In this document: piece after piece, positions 1 through 64,000 of the stretch | How the letters are laid out: the number at the start of each line of letters is the position of its first letter | Position numbering within the stretch: the stretch's first letter is position 1 | Source of the DNA: Tetradesmus obliquus | Lineage: Eukaryota > Chlorophyta > Chlorophyceae > Sphaeropleales > Scenedesmaceae | Assembly (NCBI GenBank): GCA_030272155.1 | Contig: CP126196.1 | Location: 1,488,001 to 1,552,000, forward strand | Direction: 5' to 3' | DNA length: 64,000 nt | The notes under the pieces: model-generated | Told to the model about the DNA's origin: nothing | What the model saw: the letters and a program-made list of their open reading frames with translations, nothing else | Databases searched by the model: none | Made by a program: the position numbers and the translations under genes

Positions 1-249
1 AAGTTCAGCATTCAGCAAAACACCAGGCTGGGTGACACGACCATACCGCGAGCGCAACGTCTCTAAGTTCATTGCAAGTAACACAAAAGATGTGTTGGAA
101 CGCCAGGGGCAAGCGTGCGCGCCGGCAGTACCCGCAGCGTGGGCTAGTCTGACTCACTGAGCACTGGGCGGTGTGCCAGCCGAATACTGTTGCTGCGGTC
201 TCGGAAAAGCAGCTTGCGTTCTTTATTATAATAATAAATCTATCTTTGT

Positions 250-725
250 GCAAAATTTGCGCCCTCGTGCGTTCATGGTGTTTCGGGGCGAACGACGAGT
301 GTGGTTTGCCTGCTGGCCCTGCATATTTGTCAATCATAACGGCTTTAACATATTATTTTATGAGTTTGCCATGCTTTTGAGCGGTGTTTGGGCGTTGTAT
401 GCCTGTTTGGATCGTCGTCTGCCAACGCAACGACCGTGGCAGCACACGCGTCTGGAGTGGATTGTTGAACAGAACTTGCTCACCTATGTTGTGCCACAGA
501 CCAGAGAACAGTTTGGCCTTTCGTCCAAGTTGTGGAAGGGAGTTGCAGACGTTCCGGAGATTGCTTTGAGGCGCTGTTGAGGGAAGCCGATTGTTTTGAC
601 AACAGACAAATAGATATTAGGATATTTTTACCAACTTCCGGCGACGATTTTGTCAAGTACATCCGAGTGACGCCAACACTCGCGTCACTCTCGTTGGTCC
701 AGAGTGTCACACTAGCGTAATCCCT
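250..725. repeat. Diverged duplicate of 7935-8405 (left copy)
   Basis: Blocks of near identity occur in the same order and at a constant offset of about 7,682 bp from the second copy. Examples are the block ending in CTGCCAACGCAAC near 415-433, the block around GTTCCGGAGATTGCTT near 550, and GTCCAGAGTGT followed by CTAGCGTAATCC near 697-723. Intervening bases are substantially diverged, so the duplication is old. No coding sequence is evident. The right copy lies upstream of a secreted-protein gene, so this one may mark the promoter of a related gene beyond the left edge. Confidence 0.65.
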
Positions 726-3318
726 GCATTACAATGCATCCGTGGCAGGGTTGCAGCAGCACTGCTGCAGAATAATATACTTTACAAACAAACATGCGTA
801 TGGCTTGCAGGCCTGCATAGCACAGTGCGTGCCTGCATGGCAGGCTGCCAGCTGGCTGCAGCTGCAGCCGCTGCCGGCGGTCGGACTAGAGTGACTGCAA
901 TGATCATCAATGATTAAACTGCGGACTAATTCAGTGAGACGGATTGCTGTGACATGCGCTTGTGCCTGGCAGGCGGTGCAGCTGCAATCTATCTGGTACA
1001 CGACCGTCGTGTGGTTGTGACATGCACAGGCACTACAAGCGCTGGGGGTGATTCTGCGCCGCTGGTTCTGGGCCGTGTTTTGAAAAAGATGAATGTTTGG
1101 CTCCTTGATTGCAAATATCCGAAGTAAATGCACAGCGCTTTGTCTGTGCTGTAAGCAGTTTACTTGCATGTACACCTCTGCTATGACTTGGCCTCACCGC
1201 CACGAGCCGTACGGCACGCGTGAGCATGGGATGAGTAGTATCAGCTGCCAGCGCTGTGGCTTTTGCATAGTTGTATAGACACGACTTGCATTGCTGTCTG
1301 GCAAGCCATTGCTGGTCCCGTTTGCTGCTCACTGGTGCGAGCAACACACATCAGCGCTTTGTCAGGACAGCACGCATCACCTGCTGCGCAACAGAACACT
1401 CTGAGAGGCAGCTACAAGCAGGAAACAGCGCTGCTGCTGGCTGCTGCTGCAGCGGCTTTTGCTTGTGCGCAGAGCCATAGTGTGGCACCAGCTAGCTTTC
1501 ATGGGCTTGAGCAAGGTAGCTGCAGCTGCAGCTGCAGCTGCCCACACAGCCATCCTCCATGGCAAGCCAACACACATGAATGAAATGCAGGCCGCACTGT
1601 TGACATTTTGAGCATTGCGTGCTATCAGATATCATCCTGAATGTGACATAACAACGCCGCTGGTTGCAACAGCCATCACAATGCAAGGCTGTGCATGCAT
1701 CCAATGCGTATATACTCGACCTTTCACATGCAAGCAGGTGCTGCCCATTCCGCATCACAGAGAGGCAGGTGACATGGCACAGCCAGCTTCCTACATTGCT
1801 GACACAACGGCAAGTGAACGCTGCGTTGCAGCGCATGCCACAGGCACAGGCAAACAGATCTTCTCACACTGACACTTTGCACACTTGTCTCAGCACAGGA
1901 GGGAGAAACCCAGCCAGGAGGCTGTGGGAGGCCCACAGCGAAAGGAAACATTGGACAACAGCTCGTCATCGTCAGAGGAACCACAGGAATCAGCAGACAC
2001 GGCCAAGGCGCTCGTCAGCATCATCATCCTTACGCACCGCTGTCATTCTACGCAGAAACATGCACCCTCAACAGCATCACAGCAGCCTTGACGCCTGAAC
2101 ACCCAAGCAACTACAGCCGCTGTGACATTGCAGCGCGTCAGCCGTTCCCAAAAACAAAAGCAACAAAAGCAGCCAAACCAACCTGGCTGATCACAGCTCA
2201 CGTACGCACACATGCGCACACATGCACAGCTGTGCAGGGCCCTTTCTTTCGCATGCTGCAGCAGCTGCTGCCGCCTGTGCATAAGCCGGCTCAGCGTGCA
2301 GCGGCCCTGCCACAAGAGTCTTGGTTGAAACGCCTGTTCAACATGTGTGACACATGTCTTACATATGCAAACACACGCTGTCTGGTGCTTGCCCTGGAAC
2401 AACGTCACTGGCATGTCGCGTCCCTTGAAGACAAAGACGCATAACGTTAGCGTGTCTCAACAGCGGTGTGTGACTGGAACAGGCAAGCAAGCTCAGAGTG
2501 ACTGGGCAGCAACATCGTCAAAACATGCAACACAGGTAGCGCCATGGCGTGGCAATGAACTTAGCTGAGAAAGCAAGCAGGCGAAGGCACGGCATGCGTT
2601 GCAAACACGGCATTTGCATGCACTGCTAAAACAAGTGCGGCTTTGTCAATGACTTCTGTCAAAATTCAATGACCGTAACCTTCCAGTACAGCTGGATAGG
2701 CCGGAAGCCTTCCGCCCAGCTTTGTCTTGCTAACAGCTAATGTGGACTCTAAACCACAAAGCCCATGCATCTGCAGCACCCACCCTCACCCTGACCGCCT
2801 CAAAGCGCTTCAGCTACGCATGCATCCTAGCATATCCCTGTTTGTTTGGACCATCGCACCCCCATGTGTTCCAAATCAAACTGTCAACCGTGATGCAAGT
2901 GTATAGCTGTTCCGTGGTTGGCTCCGCTGCATTTGTTGCTGCTACAAGGACCGCAAACCACACCTTAAGTTCTGCCACACAAGCGCTGCGACCCCGTAAC
3001 AGTGATACCCAGATGACGCGTGAAGTTCAAGGTCATCCACGCATGCTGAGTTCATACCAAACATAGTGAGTGACATGAAGTTTTTGTGAGAGCTAGCCGT
3101 TTGTTGGCTGGCAGGTATGTTGCCTTCAACCCTCAGCTTTGTATAGGTGCAATGATGGTGCAGCACGCAGCAATGCAATCATGTGCAGCAAACCCGTGCC
3201 CTGCGCCAAGCAGCTTTCAACAGGCGACACTCAAATCTTGCAGGCTAGCGGCCACAATGCACTGGAGGCCATGCCAGCGCCTCGGAAGCCGCCAATTTCT
3301 TTAACGCTTGCATAGCAT

Positions 3319-3321
<3 letters not shown>

Positions 3322-3375
<54 letters not shown>
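3322..3375. repeat. (CAG)18 microsatellite
   Basis: Uninterrupted CAG tract on the plus strand in intergenic DNA, followed by an imperfect CAG/AGG run. It is one of many CAG/CTG tracts in the window. Confidence 0.95.
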
Positions 3376-3376
<1 letters not shown>

Positions 3377-4537
3377 GGCAGCAGCAGCAGCACACGGGCT
3401 GCACTGCTGCTGCATGCAAGCAAAACACAGCTCCACCACTGAATGTTGCAGACAACAGTGCATGACAGCTAGTTGAAACAGTGCATCACAATCAGGCTCC
3501 ACCATGAACGCCAATCAAACACGCCATGGAACCCCTTAGGCAACAGAAAGCAGCGCTTTACAACCAGGCGTCACCCCAAGTGCTGCTGTTGAACGCGCAA
3601 AACGATACCAGTGCCACATACAGTGCTAGCACCACCACACCAACTTGTGCTGTGAACAGGAGGTGTCGGCATACAACAACAGGAAGCAACACGTGATGTG
3701 CTTGCCCCTCCCCCCCCCCTTCCCTCAGCAGCGACGCTCATCCGATTCATTCCTGAAACCCCCAGGTCAGTGATCGTTCCCCCAAGCATGCATAAAACAT
3801 ATGCATGCCAGAGTGAATGCTGCTGTTACTGTTCACCTCTTGCTGACACAGCACGCTGCGCAGTCATGCCTCTGCAGCATGCCGAATGAAAGCAATCCTT
3901 TCTCGAAACGCTGCCTTGTAATGTACAGTTAGTGCACCAGCAGCCAGCGTCTGCCATACAGTGTTGGAAACCAGAGTGTGCAGAAAGCCCGACTTCATCC
4001 ATGCCTGTACGCTGTGCACAACTCTGTTCAGGTGGGAGCCATAACCCAGCTGGCCAAAATGATTCTGGCGCCAGCTCTGCCTTCCTGCCACTATTCCACA
4101 TTCCAATCAGCAGATGCATACAGGCGTGCCCTCGAGACACAGACACAGCAGAGGCTCAAGCAAAAAGCCCTGTGTCACTTGTCAGTCGGGCCGCACCTAT
4201 GAGAGGCAGCATGCATCACTGCAGGCACACACAGCACCAGCGTGGCCAGTCAAAGCAGACTGGGCAGGCATCAAGCAGTGCGTTTGTAGTCAAACCCAAA
4301 CATTGGATTCCGCAAACATGTGTCGCGGTAGCTCAGCCTTCCAGATCATGCCCATGCCAGCCCACAACGTGCAGCTCAAGGCGGCAAAACTGCCAAACAG
4401 ACAAACATACAACAGGTAAAGTTGACAACCACCATTAATACAGTCCACTGCCACACGCCACGCCACATCAACCCTTGGGAAACAATTCCTCTGCTTCAGT
4501 CCCTCACGAAACTGCAGTCCCCACTGCTGCCGCATTG

Positions 4538-6624
4538 TCATGCAGCAGGGTGTGCCGCCAAGATCTGCCGCAGGGCCCTTCTCTTGTCTTGTGACTCTGT
4601 GAACCAAATCGACTTGAAGTTGTCCAGGGATGTGGCTCCGTCATCGTCTTGTGCAGGCAGTATGCCACACCACGTCTTGCCCTTGTCTGCCCTGTTGCCT
4701 GAAATCTCTACGCCTTTGTCAATGGCTATGGCCATGCGCTCCGTGACCATGTTGCCGATTGTTGCCATCCCGCAGCCACAAACCTGCGCAGCAGCAGTGC
4801 ACGACACGGCAGAGTTGAGAGCACGTTTCTTTGGTAGTTGACAGCGACATTGACTATCAAGTTGTGTGCAGCTGGCTCAGCTGCAGGGCGTGCACATGAT
4901 ATGCTATGCCCTCCGCGCAGGGCGAGGGGCAGCAGCTCTCCAGACAGAGGCACATGGTGTATTTTGTGGTGTCACACGATCAGAGAGTTGACTGCAGCTC
5001 TTCCCCCATGCCCCCTTTCTCAGCATGCTTGTGTGTTGCACATGGCGGTGTGACCCAGCAAGAATGTGCGCTGTTCCTGCTGCTGCAGCCGCTGAGGCAG
5101 GAACAATGTTGGCCTGTGTCATGCTGTGCCTCACCTCAGCCTTGTTATCCTTTAGCCAAGGATTGCCCGTCAGCTTCAGCAGCAACTGCTGGTACAACGG
5201 TCCGGACACTCCGTCCGCCAAGCGCGACTGGAAGCAGATGCCACCTCCGTACTGCAGGGCAACCAGCAGCAGCGCGGGCAGATCGCAAGCACAATCATGC
5301 ATCAGTGTTGCAGTGTTGCGCCAAAAGCTGACATAACAGCACCTCCTGCCGCTTACGACTGCTGCTCCAAGCCACTGCCTAAAGCAGGTGGTCCTGCAGC
5401 ATTCCGGGATGTGCTGCTGCACCTCCAGCTCGACCCAATTCAGGCTCATTGTCTAAACAGCGGCGTTGGCAAACACCCACTTGAGAGCTGCTGCAGCTCA
5501 GTGAGTGAGTGAGTGACTACCCAGGCAGCTCTGCAGCTCCTGGGTAAGTTAAGGCTAAGAGGGTGTGTGTGGTGCAGCTCACCTTGGCTCTGTTCCTTGT
5601 CACTTCGTGCCGTCCACCACCAGGCTGGTCTTGACATCAGCCGTGTTGCGCAGGATGACGCGCGCACCACCGCCACACAGCGCAGGGCTCTTGACGCCGT
5701 TATCCATTACAATGCCCCCCTTCAATGTGACTTTGATGCTGCTGCGCAGCCACATGCCGTGCGCAGCATTGCGATAGAAGCTGACATTGGTGATGGCTAC
5801 AGGCACGGCGCTTGATGCCAGAGGAGCATGCGCAAAATCGCAGTCCATTCACAGGCCAGAGTTGCCATTGATCGAGAAAGAACCCATTCTGAAGCTGATC
5901 CCTGCGCGGGTGCCCTGATAGCAGCCAGTGTAGTGTATTCCGTCTTTACCACAGCCACCTGCGCTCACATCCGTTGCCTCCACCTCGCCCCCTTCCTCCA
6001 CCAAGATGCCATGCTCCGCAACTGAACTGACTTTTACGGTGTCAAGCTTGATCGTGTCTGCACCTCTGATGTGTATGCCGGAGGCAGGCATGCTGCTGAA
6101 AATGACAGCGTTATATGTGTTGATGCCCACGTTCTCGAAGCTGACTGACTTGAACCCCTCAACCCTGATGAATGCGCATGGCTTGTCATCTTTGCATGCA
6201 CCGGCGCCACTCTTTCCGTTGAAAACAAACTGCAGGTCTTTCATGCGGAAAGTGTTGCCTGGCCCAGCCGCAGCCATGACAGCCACTCTGTCGGTGTCGA
6301 AATTGCTGGGGGCAAAGTCAATCATAGTATCCTTCTGATGACCCGCGTTAACGCAGTTTGTCACGATGGCCCAGTCCTTGATGACGGGGTCAAGCTGGAT
6401 TAAAGCCCCATTGCCTCTGGTGTAGGTGCCGGTGCACTTGAGCGTAACCGTTGCCTTGCTCCTACTAGTCACACATGGCCTCCTGTCATAGGTTGATCTG
6501 TATTTGGAGGCATTAGCCAAAGCATTGCGGAACTGCGAGAAGTTGCCTACTTCGCAACCCACAGAAGCTGTGAAAGGAAGTCAAAGTATCATCATCATCA
6601 GCAGCAGCAGCAGCAGCAGTAGCC

Positions 6625-6660
<36 letters not shown>

Positions 6661-7540
6661 CTGTGAGTAGATGTGTCCGAAAGGACAGTCTCAGGGCCGG
6701 GCGAATTGCGGCAGGCAGCAGCACACGCAGCACCTCACCGCCCCGTGTTGCGCAACCCCATGGGACAACAGCAGGGTGGCTGGCAAAGCATGGCAGTGCT
6801 GGTGCAGCTGCATGCAGCGACGGCTAGTTGCGTGCTTTGCTGTGCTTTGCTGGGCTGTGCCGCGCTGGCGCAAGCAGCGCAGAAGTACTGCATAGCTTTA
6901 TAGTGGCTGTGCAAGTGCACCGCAGTGCAGCAGTCTTGTGAGTGACAGCATAACAGCATCGCAGTGCAGCCTGCACCTGTGGGTAAGCCGTGCAGCACTG
7001 TGGCGAGCAACATGCTGATTGTGAGGGATGCAAGTCAGCCTGAATCCCCAGGGAATAGCAGGGGTTATAAAAGCGGCAGCCGTGATGTGGAATCAGTGCT
7101 GCACTACGGCATGCAACGAAGCACACAGCAGAGCTGCTGACAGCTGCTGCTGTGTCCCATTCGCACACCTGCCTGCACTTTTCCACAGACGGTGCTCACC
7201 TCATTCAGGTGCTGTGGACTGTCATGTAACGCTGCAGGCTGTGAAGCATCCTGCACATGTCAGGGATGCGCAATTGCCGCAGAACATGATGCGAGTTGAC
7301 ACATGCACTGCAGTGTGGCACACTTAGTGACTGGCTGACCCCACAGCTGGGTCCAGCACAACCGGAGGCAGGCTGTTGACAGGCTGTAGGGATTGAAACG
7401 CTCTCAGGCGTCTCCAGCTCACCAGTCACGACGTCTTCTGCCTGCTGTGAGCCCACAAAGTTTACAGGAGAACTCTTCACCGAAGGGCACGCCAGCAGCG
7501 TCACTGCTGCCAGCAGCAGAACCAGCTTTGCATAGAACAT
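4538..7540 (-). CDS. Secreted right-handed parallel beta-helix protein, with one in-frame TGA
   Basis: Four-exon model: 7540-7345, 6567-5604, 5327-5135, 4783-4538 (1,599 nt, 533 codons with the stop). Exon 1 starts at the ATG whose product begins MFYAKLVLLLAAV, a clear signal peptide. Exon 2 carries the short hydrophobic rungs and Asn/Gly turns of a parallel beta-helix (for example NTYNAVIFSSMPASGIHIRG, then ITNVSFYRNAAHG). The rungs continue over the next junction as GTNFWRNTA. The last exon is a charged C-terminal tail with no recognised motif. Exon phases 1, 2 and 0 join exactly. The helix frame is interrupted by one TGA at 5849-5851, between two halves that continue in the same frame. I see no acceptable intron that would remove it (see findings). 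The fold is typical of extracellular polysaccharide-binding or -cleaving proteins, but I recognise no catalytic residues, so substrate and activity are unknown. Upstream in-frame ATGs exist but lack signal-peptide character. Confidence 0.78.
5849..5851 (-). other. In-frame TGA inside the beta-helix exon
   Basis: The codon separates residues ending SINGNSGL from residues beginning MDCDFAHAP, in the same reading frame and the same exon. The gene's own terminal stop is also TGA. The only intron that keeps frame would be about 42 nt, shorter than any other intron in the window. Confidence 0.8.
6602..6660. repeat. Interrupted (CAG)n tract in beta-helix gene intron 1
   Basis: Two CAG runs separated by a short interruption. 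On the coding (minus) strand they read (CTG)n and lie directly upstream of the acceptor of exon 2 at 6567/6568. Confidence 0.9.
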
Positions 7541-9447
7541 GGCCTCAGGTACCTGCATGACGTAAGGCGTAGCAGGACATGTATCATGATGTTCATGCCA
7601 CACGTTGCGCGCCTGCAATGCGTGTTCCTGCGGCTCTGTCATCAAAAAACACTGCTCAGCCAGGAGGTGTCAGATCAGTCATCACACACGGACATCAGGC
7701 TAGATGACGCAACGGCACCACAAGCACAAATCAACCCAAAGAGGACATTTGTGTAAACAACAACGATTTCTGAGCATCTTAAAGCAACGCAGACGCTGAC
7801 AATATCCGCAGATTGGCCGAGTGGACGCACTGAGCACGGATTTATTCTGCAACACGACATACACCGCCCATAAGCTTTCGGAAAAGCCACAAAAAGTTTA
7901 TTTTGATACTATATTCAGGATTTATGCATAATTGGAGCTGTTTAGAACACCGTTGCGTTCCGGGGTAAACGACGAGCGTGGGTTGGCAGCTGTTCTAGTG
8001 CTCCAGGCCAGAAGGATCTGATTCTAAACACATCTAGGTGTCCAATTTGTAAGCATGTCAGCTGCTAATATGCATTATACGCCGGGTTGAAATGTCGTCT
8101 GCCAACGCAACCACCGTCACGGTGTGCAGCAAGCATTCCACACCCTTTTAGGATCTACTTGTCTCACCTACGTTATACAAACATCGGCTGAAGTGTATGG
8201 TGTTGCTTCACTTGTGGAGGGGAGTTGAGAGGTTTCGGAGATTGCTTCACAGTGCTTGCGGAATGAGCTGATGAGTGTGTTGAATGTAGAGAAGCTGTAA
8301 ACACGCGTTGCTGTGTCGGGGCACAATTATAGCAAAAGCTGCAAAACAACGACTTAAACACCGGCGTCACTCCGGTCAGTCCAGAGTGTCAGGCTAGCGT
8401 AATCCTGCAGCCCACTTCAAACCAGGCAATTATGCAGCAACACTGCTGGCACTCTCAAGCGCTGGAGCATGGCATGCAGCATTTGTGAGGCTGAAAGGTC
8501 ATCGAGGTGCTGCTGGCAGCCTGTCATGCGGGCATACAGTGTGTTGCTGTGCACTGCACAGGCGGCCGCCGCTGAGGGGCCCTGCCAGGCCCTGGCATGG
8601 CTGCGGCTCAGATCATGGGCACAGGCAACATGAGTAGTGCCCAGTCATGACAAGAAAATTCAAAGCGAGGTGTAACCGAAAATACACAGCGATGAAGCAA
8701 CGACACCAGGCGGCAAAAACCCGACAGCAGGTGGTGGCCAGTTCAAGTGTTCCTGGGGCTCAGCAAGTTGAACAACGTGCCCAGTACTAGCAGGCTGCCT
8801 GCTGTGGAACATGTTTGACCACCCGCGCAGCACTGGTCGGCGACTTGCACGCAAAAAAAACCACACGCTGTGCAGGTCAACCGGCAGGCAGGAACAACAT
8901 ATATCCTTTCGCTGACGTACTGCCGGCAGTTTCATGTGAGGCGTGCAACAGCAACAGCATGTTGCTTGCACTGCATAGATGCGCCTCAACTCCCAGAGTG
9001 CTTCAAACACTCCCATGCACTGACTTCAAATAAAAACACTGACTTGGCGCCTGGTGCTTCATGTTTCCACTGAAACACAACGTGCACCTTGGAGCAACGA
9101 GAGCTGCAAATGTTCACCGCCTGCTTACGCCTCGAGGATCAACATGCCACGCACAGCAGTCACAGACGTCCGTCCTCAGGCAGCGGCAGCGCAGTGGCGC
9201 CAACCCCATGCGGTGACGTATCATACATGACGCATCCTCGGGCTACACGTGCTGTGTAGTCACACCAGGCACACCTTTCCCTTGTAGCAGACATCACAAT
9301 ACTAAGTTATGTAACAGTCTGACATCTGCTAGGAGTCGAAGCTGTGCCTGGTGCACACAGCATGCCTTGTACTACACCCTTGCACTGCCACACTGTACAG
9401 CTGCTGCCGCAGTCATTGCATAGCGTTGCCTATCCACGAATCTTCCC
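7541..9447. other. Intergenic: beta-helix promoter side and DGAT2 3' flank
   Basis: Both neighbours run leftward, so this stretch holds the promoter and 5' UTR of the beta-helix gene on the left and the DGAT2 3' UTR on the right. Apart from the duplicated segment at 7935-8405 I see no gene. Confidence 0.55.
7935..8405. repeat. Diverged duplicate of 250-725 (right copy), upstream of the beta-helix gene
   Basis: Right-hand partner of the old duplication, about 400-860 bp upstream of the beta-helix start codon. Conserved blocks are colinear with the left copy. It may hold promoter elements, but I see no defined motif. Confidence 0.65.
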
Positions 9448-9754
9448 TCACAGTATGTGCAGCCTGTAGTGCGGGTAGCCTGCTGCAGCCTTGTGCCGCT
9501 CAAATATGTCCTGCATCGCAGCAATGTACTTGTCCAGGTACTGCTGCAGCTGCACAAAGACAAAGAGGTGCAGGCAGCAGCAAGAGAGAGCACGGCCGCA
9601 TCGTCAGCAAGTGAGCCCGAGGCAGCCGGCACATGCTGCTGCCAACACATGCCTGCAGCAGTACAGTGCACCTGCTGCAGGCAGTACATCAGACCAGCCT
9701 GCACAAATGTTGAGCTACAAAGCCAGCTCCTGCTGCAAGCAAAAACGCAACCAC

Positions 9755-9803
<49 letters not shown>

Positions 9804-9942
9804 GTGTCCCCCTACCTCTTCATCTGTCGGGTGCTCCTTGTGTGGCACGTCTATGGGCTTGCCAAACACCACGGTCATGGGCGAGTTGATGGGTGCGGGT
9901 GTGCCCCAGCGCCCCACCAGAGCAAGCGGCACCATGCCTGAT

Positions 9943-9995
<53 letters not shown>

Positions 9996-10774
9996 TGTCA
10001 GAGCAGCTGGCAGCAGCACGACGACAGGAGCATGCATGCACGCACGCGAGCGCAAGCGCATCCACGCAAACCCCCCAATCACTAACATGCAGCATCACTG
10101 TCGCAGTCTAAGATCACACCACAGCCTGCAGTGTGCTCATAACACCACATACATACATGATGCATCACACAGCCGCTCATGCTTCATTCCCTCTCACCCA
10201 TTCTCCGCGACGCTGCTTGCACAAATGCCTCCGACAGCAGCGGCGGCCCCGGCCGGTACCAGCTGTAGGTGCCGCCCTGCCCGAATGCAAAGCAGGGCAC
10301 CACTGGGCTGCCGCACTGCATTGCTATGCGGATGAAGCCCTTGCGCTTGCTGAGGAACGCCGTCTCACAGTCCTTCTGCATGTACAGGCACTCCTGCAGG
10401 CAGGGGCAGGTGGCACGTCAACATGCGTTACAATAGCATCTTGTTAGCATTTGGCATTTTGAAACACGATGACAAAAGGAGTTTACGTCCAGGTTGCTTC
10501 CTTGCAGTTGGCTGGGTGCCAGACACCCGCTGCTGGACTGCAAGGCTGGACTGGTGCACTGCCGGCATTGCCTGGAGACGGCGATGCTTGTGCAGCAGCA
10601 GGAGCGTCCATGATGTAGCTCAGCAGTGCATGCGCTGCGCGCCCACCTGCACCCCTCCCGGCACCAGCACCACATTTCGTCGTTTGTGCAGCAGGCGGCG
10701 CATGCTGTGGCGGGTGATGGGGCGGATGCCTATCCACCAGTACAGGTGGCGCACCAGCGGGATCTGGAAGCACT

Positions 10775-10815
<41 letters not shown>

Positions 10816-12161
10816 TAGGTGAGGAATCAGGGATGCACCCTGCGAGCGCCACAAACACCACACATCGCGGCCTCAAGCACTGCAGTGCCGTCACGCAAGG
10901 GGCCCAGATCACTCTGTTGCTTGCTTTGCTAGTGGGAGGAGAGTGCTACTGAACCCCAGCAGTAGAGAAAGGAGTCGGCCTGTTGCTTTTAGTTCGAGAG
11001 TGCAAGGTGTTGCAGCTGGCCAGTAGGTACCAAATAAACAACGTAGCATAGCTTGCGCTACATGCTGCATTGCCAAGCCGGCAGCTGCCACACTATATTG
11101 CCAAGCCGGCAGCTGCCAGAGCCTCCACTGCTGTCCCCACGGCTGCTGACCACATGGTACAGTGCTCAATGACAGGGAAGCAAGGCTGCGGCAGGCCAGT
11201 TGCGATTACCCTGTTGCTGCTGCTGCTGTTGCTGTACAGAAGGCATGACTGCTTGCCAGTCATTGACCGCAAATGCAGCCGTTGCTGCTTGCCATGCCGT
11301 AGCTGCTGCTGTCGCTGCTGCTGCTTCTGCTGCTTCTGACGATCGTAAGCACTGCCTTTTCCAGCTCCACTGCTCACTATGGATGACGCCAGGCCATGGG
11401 TGCGGCCACGCAGGCCATCAGGCAGCAGCGTCGACTGCAGTGAGAATGTCGATGGCATGGCTGTCGGCAGGGCTGAGTGAGGCTCTAAGCCTGGCGGCAG
11501 TAGCGGCGGCAGCAGCAGCAGCAGTAAGACAAGTGTATGCAGATATTTTTTATTGAAAGAAGTAGGAGGCACAAGACTGGCAGCAGAAAGAAATACACCT
11601 AAATTGAGCGGCCGTCACTGGAGCCACCTCGAGCTGTGTGCTGCTTTTGTCCCATGCTGCACTTGCTGGCCACCGTGCTTCCCCTGATCAGCTGCATAAG
11701 AGCTCACCAATTACGTAGCTTGTATCTCTGCTGAATGTTGCCCCTCCATCACACACAACTGTGATAGGGAAGTACGCCTCAGCATGGGAAACAATGTAGC
11801 GCATAAAGCCCTCGCCCAGCGGCCCATTCTCCTTCCAGAGTGGGACAAAAGCAAGAGTTGCCTGCAATGAGTTGTGAGCACATGAGCGGATGCAATGCAG
11901 CACTTCAAGTAGTACGGCCACGTACACAACTGTTGTTGCTGCTGCTGGTGCTGCTAGTGCTGCTGGCAACCGCTGCACACTCACTGTGAGCACAGCCAAC
12001 GTCCACGTCCAAGGGCTCCATGGCTGTTTGATGACCAGGTACGCTGTGCCCAGGACAAGCACGGTTGCAGCAAAGATTGCACCAACAAACACACTCAAGG
12101 CCAGTGCAGCTGTAAAGCCATCCAAGGCACTTTGCCTTTTCCTCCCTACCACGGCTGTCAT
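9448..12161 (-). CDS. DGAT2: Diacylglycerol O-acyltransferase type 2 (DGAT2 / DGTT family)
   Basis: Catalyses acyl-CoA + diacylglycerol to triacylglycerol at the ER and lipid-droplet membrane. Seven exons (12161-11985, 11861-11708, 11490-11378, 10772-10647, 10393-10198, 9937-9816, 9549-9448) join in phase to 329 residues, the usual DGAT2 size. The N-terminus holds two close hydrophobic segments (from about residue 14, ending before KQPWSPWTW). The family blocks then follow in order: YFPI, then YVIGLEPHSALP with the plant/algal EPHS motif (HPHG in animals), then IPLVRHLYWWIGIRP, NVVLVPGGVQE, RKGFIRIAMQCGSPVVPCF with FGQ, then VVFGKPIDVP and a C-terminal YLDKYIAAMQDIFERHK helix. Divergent from the ABCB gene 527 bp away. 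Algae usually carry several DGAT2 paralogues; which one this is cannot be told from sequence alone. Confidence 0.95.
9757..9801. repeat. (CAG)15 in DGAT2 intron 6
   Basis: Pure CAG tract, reading CTG on the gene strand, just downstream of the exon 6 donor at 9816. Confidence 0.95.
9944..9994. repeat. (CAG)17 forming the DGAT2 exon 6 acceptor tract
   Basis: On the gene strand this is (CTG)17 followed by CATCAG and the start of exon 6 at 9937. The repeat occupies the position of the polypyrimidine tract. Confidence 0.95.
10776..10814. repeat. (CAG)13 forming the DGAT2 exon 4 acceptor
   Basis: On the gene strand (CTG)13 runs straight into CAG and exon 4 at 10772, so the repeat itself provides the 3' splice site. 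Confidence 0.95.
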
Positions 12162-12688
12162 TGCAGTGTCATTGGGCTTCGGATACAGTTCGGTTTGCTA
12201 GTAGTTGCACTGGTAGTTCGGGGACGCCGTGTGGGGTGCCACCACTTAGCACGCAACTGTTGAGGTCACCTCGGGTGAGCTGTCATCTGTCACTTTCAAA
12301 CTACGTCGAAATGAGTCCAGCTCTCTACTGTTTTGTTGGTGTATCCTTTCTCTGGCGTCTCATGTTTCGGTGGTCTGTTTGCAACGGGGTTTGCACGTCC
12401 GAGACAATTTACGTACCTGACCTGGTAAAGATTACCCAAGCACCGTGTTCGGGCTCTTGATTGAACTCTCTGCAGACGTGCTTCTCTTGCAGTTTGGCGT
12501 GATCGCTTGACTCCAAACACAGCTTGGTATATTGAACAGCAGGCCTGTCTGAAGCCCGCCTTGAGTCAGAATTGTTGCACCGAGGGGCATACGTTTTGTT
12601 TCAAAAAAAAGCGCCCAACCAGAAAATAGGCAGACGTTGAGAGAGGCTGGGCTAGTGCTTGCTTGGCCTGTCCAGCCTGAGCAGCAGG
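12162..12688. promoter_or_regulatory. Shared divergent promoter region of DGAT2 and ABCB
   Basis: The two start codons point away from each other across 527 bp, so both promoters and both 5' UTRs must lie here. I see no convincing TATA box or paired motif. Co-regulation is possible but inferred from geometry only. Confidence 0.5.
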
Positions 12689-15600
12689 ATGGCTGAGCAG
12701 GGCAGCAGCAAGCTAGAGGCTGCCACTGCGGCACCTCCTGCACCCATAGTGGTCAAGGCGCATGGCCAAGTTGAGAGCCCCGAGGGATCTCCTAGGACTT
12801 CTGCACAGCAGCAGCAGCTAGCGCTCCCACCTAGCAGCTACTTCAAGCTGTACAGGTGGGTGTGGTGTCAGCTGTCAGCGGGTGCTGGCTGCGGTCACAT
12901 GCATGCTTCGGGATCAGCAGCAGCCACAGCAGCAGCATCGACGTCTACTGTTTCTGCCGTTGAAGACTTATTGCAACAGCAGCGGCGGCATGAATACAGT
13001 GCGCATCCGCAAACAGTCCGTTGCACCTGATTTGTGCGCCCGAGGCAGGCAGCAGCTACCTGACAGGAAGCAGCAGCTGCCTTGCTGTCCCTGCATGCTG
13101 GCGCGCATGCATACAGCATGCAGTCAAACCCTAAGCATGATAAGCTTCTGCAAAAGCTGCATACTGTTCTCTGCTTCTGCCATGCAGCACTGCTGATAAG
13201 CTGGACTACCTGCTGGTATTCCTCGGAGTGGTTGGAGGCTTGGGCAGTGGCGTGTTTCTGCCACTGTTTGCCATCCTCTTTGGGGACTTTGCAAATGCAT
13301 GTGAGTACCTGCACGCTTGCCCAGCCTTAGTTGCCACAGCCTTGCAGCTGCAAGCCGGATGAATACAATTGCATCAGCAGGTGCTGCAGCTGACATTGTT
13401 TCAGTCACCCTGGTAAGCTCTGCCGCTGGTATGAATGCGCATGTTGTGCGGTGTTCCTGCAAGTTTTGTCTTCTCCCGCAGTCCAGATTTGCTGAACGGT
13501 TGTTGTTGCTGCTGCTGCTGCTGCTGCCGCCTGCTGTTCCGTTGTGCTGCCTGGCAGTTGGACAGTACTGGCCTGCATGCTTTGGACCTTCACCGCTGCC
13601 GTACTCGATGAGTGAGGATCAGTTCAGCCGGCTGATCGGCGGCATAGCACTCAGGTTCTTGTATCTGGGCATAGGTGAGCGGGTGCGGTGCTGCCTGCCT
13701 GCTCTGAATCATCCGTTTCGTGCAGGCTGCCCTGTTACAATGCACATCAAGCAGCAGCACTGCCTTGCAGCTGAGCAGTCAGGTGTGCTGTTTGCATGCC
13801 TTGGCCTTGTTGCTGTTGCAGCTATGGTGTGCAGGTCTGTTAACTCACCATCACTCCATCCCAACAAGCTCAGCTTTCATGTTATCTGCTGCCCCTGCAA
13901 TGGTGTCTGCTTTGCCTGCAGGAGCATGTGTTGCTGGCGCGCTGCAGCAGGGCTGCTGGGTCTACACCAGTGTGCGCCAAACCAACAGGCTGCGGCGCAT
14001 GTACCTGCGTGCCATCATGCGCCAGGTGAGACAGATGTCAACAGGCCTTCAGCTGTCATATTCTCGCAGACTCTGCCAGACTTTGATGTTCAAAAATAGT
14101 GGGAGCTTGCTGCCTGCTTCTTGACCCCTGCATCAGCAGCAGCTGGCAGAGGCACCGCATCTTGCTTGCAGGCGGGAGCTGCCGCAACAGCATACAGCCT
14201 TGGGCCACCGGCGCGCTGCGTTGTGATTGCATGCCTCGGCTTTGGGCCTACCAAGCAGGAGCAGCGCATACAGAACATGGACACGGAGAGGCAGGTGCAT
14301 GGCAGGGAACTGTGTGCAGCTTTTCAGAATCCTCATCTTCTCCCTGCTCGTTCCATCCCTGTGTTGCTGCTGACCTGTCTGCTGCTTGTCTAAGGCTGCG
14401 CCTGTCTGATTGCGTCTGTTGCTGTTCTGCTTGCAGGACATCTCCTTCTTTGACACACAGGCCAGTACTGGCGTCCTGCTGCAAGGGCTGAATGAAGACA
14501 GCTTGGCAGTGAAGGATGCCATGAGCGACAAGGTGTGTTGTGTGTTTGGCTGGGCAACAGCAGTATTTGGTGGCGCTACATCGCTGGTGTTTGATTGATT
14601 GCAAGCAAAGCGACTGCCTAAACGCTGCGGAATATGGCACAACCATTACTCCCTTGTCGCACGTTGAGCAGGTATCGATATTTTGCAGTGCCTACCCGCA
14701 ATGTACCAGACTGCCAGACATGATGCCCTGGTTCATGCTCATGCCATGGTTGCTCCAGTGTCCTCTGCTTGGCCCTGTCACGCCTGCAACGCAACTGCTG
14801 AGCCTGGGTCCCTGCTGTACAGGTTGGCGTGTTCCTGCAGCACATGACCACCTTCATTGTTGGTTTCATTGTGGCCTTCACCCGGGGCTGGGACATGACA
14901 CTGGTGCTGGTGGGCTGCCTGCCATTCCTGGCAGCCATTGGAGCTGTGCTGACGCAGCTGCAGACAAAGCTGGCCGCCAGGCAGACAGCAGCATACACAG
15001 ATGTGAGTTGCTGCACGCTGGCTGTGCTGTTGCAAAGTTTTGTGCTGTATGAGCCTCGTATGCAGGACAGCATGCTGCCCCACGCGTCATAACACTGTGC
15101 TGCAGAATTGGGACTGTGCCAGATGTCAGCAAGAGCTGTTGCCTTCGGTTGCTGTCCTTGACGTTTACACTGCTCGGCTATTGTTTGGCTGCTGTGCCGC
15201 TTCCATCCTGCAGGCCGGCGCGGTGGTGCAGCAGAGCCTCAGCCAGATTCGCACAGTGGCAGCGTACAACGGCGAAGAGGCTGCACACAGCCTGTACAAC
15301 AGCAAGCTGGACGTTCCACAGAAGGTGAGGTCGGTGTGCAGCTGGCAGGAATCCTGCAAGCATGCAGCAGCAGCAGCATACTACATCTACTGCATTCAAG
15401 CGTGCCTTTGCATCCAATTTTTGCATGTGCTGTTTGACTTAAGCCTAGTTTGGCGCTGTTGGCTTTAGTCTGCTTGCTTCAAGTTGCTGACCATGCTGCT
15501 GGCTGTGGCTGCTGTGCAGGTTGGCAACCAGCAGGGTGTCGTGGGAGGCCTTGCGCTTGGAGGCATGCAGTTTGTGATGTTTGGCTCGTACGCCATTGCG

Positions 15601-16608
15601 CTTTTCTATGGTGAGCGGCGCAGGAGAGCTGCTTGCACGACAGCACCAGCGCTGCTTGCAGGAAGCCCACAACCAGCTGTCACTGGGCGAAACACTACAC
15701 ATGCGGCAGTTGGGCCGCTGCACTCGCGTCTCTTCTGCTGCGGCCCTGCTTGCTGATGTGCATAATTGTTGATACGTGAGCAGCTGCCCTGCAATGTCCT
15801 GCCTGTAGTAATGCATAATTGACACGTGGTCTGGAGGCACACCATCCTTCCTTGCCTGCTGCTGTGCCGTCTGCTGTCCTGCAGGCTCTGTTCGTGTATC
15901 CCAGGGCCATATGACGGGCGGTGATGTGCTCAACGTGGTGTTTGCTGCGCTGCTGGGCTCTTTCAGCCTTGGCATGGTGAGCTGCATGCTGTGCTGCTGC
16001 GCTGGCGCTGCTCAAGGTGGAGGTGTGCACCAGATAGCTATCTCACATGCGGGTAGCTGTTCAACGGATGCATGCACAGCATTCCTAGGTGATGAATTGA
16101 TGTATGGATTTCAACACTTTGCTCCTCCCTGCCTGCGGACGCAATTTCTGGCATGGCGCACCCCGCACAGGCGGCACCCAACCTGCAGTACTTTGCCAAG
16201 GGAGCAGCAGCAGGCGCCAAGATGTTCAGCATCATCAACCGCCAGCCAGCAATCGATGCAGAGTGCAGCGGCGACGAGCCTGCTGTGGTCAAAGGGCAGC
16301 TGCGGCTGGAGGGGGTCAGCTTTGCGTATCCTGCAAGGCCTGACGTGGTGGTGCTCAAGGGGCTGACTTTGGACGTTCCTGCAGGTAGGGGCTGTGCGTC
16401 CTGCTGCAGTGGACAGCGACAGCTTCTATGAAATGCCTTGAGCAATGGCATTTGCTTGTGCACCGACCCACAGACACCGCTTCTGCTGTCGGCTTGCATG
16501 CGCATCAATGTCAGGCACTAGCCGTTGCACTTTGGCAGCCGTGCCTTGCAGGCAACGCCATTAGTATATAGACTCAACAACATCATGTGGTGACCGGCTT
16601 ACCCCACG

Positions 16609-16646
<38 letters not shown>

Positions 16647-19600
16647 AGGCAAGACGCTGGCTCTGGTGGGCAGCAGCGGCAGTGGCAAGTCCACCGTGGT
16701 GGGTCTTATCGAACGCTTCTACGACCCGCTTGAGGGCAGGGTGCTGCTGGACGGGGTGGACATCAAGGGGCTGCGCCTGCAGTGGCTGCGCCAGCAGGTG
16801 AGGCAGCCAGAGTTGTGTGTGCTGTGTGTTGCTTTCTTGACGCGGTGATGCCGCGAGCACCACAGTTAGGCTGCTGTGGTGAGGGAATGCGTTTGCAGTC
16901 AGCAGCAGGTTGCAGCCAGCAGCAGAGGCTGTGCAACTAGGCTGTGAAGGGCGCTGGTGTGCATGTGATGCAGATGCAGCCGGCCAGGTGATGGTCAATG
17001 CCGTGCTTGCAGTGCCGCCTGAGCCATTTGCGGCATGCCTGCTGGCTGTCTTGGCTGCTGCAGGTCGGCTTGGTGTTACAAGAACCCACTCTGTTTGCCA
17101 CAAGCATCTATGAGAACATTGTGCAAGGCAGGCCAGGTGAGCTACCACTTTTTGTACATGTACAGCTGCTGTTGCAGCTAATTAGCACGGCATTTGCCTT
17201 TGGAAGATGCCATGTCTATGAGGCTGGATTGTGCTTGTGACTTGTTACTCCTGAAAGGTTCGTCCAGGCATAGCGTGTTTTTCTCATAGCATCACTGCTG
17301 TTGCCGTGTTCCTGTTTTTGTGCCGCAGGAGCTACTGAGCAGGAGGTGCAGGATGCAGCAGGCTCAGCCAATGCTCACAACTTCATCAGCGCTCTGCCAG
17401 CAGGATACCAGACACAAGTGCGGCGCTAGCATGCGCAAACCTGCTGCTTCTTGCTGCTTCAACTGCTTATTTCAGCGTTCTGATTGGGAGCACCCTTGTT
17501 GTTGACATGACAACAGCAACCTACCCCAGGATACTTGAAATGTCTTTTTCCAAAAGTGTTTCACAGCTAGTCGCTAGCAGGGCTTGTGTTTGCAGGGCTA
17601 ATGCTGTTCGTGCTGGCTGCAGGTTGGGGAGCGCGGCGTGCAGCTGTCTGGCGGCCAGAAGCAGCGCATTGCAATTGCGCGGGCTATTCTGAAGAACCCT
17701 AAGATCCTGCTGCTTGACGAGGCCACGTCTGCATTGGACAGCGAGAGCGAGGCCATTGTACAGGTGGGCGCACTGGCAGAAGCTTTGTGTCTCGTTGCAC
17801 TTGTTTTGCAGCACTGGCGTGGAGAGGCCCTCAGGCTGTCGCAGGCTGCATGGCAGCTGCATGCATCTGCCGCTTGCTGTGCACTGATTGAAGCTTGATG
17901 AGTGTGGCTGCCACCCGTTGATTAGTCCTCTGACTCCGCTGCTGCTGCTGCTGCTTAAGGATGCGCTGGATCGCATGATCGTTGGTCGCACCACCATAAT
18001 TGTGGCGCACCGCCTGAGCACCATCCGCAACGCAGACATGATCGTGGTGATGCAGCAGGGCGTGGCGGTTGAGAGTGGCAGCCATGAGCAGCTGCTTGCC
18101 AACCCAACAGGTGCGCTGGTGCAGCGCATGACACACACTGCTATGCAGTGACAGACTGTACACCCCAAGGCTGCACCACGCTGGCATTCACCGTTGCAGC
18201 TAGTGCATCATTTGTAGTCACGTACGTTCATGTTGCGCTGGTGCTTCAAGACTTTCAATGTGTATGCACACCACCCGTGTTGCGCATGTCCCTTCATGCT
18301 GCAGGCGCCTACACCAACCTGGTTAAGCTGCAGATGCAGCAGCAGCAGGCTGATGTGGGGCAGCAGGCAGAGGTGGAGGAGGTGCTGGCATCTGGTGGCC
18401 AGCCAGTGTCTAGGCACAGCATTGAGCGTGTGGTGTCCAGGTGTGTTTGCTGCTGCTGCTGCTGCTGCTGCGTATACTGACGCATGTGCCTCCTGCAGGA
18501 ATGTGTTGTTTTGCTGATGGGGTAAGGTTGCAGCCGCTGCATGGGATAAAGCAGCACACCTGCTGCTGTTGTGCACGTACTGCACTCATACTACAAAACC
18601 TGCTGCATGCTGACTTCAGGCATGTTAATAAGACAGCGTTGCTGCAGCTGCTGCATATCCGCTCGTGGCTTTTACAGCAGGCAGTAGGGGGCTGCCTCTC
18701 TGTGTCTGTAGCTGCTGATGTGCCCTGTTCCTCATCCTGCAGGCGCCGCTCACTGGAGCTGGAGCTGTCTCGCCGCAGCACAGGCAGCAGCCACGGCCCA
18801 AGCGCAGGAGAGCAGCAATTTGACAGTAGTAGAGCGATGTGGGCTATGCTGGCCAGATGCAAGGAGCATGGCATTCGCAGTTTGTCAATGCAGGTGCAGC
18901 TGTTCAACTCTCTTGTGTCTCCAATTTTGTGCTACTGTTCCGAAGTGTGGGGTCCAGCCCTGCTGAGCCAGGCGGGCTCGGGTGCTGCTTTGGTCAGCAA
19001 GTTGCAGAACAATGTCATCAGCAGGGTGCAGTTCACGTTTCTGCGTACACTTGCAGGACGCGTCCGCAAGTCCACTGCTCGCTTGCTTCTGTCAAGAGAA
19101 TTTGGGGCCCAGCCTTTGGTCAGTTTGTGGCTTCGTGCGGCAGTGAGCATGTGGAATAGGGTTGTGGATATGGATGCGTCCTCCCTTTTGGTCTGTGCTA
19201 TGCGTGACAACTTACGGCTGTCCACTGTTTCCAGCAGCGGCGCAGTGTGGTGCACACAGTTGCGACGTGTACTTGAATATGTGCATGCCCACTCACAGCA
19301 GCTGGGAGATGCCGTGCAAAGGCTGCAAAACTTCCAGTCTCTGGATCTGAAAACCATAGCGCGTGCTTTTGATGGCGTCTTGTATCAGCAGTGGCAGGGG
19401 TGCCCTGTCAACCCGCGTGATGCTGCTAGTGGTCATGGTGTCTACAGTACTTATGAGCGGTGGTTTGCGGCATGCTCTTCTGCTGACATGCTGTCTGTGA
19501 GCCCAGCTTTATGGTGCCCAGATTATGTCTCTCAAACTGCTGGGATCAACAGAGAGCATCTGGGGTCCTTGACCCGTTTCCGTTTGGGTGCTCATGATTT

Positions 19601-22600
19601 ACGTGTCTGCAGTGGCAGGTGGCAGCGACCACCTGTGCCGCGAAGTGACAGGGTGTGCCTACGCCCTGGCTGCCAGTCTGAGGTTGTTGAGGATGAGTTT
19701 CATATGGTCTTTGAGTGCCCTTTCTATGCACCAGTCCGCGAGCGATTTGCTATGTTGTTCGAACCCTTCGGGGACTCGTCACAAACATGGGCTACTATTG
19801 CTGGTTGTCACCCAGCAGGCGATGACATGATCACTTTTATGAAGCAGGCACCTGCTTTGGTGGCCGCTTTTGTGCACTGCTGCTATCTGATGCGGTGTCA
19901 CCCGGACACTGATCCTGAGGTCCTTCTGTCCTCTCAGGCTATTGCTCAAGCTATTGATGATGCTGATGAGTTTTTTTCTGCGTTGTCGTCTGACGGTTTG
20001 GACGATGATGAGTTGTTCTTCGATGTTTCCTCCCCCTATGAGCCTCTCGTTGGCTCCTGACTGGGGTTCCCACTCCTCGTTGAGTGGAGCATGTAATGTA
20101 ATGTAATGTAATGACAGGCGCAGCCTGGAGGCAGCGCTTGCTGCTGAGACAGTAGAGCTGAGGAAGAGGTGAGAGGGGAGCTTGAGCAGCTATTCTTTTC
20201 TTATGCAGTTCCCTATATGCAGCAGTGCAGGGTTGGCGTGGTGCAGCTGGGTAAACAACATGCAGCTCATCAGCTGCGGCTGTGCGCTGAATAGGCGAGT
20301 GTCACTAGTGGTGTGTAAGGTGGACAGCCCTCACAGCATGTGTGTGGCACGGCATCATGCACGCCCAGGGTTTCATCGTTGTTGTATCACGCGTCCCTGC
20401 ACTGCACCCTGCAGGGTCAGTAAGGATGTGGAGGTCGTGGTGGATCCAGCTGAACCCCAGGCTACCTCCAGCGCAGCAGCTGCACTCAGCATTGAGGCTG
20501 CTGCCAAGGGCAGCAAGCAGGACCAGGGGAAGCAGAAGGACAGTGATGACAGCAAGAAGAAAGAGCCGGAAGTCAAGGTGAGCAATGGGGCTGCCAGGAG
20601 TATGTGTTGGCATGCAGTGGAGTGTCACCGATGTTCAGCGCACTTGCTTGCAGTCACACATAGTACATCGGTTACCCCAGCACAGCTGACAGAGCGTCGC
20701 ATTTCCCATGCTGGCGCATCCACTGCTTGTTTGCGCCTGCCTGCCGTTGCAGGTGCCCTTCAGCCGCCTGCTGGCTCTCAACCGCCCTGAGTGGATGTAC
20801 CTGCTACTAGGCAGCCTTGCCAGTGCAGTAGTTGGGGCCATCCAGCCAGCCTTTGGCTTCATCATCACCAGCCTTGTCTCAAACTTCTACACGCCAGACC
20901 CAGCTGCGCTGCGCGCAGCAGCCAGCTTCTTCTGCTGGATGTTCTTCGTGATTGCGTGCGGCTCGTTGATCGCAGTTGGGCTGCAGCAGTGGAGCTTTGC
21001 GGTGGCGGGCCAGGCGCTCGCGCGGCGCGTGAGGGTGATGCTGTTCAAGGCAATGCTGCGGCAGGAGATCGGGTGAGCGGGTGTTCGGATTATGCTGTGC
21101 AGGCAGCGCAGGCTCTTCTTGCATAGTCTATGCCAAGCAGCCATAACACCGCGATGCTGTTAGGTTTCAGCCAAGCAGATCCGTCAATGCAGCAAACGGT
21201 GCAGTGCTTGGAGTAGGGGCCAGCAGCTATTGCTGAATAACGTTTGGATGTGTATTGACAAGGCAAGCTGCTGGCAAAGCCTGCAGCTTTTGGCACACTG
21301 CATACTCAGCAAAGGGCTGTGGCTGTCCTGTCTGTGTGCTGCTGTGATGTGTTGATATGATGTTGTCTCGGCTGTTGGCTGCCTGCAGTTTCTTTGACAT
21401 GGACGAGAACAGCTCTGGCAAGCTGGCAGGCGCGCTTGCGCAAGATGCTGCGGTGCTGCGTGGCGCTGTGGGTGACACGTTTGGCGTGGTCACACAGAAC
21501 CTTTCCGTCATGGCAGGTGGGTGCTGGAGCGAGTTTCACATGGAGACGCCTGCTTATGCAAATGCTGGGGTGTCCACAGCTCAACTGCAGCATGTGCTGT
21601 TGACCATCATCTTGATTGGTGCCAGCGTGTGCAATTAGCTGTGTTCCTGCAAGCTTTGATGAGCAGCATCCACCCCGCGAGTGCTGCTAGAGCCTTGCAG
21701 GAGCTAACAAGCGCTGCCGCTGCGGCTGTTTACTTTGTTTTATGCAGTTGGCTACGTGATTGCCTTCATCTACAACTGGCGCATGGCCCTGCTGGTCACT
21801 GGGCTGGCTCCGCTGGTGGCTGTGGGCGGGTACTTCCAGATGCAGCTGATGATGTCGCTGGGCGGCAGCAGTGACAAGCTGTACTCGACAGCAAACCAGG
21901 CAGTGGCGGAGGCAGTGTCCAGCATTCGAGTGATCCAGGTACGTTGCGGGGCTTGCAGCAGACATGCAGGTTGCTTGCGTAACATGCTCAAGCCAAGGAG
22001 GCAGTCACAGGCAGCTGTTCTGTCACCGGGCTGCATGCTAGCAGCACATCAAGTGTGGTGGTGCCTGGCTTCGTGCTTCACCAGCTCTTACTCAAGCTGC
22101 GTTGTAGCTACAGTAATTTCAGAGTGTCGTCCGACGATGAGTCATCATCACATGCACGGCGTCTGCAGCTGTGCCTCTGCGCAGCAGTGCACCACGTCAC
22201 ACCATGCTGCCACATATTTCAATGCCTGTGCAGGTTTACAACCTGCAGCCTCATGTGTCGGCCACCTACAGCAAGCTGCTGCACTCAGCCAACGTCACCA
22301 ATCGCAAGACGGCTGTGGTTGGTGGCGCAAGCATGGGCTACTCGCAGTTCATCATGTTTGCCATGTATGGCTTCATCACATGGTTTGGCGGCCTGGAGCT
22401 GTCGTCATGCAGGTGAGCTGCTGCACTGCTGCTGCAAGCGCTGCAGCCACGTGTGCTGTCCTGCAAGCCTCGTTCCTGCAAGCGTCGTTCCTGCAAGCAC
22501 AGCTCCTGCAAGCGCTGCTCCTGCAAGCGCTGCTCATGCAAGCAAGTCCTGCAAGCGCTGCTCCTGAGCTCTTCCCTATGCCAGGGCAGCTGCTTTGTGT

Positions 22601-25384
22601 AGGGCAGCTGCTTTTTGTGTGTTGTCTGCCACAAGGGAGGGTACTCTTGATGGCATACAGGGCCCGATGCATGCATGTGCAGCACCCAGCGATGAGTCAT
22701 AAGGCTTTTTTGCGCCACTAAAGCTGGCCCGCATGTTGCAAATAACACTGCTGCTGCTGCTGCTGCTGCTGTTGCTGCTGCCGCTGCAGGTCTTCCTTTG
22801 ATGAGTTCCTCAAGGCCTTCTTTTGCGTGCTGTTCGCAGCACTGGGCCTTGCACAGGCACAGGTGAGCTGTCGCAGCACGGTGCATGCGCTGCTGCTGCT
22901 GCAGAGGCAGCTGATGTGCTGGTGACCATGGCTGCTCTTGGGTGGTGTACTCAGTCATACGCTTAGAGCGGGGAGGCCTCTAAACAACACTGTGTGAATG
23001 ACCCAGGCGCGACACTCAAGAGACTCTTCATAAGCATGTGCTATGCGTTGCTGCTCTGCTGCTGCTGCTGGCAGCTGGGCTTCCCAGACATTGCCAAGGC
23101 AAAGGGTGCGCTGCAGCGCGTGTTTCCCATTGTGGACAGGACGCCGCAGATTGACAGCCAGAGCAGCGAGGGGCAGGCGCCAGACAGCAGAGTGCTGCGG
23201 GGCGAGCTGGAGCTGCAGAATGTGGTGGGTGGCTGCTGCTGGTGCAATAGCAGCCGCTGTTATGTGGCTGGTGCTGTCTTGTTCCTGCAAGTCCGGTTCT
23301 TACAGGACTAGTTCTCGCAGGTTGTGCTCTTGCAAGTACTCTTCCTGCATGTCTTGTTCCTGCAAGCTGTGTTGCTGCGAGTTGTCCCTGCACAGTGTTC
23401 CTGCAAGTGACTGGCATGATTGCTCTGGCTGTGGGTGGCTTGTTCTTCAATCAAACGGCATTTTGGCAAGAGTGCATGGTGTAGTGTGACATGACTGCTG
23501 CTGCTGCTGCTTCTGCTGCAGGTGTTTGCATACCCCAACAGGCCTGAGGTGAAGGTGTTCAACAACTTCTGCCTCGGCATACCAGCAGGTGGGCTGGCCC
23601 AGGTGTTGGTTAGAAGCAGGTTGCTCGGCATGCTTGGCTCTCATCAGGCTTGGCCCAGCACACCAGCAGGCAGCACGTTGCTGGCTCAACTAGGCAGCGC
23701 AATGAGGCGTGCTGTCTACACCATAAGCAGGCCACGCTGCCTATCAACTCTCGGCGTCTTGCCTGCAAGCTGGGATCTGTAACCCACCTCAACTTGGTAC
23801 TGTATCTCTGTATGATGTGCTTGTGCACGGCACCTCTTTTGCCTGCGCTCACTCCTGCTTCGGCTGCTGTTGCTGCTGCAGGCAAGACCGTTGCTCTTGT
23901 CGGAGAGAGTGGCAGTGGCAAGTCCACCGTGGTGGGGCTCATCGAGCGCTTCTACGACCCACTGGAGGGCAGGGTGCTGCTGGACGGCGTTGATATCAAG
24001 TCCTACAATGTCAAATGGCTGCGGCAGCAGGTGCGTTCCCGGATGTTTTCTGAGTCTGCAGATGTGGGACATCAGAGTTTATTGCGTTCTGTTTTGCTTC
24101 GGCTGAACATGCATGTAATCCTAGCCATGATGCAGACAGAAGGGAGCCACGGCAAAGCGTGGCTCCCTTCTGTCTGATGCTGCCGGACAGACTGCTGCTG
24201 TCAGCAGCAGTGTACTGCCTTCGCCCGGTTATTCACCTTGCTTGTGTCGCTTGCTGCTGCTGCTGCTGTGCTGCTGCTGCTGTTGTGCTGCTGCTGCTGT
24301 TGTGCTGCTGCTGCTGCTGCTGGTGCTGCTGCTGCTGCTGCTGCTCCTGCCCTTGCTGCTGCTGCTACTAGATCGGGCTTGTCAGCCAGGAGCCGCTGCT
24401 GTTCAGTGGCAGCATCCTGGACAACATCAGGTACGGCCGGCCCAATGCAACACAGGCAGAAGTGGAGGAAGCGGCGCGCTCCGCGAATGCGCATGACTTC
24501 ATCATTGCGCTGCCAGACGGTTACAACACACAGGTGGGCCTGTGCGGGCTGCTTGCCGGACATGTTCTGTGACTGCATGCATGTGGCACAGGAGGTCAGC
24601 CGTCGGTGCCAATGTATCGAGATCGCACGTCTGTGTGTTGGCGGGTGCGCGCTGCTGCTGCACTGCATAAGGGAACTCTTAGCACTTCGGCCATGCCACA
24701 TTACCTGCTGCGTTGCTGCAGGTTGGGGAGCGCGGCGTGCAGCTTTCTGGCGGTCAGAAGCAGCGCGTGGCAATTGCGCGTGCGGTGGTGAAGCAGCCGC
24801 GCATCCTGCTGCTGGACGAGGCGACGTCAGCGCTGGACGCTGCCAGCGAGCGCGTCGTGCAGGTGGGTATGGAGACTCCTGCACGTGTGTCACATTTACC
24901 ACGTCGGCTGTGTTCGCAAGGACCGCGTTCGCAAGGACCGCGCTCTTGAGTTGTGTGCTCGTGCTACATGTGCTTGCTGGTGCTGAAATGCTGCATGCTG
25001 TTGGAGCGCAAGCATGTGTCATAACATGTTTGCACAATGCTGGGCCTGGGGCATGTAAGTTGTGATGCTTACTTGCACAAGTGAGCTGTGTGCCCTCCCC
25101 ATGCATCTCCTCTCAGGCGGCACGCTGATAGCTGTTGTTTGCCTTTTCGTGCTGCCTGTACTGCTCTGCTGCAGGATGCACTGGACCGCATCATGGCTGG
25201 CCGCACGAGTGTGGTGGTGGCCCACCGCCTGAGCACCATCCAGCACGCCGACAGCATCGCTGTGGTGTATCGTGGAGTGATCCTGGAGAGTGGCACACAC
25301 AGCGAGCTGCTGGCCATCCCAGGGGGCGGCTATGCGCGGCTGGTGGCAGCGCAGATGAAGGGCGGCGGTGGCAACAGCAGCTGA
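12689..25384 (+). CDS. ABCB-type (MDR/P-glycoprotein) full transporter, linker exon split by a LINE
   Basis: ATP-driven membrane exporter of the TMD1-NBD1-TMD2-NBD2 type; substrate unknown. Exons: 12689-12855, 13188-13300, 13558-13674, 13922-14025, 14437-14532, 14823-15002, 15214-15324, 15520-15610, 15885-15976, 16171-16384, 16649-16797, 17064-17136, 17329-17417, 17623-17763, 17960-18110, 18305-18440, 18743-18792 continued at 20126-20168, 20415-20577, 20753-21072, 21389-21516, 21748-21938, 22234-22412, 22790-22862, 23075-23224, 23522-23588, 23882-24030, 24372-24533, 24722-24862, 25175-25384. Without the insertion they total 4,050 nt (1,349 residues), normal for ABCB. NBD1: Walker [10 protein letters not shown], signature LSGGQKQR, Walker [13 protein letters not shown], switch VAHRLST. 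NBD2: GESGSGKST and the same later motifs. TMD1 opens with [15 protein letters not shown]2 with [13 protein letters not shown]. The linker is rich in Glu/Lys/Ser. The LINE lies in the linker exon, in frame with it and ending in TGA, so this allele must either be spliced around it or make a half transporter. Start ATG chosen as the first after the divergent promoter. Confidence 0.93.
18743..20168 (+). other. ABCB linker exon interrupted by a LINE
   Basis: Removing the LINE and one target duplication joins 18743-18792 to 20126-20168. This gives one 93-nt exon that begins and ends in phase 2, matching both neighbours, and reads [16 protein letters not shown] then [15 protein letters not shown]. 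That restored frame supports an original single exon. As it stands, the left part runs open into the LINE. The right part can also be reached directly from the preceding exon through an AG at 20116-20117, which keeps phase. Confidence 0.75.
18793..20113 (+). mobile_element. 5'-truncated non-LTR retrotransposon (LINE) inserted in ABCB exon
   Basis: The stretch encodes the part of a LINE ORF2 downstream of the reverse transcriptase core. It has the block [19 protein letters not shown], then a ~300-residue region, then a terminal zinc-knuckle-like segment with C-x4-C and [12 protein letters not shown] spacing, ending in TGA at 20058-20060. The 3' end is a (GTAAT)n-type pentamer tail at about 20092-20113, a usual LINE 3' feature. 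Flanking target duplications are ACAGGCAGCAGCC (18780-18792) and ACAGGCGCAGCC (20114-20125), differing by one base. The endonuclease and RT domains are absent. About 420 codons without a stop suggest a recent insertion. The clade (RTE/L1-like) cannot be settled by eye. Confidence 0.85.
22456..22568 (+). repeat. 15-bp minisatellite in an ABCB intron
   Basis: About seven units of the type TCCTGCAAGCGCTGC in the intron after exon 22234-22412. Related TCCTGCAAG-type units recur in the intron at 23277-23412, suggesting a common source or exchange between introns. Confidence 0.8.
23277..23412 (+). repeat. Degenerate TCCTGCAAG-type minisatellite in a second ABCB intron
   Basis: Irregular units containing TCCTGCAAG, TCTTGCAAG or TCTCGCAGG spaced roughly 15 bp. 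More diverged than the array at 22456-22568. Confidence 0.65.
24133..24176. repeat. Perfect 19-bp inverted repeat (hairpin) in an ABCB intron
   Basis: The left arm, beginning CAGACAGAAGGGAGC, is the exact reverse complement of the right arm ending TTCTGTCTG, with a 6-nt loop. It lies between the second Walker A exon and exon 24372-24533. The stem is perfect, unlike the repeat-rich surroundings. Confidence 0.9.
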
Positions 25385-27121
25385 GCTGCGCTGGTGCTGG
25401 TGTTGACAGCTGCTTGTGTCACGCAAGTGGCTGGCGATCTTGCGAACTGTAGGCAATCCGCCTGCGGCGCAAGCGTGACCTCAAATATAGAGTGGTCCGT
25501 CTATTTACACCGGACTCGCTTTGCAGTGCTGACTTATGAGGGTTTGGCTGTTGATTCTTTGGTTACTTCTGTGAGCCAGCAGCTGATGGCGAGTCATGTT
25601 GGGCTCGTTCAAGGACAGCAGGCAATTACGTTGCTGCAAGTGTTGAAACGCTGCAGATCTTGCACACATGTGTCAGATGGGGCGGATTGGGTGTTCACTG
25701 CAGCATAAACATCAAACGGTAGAGGGCTTCAAACCTGTTTTTTTTTGTTTGGTTGTACTAAATGGGGTGGCCATGCCTGTGTTGAGCAGGTGTGTTCCTG
25801 CACTGACCTTGGAGCAGCGCAGCACTGCATGACATGTACCCCAAAATATGCAAATAATATAGGTTGTGTTTGTTTACAAGCCGCTGACTTCCTCGATGTT
25901 AACAAACGTGTCTGAACATGTGGTGTTCTGCTGTGACCACTGTCGAGGAGGCCGGTTGGCCTGTGCAATGTTGCTCCCAAGTGTATTGACATATGCGGCA
26001 GCAGGGAGATGGTTCCCGCTGAACCCGCTGTCAGCACTGTTGCCTGTATATCTGATGTAACTGCAGCAGTAGCTGCACTGTGCATCGTACTCTACATTTG
26101 TGATAGCAAGGTTCGCTTATGTTTGATATGAATGCGATTGTGAGGACACGTTGCATCCCAACTTATGCAGATCACTCAAAGTCATTTTGCAGGAGTCCTG
26201 CAAAGTAGTGCAGTGTCAGCTGTGGTTGAGCACCTGTAAGGATGCGTGTTCGTGCAGGTGGTCAAAGAGGTGGGCTGCTGTCGCTCAACAGCAGCGTTGT
26301 GGTGCATTGCCTGCGTTGGTAATGTCTGCCATGTCCAGTCTCTTTTGCTTTTAGGCATATATCAGCCTGTCCTGCTCATGTGCATGCGCAGACATCGGCA
26401 ATTGTAACAAAGTGTGTTGGTGTACACATCTGCCAGCCTGACAGCAGTGCATACGTCTACAAGGTCTGTGCCTGAGCAGTTCACGCTTGCAGCCAAGTGG
26501 CTGTATTGAAGTTGTGGCTTGAACACATCAATGGGCAACTCTAGACAGATCTTCTTCCTCTTGTCATCCTGCTATATTGCTGCTGCAGCTGCTGTCGAGT
26601 AAGACAGGTCTCCCACATGCTGCAAGGCGTCAAACCTGGCGCCCTTGACTGCGTGCCTGCATTGCGTTTGAGAGCGCCACTAGTGGCTGTAGCAGTTGCT
26701 GGGGTCGTTGCCTTTGTCTGTTTTGATGACTTCCTGCACTGCAATTTGGATTTTTGCTAGGAAACAACAGAAAAGGAAAGTGTGCGCATGGTGAAGCCAA
26801 ACCTAAATCAGCCACAGGAGTCTCTGTGCTTGGCCATGCTGCCTGATCCACGCACCATCGCGCGTTTGGTACCTGACGTCACGTGCTGCCACACAACAAG
26901 CCGCCATGGCGGCTCAATGTGTGGCCACACATCGAGCGTGTCCTTCAACAAGAGTGGGATCTACATCAGGAGCAATGGGGGTTTCATAGGGATTTCCACC
27001 TCCAGGTGCCAACGGTCCTACACTAATGAAGCTGCTGCAGCAGAAACGACGTTCATGGCGCGCAGAATTTCAAGAAGGCAAAGGTGCTTGCTTCCAGCCC
27101 CCGGGGACGTCCCGGAACGTC

Positions 27122-27141
27122 GACGTTCAACGTTGAACGTC
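27122..27141. promoter_or_regulatory. 20-bp perfect palindrome with clustered ACGT cores
   Basis: GACGTTCAAC is followed directly by its reverse complement. Together with the bases just upstream (from about 27105) there are five ACGT cores in under 40 bp, the core bound by plant and algal bZIP factors. It lies about 530 bp upstream of the TATA box of the six-cysteine gene. Regulatory function is inferred. Confidence 0.4.
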
Positions 27142-27654
27142 TGTACAGACTCGGCAGCTGGGAGCTGCCGAGGCTGCAGGGCTCCTGCTGTGAACAAACT
27201 TCATATTGGTGATGTTCTTGCAAACACGCGTTGTGTTGGTGTCATGCGGCATTTTGAGTGCTACCGGCCATCTACTGTCAGGGCCCCTCAGGACCCCTGA
27301 AGGGCAGGGCCCCTGCAGCTGAATTTAAAATTGAGCACGGGGTGGTGCCGCTTGCAAGCAAGAGGTTTAGGCGTAAAAGTAAAGCATATCAAGCTAAACT
27401 TCTGTTTTTGGTAGTCGAGTTTGGTCGCGAATACCCTATGTGCGATCTTTTTCAGGGATCGGGACATGCAAAAACCAGAGGTCAGGCGGATGTTCAGCCC
27501 TGGTATGTTCCTGGGGACGGTCCCCTTCTCTCAGGGCCGCATATGAGATAAAAGTTTATTCTGCACGTGATATGGTGGAGTTCTTTTAGTTGTAACGTTA
27601 TGTTATGTCACTTGTAGTTCGAACGGTGTCAATATTGGGGGGCAATTCTTTCCC

Positions 27655-27664
27655 TATATAAATA
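27655..27664 (+). promoter_or_regulatory. TATA box of the six-cysteine gene
   Basis: TATATAAATA stands alone in a GC-richer stretch. A start site about 30 bp downstream would give a 5' UTR interrupted by an intron (donor GTGAGT at 27847, acceptor CAG at 28113-28115) just before the start codon. Confidence 0.6.
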
Positions 27665-27846
27665 CGCCCCCGTGACACCACTTTTCACATCTGCGATGTT
27701 AGCTTTGGCGCTTTGGTCGAAGCGTCACGATATAGCCTTAATCTGACCACCTCTCACCTGCACCTAGCCTGCTTGCCTGCTCAGCCGCGACAACGTCAGC
27801 AGCAAGAGAGCTGCCCATCGTCGGAATACCGTGTACTTTATAAGAC

Positions 27847-28115
27847 GTGAGTCTCAAAACTTCAGGCGTGCATGAGCACAGGCAAGCAGCAGCTACGGCC
27901 CTTGAAAGTTAAATTTGCTCGACAGCCTCGCACTTGCTTCGCAGCAATGATCTAGCAAACTAATCGTTGTTGAGAGGAACACGCAGTGCAACGGTGAAGC
28001 GTCACGCATGAGAAGAGAAAACCCTTGCTGTCTGCCTGCTCAGCAGTGCTGCAGCACAGCTGTCCTGCAAGCAGAAATCCTTTCATGACTAATCTGCGCT
28101 TTCTGCTGCTTACAG
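27847..28115 (+). other. Probable 5' UTR intron
   Basis: A good donor (GTGAGT) and an acceptor after a pyrimidine-rich run (TTTCTGCTGCTTACAG) bracket 269 bp just upstream of the ATG at 28119. Intron size matches others in the window. Confidence 0.5.
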
Positions 28116-28118
28116 CTC

Positions 28119-29960
28119 ATGATGAGAAGATATTTGGTCACGACGTTGGCGACCTTGCTATGGGCTGCAGCTACATGTAAGTTTCCTGCAAGTTCCAGGT
28201 AGTGCTGCAGCTTGCTGCTGGAGTTGACATTGCAGTGCTTGCTTGTGCAGAGCATGTGGGCATGTTGATGTGTTCCGTTGGTACTCCAGAAGTGTTTTAC
28301 AGCAGTCCGGTTGTTGGCATATCTTGTTTTTGTATGCCTAAAAGCAAGCCACTACATGTAGTGCATCGTTTGCGTGCCTTGCGTGCTCTTAGTACTGCCC
28401 TGTCCTCTCCTTGTATTCTCTCCGCAACCCCACAGGTGTACATGCCCAGACATGCAGCCAATTGCCAACAACCGTCGCTGGCATGCAATGGACCTGCCAG
28501 GTTGGAGACACAACCTGCACTGCCACCTGCGACAATGGGGACGCCACGCCACCCGTGGCAACTTGTGGAACCAACAACGAGTGGGAGACACAAAGTGGCG
28601 ATTGTGACCAACGTGAGATGCAACAGTGCTTGCTGCATGCTAGCTCTTGCCGTAGCACTGTTTCTCTATGCCAGCCCTCTGCTGTTTGCGGCTGATGTAC
28701 AATCCTGCACTTGCCTGCATGCATGGGTCTTAGTCATCAATCACCAGCAGCAGTAGCAAACGCAGCAGCAGCATGCAAAACCCCAGGCAGCACAACATGT
28801 ACCTCCACCTGCTACAACGGCGACGCCTCACCACCCGTGGAAACTTGTGTGAATGATGTGTGGGGGAACCCAGTTGGCGACTGTGACCAACATGAGATGC
28901 CAGAATGCTGGCTGCTGTTATCCTAGACCTGTCATTGCATGCTGGTCTCTTCTTGTTGTGGCTGACGCCCGTTACTGCAATGGGCTGCGTGAATATCTGC
29001 TGCATTCTCCAGCAGCACCAGCACGTGTGCCGCGTGCCTGCCTGGGCAAGTGCATCCGCCTGCTGACACCTATGACTTTGTTGGCACTGACGTGCTCACT
29101 GATGCTGCCGACCCGCCCACAGCTCAATGCACTGCCCAGCCCGTCACAAGCGCTGGCGTCACATGGGCCTGCCCGGTCCCCGCCGACCCAGCCACAACCT
29201 GCGACGCCACCTGCGCCACCGACTACACAGCAGACCCCACTCCACCCAGTGTTACATGTGGCAATGATGGCACGTGGGGCGCACCAACCGGTGGCAAGTG
29301 CTCCGCGAGTGAGATACCAGAGTGCTTGCTGCATGGTGGCTGCTGTCAGAAAATGCACCTGCTGTTTTTTGCATGCCAGGCCTCTGCTTGCTGTGGTGAT
29401 TGATGATCCAATCCAGTGCAACAACTGGCGATTGCGACCAGCGTGAGTTGCCACAATGCTTGCTGCATGACGGCTGTTGCCCTAAAATTATTCCTGCAAT
29501 CAGTCCTCCGCCTGTTGTGCCTGACGTGAATGTCCTTCCTGCATTTGGGGCGCTTGCTCGTCGGCTGCTGTGACAGTGCTGTGCCACGTTATATCGCGAC
29601 CTGTCTCTGACAGCGACTCCCTGACACGCTCCTTGATGCCCTTGATTGCCTGCAGCAACGATATGCGCCAGCCAGCCCAGCACCGTTGCCAACGCTGTGT
29701 GGGACTGCAAGGGTTCCGACATCAACGTGGGGGGAACTTGCTCTGCCTCCTGCACGTATGGTGGCACACCACCCACCTCTGAGTGTCTCTCCACTGGCCT
29801 GTGGAAGGCACCGACTCCCGGCTCGTGCGCTGCAAGTGAGACACCAAAGTATCTGCTGCGTGTTGGCTGGTGTCTCAGAACTGTGCATGCCTGCCTGTCC
29901 CCCATTGTTGCAGCTGACGTGCAATGCAGTGATGGCATGATGCGTGCATGTGCGTGCTTT

Positions 29961-29998
<38 letters not shown>

Positions 29999-30752
29999 CA
30001 TGTTCCTGCGAGCGACTGCTGACGCGCCCACTGCTGTTGCCCACTTGCATGCAGCCGCTCCAGTCGATTCCTGCTCCACGAACCCCACCGCGGGCGTCGG
30101 CTACACTTGGACCTGTGGCACCGCTGCATCAGGCACCGCCTGCAGTGCCAAGTGCGCCAATGGTGACACCACGCCACCCACAGCGAATTGTACCGACGGC
30201 GAGTGGGGTGCAACAACTGGCGATTGCGACCAGCGTGAGTTGCCACAATGCTTGCTGCATGACGGCTGTTGCCCTAAAATTGTTCCTGCAATCAGTCCTC
30301 CGCCTGTTGTGCCTGACGTGAATGTCCTTCCTGCATTTGGGGCGCTTGCTCGTCGGCTGCTGTGACAGTGCTGTGCCACGTTATATCGCGACCTGTCTTT
30401 GACAGCGACTCCCTGACACGCTCCTTGATGCCCTTGATTGCCTGCAGCAACGATATGCGCCAGCCAGCCCAGCACCGTTGCCAACGCTGTGTGGGACTGC
30501 AAGGGTTCCGACATCAACGTGGGGGGAACTTGCTCTGCCTCCTGCACGTATGGTGGCACACCACCCACCTCTGAGTGTCTCTCCACTGGCTTGTGGAAGG
30601 CACCGACTCCCGGCTCGTGCGCTGCAAGTGAGACACCAAAGTATCTGCTGCGTGTTGGCTGGTGTCTCAGAACTGTGCATGCCTGCCTGTCCCCCATTGT
30701 TGCAGCTGACGTGCAATGCAGTGATGGCATGATGTGTGCATGTGCGTGCTTT

Positions 30753-30841
<89 letters not shown>

Positions 30842-31595
30842 CATGTTCCTGCGAGCGACTGCTGACGCGCCCACTGCTGTTGCCCACTTGCATGCAGCCG
30901 CTCCAGTCGATTCCTGCTCCACGAACCCCACCGCGGGCGTCGGCTACACTTGGACCTGTGGCACCGCTGCATCAGGCACCGCCTGCAGTGCCAAGTGCGC
31001 CAATGGTGACACCACGCCACCCACAGCGAATTGTACCGACGGCGAGTGGAGTGCAACAACTGGCGATTGCGACCAGCGTGAGTTGCCACAATGCTTGCTG
31101 CATGACGGCTGTTGCCCTAAAATTGTTCCTGCAATCAGTCCTCCGCCTGTTGTGCCTGACGTGAATGTCCTTCCTGCATTTGGGGCGCTTGCTCGTCGGC
31201 TGCTGTGACAGTGCTGTGCCACGTTATATCGCGACCTGTCTTTGACAGCGACTCCCTGACACGCTCCTTGATGCCCTTGATTGCCTGCAGCAACGATATG
31301 CGCCAGCCAGCCCAGCACCGTTGCCAACGCTGTGTGGGACTGCAAGGGTTCCGACATCAACGTGGGGGGAACTTGCTCTGCCTCCTGCACGTATGGTGGC
31401 ACACCACCCACCTCTGAGTGTCTCTCCACTGGCTTGTGGAAGGCACCGACTCCCGGCTCGTGCGCTGCAAGTGAGACACCAAAGTATCTGCTGCGTGTTG
31501 GCTGGTGTCTCAGAACTGTGCATGCCTGCCTGTCCCCCATTGTTGCAGCTGACATGCAATGCAGTGATGGCATGATGTGTGCATGTGCGTGCTTT

Positions 31596-31648
<53 letters not shown>

Positions 31649-32402
31649 CATGTTCCTGCGAGCGACTGCTGACGCGCCCACTGCTGTTGCCCACTTGCAT
31701 GCAGCCGCTCCAGTCGATTCCTGCTCCACGAACCCCACCGCGGGCGTCGGCTACACTTGGACCTGTGGCACCGCTGCATCAGGCACCGCCTGCAGTGCCA
31801 AGTGCGCCAATGGTGACACCACGCCACCCACAGCGAATTGTACCGACGGCGAGTGGAGTGCAACAACTGGCGATTGCGACCAGCGTGAGTTGCCACAATG
31901 CTTGCTGCATGACGGCTGTTGCCCTAAAATTGTTCCTGCAATCAGTCCTCCGCCTGTTGTGCCTGACGTGAATGTCCTTCCTGCATTTGGGGCGCTTGCT
32001 CGTCGGCTGCTGTGACAGTGCTGTGCCACGTTATATCGCGACCTGTCTTTGACAGCGACTCCCTGACACGCTCCTTGATGCCCTTGATTGCCTGCAGCAA
32101 CGATATGCGCCAGCCAGCCCAGCACCGTTGCCAACGCTGTGTGGGACTGCAAGGGTTCCGACATCAACGTGGGGGGAACTTGCTCTGCCGCCTGCACGTA
32201 TGGTGGCACACCACCCACCTCTGAGTGTCTCTCCACTGGCCTGTGGAAGGCACCGACTCCCGGCTCGTGCGCTGCAAGTGAGACACCAAAGTATCTGCTG
32301 CGTGTTGGCTGGTGTCTCAGAACTGTGCATGCCTGCCTGTCCCCCATTGTTGCAGCTGACATGCAATGCAGTGATGGCATGATGTGTGCATGTGCGTGCT
32401 TT

Positions 32403-32446
<44 letters not shown>

Positions 32447-33200
32447 CATGTTCCTGCGAGCGACTGCTGACGCGCCCACTGCTGTTGCCCACTTGCATGC
32501 AGCCGCTCCAGTCGATTCCTGCTCCACGAACCCCACCGCGGGCGTCGGCTACACTTGGACCTGTGGCACCGCTGCATCAGGCACCGCCTGCAGTGCCAAG
32601 TGCGCCAATGGTGACACCACGCCACCCACAGCGAATTGTACCGACGGCGAGTGGGGTGCAACAACTGGCGATTGCGACCAGCGTGAGTTGCCACAATGCT
32701 TGCTGCATGACGGCTGTTGCCCTAAAATTGTTCCTGCAATCAGTCCTCCGCCTGTTGTGCCTGACGTGAATGTCCTTCCTGCATTTGGGGCGCTTGCTCG
32801 TCGGCTGCTGTGACAGTGCTGTGCCACGTTATATCGCGACCTGTCTTTGACAGCGACTCCCTGACACGCTCCTTGATGCCCTTGATTGCCTGCAGCAACG
32901 ATATGCGCCAGCCAGCCCAGCACCGTTGCCAACGCTGTGTGGGACTGCAAGGGTTCCGACATCAACGTGGGGGGAACTTGCTCTGCCTCCTGCACGTATG
33001 GTGGCACACCACCCACCTCTGAGTGTCTCTCCACTGGCTTGTGGAAGGCACCGACTCCCGGCTCGTGCGCTGCAAGTGAGACACCAAAGTATCTGCTGCG
33101 TGTTGGCTGGTGTCTCAGAACTGTGCATGCCTGCCTGTCCCCCATTGTTGCAGCTGACGTGCAATGCAGTGATGGCATGATGCGTGCATGTGCGTGCTTT

Positions 33201-33247
<47 letters not shown>

Positions 33248-36200
33248 CATGTTCCTGCGAGCGACTGCTGACGCGCCCACTGCTGTTGCCCACTTGCATG
33301 CAGCCGCTCCAGTCGATTCCTGCTCCACGAACCCCACCGCGGGCGTCGGCTACACTTGGACCTGTGGCACCGCTGCATCAGGCACCGCCTGCAGTGCCAA
33401 GTGCGCCAATGGTGACACCACGCCACCCACAGCGAATTGTACCAACGGCGAGTGGGGTGCAACAACTGGCGATTGCGACCAGCGTGAGTTGCCACAATGC
33501 TTGCTGCATGACGGCTGTTGCCCTAAAATTGTTCCTGCAATCAGTCCTCCGCCTGTTGTGCCTGACGTGAATGTCGTTCCTGCATTTGGGGCGCTTGCTC
33601 GTCGGCTGCTGTGACAGTGCTGTGCCACGTAATATCGCGACCTGTCTTGCAAAAGCGTTCACTATCCAACAGCAATCACTTACGCACTCGTTACTGCCCC
33701 TTCGTGGCCCCTGCAGCCGCAAAGACATGCAGTGGCACGCCCAGCGGCACCAGCCTAGCTGTTTGGAAGTGCACTGATGGATCTGCTGCAGGCACAGTGT
33801 GCACCGCCACCTGCAACAATGGTGGCAAGCCACCCAGCTCTACTTGTGGTTCTGACGGCCAGTGGGGGACACCTGCTGGTGGTGACTGCGTCACCTCTTC
33901 CTGCTATGGATGCTTGTCTGGAGCCAAAGGGTGCGGTGATCTGAGACTGCTTTCTATGTATGCAAGACTGTCGCCGTCACCAGATGAAATGCCTGCAACC
34001 CACTTGCTATACCTTGTGCATACAAATTGGAGCTCATAGCTGATCTGATTGCTTGTGTTCTTGCTGTTGCAGAACTGCCTGCCTCGACCGCACTGAAGAC
34101 ACCGAGTGCGCCACCACGGCTGCCTCAATTCAGTTGAAGTTTATGGCATCTGGTGGCCTGCAAGACTGCATGGTGCGTTGGGTTATTGCTGGCAGGAAAC
34201 AGCATATATATGATCTGCTGCTGCATGTATCACAAGCAGTTTCTTCGAGTTGGAACGCCAGCAATCATCTCATTGCACCGAGCTGCACTTGGTGCTGCAG
34301 GTGTACCGCACTAGCCTCCTCACATGTGAGCAAAGCAATGCCACAACAAATGTGAATGGCACTGCTAAGTTCCTCAACGCCACTCTGGGGCTCTACACAG
34401 TCAACCCCAGTGCATCCTGCAAGGACCGCACCACAGGCCAGGCACTCAGGTGGGCTTCGGCAGGTCAAACATAGCAGCACCTGTGAGACCATTGTCTGAG
34501 CCAGGTAAGCTGGTGATCTGCAGCTTGCTGACGCTGTTGACACTGCAGTGATTACCTGCATGAACAGCAGCTAATGCTGGTGAACAGCACATGGGTGTTC
34601 AGCTGCTGTGCTGCTCATACCGTTCCTTGTGTTTATTTCTGCCTGCAGGTGGACGCCCAGCCTGGCTATTGCGCCTCCAACCACCAGTGCTGTCATCACG
34701 CCCCTGGCAACGCTTGCACTGGCTGCATCCCGTGACACCACACTCCTGGACGAGCTGAAGCTCACCACGCAGCAGGCTATTGGCAGCCGCAAAGTGCTGG
34801 CGGCTGTGTTCAAGAAGTACGGCTATGACGAGGCCTCCATCGGCATTGACTTGCTCACCTTCGAAAACGCCACCATCGCCCGCCCCATGTTTGCTGCCTT
34901 CTATGGCACCAACATCCAGCTGGCAGGGCTCTTCTCCATCATGAGCGCAGCCCTGACTCCCATCCTGCCAAAGCCTGCTGTTCCTGCCACACGGCGGCTG
35001 CTTGCCGACTCAACCAGTCCCGCACAGGCCATCAGTGAAGCGCTGACCTTCAACATCTACAAGATGCTGGCAGTCACTCCTGCCACATCTCTCATCGACA
35101 CCACAGACATCAGCAGCCTCCTGGCAGCTGCATATGCTGATGCGTCCGCCAAGGTCACCGGAGTAGCACCTGTTAATGCTGCCGAGCAGATCGACTTCTT
35201 CAAAGCCGTTGCAAAGGTTGGTGACTGCGTGCGCTTTTTTCAGCTCAGCAGTTGCACCGCCATCTTCTTGTTTGATGCAGCAGCAGGGCTGGGGAGCAAG
35301 TGATGCTCGCAACATTGCAATTGCAAAGCTTTGCAGCTGCTGCTGATGTTGCTGCTGCAACTGCTGCTGTTGCTGTTGTATGTGTGCAGGTTGTGGACAA
35401 TGTTGACACACGCCTGCGCGGCATGATTGTTGCAGCCAAGGCATACGACACAGGGAAAGACGATGCCAGCTACACCATGCCTTTGGCAACCATCATGGCT
35501 ATTCACAGCAGCGTTGCCGAAGGGGTAGCATCCACCGCTGTTTCTCAACTGGCTACTGACTTGGCAGCTGGCACATCCCTGAATCTCACAGCCCGCCTAA
35601 CGCAGCTCGCAGAGGTGAGGATTCCTGTATTTTGCTTGCTTGCAGTCATATAGCATTTTATTTAGCACATGTGGCGATTTGTCCAGGCTGCACCACCTGT
35701 GCAACTACTGCGTTCCGCTGCTTTTTGGCTTGCTTCTGCGCAATTCGCGGACACATGCTGTTGTGCTTGCAGGACTTCAGCGCTGCTGCACTGACCCTCA
35801 AGTTCAGCTCCACCGGTCTCACCCAGTCCAAGGTGTTCAGCAGCCTCAGCACCAGCAGTGAGTTGACACTGCTTCACAGCAACAGCATGTGACATGTCAC
35901 ACATGTCTATTCTGCCAAATGTTCATCGTCCAGCACCTAGACTGCAACAGCCACCAACCTGAATCGTGCTCTTCTGTTTGCAGGCGTAACACCCTCTAGC
36001 CTGGTCAATCCTGCAAGTGCCAGCACCACTGTGACAGTGCCCAGCAAGCCTGGCCTGCTTGGCCTCCTAGGCCTCCTAGGCCTCATCGGCCTCATCGGCG
36101 TCATCCCTGCAGCTCTGTCCATCCCTGCGGGTGTTCTGCTGATTGGATCCCTGTTGCTGGCTCCCACTGGCACCTCTGTTACTGGCACATCTGTCGGCAC

Positions 36201-39200
36201 GCTGATCACCAACTGCATCAACAACGTGCCTGTCAAGGACCTTGCAATGCTCAAGACGCTCAACAAGGACCTGCCAGACACGATCCTGCAGCAGATCGCC
36301 GTTGCTAGCGTGTGCCTCCCTGGCGGAACGCTCTACAACAGCACAAACTCCACTGGCGTGTCAAACGATACGTCTTTCCAAGTGAAGGATCTGCCTGCTG
36401 GGACTGTCCTCGTTGGCAACACCAACAGCAGCACCACCACAGTCATCCTGCCACCTGGCATTGAGGTAGGGCCGCAGTTATTGTGCTGTCAGTGTTAGCT
36501 GGTGTATGCAGCGCCCATACGCCAGCAGGAAATTTGTGCTTCATCTGCGTGTCGGGCAATTGCATAGCAATGAACAAATGTGCAATGGACTTGCTAGACC
36601 GTTATTAGGTCGTCCCAAGCGTCACAATTGGAACTATGTGTTGCGTGATGCTGCAGCTTCTGTCAACTTGTTTTATGTCTTGCTGCTGCGCTCTCAGGTT
36701 AACTCCAGCAGCCTGCCAAACACCACGGTAATTTACGTTGGAACCACCACACCAGCTGACGTCAACACGGGCGGAGCTACGCTGCCAGGCGATTCCTGGA
36801 CTGTGGCGCCTGCCCCTGTCGACACGTGTGGCAAAGCCTTGCCGTCCATTGCACCCCTGTCAGTCACCGACGCTGCACCTGCTGGCGTGGCCAGCACTAA
36901 GCTACAGAGCGCGCTGCGCGGCATTGGCTCACTGTCAAACTGTGCGGTAAGTGGCAATGGGCTGCGCAGTGGCCGCATGCTGCTGTACGGGCGGGTGTAC
37001 GCCAGCTATGTTGCGCAACAAAGTGATGCAGCCCTGTGACAGCGCTTGCTGATGTATGCAACCCTATGCCTGCAGGGTGACTACTACTCCTACACCGCCC
37101 TCTCAGATGGTGACCAGGCGGCACTGAAGCAGGATGCTTACCATGTCAACAGGGACTATTACGGCATTATGTACAAGGTGTGTGCAGCAGGTCACCTCAT
37201 GACTGTGGAGTGAGAAGCTGTCGAGAAGCATGATGCACTGGTTTGTGCAGACAACTTTGTTGGCGTGCTCTTTGCCCTGCTAGCCGCACTTCTATTCAAA
37301 CACAGCATAGGTCTTCATGTCTATGCGCATGTGGCCAGCGGATCATGCAACATTGATGTGCAACTGCTGTAGTTTCTCAGCCTATGGATACAATTCGACT
37401 ACTGCCATGTCCAAACATCATATTCAGCTCTGACAACGTCTGTGTTGTGATGTTGCTTGTTGAAACAGGATTTCGTCACCGGGGGACCTGATGTTGGCAC
37501 TGTGGTCACGCGCGGAACCTTTGGCGTGGAAAATGTCACAGGACCAGGGCACGTGAGTGGCGGCCGCATTGATGGATTGCATGTAGGCTTCACATGCACA
37601 TGCCTGTAGGCAGAGCTCAATCTTGCCAAGCTGTGGGACACGCTGAAACTTGTATGTCTGACGCATGGTGTCGTTAGGTGCATGACGTTGTTTCCTATGC
37701 TGTCATTCACACGTCTGCTTGCCGCTCTTCCCCTGTTAAAATGCTGCAGCTCGTGGCAAGCGGTGCATGGAAGGGCAGCAGTGAGAACCACAACGACGAG
37801 GTCAACTGCCTGGACTCCTGGACTGGCCTCTCTGTGAAGATTCCTGTGGCTGGCCTCACCCCCTTCCCCAGCGATGCTAAGTCACAGGAGAGCTGGGCAG
37901 AGCAGGTTGTGGCTACGCCAGTCACAATGGCCACGCTGGGACAGGGGCTGGCAAATGCCACCGTCACTGAGCTGCAGGCCAAGTATGATGCTGCCTACAC
38001 AGGCATGGGTGCAAAGGTGGCCGGCATGTTCACCCAGGGCATGATCAACTCAGGTGAAAGCGGCGCCCAGCACTTCCTCCTGCAAGGGATACCCACTTCT
38101 GCTGCCAGCACACTGTGCACCAGCGCCTTGCCCTGTCTGTGCTGCCCACCTCCAGTGGCCTAACCTGCTGCCGCTGCACCTTGCTCACCTGCAGACCCTC
38201 TGCGCATGCTGAACTCGACCAATGCCAGCCACGTCACAAGCGCTGTTACAGTGCTGGCAGCTAACGCACAGGCCCTCGGCGCGATGTCTATTGTCCGCGC
38301 CCTGGCTGACTGCAAGGGCACACTGGTGTCCAACGAGCTGTACGCCCAGGTGTGTACTTCATTGTGTGCTGCAGTGTGGCAACACTTGCATAAATGCATG
38401 CAGCTTTACAATAACAACAGCAGCTGATTGCTTTTGCAATAGCAGCAGCGCTGTTCTGAATAGCACTTACTGCGATGTTTTTGTTTTATTCTTGCTATTC
38501 TTGCTCTTGTGACGTTTCCATACTCCTGTTTGTGTTGTGCTTGCAGTGGGCTGCTGCTCTGCTGAAGGCCCCAGTGCTGGAAGATGTTGCCAAGCTTACC
38601 GATGTGCTGAAAGCCAGTAGGACTTGCCTCCCCGTCGATTGTGCCTCTGGCGCTGCCAAGTCGTTTGTGGCCATCACAGCCAAAGCTGTGTCCCTGAAGG
38701 TGAGCTGATTTGTTGATACGGGGGGCAGCACTCATTGTCATCAACCTGTGGCTCAACAAAAAAAGCACTGCTCCGTTTTGGCATGAAGGCTACTACGCAG
38801 TACAAGTACAGGCAGCAACCTCAGCCATCGCAGACACTTGTGACGTGTTGCACCCTTTTTTGCAGCCACACCTTGGCCACACAAACATATAAACATGGTA
38901 TTGCACAGTATGCGTTCAGCTGCGGGAGATGTGTTGTCACTCAACGGCAGCTGTTGCTTGTCCTCTCCCTGCTGCTCCGCAGGCTTTCTACAAGACTTCC
39001 AGTGTCGTCCCTCCATCCGTCCAAGAGGACCTGCTGACAGTCACACAGATTGCACGGGTAGTGCAGAGCGACCTGTATGACTCCATCAAGCAGTGCTGCA
39101 GCAGCACTCCAGAGTCTGCTGCAAAGCCATTCGACAAGTACACCTCCACAAATGTGGCTAGTGTCATCTCCTCCGCCAGCATCAACACGACTGCTGTTCT

Positions 39201-41856
39201 GCTTGAGTCAGGCAGCTACACAGCAGCTCCCGCAGCTGTTGTCCCAGTGATGGCAGGCCGCCTGCTGAACTCTGCTGGCGTGAAGAACTGCGTGGTGAGT
39301 AGCTGCTTGTGTCTCTAGATAGGCACGTTGCAGTTGATGCTATGCTGCCATCATTGCATGTAGCGCTGTGCAATTGACAGCGCTGAATACTGTGCTGTCC
39401 AGAGCATCCAGTGCTGTTCCCATCCTATGCTGCTTCGCGGGCCCATACCTTTGGTCATACAACACTAACGCTGAAACTGTGCATTTCTGGCTGTGTGCAG
39501 GGCAAATATGAAGTGCTCCCAGCCAAGACGGTCACTCTGGACCTGACCACATCCTCCACTGGCTCCTTCTCCATCACTAAGCCAGCAACAGCAGCCTACA
39601 CCTTCAAGAGCAGCTACCCTGGCAGCACGTGTGTGGATAGCCTGACCAGTGAGTCCCTTGCTGGGCAGAGCTGGCGGTTACATGAAATTCTTACATGAAA
39701 TTCTGGGTGCTGCGCATCTGTTTTGAAGTTGGAGTGCCACTGCAGCAGGCAGCTTCGGCTCTGCAGCGGAAACTTTCTAGACACCAATTGACTCATTCGC
39801 TTCTGCTGCCGCACACTGTTCTCCTGCTGCTGCAGACGTGACCGTCACCTTCCCCTTCGTTCTGAGGATGCCTGCAGCAATAGATGCAGCCATCACAGCC
39901 ATCTCCCTGCTCACTGTCCCTGCTGCAAGCGACCCAGAGGTGCTTGCCACGTATGCAAGTGCCGACAACGCCGGGCAGGCAGTGCCGGCCTACCTGTGGC
40001 AGCATGTGTACAGCATGTTCGGCTACGGCAACTTTGCCACCAACAAACAGGTGGGCGGCTGCTTTTGACCTATCGTTTGCCTGCATGTTTCTTAGTCACT
40101 TCAATGTTACTGCTGTCGTTGCCTGTGGTACCGTGACTACTACATGTTGTAAGTAGTAATCAAGCAACCCAAGCATAGCTTGGACCAGCGACCCAACAGA
40201 CTGCTCTCACTGGGATTCGATCCCTGATCCTTAAGCATAGAAGCCTGCGCGCATACCAAGTAGACCAAATTGGACACCTAGCATACAAACATATTTCGCG
40301 TGTGTTGGATGCCACATGTAGACGATTGCAAGCCTACATGGGGGATTCGAGCCCCTCCTTCGAACTCCCTAGTATGCACTAAGCGGCTTTTTGGGTAGGT
40401 AAGTACCCTTTTTCTGTTCTCTCAACCAAGCGGAACCTGTCCCCACATCCAGCGTGGTTCTTGATCCCCCAAGGGAGGCGCGGATTGGGCAGTAGCCTGG
40501 TGAGAGGCGTACTGCATGCTACTGAACTGGTGTGCGATCCGAGCCATGGCTCGGCCAGTACGTGTTGTAGCACTCCGGGGTATCTGGTAAGTCCGACTGG
40601 TAGTAATCAAGCAACCCAAGCATAGCTTGGACCAGCGACCCAACAGACTGCTCTCACTGGGATTCGATCCCTGATCCTTTGTAATATGCCGGGCTGATCC
40701 ACATCGCTTGCAACCATTGCTGTGCTGCAGGCTGACTTCCTGTCCCTCGGCGGCACAGCCTTCACCAAGCAGAACGGCAAGACCTCGCCGCTGCTGGTGG
40801 CAGTGCTGGGCAGCAATGCACAGACCATGTCCACCTTTGTGTCAACGCAGAAGCTGATGCTGGGCCTGCTGGGCAGCAAGTACAGCGAGGATGATGTGGC
40901 CAAGGCAGTTGTGGAGGCAGCCTACAGCACCTTCAAGGCCGTCAACGCTGTCAACGCTGCGCACACCCTCAACAACAAGACAAACCTGGTCTCAATGTAC
41001 ATGACCACCTACAAGGCTCTGAAAGGCAGTTCATCAGGCGCTACGGGCAGGCACCTGCTGCAGGCTGCCTTGACAGATGATTAGCTGGGCAACATCTTTG
41101 GCGCTGTGGCAAACACAGTGTCTGCCACCAACACCCAGGTCCAGACCGCTGTCACTGCAGCAACACAGGCAGCTGCAGACCCCACCAGCACTGTCGATGC
41201 GTCCGACCTGATGGTAACTGTCAGCCAGATGGCTGCCGTGCAGCAGCAGTCCCTGGCCGCAGACGTCGGAACTCTGGCGACCACCTTTGCCACCGAGCCC
41301 TCGACCGACATCACCACCTTGCAGAATGTGAGTGGCTTTGGTGTCAGTTTGCAACACATGAACATGCACTGTCTTTAAGGTTGTATGTTATGAAGTGCAG
41401 CTGGTGAGCATGCTGCTGTGCCGCTGAAATGGTGCTGACTTGCCTTCCCGCTGCTGCCGCCTTGTGATTTTGTGCCTGCAGGATTACAGCGGCACAGCTC
41501 TCAACACCAAGCTGGCTGCAGTTACCATTGACAAGGCTACTGTGGAGTCTGCCATGACAGCTGCCCTGCCTACGCCTGCTCCAGCCACTGATGTGACCAA
41601 CACCACAACAGCGCCTACAAGAATGGAAGCCATCAAGTCGCTGGCATGGGTTGCAGGCCCAGTTGTGGGTGGCGTTGTGCTGCTGGCACTTGTGTGGTAC
41701 TGGATCGCCAAGCGCCGCGCTGCTCAGGCCATTGGGATGAAGCCGGAGGCAGGGGCAGAGGCACGTGGCAGTGCTGAGGGCAGGGATGGCAGCACACCCA
41801 GGGAGGCGTGGGGTGCAAATGGGGCCCCCAGGGCACAAGCCTCACTGGGCCACTAA
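28119..41856 (+). CDS. Giant secreted/type I membrane protein with tandem six-cysteine modules
   Basis: Exons: 28119-28176, 28436-28612, 29123-29308, ten 180-nt exons (29656, 30055, 30448, 30898, 31291, 31705, 32098, 32503, 32896, 33304), 33717-33957 (3' end uncertain), 34073-34172, 34301-34449, 34649-35216, 35390-35614, 35773-35857, 35984-36465, 36698-36946, 37076-37177, 37469-37552, 37750-38053, 38195-38349, 38547-38699, 38983-39294, 39501-39648, 39836-40050, 40731-41327, 41482-41856. They total 6,765 nt in one frame (2,255 codons). Exon 1 is a signal peptide (MMRRYLVTTLATLLWAAAT). Each module is ~60 residues: Cys, VxxxxW-x-C, G-T-x-C-x-A-x-C, PP-x3-C, W, then G-x-C, reminiscent of CCP/sushi but with six Cys. 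The middle has helical blocks such as VITPLATLALAAS, and a GLL/GLI run near 36050. The end has one membrane helix (VAGPVVGGVVLLALVWYWIA), RR and a ~50-residue cytosolic tail. One TAG (41082-41084) lies in frame. Inferred to be a surface or wall protein; family not recognised. Confidence 0.8.
28748..28891 (+). pseudogene. Decayed six-cysteine module exon
   Basis: The stretch encodes a recognisable module end (STTCTSTCYNGDASPPVETC, then WGNPVGDCDQ) but has lost the first cysteine. Its donor reads AT where the otherwise similar exon 28436-28612 has GT (CCAAC then ATGAGA versus GTGAGA). Since neighbouring exons are all phase 1 to phase 1, skipping it leaves the frame intact. Confidence 0.65.
29416..33640 (+). 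repeat. Five-unit ~800 bp tandem array carrying ten module exons
   Basis: The array starts inside a truncated copy of exon type B and holds five full units. Each unit has intron, 180-nt exon A, intron with a (CAG)n tract, and 180-nt exon B. The distances between corresponding points are 792, 843, 807, 798 and 801 bp. These match exactly the CAG counts of 11, 28, 16, 13 and 14, so the tract is the only length variable. Outside it, units differ by a handful of substitutions. Confidence 0.95.
30756..30839 (+). repeat. (CAG)28, longest tract of the array
   Basis: Intronic tract in unit 2. Sister tracts are at 29964-29996 (11 units), 31599-31646 (16), 32406-32444 (13) and 33204-33245 (14). All lie between exons A and B and are preceded by TTTGTC. 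Confidence 0.97.
40147..40684. mobile_element. TRIM-like element with identical terminal direct repeats
   Basis: Two identical 79-bp direct repeats (40153-40231 and 40600-40678) enclose 368 bp of non-coding sequence. The 526-bp unit is flanked by a direct duplication TTGTAA (40147-40152 and 40679-40684). Identical ends mean a very young insertion. There are no coding parts, so it would be a non-autonomous terminal-repeat element of the LTR kind (TRIM). The ends do not read TG...CA, and the repeat holds a tRNA B-box-like GGGATTCGATCCC, so a tRNA-related composite is an alternative. It sits in an intron of the six-cysteine gene. Confidence 0.65.
41082..41084 (+). other. In-frame TAG in the six-cysteine gene
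   Basis: The exon 40731-41327 is 597 nt and divisible by three, and both its splice sites match the phases of its neighbours. The TAG divides HLLQAALTDD from LGNIFGAVANTVSATN. The open frame and protein character continue on both sides, and the membrane helix lies downstream. Confidence 0.8.
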
Positions 41857-43124
41857 ATGATGTGTGTCGAATGATCTTGCCAAATGATCTTGCCTGAATG
41901 CGCTTTGGATATGATTATGTGTCCTGAATGATTGTCTAGAACGCCTCTGTGATTGTGTGCTTGTATGTTTTGCGGCTGTGGATACATTTGTAGAAGGCAG
42001 GTTATCCCCGTGGGGTTGATTCGCATTTGGTTTCCCACTTCATTTCCTGGTGCTGTGCCGCTGTGATGGCAGCCCTTTACAACGCATGGAAGTAAGTATC
42101 ACCAACACAATTGAAGTGCAATAAACCGCTATCACGTCATTTTTTAAGCCGTAGTCGGAAGGAGATCCTGTTATCATTTGCCTGCATGTCAAGCATGTTT
42201 GACTAGGCACAATATCAGCTCATCATTCTCTCTTTTGTATGGTCGGATTCGTGACATTCAGTTCATTTTGGATCAACTGCCAACTGTGTTGGCCAAGAAC
42301 ACCATTCATTTTCTGGTTGGTGCTGTCGGCTGTTACTCATTAGGTCAGCAACATTTCTGTTTGCAGCAGGTAATCAACTGTTTGTGCTTGTCTGGAACTC
42401 ATCAATCATGAGGAACAGTGGCCCATGGCCGGTCTTCACACGGCTTCTAGCAGTGCTGTCACTGCTAGTGCCTTTGAACCAGAGCATTTGCTCCTCGTTA
42501 CCCTTTCATCAGCCTAGCAGCCTGCAAGCGGCACTGCAGGCAAGTCCATGCCTAACAGCATACTAGTCACACATGAGTGCTGCCAGGCGCCGCACGATCC
42601 TCATCCTCAACATCTGCATCTGATGTTACCATCTAAGCCATAGTAACCCCGCGCTCCACAGGAGCGGGAAAGTGCATGACTTCCCCGCACGACAATCCTG
42701 TTGCACTACTGCCCCACATACACACATCGCTACAGTATGCCAATGCCAAAACAAGTGCAGCACATTTAAACATCATACAACTGAGTACAAGGTTACAAGA
42801 GTCCTACACATCAGCAGCTGGCAGCCTGCAATTCCCAACTGAACAATGCAATACGCAACTTGAGTGCAGCAAAGCAAGCAGCGTTGCAATCGTGGCAATA
42901 CCCATCACGGTTTTGTCCTTGATGCACAGCTGTCCTCATTGGACACCATTTTGTGAAACCCCACAACACGGCCACACCAACGCAGTGGCCTTTCAACGCA
43001 ACGTTTGCACCTCAAAGAGGCACACTGTGCAGTTCACCGTGAAAGAATCCCATGCACGCTCAGGTGAGTCGCCATGAGCTGCAGAGCATGCGCAACATCC
43101 TCCCGCAAAAACATCCCAGCCACC
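41857..43124. other. Intergenic between convergent genes
   Basis: The six-cysteine gene ends on the left and the alcohol dehydrogenase, on the other strand, ends on the right, so both 3' UTRs and terminators lie here. The sequence is more AT-rich than the genes. I see no gene or repeat in it. Confidence 0.6.
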
Positions 43125-45832
43125 TCACAGCGCCAGGCTCTTGTTGATGTCGATGACAAACCTGAACTTCACATCACCCTCCTTCATGCGCTCCATAGCC
43201 GTGTTCACGTACTCCATGTCGATCACCTGAGGCAGCAGCAGCAGCAGCAGCGTAACACTAAGTCGCTGTTGCAGATCGACGTACAATAAGCACGCATTTG
43301 CAGCTGCATGACAGTGAACGGCGCAACAGGTGCTTGCCAGGCTCAGCTGTGCTGTCCACAAGCAATCACACAGCCTACCCACCTCCACATCTGCTGTGAT
43401 GCCCTTCTCCCCGCAGAAGTCCAGCATCTGCTGTGTGGTGTGCAGGTTGCCGATGCTGGAGCCGCTGTACACCAAATTCCTCTGCACCACCGCAAAGTGG
43501 TTGATGGTGGGCATGTCGGGAGGCAGTCCAACAACCACCATGTGCCCCCGGGGAGCAAGCAGGGCCAGCAGTGCGTTCACATCGTGCTTGGCTGACACAG
43601 TGTCGATGATGCCGTTGAGGGTGCCTGCGCAGCAAAGTGTTAACAAACGTAGCGGCATATGTTGTGACAGGTGGTGGGGGGCAAAGCTGGCGGCGTTGGT
43701 GGTGGTGCAATCGAGGCAGCCTACGGCAGCCAAGAGTGTGTGTGTTCAGGTTACGCAATCACTTGTGGCAATTCGCATCATTTGCTGTGTGCTGCTTGCC
43801 CAGCACCACAGCAGCAGTGACTGCTGCTGCTGTTGCTGCTGTTGCTGCTGGAACAGCTCTCTCAGCGCAAGGCCTAAAGTCCACGTCCTTGCACCCCCCT
43901 GGCACCCCGCCCACCTGCCGCCTCCTTCATGGCTGCCTCGTCCCCTGAAGGGATGATGGCCTTGGCGCCCATGGCCTTGGCCTCAGCCTCCTTGGCCTTG
44001 CTCCTGCGGTTTGAAACAAAACAGCATAGTTTGAAGATGGTTTGAATTGCATGCACGTTGTTGATGACAAGCGCGGTACACATGGCCTTGGCCTCAGCCT
44101 CCTTGGCCCTGCTCCTGCAGTTTGAAACAAAGGAGGACAGTTGGCTTTGCTCCTGCAACAGCAAGACATGATGAAATTGTTTTCACTGCATGCTGTGATG
44201 TGGGAGACGCTTAACCAGCAGGGCATTGATGGCCTCAGCCTTGACTTGGCTGTTGCGGTGCAGGCAAGTCACAAGTTGCAGCAGTGCAGCGTGCTGGCAT
44301 GCGCTTCGTACGCATTGCATCACGCCGCACCTGCTGATGACGTACACCTCGCAGCCAAAGGCCACGCCAAACTTGACAGCCATGTGCCCCAGCCCACCCA
44401 GGCCCACCTGGCAGCAGCAGCAGCGGCAGCAGCGGCAGAGATAGCAGGCAGAGAGAGCCAGTGTCAGTACATCACAACCACAAGCAGTGCGCGCCACCTG
44501 CAAATGTTGTAGTGTTGTAACTGCGTACTTGGCATGCATGATGCGCAACGTGCAGTTTGAGCCGCCTTCTCCAAGCCGTTGTCCTGTCATGATGGCACTA
44601 ATAATTAATCCACCACCCTGGTTGCCAGTAAATCACCGAGTTATGAGTGTGGAACCAGCAAAGACTCACCACGCCAATCTTGAGCCCCGCCTTGTCCAGG
44701 CCGTGGTCCTTGTAAGGTGAGAAGGTGGTGATGCCTGCACACAGCAGCGGCGCCACACCCGCTAGGTCCAGGTTGGTGGGGATGGTGAAGGAGTGGCTGC
44801 GAATGCAAAAAGACAACAACAGAGAGGCAAGGCAGGTGTTAGATAACCATCAGAAAGGTATCAGCAACGGCTCCACACCCGTCAACACAGCGGACACACA
44901 AGCATTTAAATCACTGACGGGGAGCTGGAATGCATAGTAGTAACCAACTGCATGGAACCCATTGCCGTCCTGAAGTGTTTTGTCTGGCCAGCCGTTTGCC
45001 CCCTGCCCCAGTGCCGCTCACGTCTCATCCACCACCATGTGCGTAGAGTAGCCGCCCTGCCAGCGCCCACCATACATTACGTGCATATGGTACGCCCGGC
45101 TACATTGACCGCCGGCTACATCGACCGGGCCGGCAAGACCTGTCCAGCAACATCTGCCCCGCCACATCCCTCCCTATCATCAGCTCCACTCACGCCTCAT
45201 CAAACACTACGTGTGTGGAGTAGCCGCCCTGTGCAGCGCACACCATACATTGAGTGATACGAGCCGGTCAGCAACCTTGCCCCCTCAAGAACTCCTTTCC
45301 CCCTCCCCACCCCCCACACACAGCAGCGCTCACGTCTCATCCACCACCACGTGTGTGGAGTAGCCGCCCTGCGCAGCGCACACCATACATGGGGTGGTTA
45401 TAAGCCGGCCAGCAACCTTGCCCCCTCGAGATCCCCTCCCCTCCTGGCACACACACTGGCAGCACTCGCATCTCATCCACCACCACGTGTGTGGAGTAGC
45501 CGCCCTGTGCAGCGCACACCATACATGGGGTGATCATGGCCTGGCCAGCAACCAGCGCCCAATCAACATCCCCACAAAGAAACAAAACTGGCAGCACTCA
45601 CGTCTCGTCCACCACCACGTGTGTGGAGTAGCCGCCCTGTGCAGGGCTGCCATCATACTGCGTGGCGTTGTAGGTGTAGACGAGCTTGGGGCAGAAGATG
45701 TCCTCGCCAGCCTTGCACATGCCACACTCGCGGCACGACTGCACAAACACGCCCACGCCCGCGCGGTCCCCAGGCTTGAACTTCTTCACGGAAGAGCCGA
45801 TGTCGGTGACGATGCCGACGATCTCGTGGCTG

Positions 45833-45869
<37 letters not shown>

Positions 45870-47107
45870 GGGATTGGAGACAATATGAGTGCGCAGTGCC
45901 CCCGCTTGAGCTTCGTTACGGCTGAGCATCCATCATTGATATTCATCTGACACCTGCCTCCAGCAGACGAAGCAATTAACATGTGTGCAACCATGTAAAG
46001 TAGCGCAACAAACAGTGCAGCAACGCGATCTGCCCGCACTCACCCTGGTACCACTGGGTACTTGGCGGGCCCCCAGTCGCCCTTGATGCTGTGCAGGTCA
46101 CTGTGGCACATGCCTGGCGGCAGCAGCAGCAGCAGCAACAGCAGGGGATGAGGATGTTGAGGTGACAACCTAGCTGTGATTTGCAACTAGTACCATGGTA
46201 GGGTGTAACTGTACACACATGCAACAGCTGGCATGGCATGCAGTGCATTTAGTTGCAATCGTTGCATTTCCCAAGTCACCTGCCAACCGTTGGCTGCACT
46301 GTAGCCACGGCCTGACAAGCTTGTTTGATGTTGATCATGGCGCCGTGAGCCAAATTGCTGCTGCTGCTGCTGCTGCTGCCATGCGTCTGCCTGAGCCCCC
46401 ACCTGCGTGTGTGATCTTGATCATGACGTCATTGGGCTGCAGCTGCCGCCGGCTGAACTTGTAGGGCGCCAGCGTGCCGCTGTCATCACGCGCCGCCCAG
46501 CCCAGGCAGTTGCCCTCAGGGCCCTCCACCGATGCAGACTGCAGCATAACACAGGAAGACAGCAGCAGCAGCGGCAGCAGCAGCACCTCAGGTACATTGT
46601 AAGCCGAGCAGAGTAGTGTATCATGGCCTCATGGCAGCTGCAATCAGCGTTGCCTATCAGGCAGGGCAGCAATGCATGCCATGCAGCAGCGCCTGCTGCA
46701 CCCCAATCATCTGCGCCTGTGGCGTTGATCCGAGGTACCCATCATGTGCCGTTGGCAGCAGCAGTGCAGTTGCAAAGCCATGCAGTGCTCTCACCTGGCT
46801 CTTCTTAGCGAAGGCCTTTGCCAGCTGCTCAAACTCAATGGAGTCTGCGGCGGCAGGAATAACAACAGGACAGCATGTCAGGCAGTTGCTATCCAGTAGT
46901 AGTAGCAAAAGGCAATTGAGGATCACCAATGCGCCTGGCATCCAATGCACGCTGCATGCATGATGTGAAAGGGTGTGATGGACATGCTGCTAGTCATCCA
47001 CTCCACTGTGGCTGCAGTAGTGTTGCAATGGCAGGAGATAGAGTGGATCTGGGGCCAGATCTAGACACGGCAGGCTCTATCAGAAGGGCTATGCCACGCC
47101 AGGTCAG

Positions 47108-47138
<31 letters not shown>

Positions 47139-47473
47139 CTCACTCACCCTTGCCCTCCACCAAGCTCTTGACAGCTGCAGCGTCCCCATACACTGGAGCT
47201 CCCTTCAGCAGCGCCTGAAACAATGATAAAACCACGTCTGGTGTGAGTTTCGCCAGCAAGGCAGCACTATGGACGCACAATGCACGACATAGGAAAGAGC
47301 ATGCAGCCAACCCCAGCAGTGCACTGCCTGTGGCAGCACTTCAGGCATCTGCCCGCCTGGCATACCTCGCTGTCCACGTCCTTGTCAGTGCCACCAAGCT
47401 GGTGCAGCAGAGCGAATTCACGAGGGAACTTGCGGCCTGCATCAGCAACGCTCTTCACGGCGACGCGCGGCAT
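43125..47473 (-). CDS. Zinc-dependent alcohol dehydrogenase, CAD-like (MDR superfamily)
   Basis: NADP(H)-type medium-chain dehydrogenase interconverting alcohols and aldehydes; substrate not predictable. Eleven exons: 47473-47366, 47214-47145, 46844-46795, 46538-46403, 46113-46044, 45829-45602, 44796-44670, 44407-44331, 44003-43915, 43624-43383, 43226-43125. They total 1,299 nt (432 residues). Catalytic zinc ligands sit in [16 protein letters not shown] and PGHEIVGIV. The structural zinc site is [15 protein letters not shown]. The Rossmann motif is [14 protein letters not shown], preceded by [20 protein letters not shown] as in cinnamyl-alcohol dehydrogenase-like enzymes. The C-terminus [19 protein letters not shown] is typical. 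The body is normal, but an N-terminal extension of about 75 residues over three small exons (from [16 protein letters not shown]) precedes the usual GWAARDDSG start. It is not a clear targeting peptide and its role is unknown. Introns contain tandem copies of exon edges (45023-45504 and 44072-44121). Confidence 0.93.
44072..44121 (-). repeat. Duplicate of the start of ADH exon 9
   Basis: Copy of the acceptor and the first ~35 nt of exon 9 ([11 protein letters not shown] versus [11 protein letters not shown] in the true exon), about 118 bp upstream on the gene strand. It diverges after the ATG and has no evident donor. Confidence 0.75.
45023..45504 (-). repeat. Four tandem copies of the 3' end of ADH exon 6 inside intron 6
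   Basis: Blocks of exactly 35 nt at 45504-45470, 45368-45334, 45228-45194 and 45057-45023 repeat the last 35 nt of exon 6 (reading [11 protein letters not shown]). They are spaced 132-171 bp apart with part of the intron. Each is preceded by CAG or a remnant of it. Three keep a GTGAGC/T donor; the first has GC instead of GT. Being 35 nt long, inclusion of one block would shift the frame, so any splicing to them should be non-productive. Confidence 0.9.
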
Positions 47474-47848
47474 CTTGCTCTGCTGTCCAATGATAAGAAT
47501 ATGAGGCAAAAGCTTTGCAACCAAGTAAGACGCTTCGATAAATTCACCATATTCAAGAAGTCTGATCACTCGTATATAGCGGCCGACAGGAGCATGTGTT
47601 ACGAGCATACGTCATGCCGTAACCTTCTCACACCAGCAGTTACGAATCACCAGTCGGCACCTCTACAAGCAGCGTTCCCAAACACGCTGAATATATGAAA
47701 GTAAATTCGAAATGCATATAAACCATGAAGCCAGCTGCGGATAGCTCCTCACAGCCCCAACATAACTCCCATGCGTATGACACTTAGTGCTGGTGTCCAG
47801 CTGGCCAGCCAGGCTAAGCCTGAACTGCTTTGGCATCCCCCCACCCCC
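47474..47848. other. Short intergenic between two leftward genes
   Basis: 375 bp hold the ADH promoter and 5' UTR and the 3' UTR of the NDK-like gene. An AT-rich patch near 47690-47720 could carry the promoter core. No clear TATA box on the minus strand. Confidence 0.4.
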
Positions 47849-48158
47849 TCACACAATCCGTGCGCCACACCCGGCAAGGTCGTCAAACAAAAACAGCACC
47901 TGCTGCTCTGCTGCCTTGGCGCTGCCAGGCAGGGCCACCACGCTTGCACCCACTGCCGCGAAACTGGCAGTTGCAGGCTGGCAGCCCATATCTCTACCAG
48001 CTGCCTGCTGCTGTTGCTGCTGCAGCGCTGCTGCCATGCACGCCTGCAGCCTCACAACTGCATTTTCTTTTGCAAGTGCCAGCACTAGCAGTGGGCCTTG
48101 CCTAAGTGCATCGGCCTGTTGCCGACTCAGCTTCAGCACCTGCGCCAGCTGCTGCAAG

Positions 48159-48194
<36 letters not shown>

Positions 48195-48487
48195 ACAACA
48201 CCAGCACTGCTGCTTCCTCCATGTCCAAACACAGTACCAAGCCCACCAGCAGGACCCCACGCCCCTGGGCTGACAACCCTAAACCCAGCCAGTGTAAACC
48301 CTTCAGCACGTGCCGCCTGCAGAGCCTCTCCTGCTGCTGCCCAGTCCACATCCCAGCTGCTTCTACTCCTGCTGCTGCTGTTGCTGCTGCTTGCCTGCTG
48401 TGGGCTTGACAAGATAGCCATGCAGGTGACCTGGCTCAGGCAGCTGCTGCCAGCTGGCCATTCGATGCGCCTGCTGCCCTTCTTCGC

Positions 48488-48519
<32 letters not shown>

Positions 48520-49842
48520 GCTGTTGTGCTACGGGTTCTGCAGCTTGCCAGCCTGGCGGGGTCAGCATGCGCAGCAGCTGCTGCTGGGCCGCAGTGCCTG
48601 CTGCAGGCGCTGCGGCGCACGCAAACACGCCACTGCCTGAGCTGAAACCTGCAGTGGCATGAGCAGCAGCGCTGGCTTCAGTAACAAGATACCTTGCTGC
48701 GGTGTGCACATGCGCGGTCATAAGGGCGCCCAATGGGAACCTATGATTCAATTTTGCTGGCTGTGCCACTTTGCAATGTGATGTGACGACTTGCAGTGAG
48801 CTTACTTGCCTGCACAGTGTGCTGTGGCCCTTGACGCTGTGTAAACATGTGTTCTTGCTGTACCAAACAGGGCAAATCAGCCATCAGAAAGCAGCATGCA
48901 CTGGCAGAGCAAGCAGCAGTGTGAGGGGATGCACCACTGCATCTCACGAAAATGTGTTGAAATAACAATATGCATTTGCTCCTACCTGTAGACTGCAGCA
49001 GATATGGCAGCCACTGCACAGCACTGGGCCACAGCAGCTGCAGCAGCAGCACCCCTGTACCAGCCAGCTCCTCAGGCAGCGCCAGCTCAGCAGCAAGCTC
49101 AGCAGATAGCTCCCCACTGCCAGCAGCAGCAACATCAAACGCCTCTCGGTGCAGCACCCTCAGCAGCTGCTGCAGCACAGCAGTGCGGCTGGCAGCAGCA
49201 GCTGTTACTGCACACAGTGCAGTGGTAGCTGGCGGCAGCAGCAGCAGCTGCTGCAGGGGCGCTGCTGTGGAAAGCACTTGATGCTCTTCAAAGCAGTGAG
49301 CAAGAGCAGTGGCTGCGCCGCAGTGAGAGCCTGTGATGCTTGCTGCTGCAGCTGCGGTACGCATTGCTGCTGAATGTCCTGCTGCCCAGGTTGTGCTGCT
49401 GTACTGCTGCTTTGTACTGCCTGCTGAACTGCCTGCTGCTGCTGCTGCTGCTGCCAGGCCAGCACAGGTTCTGCTCTGTGCGTCCAAGCCGAGCAATACA
49501 GCCAGCAGTACAAAGCCCCTGGGTGCTCTTGCCTGCTTGCTACTCCCTGCTGCTGCTGCTGCAGGCTGCACCCAGCCCTGCTGCTGCACCTGCACAGGCA
49601 GGTGTGCTAGCACCCTCACTGCCGCGAGCTGCAGTGGTGGCAGCCCTGCCTCTGCCACCCCTGCTGAGCCACTGTGAACTTTACCATGCACAGGACCTTG
49701 AAGATCAGGTTGAAGTTCAGAGGCCTGCAGCAGTGTCTGCAGCAATCCCAGGGCTGCCTCCATGTCAGCAGCGGGCACTGCAATAGCAGCCAGCTGCTGC
49801 AGGCCATGCTGAGGCACCACACCTGATCTACTGCACCACCAG

Positions 49843-49875
<33 letters not shown>

Positions 49876-50536
49876 GCGGTGTTGAAGAGCTCATCTGCCT
49901 CAAAGCTTGCAGGCATGCCGCAGCAGCCCTCCTGCAGGTGTAGCAGGTGCTGCAGCTGCACAGAGTCGCCAAGCAGCAAGCAGGCAGGGGCTGCAGAGCC
50001 ACCCTCATCACTGCTGCTGCTGCTGCTGCTGCCGCTGCTGCTGTTGCCTTGCCACAAGTCAAGCACAGCACGGGCGCTGCTGAGCGCTTCTGGCTTTGAC
50101 AAGCTGGCAAACAGCACTGGCATACCGCTTCCGCTACTGCTGCTGCCATGGGCATCGTCGGCTACATTGTCAAGGCACCTAATCATGGTACTGCTGCTGC
50201 TGCTGGCACCAGCAAAGCCCTCACGCAGCATCACAGTGCTGCACAGGTCTGTGACAGCAAAGCCACAAGCCGCAAGCCGCTGCAGCCCTGACAGGGCCTT
50301 CAGCAGATGCTCGGTGTTGCTCACAGGCCAAACTGCTGCTGTTGCTGCATCATCACAACCCCTAACAGCAGCTCCACTGGTTGTACCAGCAGCAGTTACA
50401 TTGACTGTGACCCGTGCATCACTGCTGCTACTGCTGCTACTGCTGCTGGGTGTCTGCCATTGCTCATTGAAGTCAGGGAACAGCAGCTGGGCCTCTTTGA
50501 CTGCTGCTGTGCTGTCATGTGAGCAGCTGATCAACA

Positions 50537-50577
<41 letters not shown>

Positions 50578-50932
50578 AACTGTGCATGCAATAAACCCGC
50601 ATCTGTGAGCACCGCAAGCTCCCCAGATGGCCCGATCTGCTCAGCCCACCTGCCCACAGCATCCCTGCCTGAGCCAGCCAGCAGCAGCGCCACAGTGGAG
50701 CAATCAGGTAGAGGCTTGTGAGCAGGCAGCACACCATGCACCGGCTGTACAGCTGCTGCTGCTGCTGCTGCTGCTGAAGAGTCTGCACCTGCTAATGCTG
50801 CTGCTGGCGCAGGTATATGGAATGTGGTTGCTGCCAGAAGGGTGAGTCCGACTGCTGCGGCACGGCGCAGCACAGCCGGCAGCAATGAGCTGCTGCAGGC
50901 AAAGGCACCTTCCCTGATGCAGCTCACAATGA

Positions 50933-50972
<40 letters not shown>

Positions 50973-51175
50973 TGCTGCAGGCAGAGCAGAAGGCATCAGG
51001 CTGTCTATTGTTGCGGTGCCACTGCTGCTGATGGTGCCCACATCAATGCTGCACGCAGGCAGGTCGTACGCCTGCAGTGCTGCCTCCAGCAGCTGCTGCT
51101 GCTGCTGCCGTGGCAGCCACACCTCACTCACACCAGGCTCTGTGGGCCAGAAGATAGTCAGCTGCAACTGTGACG

Positions 51176-51245
<70 letters not shown>

Positions 51246-51973
51246 GGGCTGTGCATGCTGCAGATACTGCAGCCCAAGCACTACCAGACCCAGCTGCTGC
51301 TGCAGCGTCAGCACTCGCTGCACTAGATCAGCAGCAGCTAGGGTGGTGAAGCAGCCTTGGCCAGCAGCAGGCCTGATGCACAGCGTGCTCAAGTGCTGCT
51401 GCTGCTGTTGATCTGAGGGCATAAAGGGGCTGAGCACCAAGTTGCTGCTGCCCCTGCTGCTGCTGCTCCCGGGGGCTGTGGTGCTGGTGGTGCCAGCAGC
51501 ATGCTGCAGCTCTTCAGACGCTGCTGGATTTGTGATTGAAAGTTGCGGCTGCTGCTGCTGCTCCTGCTGCTGCTCCGTCTCCACTACTGTGATGTGCTGA
51601 GCATCCTGACGAGTCAGCGCCTCATCACCCTGCTGCTGCTGCTGCTGCTGCCCACTGCTGCTGCCCTGCACTGTCACTGCCAGCTCCTCCACTGATGTGC
51701 TTGCTGTGAGAGCTTCTGCAGCAGCGTCAGCTTCAGCAGTCGCTGCAGCAGTATCAGCACCTGCTGCTTCTGCAGCAGAACAGCTCGCAGGACTGTGAGC
51801 ACTCACAAGTGGGCCTCGCTGCGCAGCTGACTGTACGGCCGGCATGCTGCTGTCACTGCTGTCATCCGCAGCAGTGTCATTATCATCGCTGCTGTCAGCA
51901 CTAGCAGTGGCATCATCCTTACTGCTTGCATGCTCTGTTGCAATCAAGTCTGCTGCTGCAGCAGGCGCTGCTG

Positions 51974-52007
<34 letters not shown>

Positions 52008-52335
52008 GGCTAGCAGTGCCTGCAGCCTGCTGTGCACAGCAGCTATGCTCACACTGTGCTCTGCATCAGCAGCAGCAGCTGCAGCAGCACTGGATGCAGG
52101 TACGTCCTCTCCTTGGGACGCAGCAGCGGCATCAAGCCCCGCTGCAGCAGCCTCAACCTCAGCGCAGAAGCTGCTAGTGCCAGCACCACCAGCAGCAGCA
52201 GCACTGTTAGCGGCCACTGTTGATGCAGCACCCTGGCAAGTGCTTTCTACCTGGCTGCCAGCATCCTCCTCATCCTCTGCTGCATCCTCTGCTATCACCT
52301 TCGTTTGCAGTTGCTGTCCCTGCTGCTGGTCATCT

Positions 52336-52401
<66 letters not shown>

Positions 52402-52737
52402 GCATGTGCCCTGTTTGTGCGCGCCTGCTGCCTGAAAGCCTTTCAATCCTCTTCGCTGTCATCACTGTCACCATCGTCACTGCTACTGCTGCTGCTGCTG
52501 TTGTCGTGCTGCCAGCCTCTCCAAGCCATGATGCTGCCGCTGCCATCCTTAGCTGCATGTGCGGTTGGTCGTACTGCTGCTGCCGCTGCTGCTGAACCCA
52601 GCATCCCAGCAAATGCCTTGTGTGCTTTGGACTGCTGCACTGGAACCGTGCCGCCATCAGCCGTAGCTGCTGCTGCTGCTTCTCTGGTCTCACCAGCGCC
52701 TGCAGCCTGGCAAGCAGCAGTACTCGCTGCTGGTCGT

Positions 52738-52769
<32 letters not shown>

Positions 52770-54278
52770 GGCAGCAGGCCTGAGGTCGAGCGTGGCTGTG
52801 GGCAGTGGTGGCGGCACCCACAGCCTGCCTGCCTCACGGCTGCCTGCTGCTGCTGCTGCTGCACCTGTGCTGCTCGCGTTGCTGCTGCGCAAAGATGCTG
52901 CCTGCTGCTGCTGCTGCTGCCTTGCCCATCGTGGCAGGTAGGAGCTGTGTGGTGCAGCAACAGCAGCCTCATCCACCCCTGCGGCGGAAGCAGCAGCAGC
53001 AGCAGCCACTGCATCAACAGCAGCTGATGTGCTGCGGCTGATGCTGCTGCCTTCTGCGCCACCATCAGCAGCAGCTGCTGCGTCGGGCCGTGCAGCTGTC
53101 AGCCGCAGCAGCAGGCCATCTAGGTCCAACTCATCAGCCAGCACAGCAGTAGCGTAGAGCAGCAGCTGCGCGGCAGCAGCAGCATCACAGGAGTCGCTGT
53201 CCAGAGCTCCCTCCAGGGCACTGCTGGGGCTGCTGTCTGCAGCAGTGTTGTCTGTGCTGCTGTGCCTCATAACCTGCTGCTGCTGCTGCTGCTGGTGGTG
53301 GTCTTGCCTGTCCTGCTCATGCTTGGCTTGTGATTGCTGGTGTGTTTGCTGCTCATCCTGCCCCTGACTGCTGCTGCAGCTGCTGGTGCTGGCCGTGAAG
53401 TCGATGGGTGCACTGTAAGCAACGGACGGAGGCAGCGCTGCTGTTTTTGCGGCAGCTATGACAAGCCCCTCCTCCTGCCGTGTGAACACAAGCCTGGCTT
53501 GTTCCCTGCTGCTTGCACGCTGTGCAGCAGCAGCAGCACCACTACCTCTACCGCCTTCAAGCTGCGCCACAGCCAAACCCTCTGTGGTGGTGCCCATGCT
53601 AGTCCTGCTGCTGCTGCTGCTGCTGTTTGCCCAGTCATGCTGGTCTGTAGTGGCGAAGCCAGTGTCTGTTGTGGTGTGGGTGTGCCTGCTGGTGATGGTG
53701 TGCTTCACTGGTGCTGCTGGTGTTGCAGTGCCTGTAAATATGTGCAGCGGCAACAACATAATTAGCCGCCATCCATCTGCAGGTGAGCCGTGCCATTTAA
53801 AGCACTCAAGGGCATGCAAGCACACATATTGAAAAGCCGCATCTCCAGCACAGGAGGCCCCCTGCCATGGCTTGGGCGGACACCTACCACCCTCACAGAA
53901 TGTGCTGCTGTGCTACAGAACAAACATGCAAGGTGTTGCAGGCGTTCCACAGTATCCAAGGCCGCGTGTTATGAACCATTGCCCATCATCTGCGACCACC
54001 CTGGCACCATGTGGCGAGCATGACATGCACACTCTCAGCCTGAGTCATGGTGTTGTGCTGCCATTGCAGGCTGAGCATGAGTTGGCTGCACAGAGCTATC
54101 CTGCAAAGACACGCTGACCTAACATGCTGAAATTTATTGTACCTTCAGCAGCGGCGATCAGGGCGTCCAGATTCAAAGCAGTGCTGCCAAGTTGCTTGCT
54201 TGGCAGAAACACCTCCACTTCTGCTTCGTCGTCCTCAGTGTCGCTGCTGCTGACCAGGGAAATGGTGGGTAGTTGCAT
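47849..54278 (-). CDS. Large low-complexity protein with nucleoside-diphosphate-kinase-like segments
   Basis: Exons: 54278-54143 (MQLPTISLVSSSDTEDDEAE, acidic), 53731 to about 52480, about 52425 to 48986, 48648-47849; roughly 1,850-1,900 residues. Three junctions are phase 1. The one near 52,440 is uncertain: the frames either side differ by one base, and only a ~60-nt intron (GTAGCA to GGCAG) or a frameshift would join them. The protein is dominated by Ala, Ser and Gln runs encoded by CTG/CAG tracts. Between the runs are blocks like the NDK fold: TLCIRPAAG then GLVVLGLQYL; VALLLAGSGRDAVGRWAEQI with GPS; then SHDSTAAVKEAQLLFPDF in place of the NDK active-site HGSD and EixxFFP region; and again GFTLAGFRVV with LVLALAKENAVVRLQA. 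The canonical NxxHGSD is not preserved, so catalytic activity is doubtful. Multi-NDK proteins are known from cilia, but the assignment here is tentative. Confidence 0.55.
51178..51240. repeat. (CTG)21 coding tract (poly-Ser on the minus strand)
   Basis: Pure trinucleotide tract inside the NDK-like gene, read as AGC codons in the coding frame. Confidence 0.95.
52338..52400. repeat. (CTG)21 coding tract (poly-Ala on the minus strand)
   Basis: Pure trinucleotide tract just after the uncertain junction of the NDK-like gene. Read as GCA codons in the downstream frame and as CAG or AGC in the others. Confidence 0.95.
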
Positions 54279-54837
54279 CGTAAGGTCTAAAACAGAGATC
54301 GGGTGCTAAACAGGCTGAGTGTTTCTCGTTGCCGCTGTGCAGCTGCCTGCTCCGAGACTTGATGGCGGGAAAGACACGAGCCCAGTTCAGGCAGCTACCG
54401 TGAGGACGAAAAGCCCAATAGAAGCGACAACAGTTCGAAGCAAGCAGCTCCTTAAGCCTAAGGACGAGCAGAGGCAGGCCGTAGCGAGTACACTCGTGAA
54501 GTGGCGTGGCTGGTTGTGCTGCAGAAAGTCCCGAAGCTCTGCGTAAATACAAATCAACCAACACGACTTGAGAATTGGGAGAATTCAGCTCACAGCTCAT
54601 CGGGACTCCCTTCCTCAAAACCTGCTAGGGCCTCGTTATGCCACTTCACCACATGCCTAGTTCTTCACGTTTTCGTGCTTCAACAGCATTAAGTAACTGT
54701 GTTTACTTTGTGTGCAATACTTGGGTGGTTGATCGCTCTTTCTTGAGTGCTGTACCTGCTTCACGCGAACCAACAGTACTTCTGTCGCTCGTGCACAGTG
54801 CTGAGCCGCCTGATCGCAACACGAACACAACACAGAT
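54279..54837. promoter_or_regulatory. Shared divergent promoter of the NDK-like and proteasome genes
   Basis: The two start codons face away from each other across 559 bp. No decisive core element seen. Confidence 0.45.
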
Positions 54838-55869
54838 ATGTTGCCACGGCCAACAAGCCACTCCAAGGCCCTCGGGCCGGGCGTGGCTGGCCCAGAGCTG
54901 GCAGTTGCAACATCAGCAGTGCAGGCAGGCCCCCCTAAGGCCAGCGCGCAGCAGCCTCTCTCGGGCGCGGACTCCTTCATGGTAGACCCGCACTGCATAG
55001 CCGATCCAGCGCGTCAGCACACGCAGTACCCCTACGTGACAGGCACATCAGTGCTGGGCATCAAGTACAAGGATGGGGTGCTGGTTGCATGCGACACGCT
55101 GGGTGCATATGGCTCCACAAAACGCTACAAGAGCGTGGAGCGAATCAAAAAAGTCAACGACCACGTCATCATCGCAGCATCTGGCGAGCTGAGTGACTTC
55201 CAGCACATCATCAAGCTGCTGGATGAGCTGACCACAGATGACTTCAGGTGGGGCTGCTGCAGCAGCTGCCAGCACAACCAGTACAACTAGTATGTATATG
55301 CCGAAGAGTTGCTTCTAATTGCGCCTTTCAAGAACATATGACAGCCTGGGATTGCGTGTACTTCGCCTGGGTTTTGGCAGCTGATCCGGTGCAGGGCGCA
55401 ACCAGTTTAGAAACAGCGTTGAGCGCATGCAGACAGCACATGCGCACAACACAAGAGCATGCCGTGCATCCTGCAGCAGCTGATGTGAAGCAAAACAGGC
55501 GGCAGCTGTGCACTGGCCAGCAGCATGCAGCAGTGCCTGCAGCACGTTGCAGCAATGCAGCAGGAAAGCTGCAGTGGTGCTGCCTTGCATCAAGTGCGCA
55601 CACATCGTATCACACAATCAAGCCAGCATCTGCGCCGATGCTGCTGCGTGCGCAAAAGAACTCGCGGCAACAGCCTGGGCCTGCAGGGGGTTTATGTGCG
55701 CCTGTAGCTGCATGGCTCAAAGCGTGCAGCTGTTTCCACCTCTGCTGCTGCTGTTACGCATTCCCTTGGTGGGACATAGGGCGGATGACGGCATCAGCCT
55801 GGGCCCTCAAGAGGCGTACGCACACCTGTTGATGCATGGCTCAACGCACCCAGCTGTGTTCACCTCTGC

Positions 55870-55917
<48 letters not shown>

Positions 55918-56124
55918 GGCACAGGGCGGATGACGGCATCAGCCTGGGGCCACGGGAGGTGTACACACGCCTGTAGCTGCATGGTTCAACGCTTGCAGCT
56001 GTTTTCACCTCTGCTTCTGCTGCTGCTGCCGGGACGTAGGGCGGATGACGACATCAGCCTGGGCCCGCGGGAGGTGTACGCGCACCTGTAGCTGCATAGT
56101 ACAACGCACGCAGCTGTATTCACC

Positions 56125-56171
<47 letters not shown>

Positions 56172-56660
56172 GTACTCTTCCAGGGCGGACGATGGCATCA
56201 GCCTGGGCCCGCAGGAGGTGTATGCGTACCTGTGCCGCGTGATGTACAACCGGCGCAACAAGATGGACCCGCTGTGGAACTCCCTCATTGTGGCAGGCAT
56301 TGAGCCGCCACACGCAGGCGCATCGGCAGAGGTGAGGCGCTGCTGTTGGCGCAGTTGTCGCAGCATGGCCTGCAGGTCTTGCAGGTCTGCAACAGCATTG
56401 ATGCCTCAATGTAGCAGAAGGATGGGCACTGCGTTCTGCCTGTTGAGTCTAAGTGTTAGGCACCTGGACAGCAGCAGCAGCAGCATTGGACGACTCTTTT
56501 TGAGTTGCCTGCACTCTTCGCAAAGCAATGTGCCTCATCTTGCTGCTTCTTCTCCCGCCGCAGGACGTGTCCACCTCTGACGTGACCTTCCTGGGCATGG
56601 TGGGCATGATCGGCACACACTGCCCACCCCCTGCTGTCAGACTATATGCATATTTTCACG

Positions 56661-56727
<67 letters not shown>

Positions 56728-58193
56728 AGGACGTGTCCACTTCCGACGTGACCTTCCTGGGCATGGTGGGCATGATCGGCACGCACTACAGCGACAGCCA
56801 CGTCACCACAGGCTTTGCCAGCCACCTGGCGCGCCCGCTGTTCAGGGAGGCGCAGGCGGACGACATGAGCGAGGAGGCAGCAGTGGCGTTGATGCACGAG
56901 GCGCTGCGAGTGTGCTACTACAGGTGCGGAAAGGGCTTTAGAAGTCGATGTTGCTGTTACAGTAGTGCTGCTGCGGCCGCAATGCATACGCTGCGCGTGT
57001 GGTGTTGCAGCTGCGCTGCTGCAGTGACAGTGTGCTGCGTATGTGATGGCGTTTGAGGGTGTGTTGGCTGCTGGAGATGTGGCTGGGTGTTGCTGCTGTT
57101 GAGGGAGGCTTCAGGCAGACGACATGAGCGAGGAGGCGGCAGTGGCACTGGTGCACGAGGCGCTGCGCGTGTGCTACCACAGGTGCGGCAACTGCTATTG
57201 AAGTTGATGTTACAGTGTCACTGCTGCGGCTGCGATGCGTACGCTGCGCGTGCAAGACTGCAGCTGCGCTGCTGCAGTGACAGTGTGCTGTGTGTGTGAT
57301 GGCGTTTGAGTGTGTGTGTGTTGCTGGAGGTTTGGCTGGGTGTTGCTGTTGTTCAGGGAGGCGCGGGCTGACGACATGAGCGAGGAGGCGGCAGTGGCAC
57401 GAGGCGCTGCGTGTGTGCTACTACAGGTGCGGTGATGTCTTGTTTAAATAGATTGTATGTACAAGTTTTGTGAGTGCTGCGGTTGTGCTATGGTAGTCAA
57501 CATGCTTTGTGCTATTGTTGTTGGTAATACTGTTGTTGTGTGGCAGCAATGGCGCTGATGCACGAGGCGCTGCGCGTGTGCTACTACAGCTGCGCTGCTG
57601 CAGTGACAGTGTGCTGCGTGTGTGATGGCGTTCTAGGGTGTGTTTGCTGCTGGAGGTGTGGCTGGGTGCTGCTGTTGTCGGCGGAGGCGCAGGCTGACGA
57701 CATGAGCGAGGAGGCAGCAGTGGCGCTGATGCACGCCGCGCTGCGCGTGTGCTACCACAGGTGTGGCTTAGCAGGCTGGCCAAGCCCACACACAGGCTCT
57801 AGTCAAGGTGTACTGCAAACACCCCACTACATGTTACCATACATGCTATCAGCAAGCTTGTGTGCTGAGCGATCTGTGCCCCTCACGCTGCCACCTGCTG
57901 CCGCATCTGCTGCTCCCAGTTGTGCAGGCACCCCGCATCTGTTGACAGAGAGACTGCATTCTGCTTGTGAGCGGGGTAGCAAACTGATCAGCAACTAATG
58001 CACCTGACCATGATCAACAATGTGTATGATGCATTGCCATGCGCTGCGCAGGGACAAGCAGAGCATGAACAAGTTCCAGCTGGCCAAGGTGACCAAGGAG
58101 GGCGTGAGCATCAGCGAGCCGTACGCGCTGGACGTGCAGTGGGACTTCAAGATGTTCAGCCAGCCCACCAAGTGGGCGGTGGGCGCGTGGTGA
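54838..58193 (+). CDS. PSMB4: 20S proteasome subunit beta type-4 (PSMB4/PBG family)
   Basis: Non-catalytic beta subunit of the 20S core particle. Four exons (54838-55247, 56184-56331, 56730-56923, 58052-58193; 894 nt, 297 residues) join in phase 2, 0, 2. Exon 1 holds the long N-terminal extension of this subunit, then PYVTGTSVLGIKYKDGVLVA, DTLGAYGSTKRYKSVERIKK and VNDHVIIAASGELSDFQHI. Exon 2 gives LCRVMYNRRNKMDPLWNSLI. Exon 3 gives FLGMVGMIGTHYSDSHVTTG. Exon 4 gives SMNKFQLAKVTKEGVSISEP and ends VQWDFKMF...KWAVGAW. There is no N-terminal catalytic threonine after a cleaved propeptide, as expected for this subunit. Every intron is swollen by tandem partial copies of the neighbouring exon edges and by long CTG tracts. 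Which copy is used at the 3' edge of exon 3 is not certain. The first complete copy is chosen because it alone carries the whole exon. Confidence 0.93.
55780..56088 (+). repeat. Three tandem copies of the 5' edge of PSMB4 exon 2
   Basis: Copies start at 55780, 55925 and 56040, each after an AG, and carry about 48 nt matching the exon start (ADDGISLGP then EVY). They then diverge into GTAGCTGCATGG or GTTGATGCATGG, where the true exon continues. The unit includes the upstream CTG-rich intron end. A further fragment of the downstream part lies near 55690. Confidence 0.85.
55872..55916 (+). repeat. (CTG)15 in PSMB4 intron 1
   Basis: Pure CTG tract leading to the duplicated acceptor at 55924. A second (CTG)15 at 56126-56170 precedes the true acceptor of exon 2. 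Confidence 0.95.
56126..56170 (+). repeat. (CTG)15 before the true PSMB4 exon 2 acceptor
   Basis: The tract stands where the polypyrimidine tract should be and is followed by TGTACTCTTCCAG and exon 2 at 56184. Confidence 0.95.
56564..56622 (+). repeat. Duplicate of the 5' edge of PSMB4 exon 3
   Basis: About 59 nt with acceptor GCCGCAG, reading DVSTSDVTFLGMVGMIGTH, then breaking off. The true exon with the same start follows at 56730 after a (CTG)21 tract. Confidence 0.9.
56664..56726 (+). repeat. (CTG)21 forming the PSMB4 exon 3 acceptor
   Basis: CTG units run without interruption into CAG and exon 3 at 56730. Confidence 0.95.
57105..57760 (+). repeat. Tandem copies of the 3' edge of PSMB4 exon 3
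   Basis: Copies ending at 57182, 57426, about 57590 and 57760 repeat DDMSEEAAVALMHEALRVCY or parts of it. Three are followed by GTGCGG or GTGTGG donors; the one near 57590 has lost its donor (CTGCGC). Spacing is irregular because of internal deletions. All lie in intron 3. Confidence 0.88.
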
Positions 58194-58510
58194 TGCGTGA
58201 TTTATGGGGCAGCAGCGGCAGCAGCAGACACCAGCAGAGGCAGCGGAGGCAGCCCAACCAGTGGGCGGTGGGCCCTTGGTGATCGGCTAGGCAGCAGCAG
58301 ATGGCAGCAGAGGCAGCAGCGCAGCAGAACAGCCCACCAAGTGGGCGGTGGGCGCGTGGTGATGCGTGATGGGCAGCAGGGGCAGCAACAAAGGCAGCAG
58401 CGCAGCCCACCAAGTGGGCGGTGGGCGCGTGGTGATCAGCATGCAGCAGCAGGCAGCAGCAGAAGCAGCACATCTGAAGCAGTGGGCGGTGGGCGCGTGG
58501 CGGGGCAGCA
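58160..58510 (+). repeat. Five tandem copies of the end of the PSMB4 coding sequence
   Basis: The segment encoding KWAVGAW plus stop recurs near 58250, 58330, 58405 and 58480 after the true stop, separated by CAG-rich spacers. It lies in the 3' UTR, so it does not alter the protein. Confidence 0.88.
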
Positions 58511-60076
58511 GCAGCACGCCCGCGGCAGCGCGGCGGCGCAGCGGCCGCTGCGTAGCAGCAGGTTGCAGGAGTGCAGTGCGTGGTTTAGCTGCCGAAGCAG
58601 TGTGCAGCAGTGCAAAGGGCGTGGAGCCTGCAGCAGTAAAAAGCTTGCATAGGCATGTAAGCACAGTTTGCAGAGCATAATGCAACATAGTGCGTACTCA
58701 CATGGCATTCAAGTGGTCCCCCCTAGAGGCCACCATGGCTGCTTGAACCGCAGTTGTGCAGATGCGCTGTTCCTGCTGCTCCTCTTATGACCTGTGTGTA
58801 TTACCTGCATTCACATTACAACCTGGTCAGCGCCGTCCCCCAGAGCCACGATGCCCTAGGGGGGCAACGGCACTGACGGTCTTCGGTGCACTTGTAGCCA
58901 TTGGTAGCCCTGGTAGTGACATCTTGTCAGTGACTTCGTTGGTGTGGTCATCTCCAGCAGCAGCAGCAGCAACAGTGTGCAGGTGGGCAGCTGGCTTCCT
59001 GGGAGGGAGGCGCCACAGCAGAGCATGCAGCAGCAGCAGGAGCTGGTGTGTTGTGCGGCATGGCTGGCAGCTGGTGGGGGCCAGCATCTGCAGCCCGCTG
59101 ACCATCCCAGGCGTCAGCTGGTGATGCTGTGCGCCGCTTGGCAGCTTGCAGCACTGCCAGCCGGCAGCCAGGAGCAGGCATGTTGCAGCAGCTGGCTTAC
59201 GTGATGGTGTACCTTTGCTGTAGTGGCTGCAGGAGGGCAGCAGCTGCAGTGCGCAGGGCTGCAGTATTGACACCATTATGTAGGTTCCTGCGGTGCTTTA
59301 GCGGGCTGTTTTGCTTGCTGATGGGCTGCAATGATGCTGCTGTAGCTGTTGTCGGAGGTGTCTCTTGCCATGTGGTGTGACACAAGGTGTCTGTGGTGCG
59401 TGTTTGGGTACGCACATGTGTGTGCACAAGCTATTGCAGCACTTCATATGCAGCTGAGGCGTCCTTTGGCGCCTGCCAAGCTGGAACTTGACGCACGCCC
59501 ACTAATGGGCCAGTAGTGGGCCAGTGTTAATGCCGCAATGTGCCCTTTGCCCCTGAACGTGTCTTGTCCCTCTTTCCCTTGACTTTGCGAATTGCTCTCT
59601 TGAGTGTCACGGTGGGTGGGTGTGCTGCAGGCATCCTGTGCATACCTTGTAAGGCCATCAGTCCTGCAGGAGTTAACTGTCTCTTGATGGCAATGCTCTC
59701 CGGCACTGGGGATGGGTGGATGCTTTGTACAAGCAACTGCTGAGCCGGGTGGTGGACTTTGGTTGGCCCACGAGAGTTTATTCGCGGATCAGTCGGGTCA
59801 GACGTGTACTGACAAGAACAGTAACGACACTGGGTGTCGAGACAGTCCTCATGGTGTCGAACCAGCATCACTTCGTTTAATCCAAGATTACTACTGCGAT
59901 CTTTCACACGCGACACTGTTGCTGGTACGCAGGGCTCCCGTGATCAGCAGCAGCACATACCAAAACAATCGATCTATACAACCAAAAGCACTCGATACCT
60001 GACAGTACACTCACATCACAGTACGCGTTGAAGTGGCAACCTCTAGAAGCATTCACCCACCACAGTAGCTGGAGAG
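58511..60076. other. Intergenic between PSMB4 and the phosphatase-like gene
   Basis: Holds the PSMB4 3' flank and the promoter of the next gene. The open frame on the minus strand at 59527-59916 has no family character. No repeat beyond short CAG runs, and no RNA gene recognised. Confidence 0.5.
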
Positions 60077-63000
60077 ATGGCACTCGCACAGCAGTCCGGC
60101 ATCGCTGCCCCATGCAGAAGCAGAAATGCAGCTTTTAGATACTGTTCAGTGCATCGCGCTGCGCCTTTGGTCAACAGGAGTCAGCTAACATGCCAGGCTC
60201 AGGCTCAGGGCAGTGTGCTTGCCTCAGAGGCTTTCGCTCCGCTGCTGTCGCTTGACGGTACGCTGCCGCCTACATTGGCGCTTTAGAACGACTCAGTATA
60301 GCATTAGACATCATGCGCGCCCTCTGGACAGCTGCTGCACGATCTAGTGGTGTGCCTGCAGCAGCTCTGGTGCTGCTGTTCCTCTTCAATCATCCTGCCG
60401 CCCACCGTCACACCTCACCCCACCCAGCCTCACTGAAACTGTCACTTTGACTCGGTCAAACCATTCAAACCCTGCAGACAGCTACGAGTCGGCGCACTCC
60501 TTCTCCGACTTTGCCAACTGGCTGGTGCCTGGCAGCCTGCTGGTGGGGCGCTACCCGTATGTGGAGCCCAGCAGGTGCAAGAGCTACCAGGAGGGGGAGG
60601 CCAAGCTTGAGCAGATCCTCAAGGCAGGCATCACCACCTTCATGTCGCTGCAGGTGACAAAGAGAGAGTATTTAGGGGGCGTGCCAGCTGGCAAAACATT
60701 GCGTACAACTGGGGTGGGTGGTGTGGTGCAGATGCAGGCAGCACTAGTTGCATGCCGCTGCACAGGTGAGTGCGAAAGAGGTTGGAAAAAAAGGGGCATT
60801 GCCAGCTGGCCACATCTAGCGCGCAGCTTGTGTGCGGTGAGCTACCAGGAGGGGGGGGGGGGCAAGCTGGAGCAGATCCTCAAGGCGGGCATCACCGCCT
60901 TCATGTCGCTGCAGGTGAGGCAACGGGTCGTCATTTGTATCATGCCGCAATTTCGGCAGCAGCAGCAGCAGCATCGCCTCCATGCGCTGCGTGGGCTGGT
61001 GTGGAGTTGGTGCTGAATTGGCCACCTACTGGCCACATGCACGGTTGCTGTGGTTGGCCTGCGCAGCCTGCTGTCTAATGCAATCTGTCTGCCAACAAGT
61101 GCTGCTGCGTCACTTGTTTCCCCTGCAGGCGGAGGTGCCTGCGCAGGCTGAGCTGGCGCTGCGTGGCGTGAACGGCTTCATGCCCTACAAGTCAGCAGCA
61201 GAGCTCATCAAGCACTCCATGGCAGGGTGAGCGGAGTTGACACGCCATTTAATGTTACATTGTGACTGTTATGTGACGATATGAGGTGCCCGGCACCAAG
61301 CGGCAGGTTTGCTTGCTGCTGAAAGGCGCTGCCGCATGGTTGATTGAGCAGCTGCACACCGCAACAGATGCAGCATGACCAGGCCTCCTACACAACATTC
61401 ACCAGGGCGCATGTAAGAGAGGCGGTGCGGTGTGTGTTGTAGTTTAAGTGTGTAGTACTGCTGCTGCTGCTGCCGTGTCCGCAGGCCCCCTCCCTCTGAC
61501 ATCATGAATGGGCTGCGCACACCAGAGCTGGACCGCTACCTGCCGCCTAGGGTGAGAGCATTGATCTGCATATGTTGACCTCAATAACAATCACACTGAC
61601 AGCGATCACAGTAGAATGCATAGCAGTTCAGAGCTGGATAGGTGCCTGCTGCCAGGGGTGGGCTGCTTTGATGCAGGCAACACTCTGGGGAAGCAACATC
61701 TGCGTGATATTTTTGTCCAAACATCAAGACAACGTGTTTCCTGTTTCCATATAAGATTTCATTTATATGGTTAGTCGTACTGTACATGTTGTGGCCTGGA
61801 GAATTCTGCTGCTGCTTGTGGGGTACATATTCCACGGGCTTGCACGGCTAGCCTGCCACCAACATGCACGGCTAGCCTGCCACCAACATGCAACAGCAAG
61901 ACAAGCGCCCCCCTAACTGGCATCAGCGCCATGCCTGCTGCCGTCCCTCTGTGCACCTTCCCTCTGCTGCCACGCATCCGCAGCACAAGCCTGCCAACGA
62001 GGCGTACATTGCGTATGCTGCGCGCGAGACGCTGGAGTTTGCGCACAGCCCGATTGAAGACCTCAGCGTGCCACGGGAGCGCCAGTGAGTGCTTATTACG
62101 CTTTAAGATTGGCGCTGTGTGCCTGTCATGCTTGTCATCTCCTTGAAGTTTTGAAGTTTGTGCACAGCCCGATTGAAGACCTCAGCGTGCCACGGGAGCG
62201 CCAGTGAGTGCTTATTACGCTTTAAGATTGGCGCTGTGTGCCTGTCATGCTTGTCATCTCCTTGAAGTTTTGAAGTTTGTGCACAGCCCGATTGAAGACC
62301 TCAGCGTGCCAGGGGAGCACCAGTGAGTGCAGATTTCGGGTTGTTGGTTGCATTGTATGCCTGCCATGCTTCTCATCGCCTTTATATCTATAGATGCGCA
62401 CAGCCCCATCGAAGACCTCAGCGTGCCAGGAGAGCGCCAGTGAGTGCATATTACGCATTGATACTGGCATTGTGTGCCTGTCATGCTTGCCATCGCCTTG
62501 ATGTTTTAAAGTTGTCGCACAGCCCAATTGAAGACCTCAGCGTGTCAGGGGAGCGCCAGTGAGTGCAGATTACGCTTTAGTATTGGCAGTGTGTGCCTGT
62601 CATGCTTGTCATCGCCTTGATGTTCAAGGTTTGTGCACAGCCCCATTGAGGACCTCAGCGTGCCAGGGGAGCGCCAGTGAGTGCAGATTTCGTAGTGGTG
62701 TTGGTGTTGTGCGCCTGCCATGCTTGCAATTGCCTTGGTATTTCAAGTTTGCACACAGCCCCATTGTGGACCTCAGCGTGCCAGGGGAGCGCCAGTGAGT
62801 GCAGATTTCGGGGTTGTTGGTTGCATTGTGTGCCTGCCATGCTTGTGAATGCCTTTATGATTCATATCTGCGCACAGCCCCATTGAAGACCTCAGCATGC
62901 CAGGGGAGCGCCAGTGAGTGCAGATTTCGCACTGGTGTTGGCATTGTGTGCCTGCCATGCCTGTCATCGTTGTGATGTGTTTAAGTGTGTGCACAGCCCC

Positions 63001-63227
63001 ATTGAGGAGCTCAGCGTGCCGCGCGAGCGCCAGTGAGCCACACTTGTCTCGTGTGCCTGTCGTGCTTGATATTGACTTGTAATTTGTGTTCATAGTTGCT
63101 CAGCCCCCTGGAGCCCTCAGCGTGCCAGCGGAGCGCTAGTCAGTGCATCCAAAGCACTGCAGCAGATTGCTCACCCATCATGCGTGTCGTGCTTGTCATC
63201 ACCAATACATATCAGCGTGTTGACCAT

Positions 63228-63259
<32 letters not shown>

Positions 63260-64000
63260 CTGGATGAGATCGTGGCCGACATGCAGCGCCGCATCGAGGC
63301 TGGCGAGGTGCTGTACGCGCACTGCTGGGGAGGGCGCGGCCGCGTGGGGCTGGTGGGGGCCTGCTTCCTGGCAGCAACATACGGGTGAGTGGGTGCTGCA
63401 ATCTGCTGTTGCTGCTGCTGCTGCTTCTAGCTTGCTGTTGTCGTGTTGTGCGGCTGGTGGGCGCCTGCTTCCTGGCGGCAACATACACGTGAGTGGATGG
63501 CAGCAGGCTGTGCTTTGCTGCTGCTGCTGCTGCTGCTGCTTTGCTTGCTGTGTGCTGGTGTCTAGGTGCGGGACAGGCGGGCACATTGAGCTGGTGGCCG
63601 CCTGCTTCCTGGTGACAAGATACCCAGCAGCATCATAGCTGTGCAGCATAAAGCCAATAGGGAGAAAATGCCAATTGTTGATATGCTGTGATATTGTAAC
63701 AAATGTTATGTTTCTTGCGCGCAGCGTGTCAGCTGACGAGGCGCTGGAGCGCGTGCAGCGTGCCTTTGACACGCGCAAGGACAACGAGCGCCGCAGCCAT
63801 CACTTAAGCTGTTATTTGTTATGTTATTTCTGTCCTGTAGTGTGTCAGCTGACCAGGCGTTGGAGCGCGTGCAGCGTGCCTTTGACATACGCAAGGACAA
63901 CGAGCGCCGCAGCCATCACTTAAGCTGTTATTTGTTATGTTGTTTCTGTCCTGCAGTGTGTCAGCTGACCAGGCGTTGGAGCGCGTGCAGCGTGCCTTTG
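60077..64000 (+). CDS. Protein-tyrosine/dual-specificity phosphatase-like protein (partial, runs off the right edge)
   Basis: Exons: 60077-60257, 60478-60653, 61129-61226, 61485-61551, 61984-62084, 63259-63384 and a further exon from 63725 (tandemly repeated, continuing past the window). Exon 1 gives an Ala/Arg/Ser-rich start (MALAQQSGIAAPCRSRNAAF) that may be an organelle-targeting peptide. Exon 2 holds FANWLVPGSLLVGRYPYVEP and LEQILKAGITTFMSLQ, the N-terminal part of cysteine-phosphatase folds where a GITTVIxLQ strand is usual. Exon 6 has the active-site loop HCWGGRGRVG (HCx5R-type, Cys nucleophile and Arg), followed by LVGACFLAATYG and, next exon, SADEALERVQRAFDTRKDNE. Substrate unknown. 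Exon 5 ends PIEDLSVPRER and is followed in the intron by eight complete copies of its last 36 nt with splice sites. The edges of exons 2, 6 and 7 are also duplicated. Confidence 0.82.
60838..60915 (+). repeat. Duplicate of the 3' end of phosphatase exon 2
   Basis: Repeats the last ~78 nt of exon 2 (SYQEG, then LEQILKAGITAFMSLQ) with its donor GTGAGG, about 260 bp downstream. A run of ten or more G replaces the GGGGGAGGCC of the true exon. Confidence 0.88.
62168..63032 (+). repeat. Array of eight in-frame 36-nt mini-exon-like blocks in phosphatase intron 5
   Basis: Blocks at 62168-62203, 62287-62322, 62404-62439, 62523-62558, 62641-62676, 62759-62794, 62878-62913 and 62997-63032 copy the last 36 nt of exon 5. 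Each is preceded by CACAG and followed by GTGAGT (GTGAGC in the last). Donor-to-donor distances, counting the true exon, are 119, 119, 117, 119, 118, 118, 119 and 119 bp. Each begins and ends in phase 2 and reads PIEDLSVPxER, so inclusion adds 12 residues without a stop. A decayed ninth copy lies near 63101-63138 with a lost donor. Confidence 0.93.
63448..63610 (+). repeat. Two copies of the 3' end of the phosphatase active-site exon
   Basis: The segment reading RLVGACFLAATY recurs near 63450-63489, with a GTGAGT donor, and in a more diverged form near 63570-63610 (ELVAACFLVTRYP), without one. Both lie in intron 6 and neither includes the HC motif. Confidence 0.82.
63722..64000 (+). repeat. 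Tandem 116-117 bp copies of the 5' edge of phosphatase exon 7
   Basis: Three copies begin near 63725, 63841 and 63958, the last cut by the window. Each has its own acceptor (GCGCAG, CTGTAG, CTGCAG) and reads VSADEALERVQRAFDTRKDN or a close variant, followed by the same intron-like spacer ending TTTCTGTCCTGYAG. Which copy continues into the rest of the exon cannot be seen. Confidence 0.88.

Follow-up and report, generated by a model that had tools for sequence, protein, structure and literature searches.

The stretch of DNA analysed here, termed the window, comprises 64,000 nucleotides of Tetradesmus obliquus (C6:1488001-1552000) from an assembly of 104.66 Mb in 17 contigs. The forward strand at its right end carries a gene of seven exons with GT-AG borders. 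Exon 1 (60077..60257, start codon at 60077) is followed by exon 2 (60478..60653), exon 3 (61129..61226), exon 4 (61485..61551) and exon 5 (61984..62084). Intron 5 (62085..63258) is 1,174 nt long and contains an entire tandem array derived from the end of exon 5. Exon 6 (63259..63384) encodes the post-loop helix and the catalytic P-loop, HCWGGRGRVG, and exon 7 (64189-64355) lies past the window edge. When all array copies are skipped, the gene model translates to 304 amino acids that are 99% identical, with four residue differences, to the T. obliquus protein P0001, which comes from another strain or a relative. P0001 is also 304 amino acids long, the length of the form with every array copy skipped.

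Other exon edges of this gene are repeated on the same strand. Intron 2 holds one repeat of the 3' end of exon 2 together with its donor (60839..60914), and intron 6 holds two degraded repeats of the 3' end of exon 6 (63448..63624, starting at 63448 and 63585). Upstream of the real exon 7, its 5' end, acceptor included, is copied four times; the part of this array within the window occupies 63725..64000. In this array, GTGTCAGCTGAC is found at 63726, 63842 and 63958 in the window, and beyond its edge at 64074 and, for the real exon, at 64190. The transcript-derived relatives P0003 and P0009 both end right after the exon-6 sequence, at 258 amino acids. Such endings would fit retention of the intron that precedes exon 7; in the genome of the window, that intron holds the four exon-7 start copies.

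The gene product is, by its sequence, a PTP/DSP-fold phosphatase. The PTP-SAK family (PF22784) is matched with 52.5 bits by P0001 (cut-off 27) and with 56.2 bits by the translation of the window itself. The nearest folds of the P0001 model are DUSP23 (2img) and Tk-PTP (5z59), and the protein shares with these phosphatases the C-x5-R P-loop and the PIxD loop at conserved spacing. Among 84 aligned sequences, H229, C230, G233 and G235 of the P-loop are invariant and R236 is nearly so.

The array in intron 5

The last 36 nt of exon 5 (62049-62084, copy 1) encode residues 197-208 of P0001 and recur eight times in intron 5 with a period of approximately 119 bp. The initial annotation had described these eight copies, and both a pattern search and TRF recovered them, with TRF scores for the array of 1135-1417, far above chance. 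The intronic copies encode PIEDLSVPRER (copy 2, 62168..62203), PIEDLSVPGEH (copy 3, 62287..62322), PIEDLSVPGER (copy 4, 62404..62439), PIEDLSVSGER (copy 5, 62523..62558), PIEDLSVPGER (copy 6, 62641..62676), PIVDLSVPGER (copy 7, 62759..62794), PIEDLSMPGER (copy 8, 62878..62913) and PIEELSVPRER (copy 9, 62997..63032), in the last of which Glu replaces the Asp. An additional, decayed copy had also been noted; it is present at 63104..63138, spans 35 nt and has CTCAG before it and GTCAGT after it. The exon-5 end and the eight intronic copies all fit the pattern CACAG-[36]-GTGAG, and all nine blocks are symmetric (phase 2 to phase 2) and free of in-frame stops, in agreement with the frame preservation described for the eight copies. 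The nine blocks contain no indels, and spacer lengths range from 81 to 83 nt. A 21-nt block pattern was matched only within this array in the whole 104.66-Mb genome. At the protein level, 12 of 13 genomic matches to the block fall in the phosphatase gene and the remaining one is a weak match on C7. The block was absent from viral and prokaryotic contigs in a search with a single 27-nt pattern.

The borders of the repeat unit bear on how the copies acquired their flanking motifs. CACAG also occurs within exon 5 directly before the block, in the codons GCG CAC AGC (Ala-His-Ser), and the repeat homology begins about 13 nt ahead of the block, in exon-5 coding sequence. The unit therefore runs from the exon end across the donor into the start of the intron, and the CACAG before each copy is inherited. 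Thus the claim that CACAG and GTGAG surround every copy holds for all eight, but CACAG is exon-5 coding sequence carried along and not an independently placed acceptor. The putative acceptors of copies 2-9 are also pyrimidine-poor, with a mean fraction of about 0.55 versus about 0.69 in six real acceptors, three of which had their borders placed off by one in this comparison.

Copies 1 and 2 are identical in block (36/36) and spacer (83/83). Both have an Arg codon at a position occupied by Gly in P0001, P0002, P0003 and copies 3-8, and this combination indicates that the last duplication was recent. Copy 3 has a block resembling those of copies 1-2 and a spacer nearest to that of copy 7 (70/80 identical); this chimera appears to be a sign of exchange within the array. 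A stretch of about 19 nt in the spacer (TGTGTGCCTGYCATGCTTG, for example at window position 62116-62134) is conserved about as well as the blocks.

The block had been taken for a variable-length spacer, but it presumably corresponds to a functional part of the enzyme. In an AlphaFold2 model of P0001 (mean pLDDT 87, with low confidence over the N-terminal ~45 residues), the block peptide PIEDLSVPxER forms the end of a strand, a loop and the opening turn of the helix running towards the P-loop. P197, I198, D200, L201 and P204 are conserved in at least 90% of the 84 aligned sequences, out of 111 homologues, and the stretch aligns with PIPD of Tk-PTP. The Asp in the PIxDLSVP loop is presumably the general acid of the phosphatase. 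Given the conservation, the PIPD alignment and the fold match to DUSP23 and Tk-PTP, the repeated unit is presumed to be a general-acid loop rather than a neutral spacer. By a score threshold of our own, exactly one loop unit was detected in 98 of 113 homologues, none in 15, and more than one in no protein. A search with the eight-copy isoform as the query, scoring the 8,000 candidates with most words in common, also found no repeat-bearing protein; because the protein set was clustered at 90%, a minor isoform may be concealed among the 15 members that P0001 represents.

Constraint on the blocks and on other exon-edge arrays

The exon-derived part of the array varies less than the remainder. 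Across copies 1-8, 9 of 49 columns are variable in the segment formed by CACAG, the block and GTGAGTGC, compared to 42 of 68 outside it (Fisher P = 4e-6), and none of the 13 splice-motif columns varies. The blocks of copies 1-9 contain 6 nonsynonymous (N) and 7 synonymous (S) distinct changes, whereas the spacer rate predicts 20.3 N and 7.1 S. Synonymous changes thus agree with expectation, and nonsynonymous changes reach only about 0.3 of it. The N share is below the neutral expectation of 74% (P = 0.03), consistent with the lean towards third codon positions described initially; with the decayed copy added, the count is 9 N to 7 S (P = 0.10). The best conserved segment extends from -5 to 88 (-5 to 84 for copies 2-8), with its left edge exactly on CACAG and its right edge far into the spacer. 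Arrays were also simulated with selection on copy 1 alone, in 363 runs over eight settings, with and without conversion, two of the settings yielding 3 and 2 runs. The mean ratio of N to spacer changes per setting was 0.84-1.50, a ratio of 0.30 or below was reached in 3 of 363 runs, and all motif columns remained intact in 0 of 363. Simple neutral decay therefore does not reproduce the data. Simple turnover is likewise not claimed as the cause of the constraint, given that the 363 simulated runs failed to match the data.

Tandem arrays are common in this genome. A sample of 200 kb (twenty 10-kb stretches) contains 27 arrays with a period of at least 50, equivalent to 135 per Mb and 5.8% of bases, and six of the 27 have at least 4.5 copies. 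The window contains seven arrays of period at least 50, all overlapping exon sequence by our reading and six straddling a splice edge. One involves the exon end of an ADH-like gene, three lie in a proteasome-subunit-like gene and three in the phosphatase gene. The proteasome-subunit-like gene (55640-58480) has arrays on the acceptor side, on the donor side and at the terminal exon end, including the stop. Donor-like motifs are not enriched in tandem arrays, either in the sample (10/27 versus 12.3 expected) or in the window (4/7 versus 4.8). Just past the right window edge, a PEMT-like gene (L005 8797-9111) has an exon end repeated twice; its third copy has four changes relative to the exon, all synonymous.

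The array in the ADH-like gene (Pfam ADH_N; 45022-45644, minus strand) serves as a close control. An exon 3' end with its donor is repeated four times in the next intron in the same AG-block-donor layout, with a block of 35 nt following CACAG, CGCAG or GGCAG and with GC instead of GT in one copy. A block of 35 nt would shift the reading frame if spliced in. Identity is higher in the intronic blocks of this array (0.886) than in its spacers (0.670), as in the phosphatase array with the decayed copy included (0.863 versus 0.738) and in the cores of two acceptor-side arrays, L035 (0.773 versus 0.618) and L031 (0.910 versus 0.794). No core excess was observed in the proteasome-subunit donor array (array C; 0.783 versus 0.837, with 2 of 4 spacers used) or in the acceptor array of the same gene (array D; 0.753 versus 0.739, with 3 of 4 used), spacers of unusual length having been dropped from both, or in the young exon-7 array (0.941 versus 0.952). 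In the segment scan, for which one copy start of array E was placed by hand, the left edge of conservation lies at -11 in the ADH-like array, -14 in L035 and -7 in L031. A conserved edge beside the acceptor is therefore not unique to the phosphatase gene, although the segment coincides exactly with the acceptor motif only there among the arrays scanned.

The codon lean is shared as well. The ten arrays counted (A, the phosphatase array, and B-J) were picked visually from three sources (the window, the sequence continuing it and the 200-kb sample) and are not a random set. All located copies were counted uniformly, with inserted bases relative to the real exon dropped and deleted bases treated as missing. 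Arrays B-J together have 53 N and 59 S changes, versus 73.5% N expected (P = 4e-9), which places N/S at 0.32 of neutral, and the phosphatase array does not differ from these nine (Fisher P = 0.60). Two small arrays are opposite or flat, at exon 6 (5 N to 2 S) and exon 2 (3 N to 2 S). Three arrays are clearly unable to be in-frame cassettes, the ADH-like array because of its 35-nt block and the L031 and exon-7 arrays because they lack a consensus donor. These three have 10 N and 16 S changes (P = 2e-4), and the phosphatase array is indistinguishable from them without (P = 0.74) or with (P = 0.34) its decayed copy. In acceptor arrays D and E, the core end lacks a donor, with donor-like motifs scattered inside some copies, and array E has two stop changes. 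Intact splice motifs are a clear advantage of the phosphatase array over the controls: 0 of 13 motif columns vary, compared to 5 of 13 in the ADH-like array (Fisher P = 0.04). That comparison used four of the five F copies and array A minus its decayed copy, left arrays C, D, H, I and J aside, and had 9 nt masked in one copy of E.

Neutral copies compared to a constrained exon should, by our own reasoning, show an N/S of no less than about 0.55 of neutral. The controls fall below this floor, both for all nine arrays (P = 0.003) and for the three that cannot be cassettes (P = 0.02). Candidates for the cause of a ratio near 0.3 are frequent replacement of the exon edge by copies, a mutation bias by codon position, the choice of arrays and real use of the copies. 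Local repeats in general have a mismatch phase bias near expectation (0.498 versus 0.481 in 183 segments with at least six mismatches each), so repeats as such do not lean by codon, while the ten hand-picked exon-edge arrays do. The codon-phased constraint in exon-edge copies is a puzzle and the more interesting lead.

Origin of the array

The array probably arose as sequence spanning the exon-5 donor was duplicated in tandem several times, and it is probably removed as one 1,174-nt intron. A segment of about 119 bp over the donor, formed by approximately the last 49 nt of exon 5 and the first 70 nt of intron 5, would have been duplicated in tandem again and again into intron 5. Each copy inherited the exon block, the donor and the coding CACAG that resembles an acceptor. 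That CACAG is exon-5 coding sequence carried along is what identifies the unit as a duplication across the donor. The identity of copies 1 and 2 suggests that the latest duplication took in the exon end itself. In the main mRNA, the outermost donor (62084/62085) would be joined to the acceptor before 63259. All copies would thus leave as one intron, and the protein would have one general-acid loop. Duplication would be tolerated because donor-side copies keep the original donor first and acceptor-side copies keep the original acceptor last. The phosphatase array would be one instance of a genome-wide habit. Occasional leaky inclusion of the splice-competent pseudo-exon copies is plausible.

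In an alternative that builds on a possibility raised by the initial annotation, the blocks would be true cassette mini-exons, of which 0 to 8 would be included by alternative splicing and which selection would keep in frame. Extra copies of the 12-residue general-acid loop would then be inserted between the loop strand and the pre-P-loop helix. The structure, frame and splice motifs behind that reading stand: all eight copies retain CACAG, GTGAG, the 36-nt length and the frame, the nine blocks have no indels although the spacers vary in length, and the conserved segment begins exactly on the putative acceptor. The comparisons it had called for, of synonymous with nonsynonymous change and of blocks with spacers, are also positive, in both the deficit of variable columns and the deficit of nonsynonymous changes, and the control arrays do not explain this constraint away since they share it. 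By the same token the constraint does not prove inclusion, since exon-derived cores are likewise favoured, in codon lean and in conservation, in arrays unable to be in-frame cassettes. In addition, no protein with two units was found among the 113 homologues or with the eight-copy query, the putative acceptors are poor in pyrimidines, and in the model the insertion point falls within the first turn of helix 206-221. With no homologue found to carry more than one copy and with exon-edge copies all around, a by-product of duplication is likelier than a splicing device, and cassette use is considered unlikely.

A role for untranslated copies in tuning splicing or expression, with decoy donors and pseudo-exons slowing the removal of intron 5 and the motifs kept as RNA signals, is highly improbable. 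The invariant donor and acceptor motifs would fit such a role, as would the relative conservation of the 19-nt spacer stretch and the recurrence of exon-edge arrays on donor and acceptor sides in several genes. However, the changes in the blocks track codon phase, which is unexpected for RNA signals. The strongest pairing of the spacer stretch is with exon 7, at -37.3 kcal/mol, and the lowest value among 40 shuffles, themselves scanned at half the density, was -36.2; this margin is small and the site lies in coding sequence. As a Dscam-like docking site, this best site, barely beyond the shuffles, was rejected. An assembly artefact could account for the identity of copies 1 and 2 but can hardly account for the array, whose remaining copies diverge both mutually and from exon 5, in block as well as spacer sequence; the assembly comprises 17 contigs.

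Relation to known systems and implications

Repeated duplication across a splice edge has a partial precedent. In potato RdRp, according to the accessible text of PMC4974935, one tandem duplication across the intron 1/exon 2 boundary made a new intron. As far as that text describes it, the two cases are alike in that a tandem segment over an exon-intron boundary brings ready splice signals, and in that once-coding sequence turns intronic or supplies a splice site. The phosphatase differs in having eight or nine copies, on the donor side, with a coding CACAG as the possible acceptor. The array also resembles tandem exon duplication with mutually exclusive or other alternative splicing, as outlined in the accessible part of PMC9013439, in its head-to-tail, frame-preserving copies and splice-site motifs. 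Unlike those tandem exons, the putative mini-exons of the phosphatase comprise only the 3' end of an exon. A simple exclusive choice would be impossible in the phosphatase gene, because copy 1 is itself part of exon 5. No report of such arrays stood among the matches listed in literature searches on Tetradesmus or Scenedesmus, or on partial exon duplication, exon duplication or micro-exon arrays. The accessible text of a study of S. acutus phytochelatin synthase describes intron retention and exon skipping and does not contain the words "tandem" or "repeat".

A bolder proposal is that the introns of this alga hold a large class of donor- and acceptor-side exon-edge arrays under codon-phased constraint (N/S about 0.3 of neutral), whose copies would be kept from free decay by recurrent use or re-use as exon sequence. 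Phosphatase transcripts would then carry one to nine general-acid loops, and a single gene would give rise to enzymes with a tunable number of loops. This proposal is distinctly unlikely.

Were the blocks spliced in, a single gene would produce phosphatases that differ in how many catalytic loops they carry, a very unusual situation. Otherwise, the array would represent a clear natural series in which tandem duplication over splice edges loads introns with splice-competent pseudo-exons. The abundance of tandem arrays in this genome is sufficient for statistical study, and the codon-phased constraint, in copies that would be expected to decay, poses a puzzle on the turnover or use of exon-edge copies.
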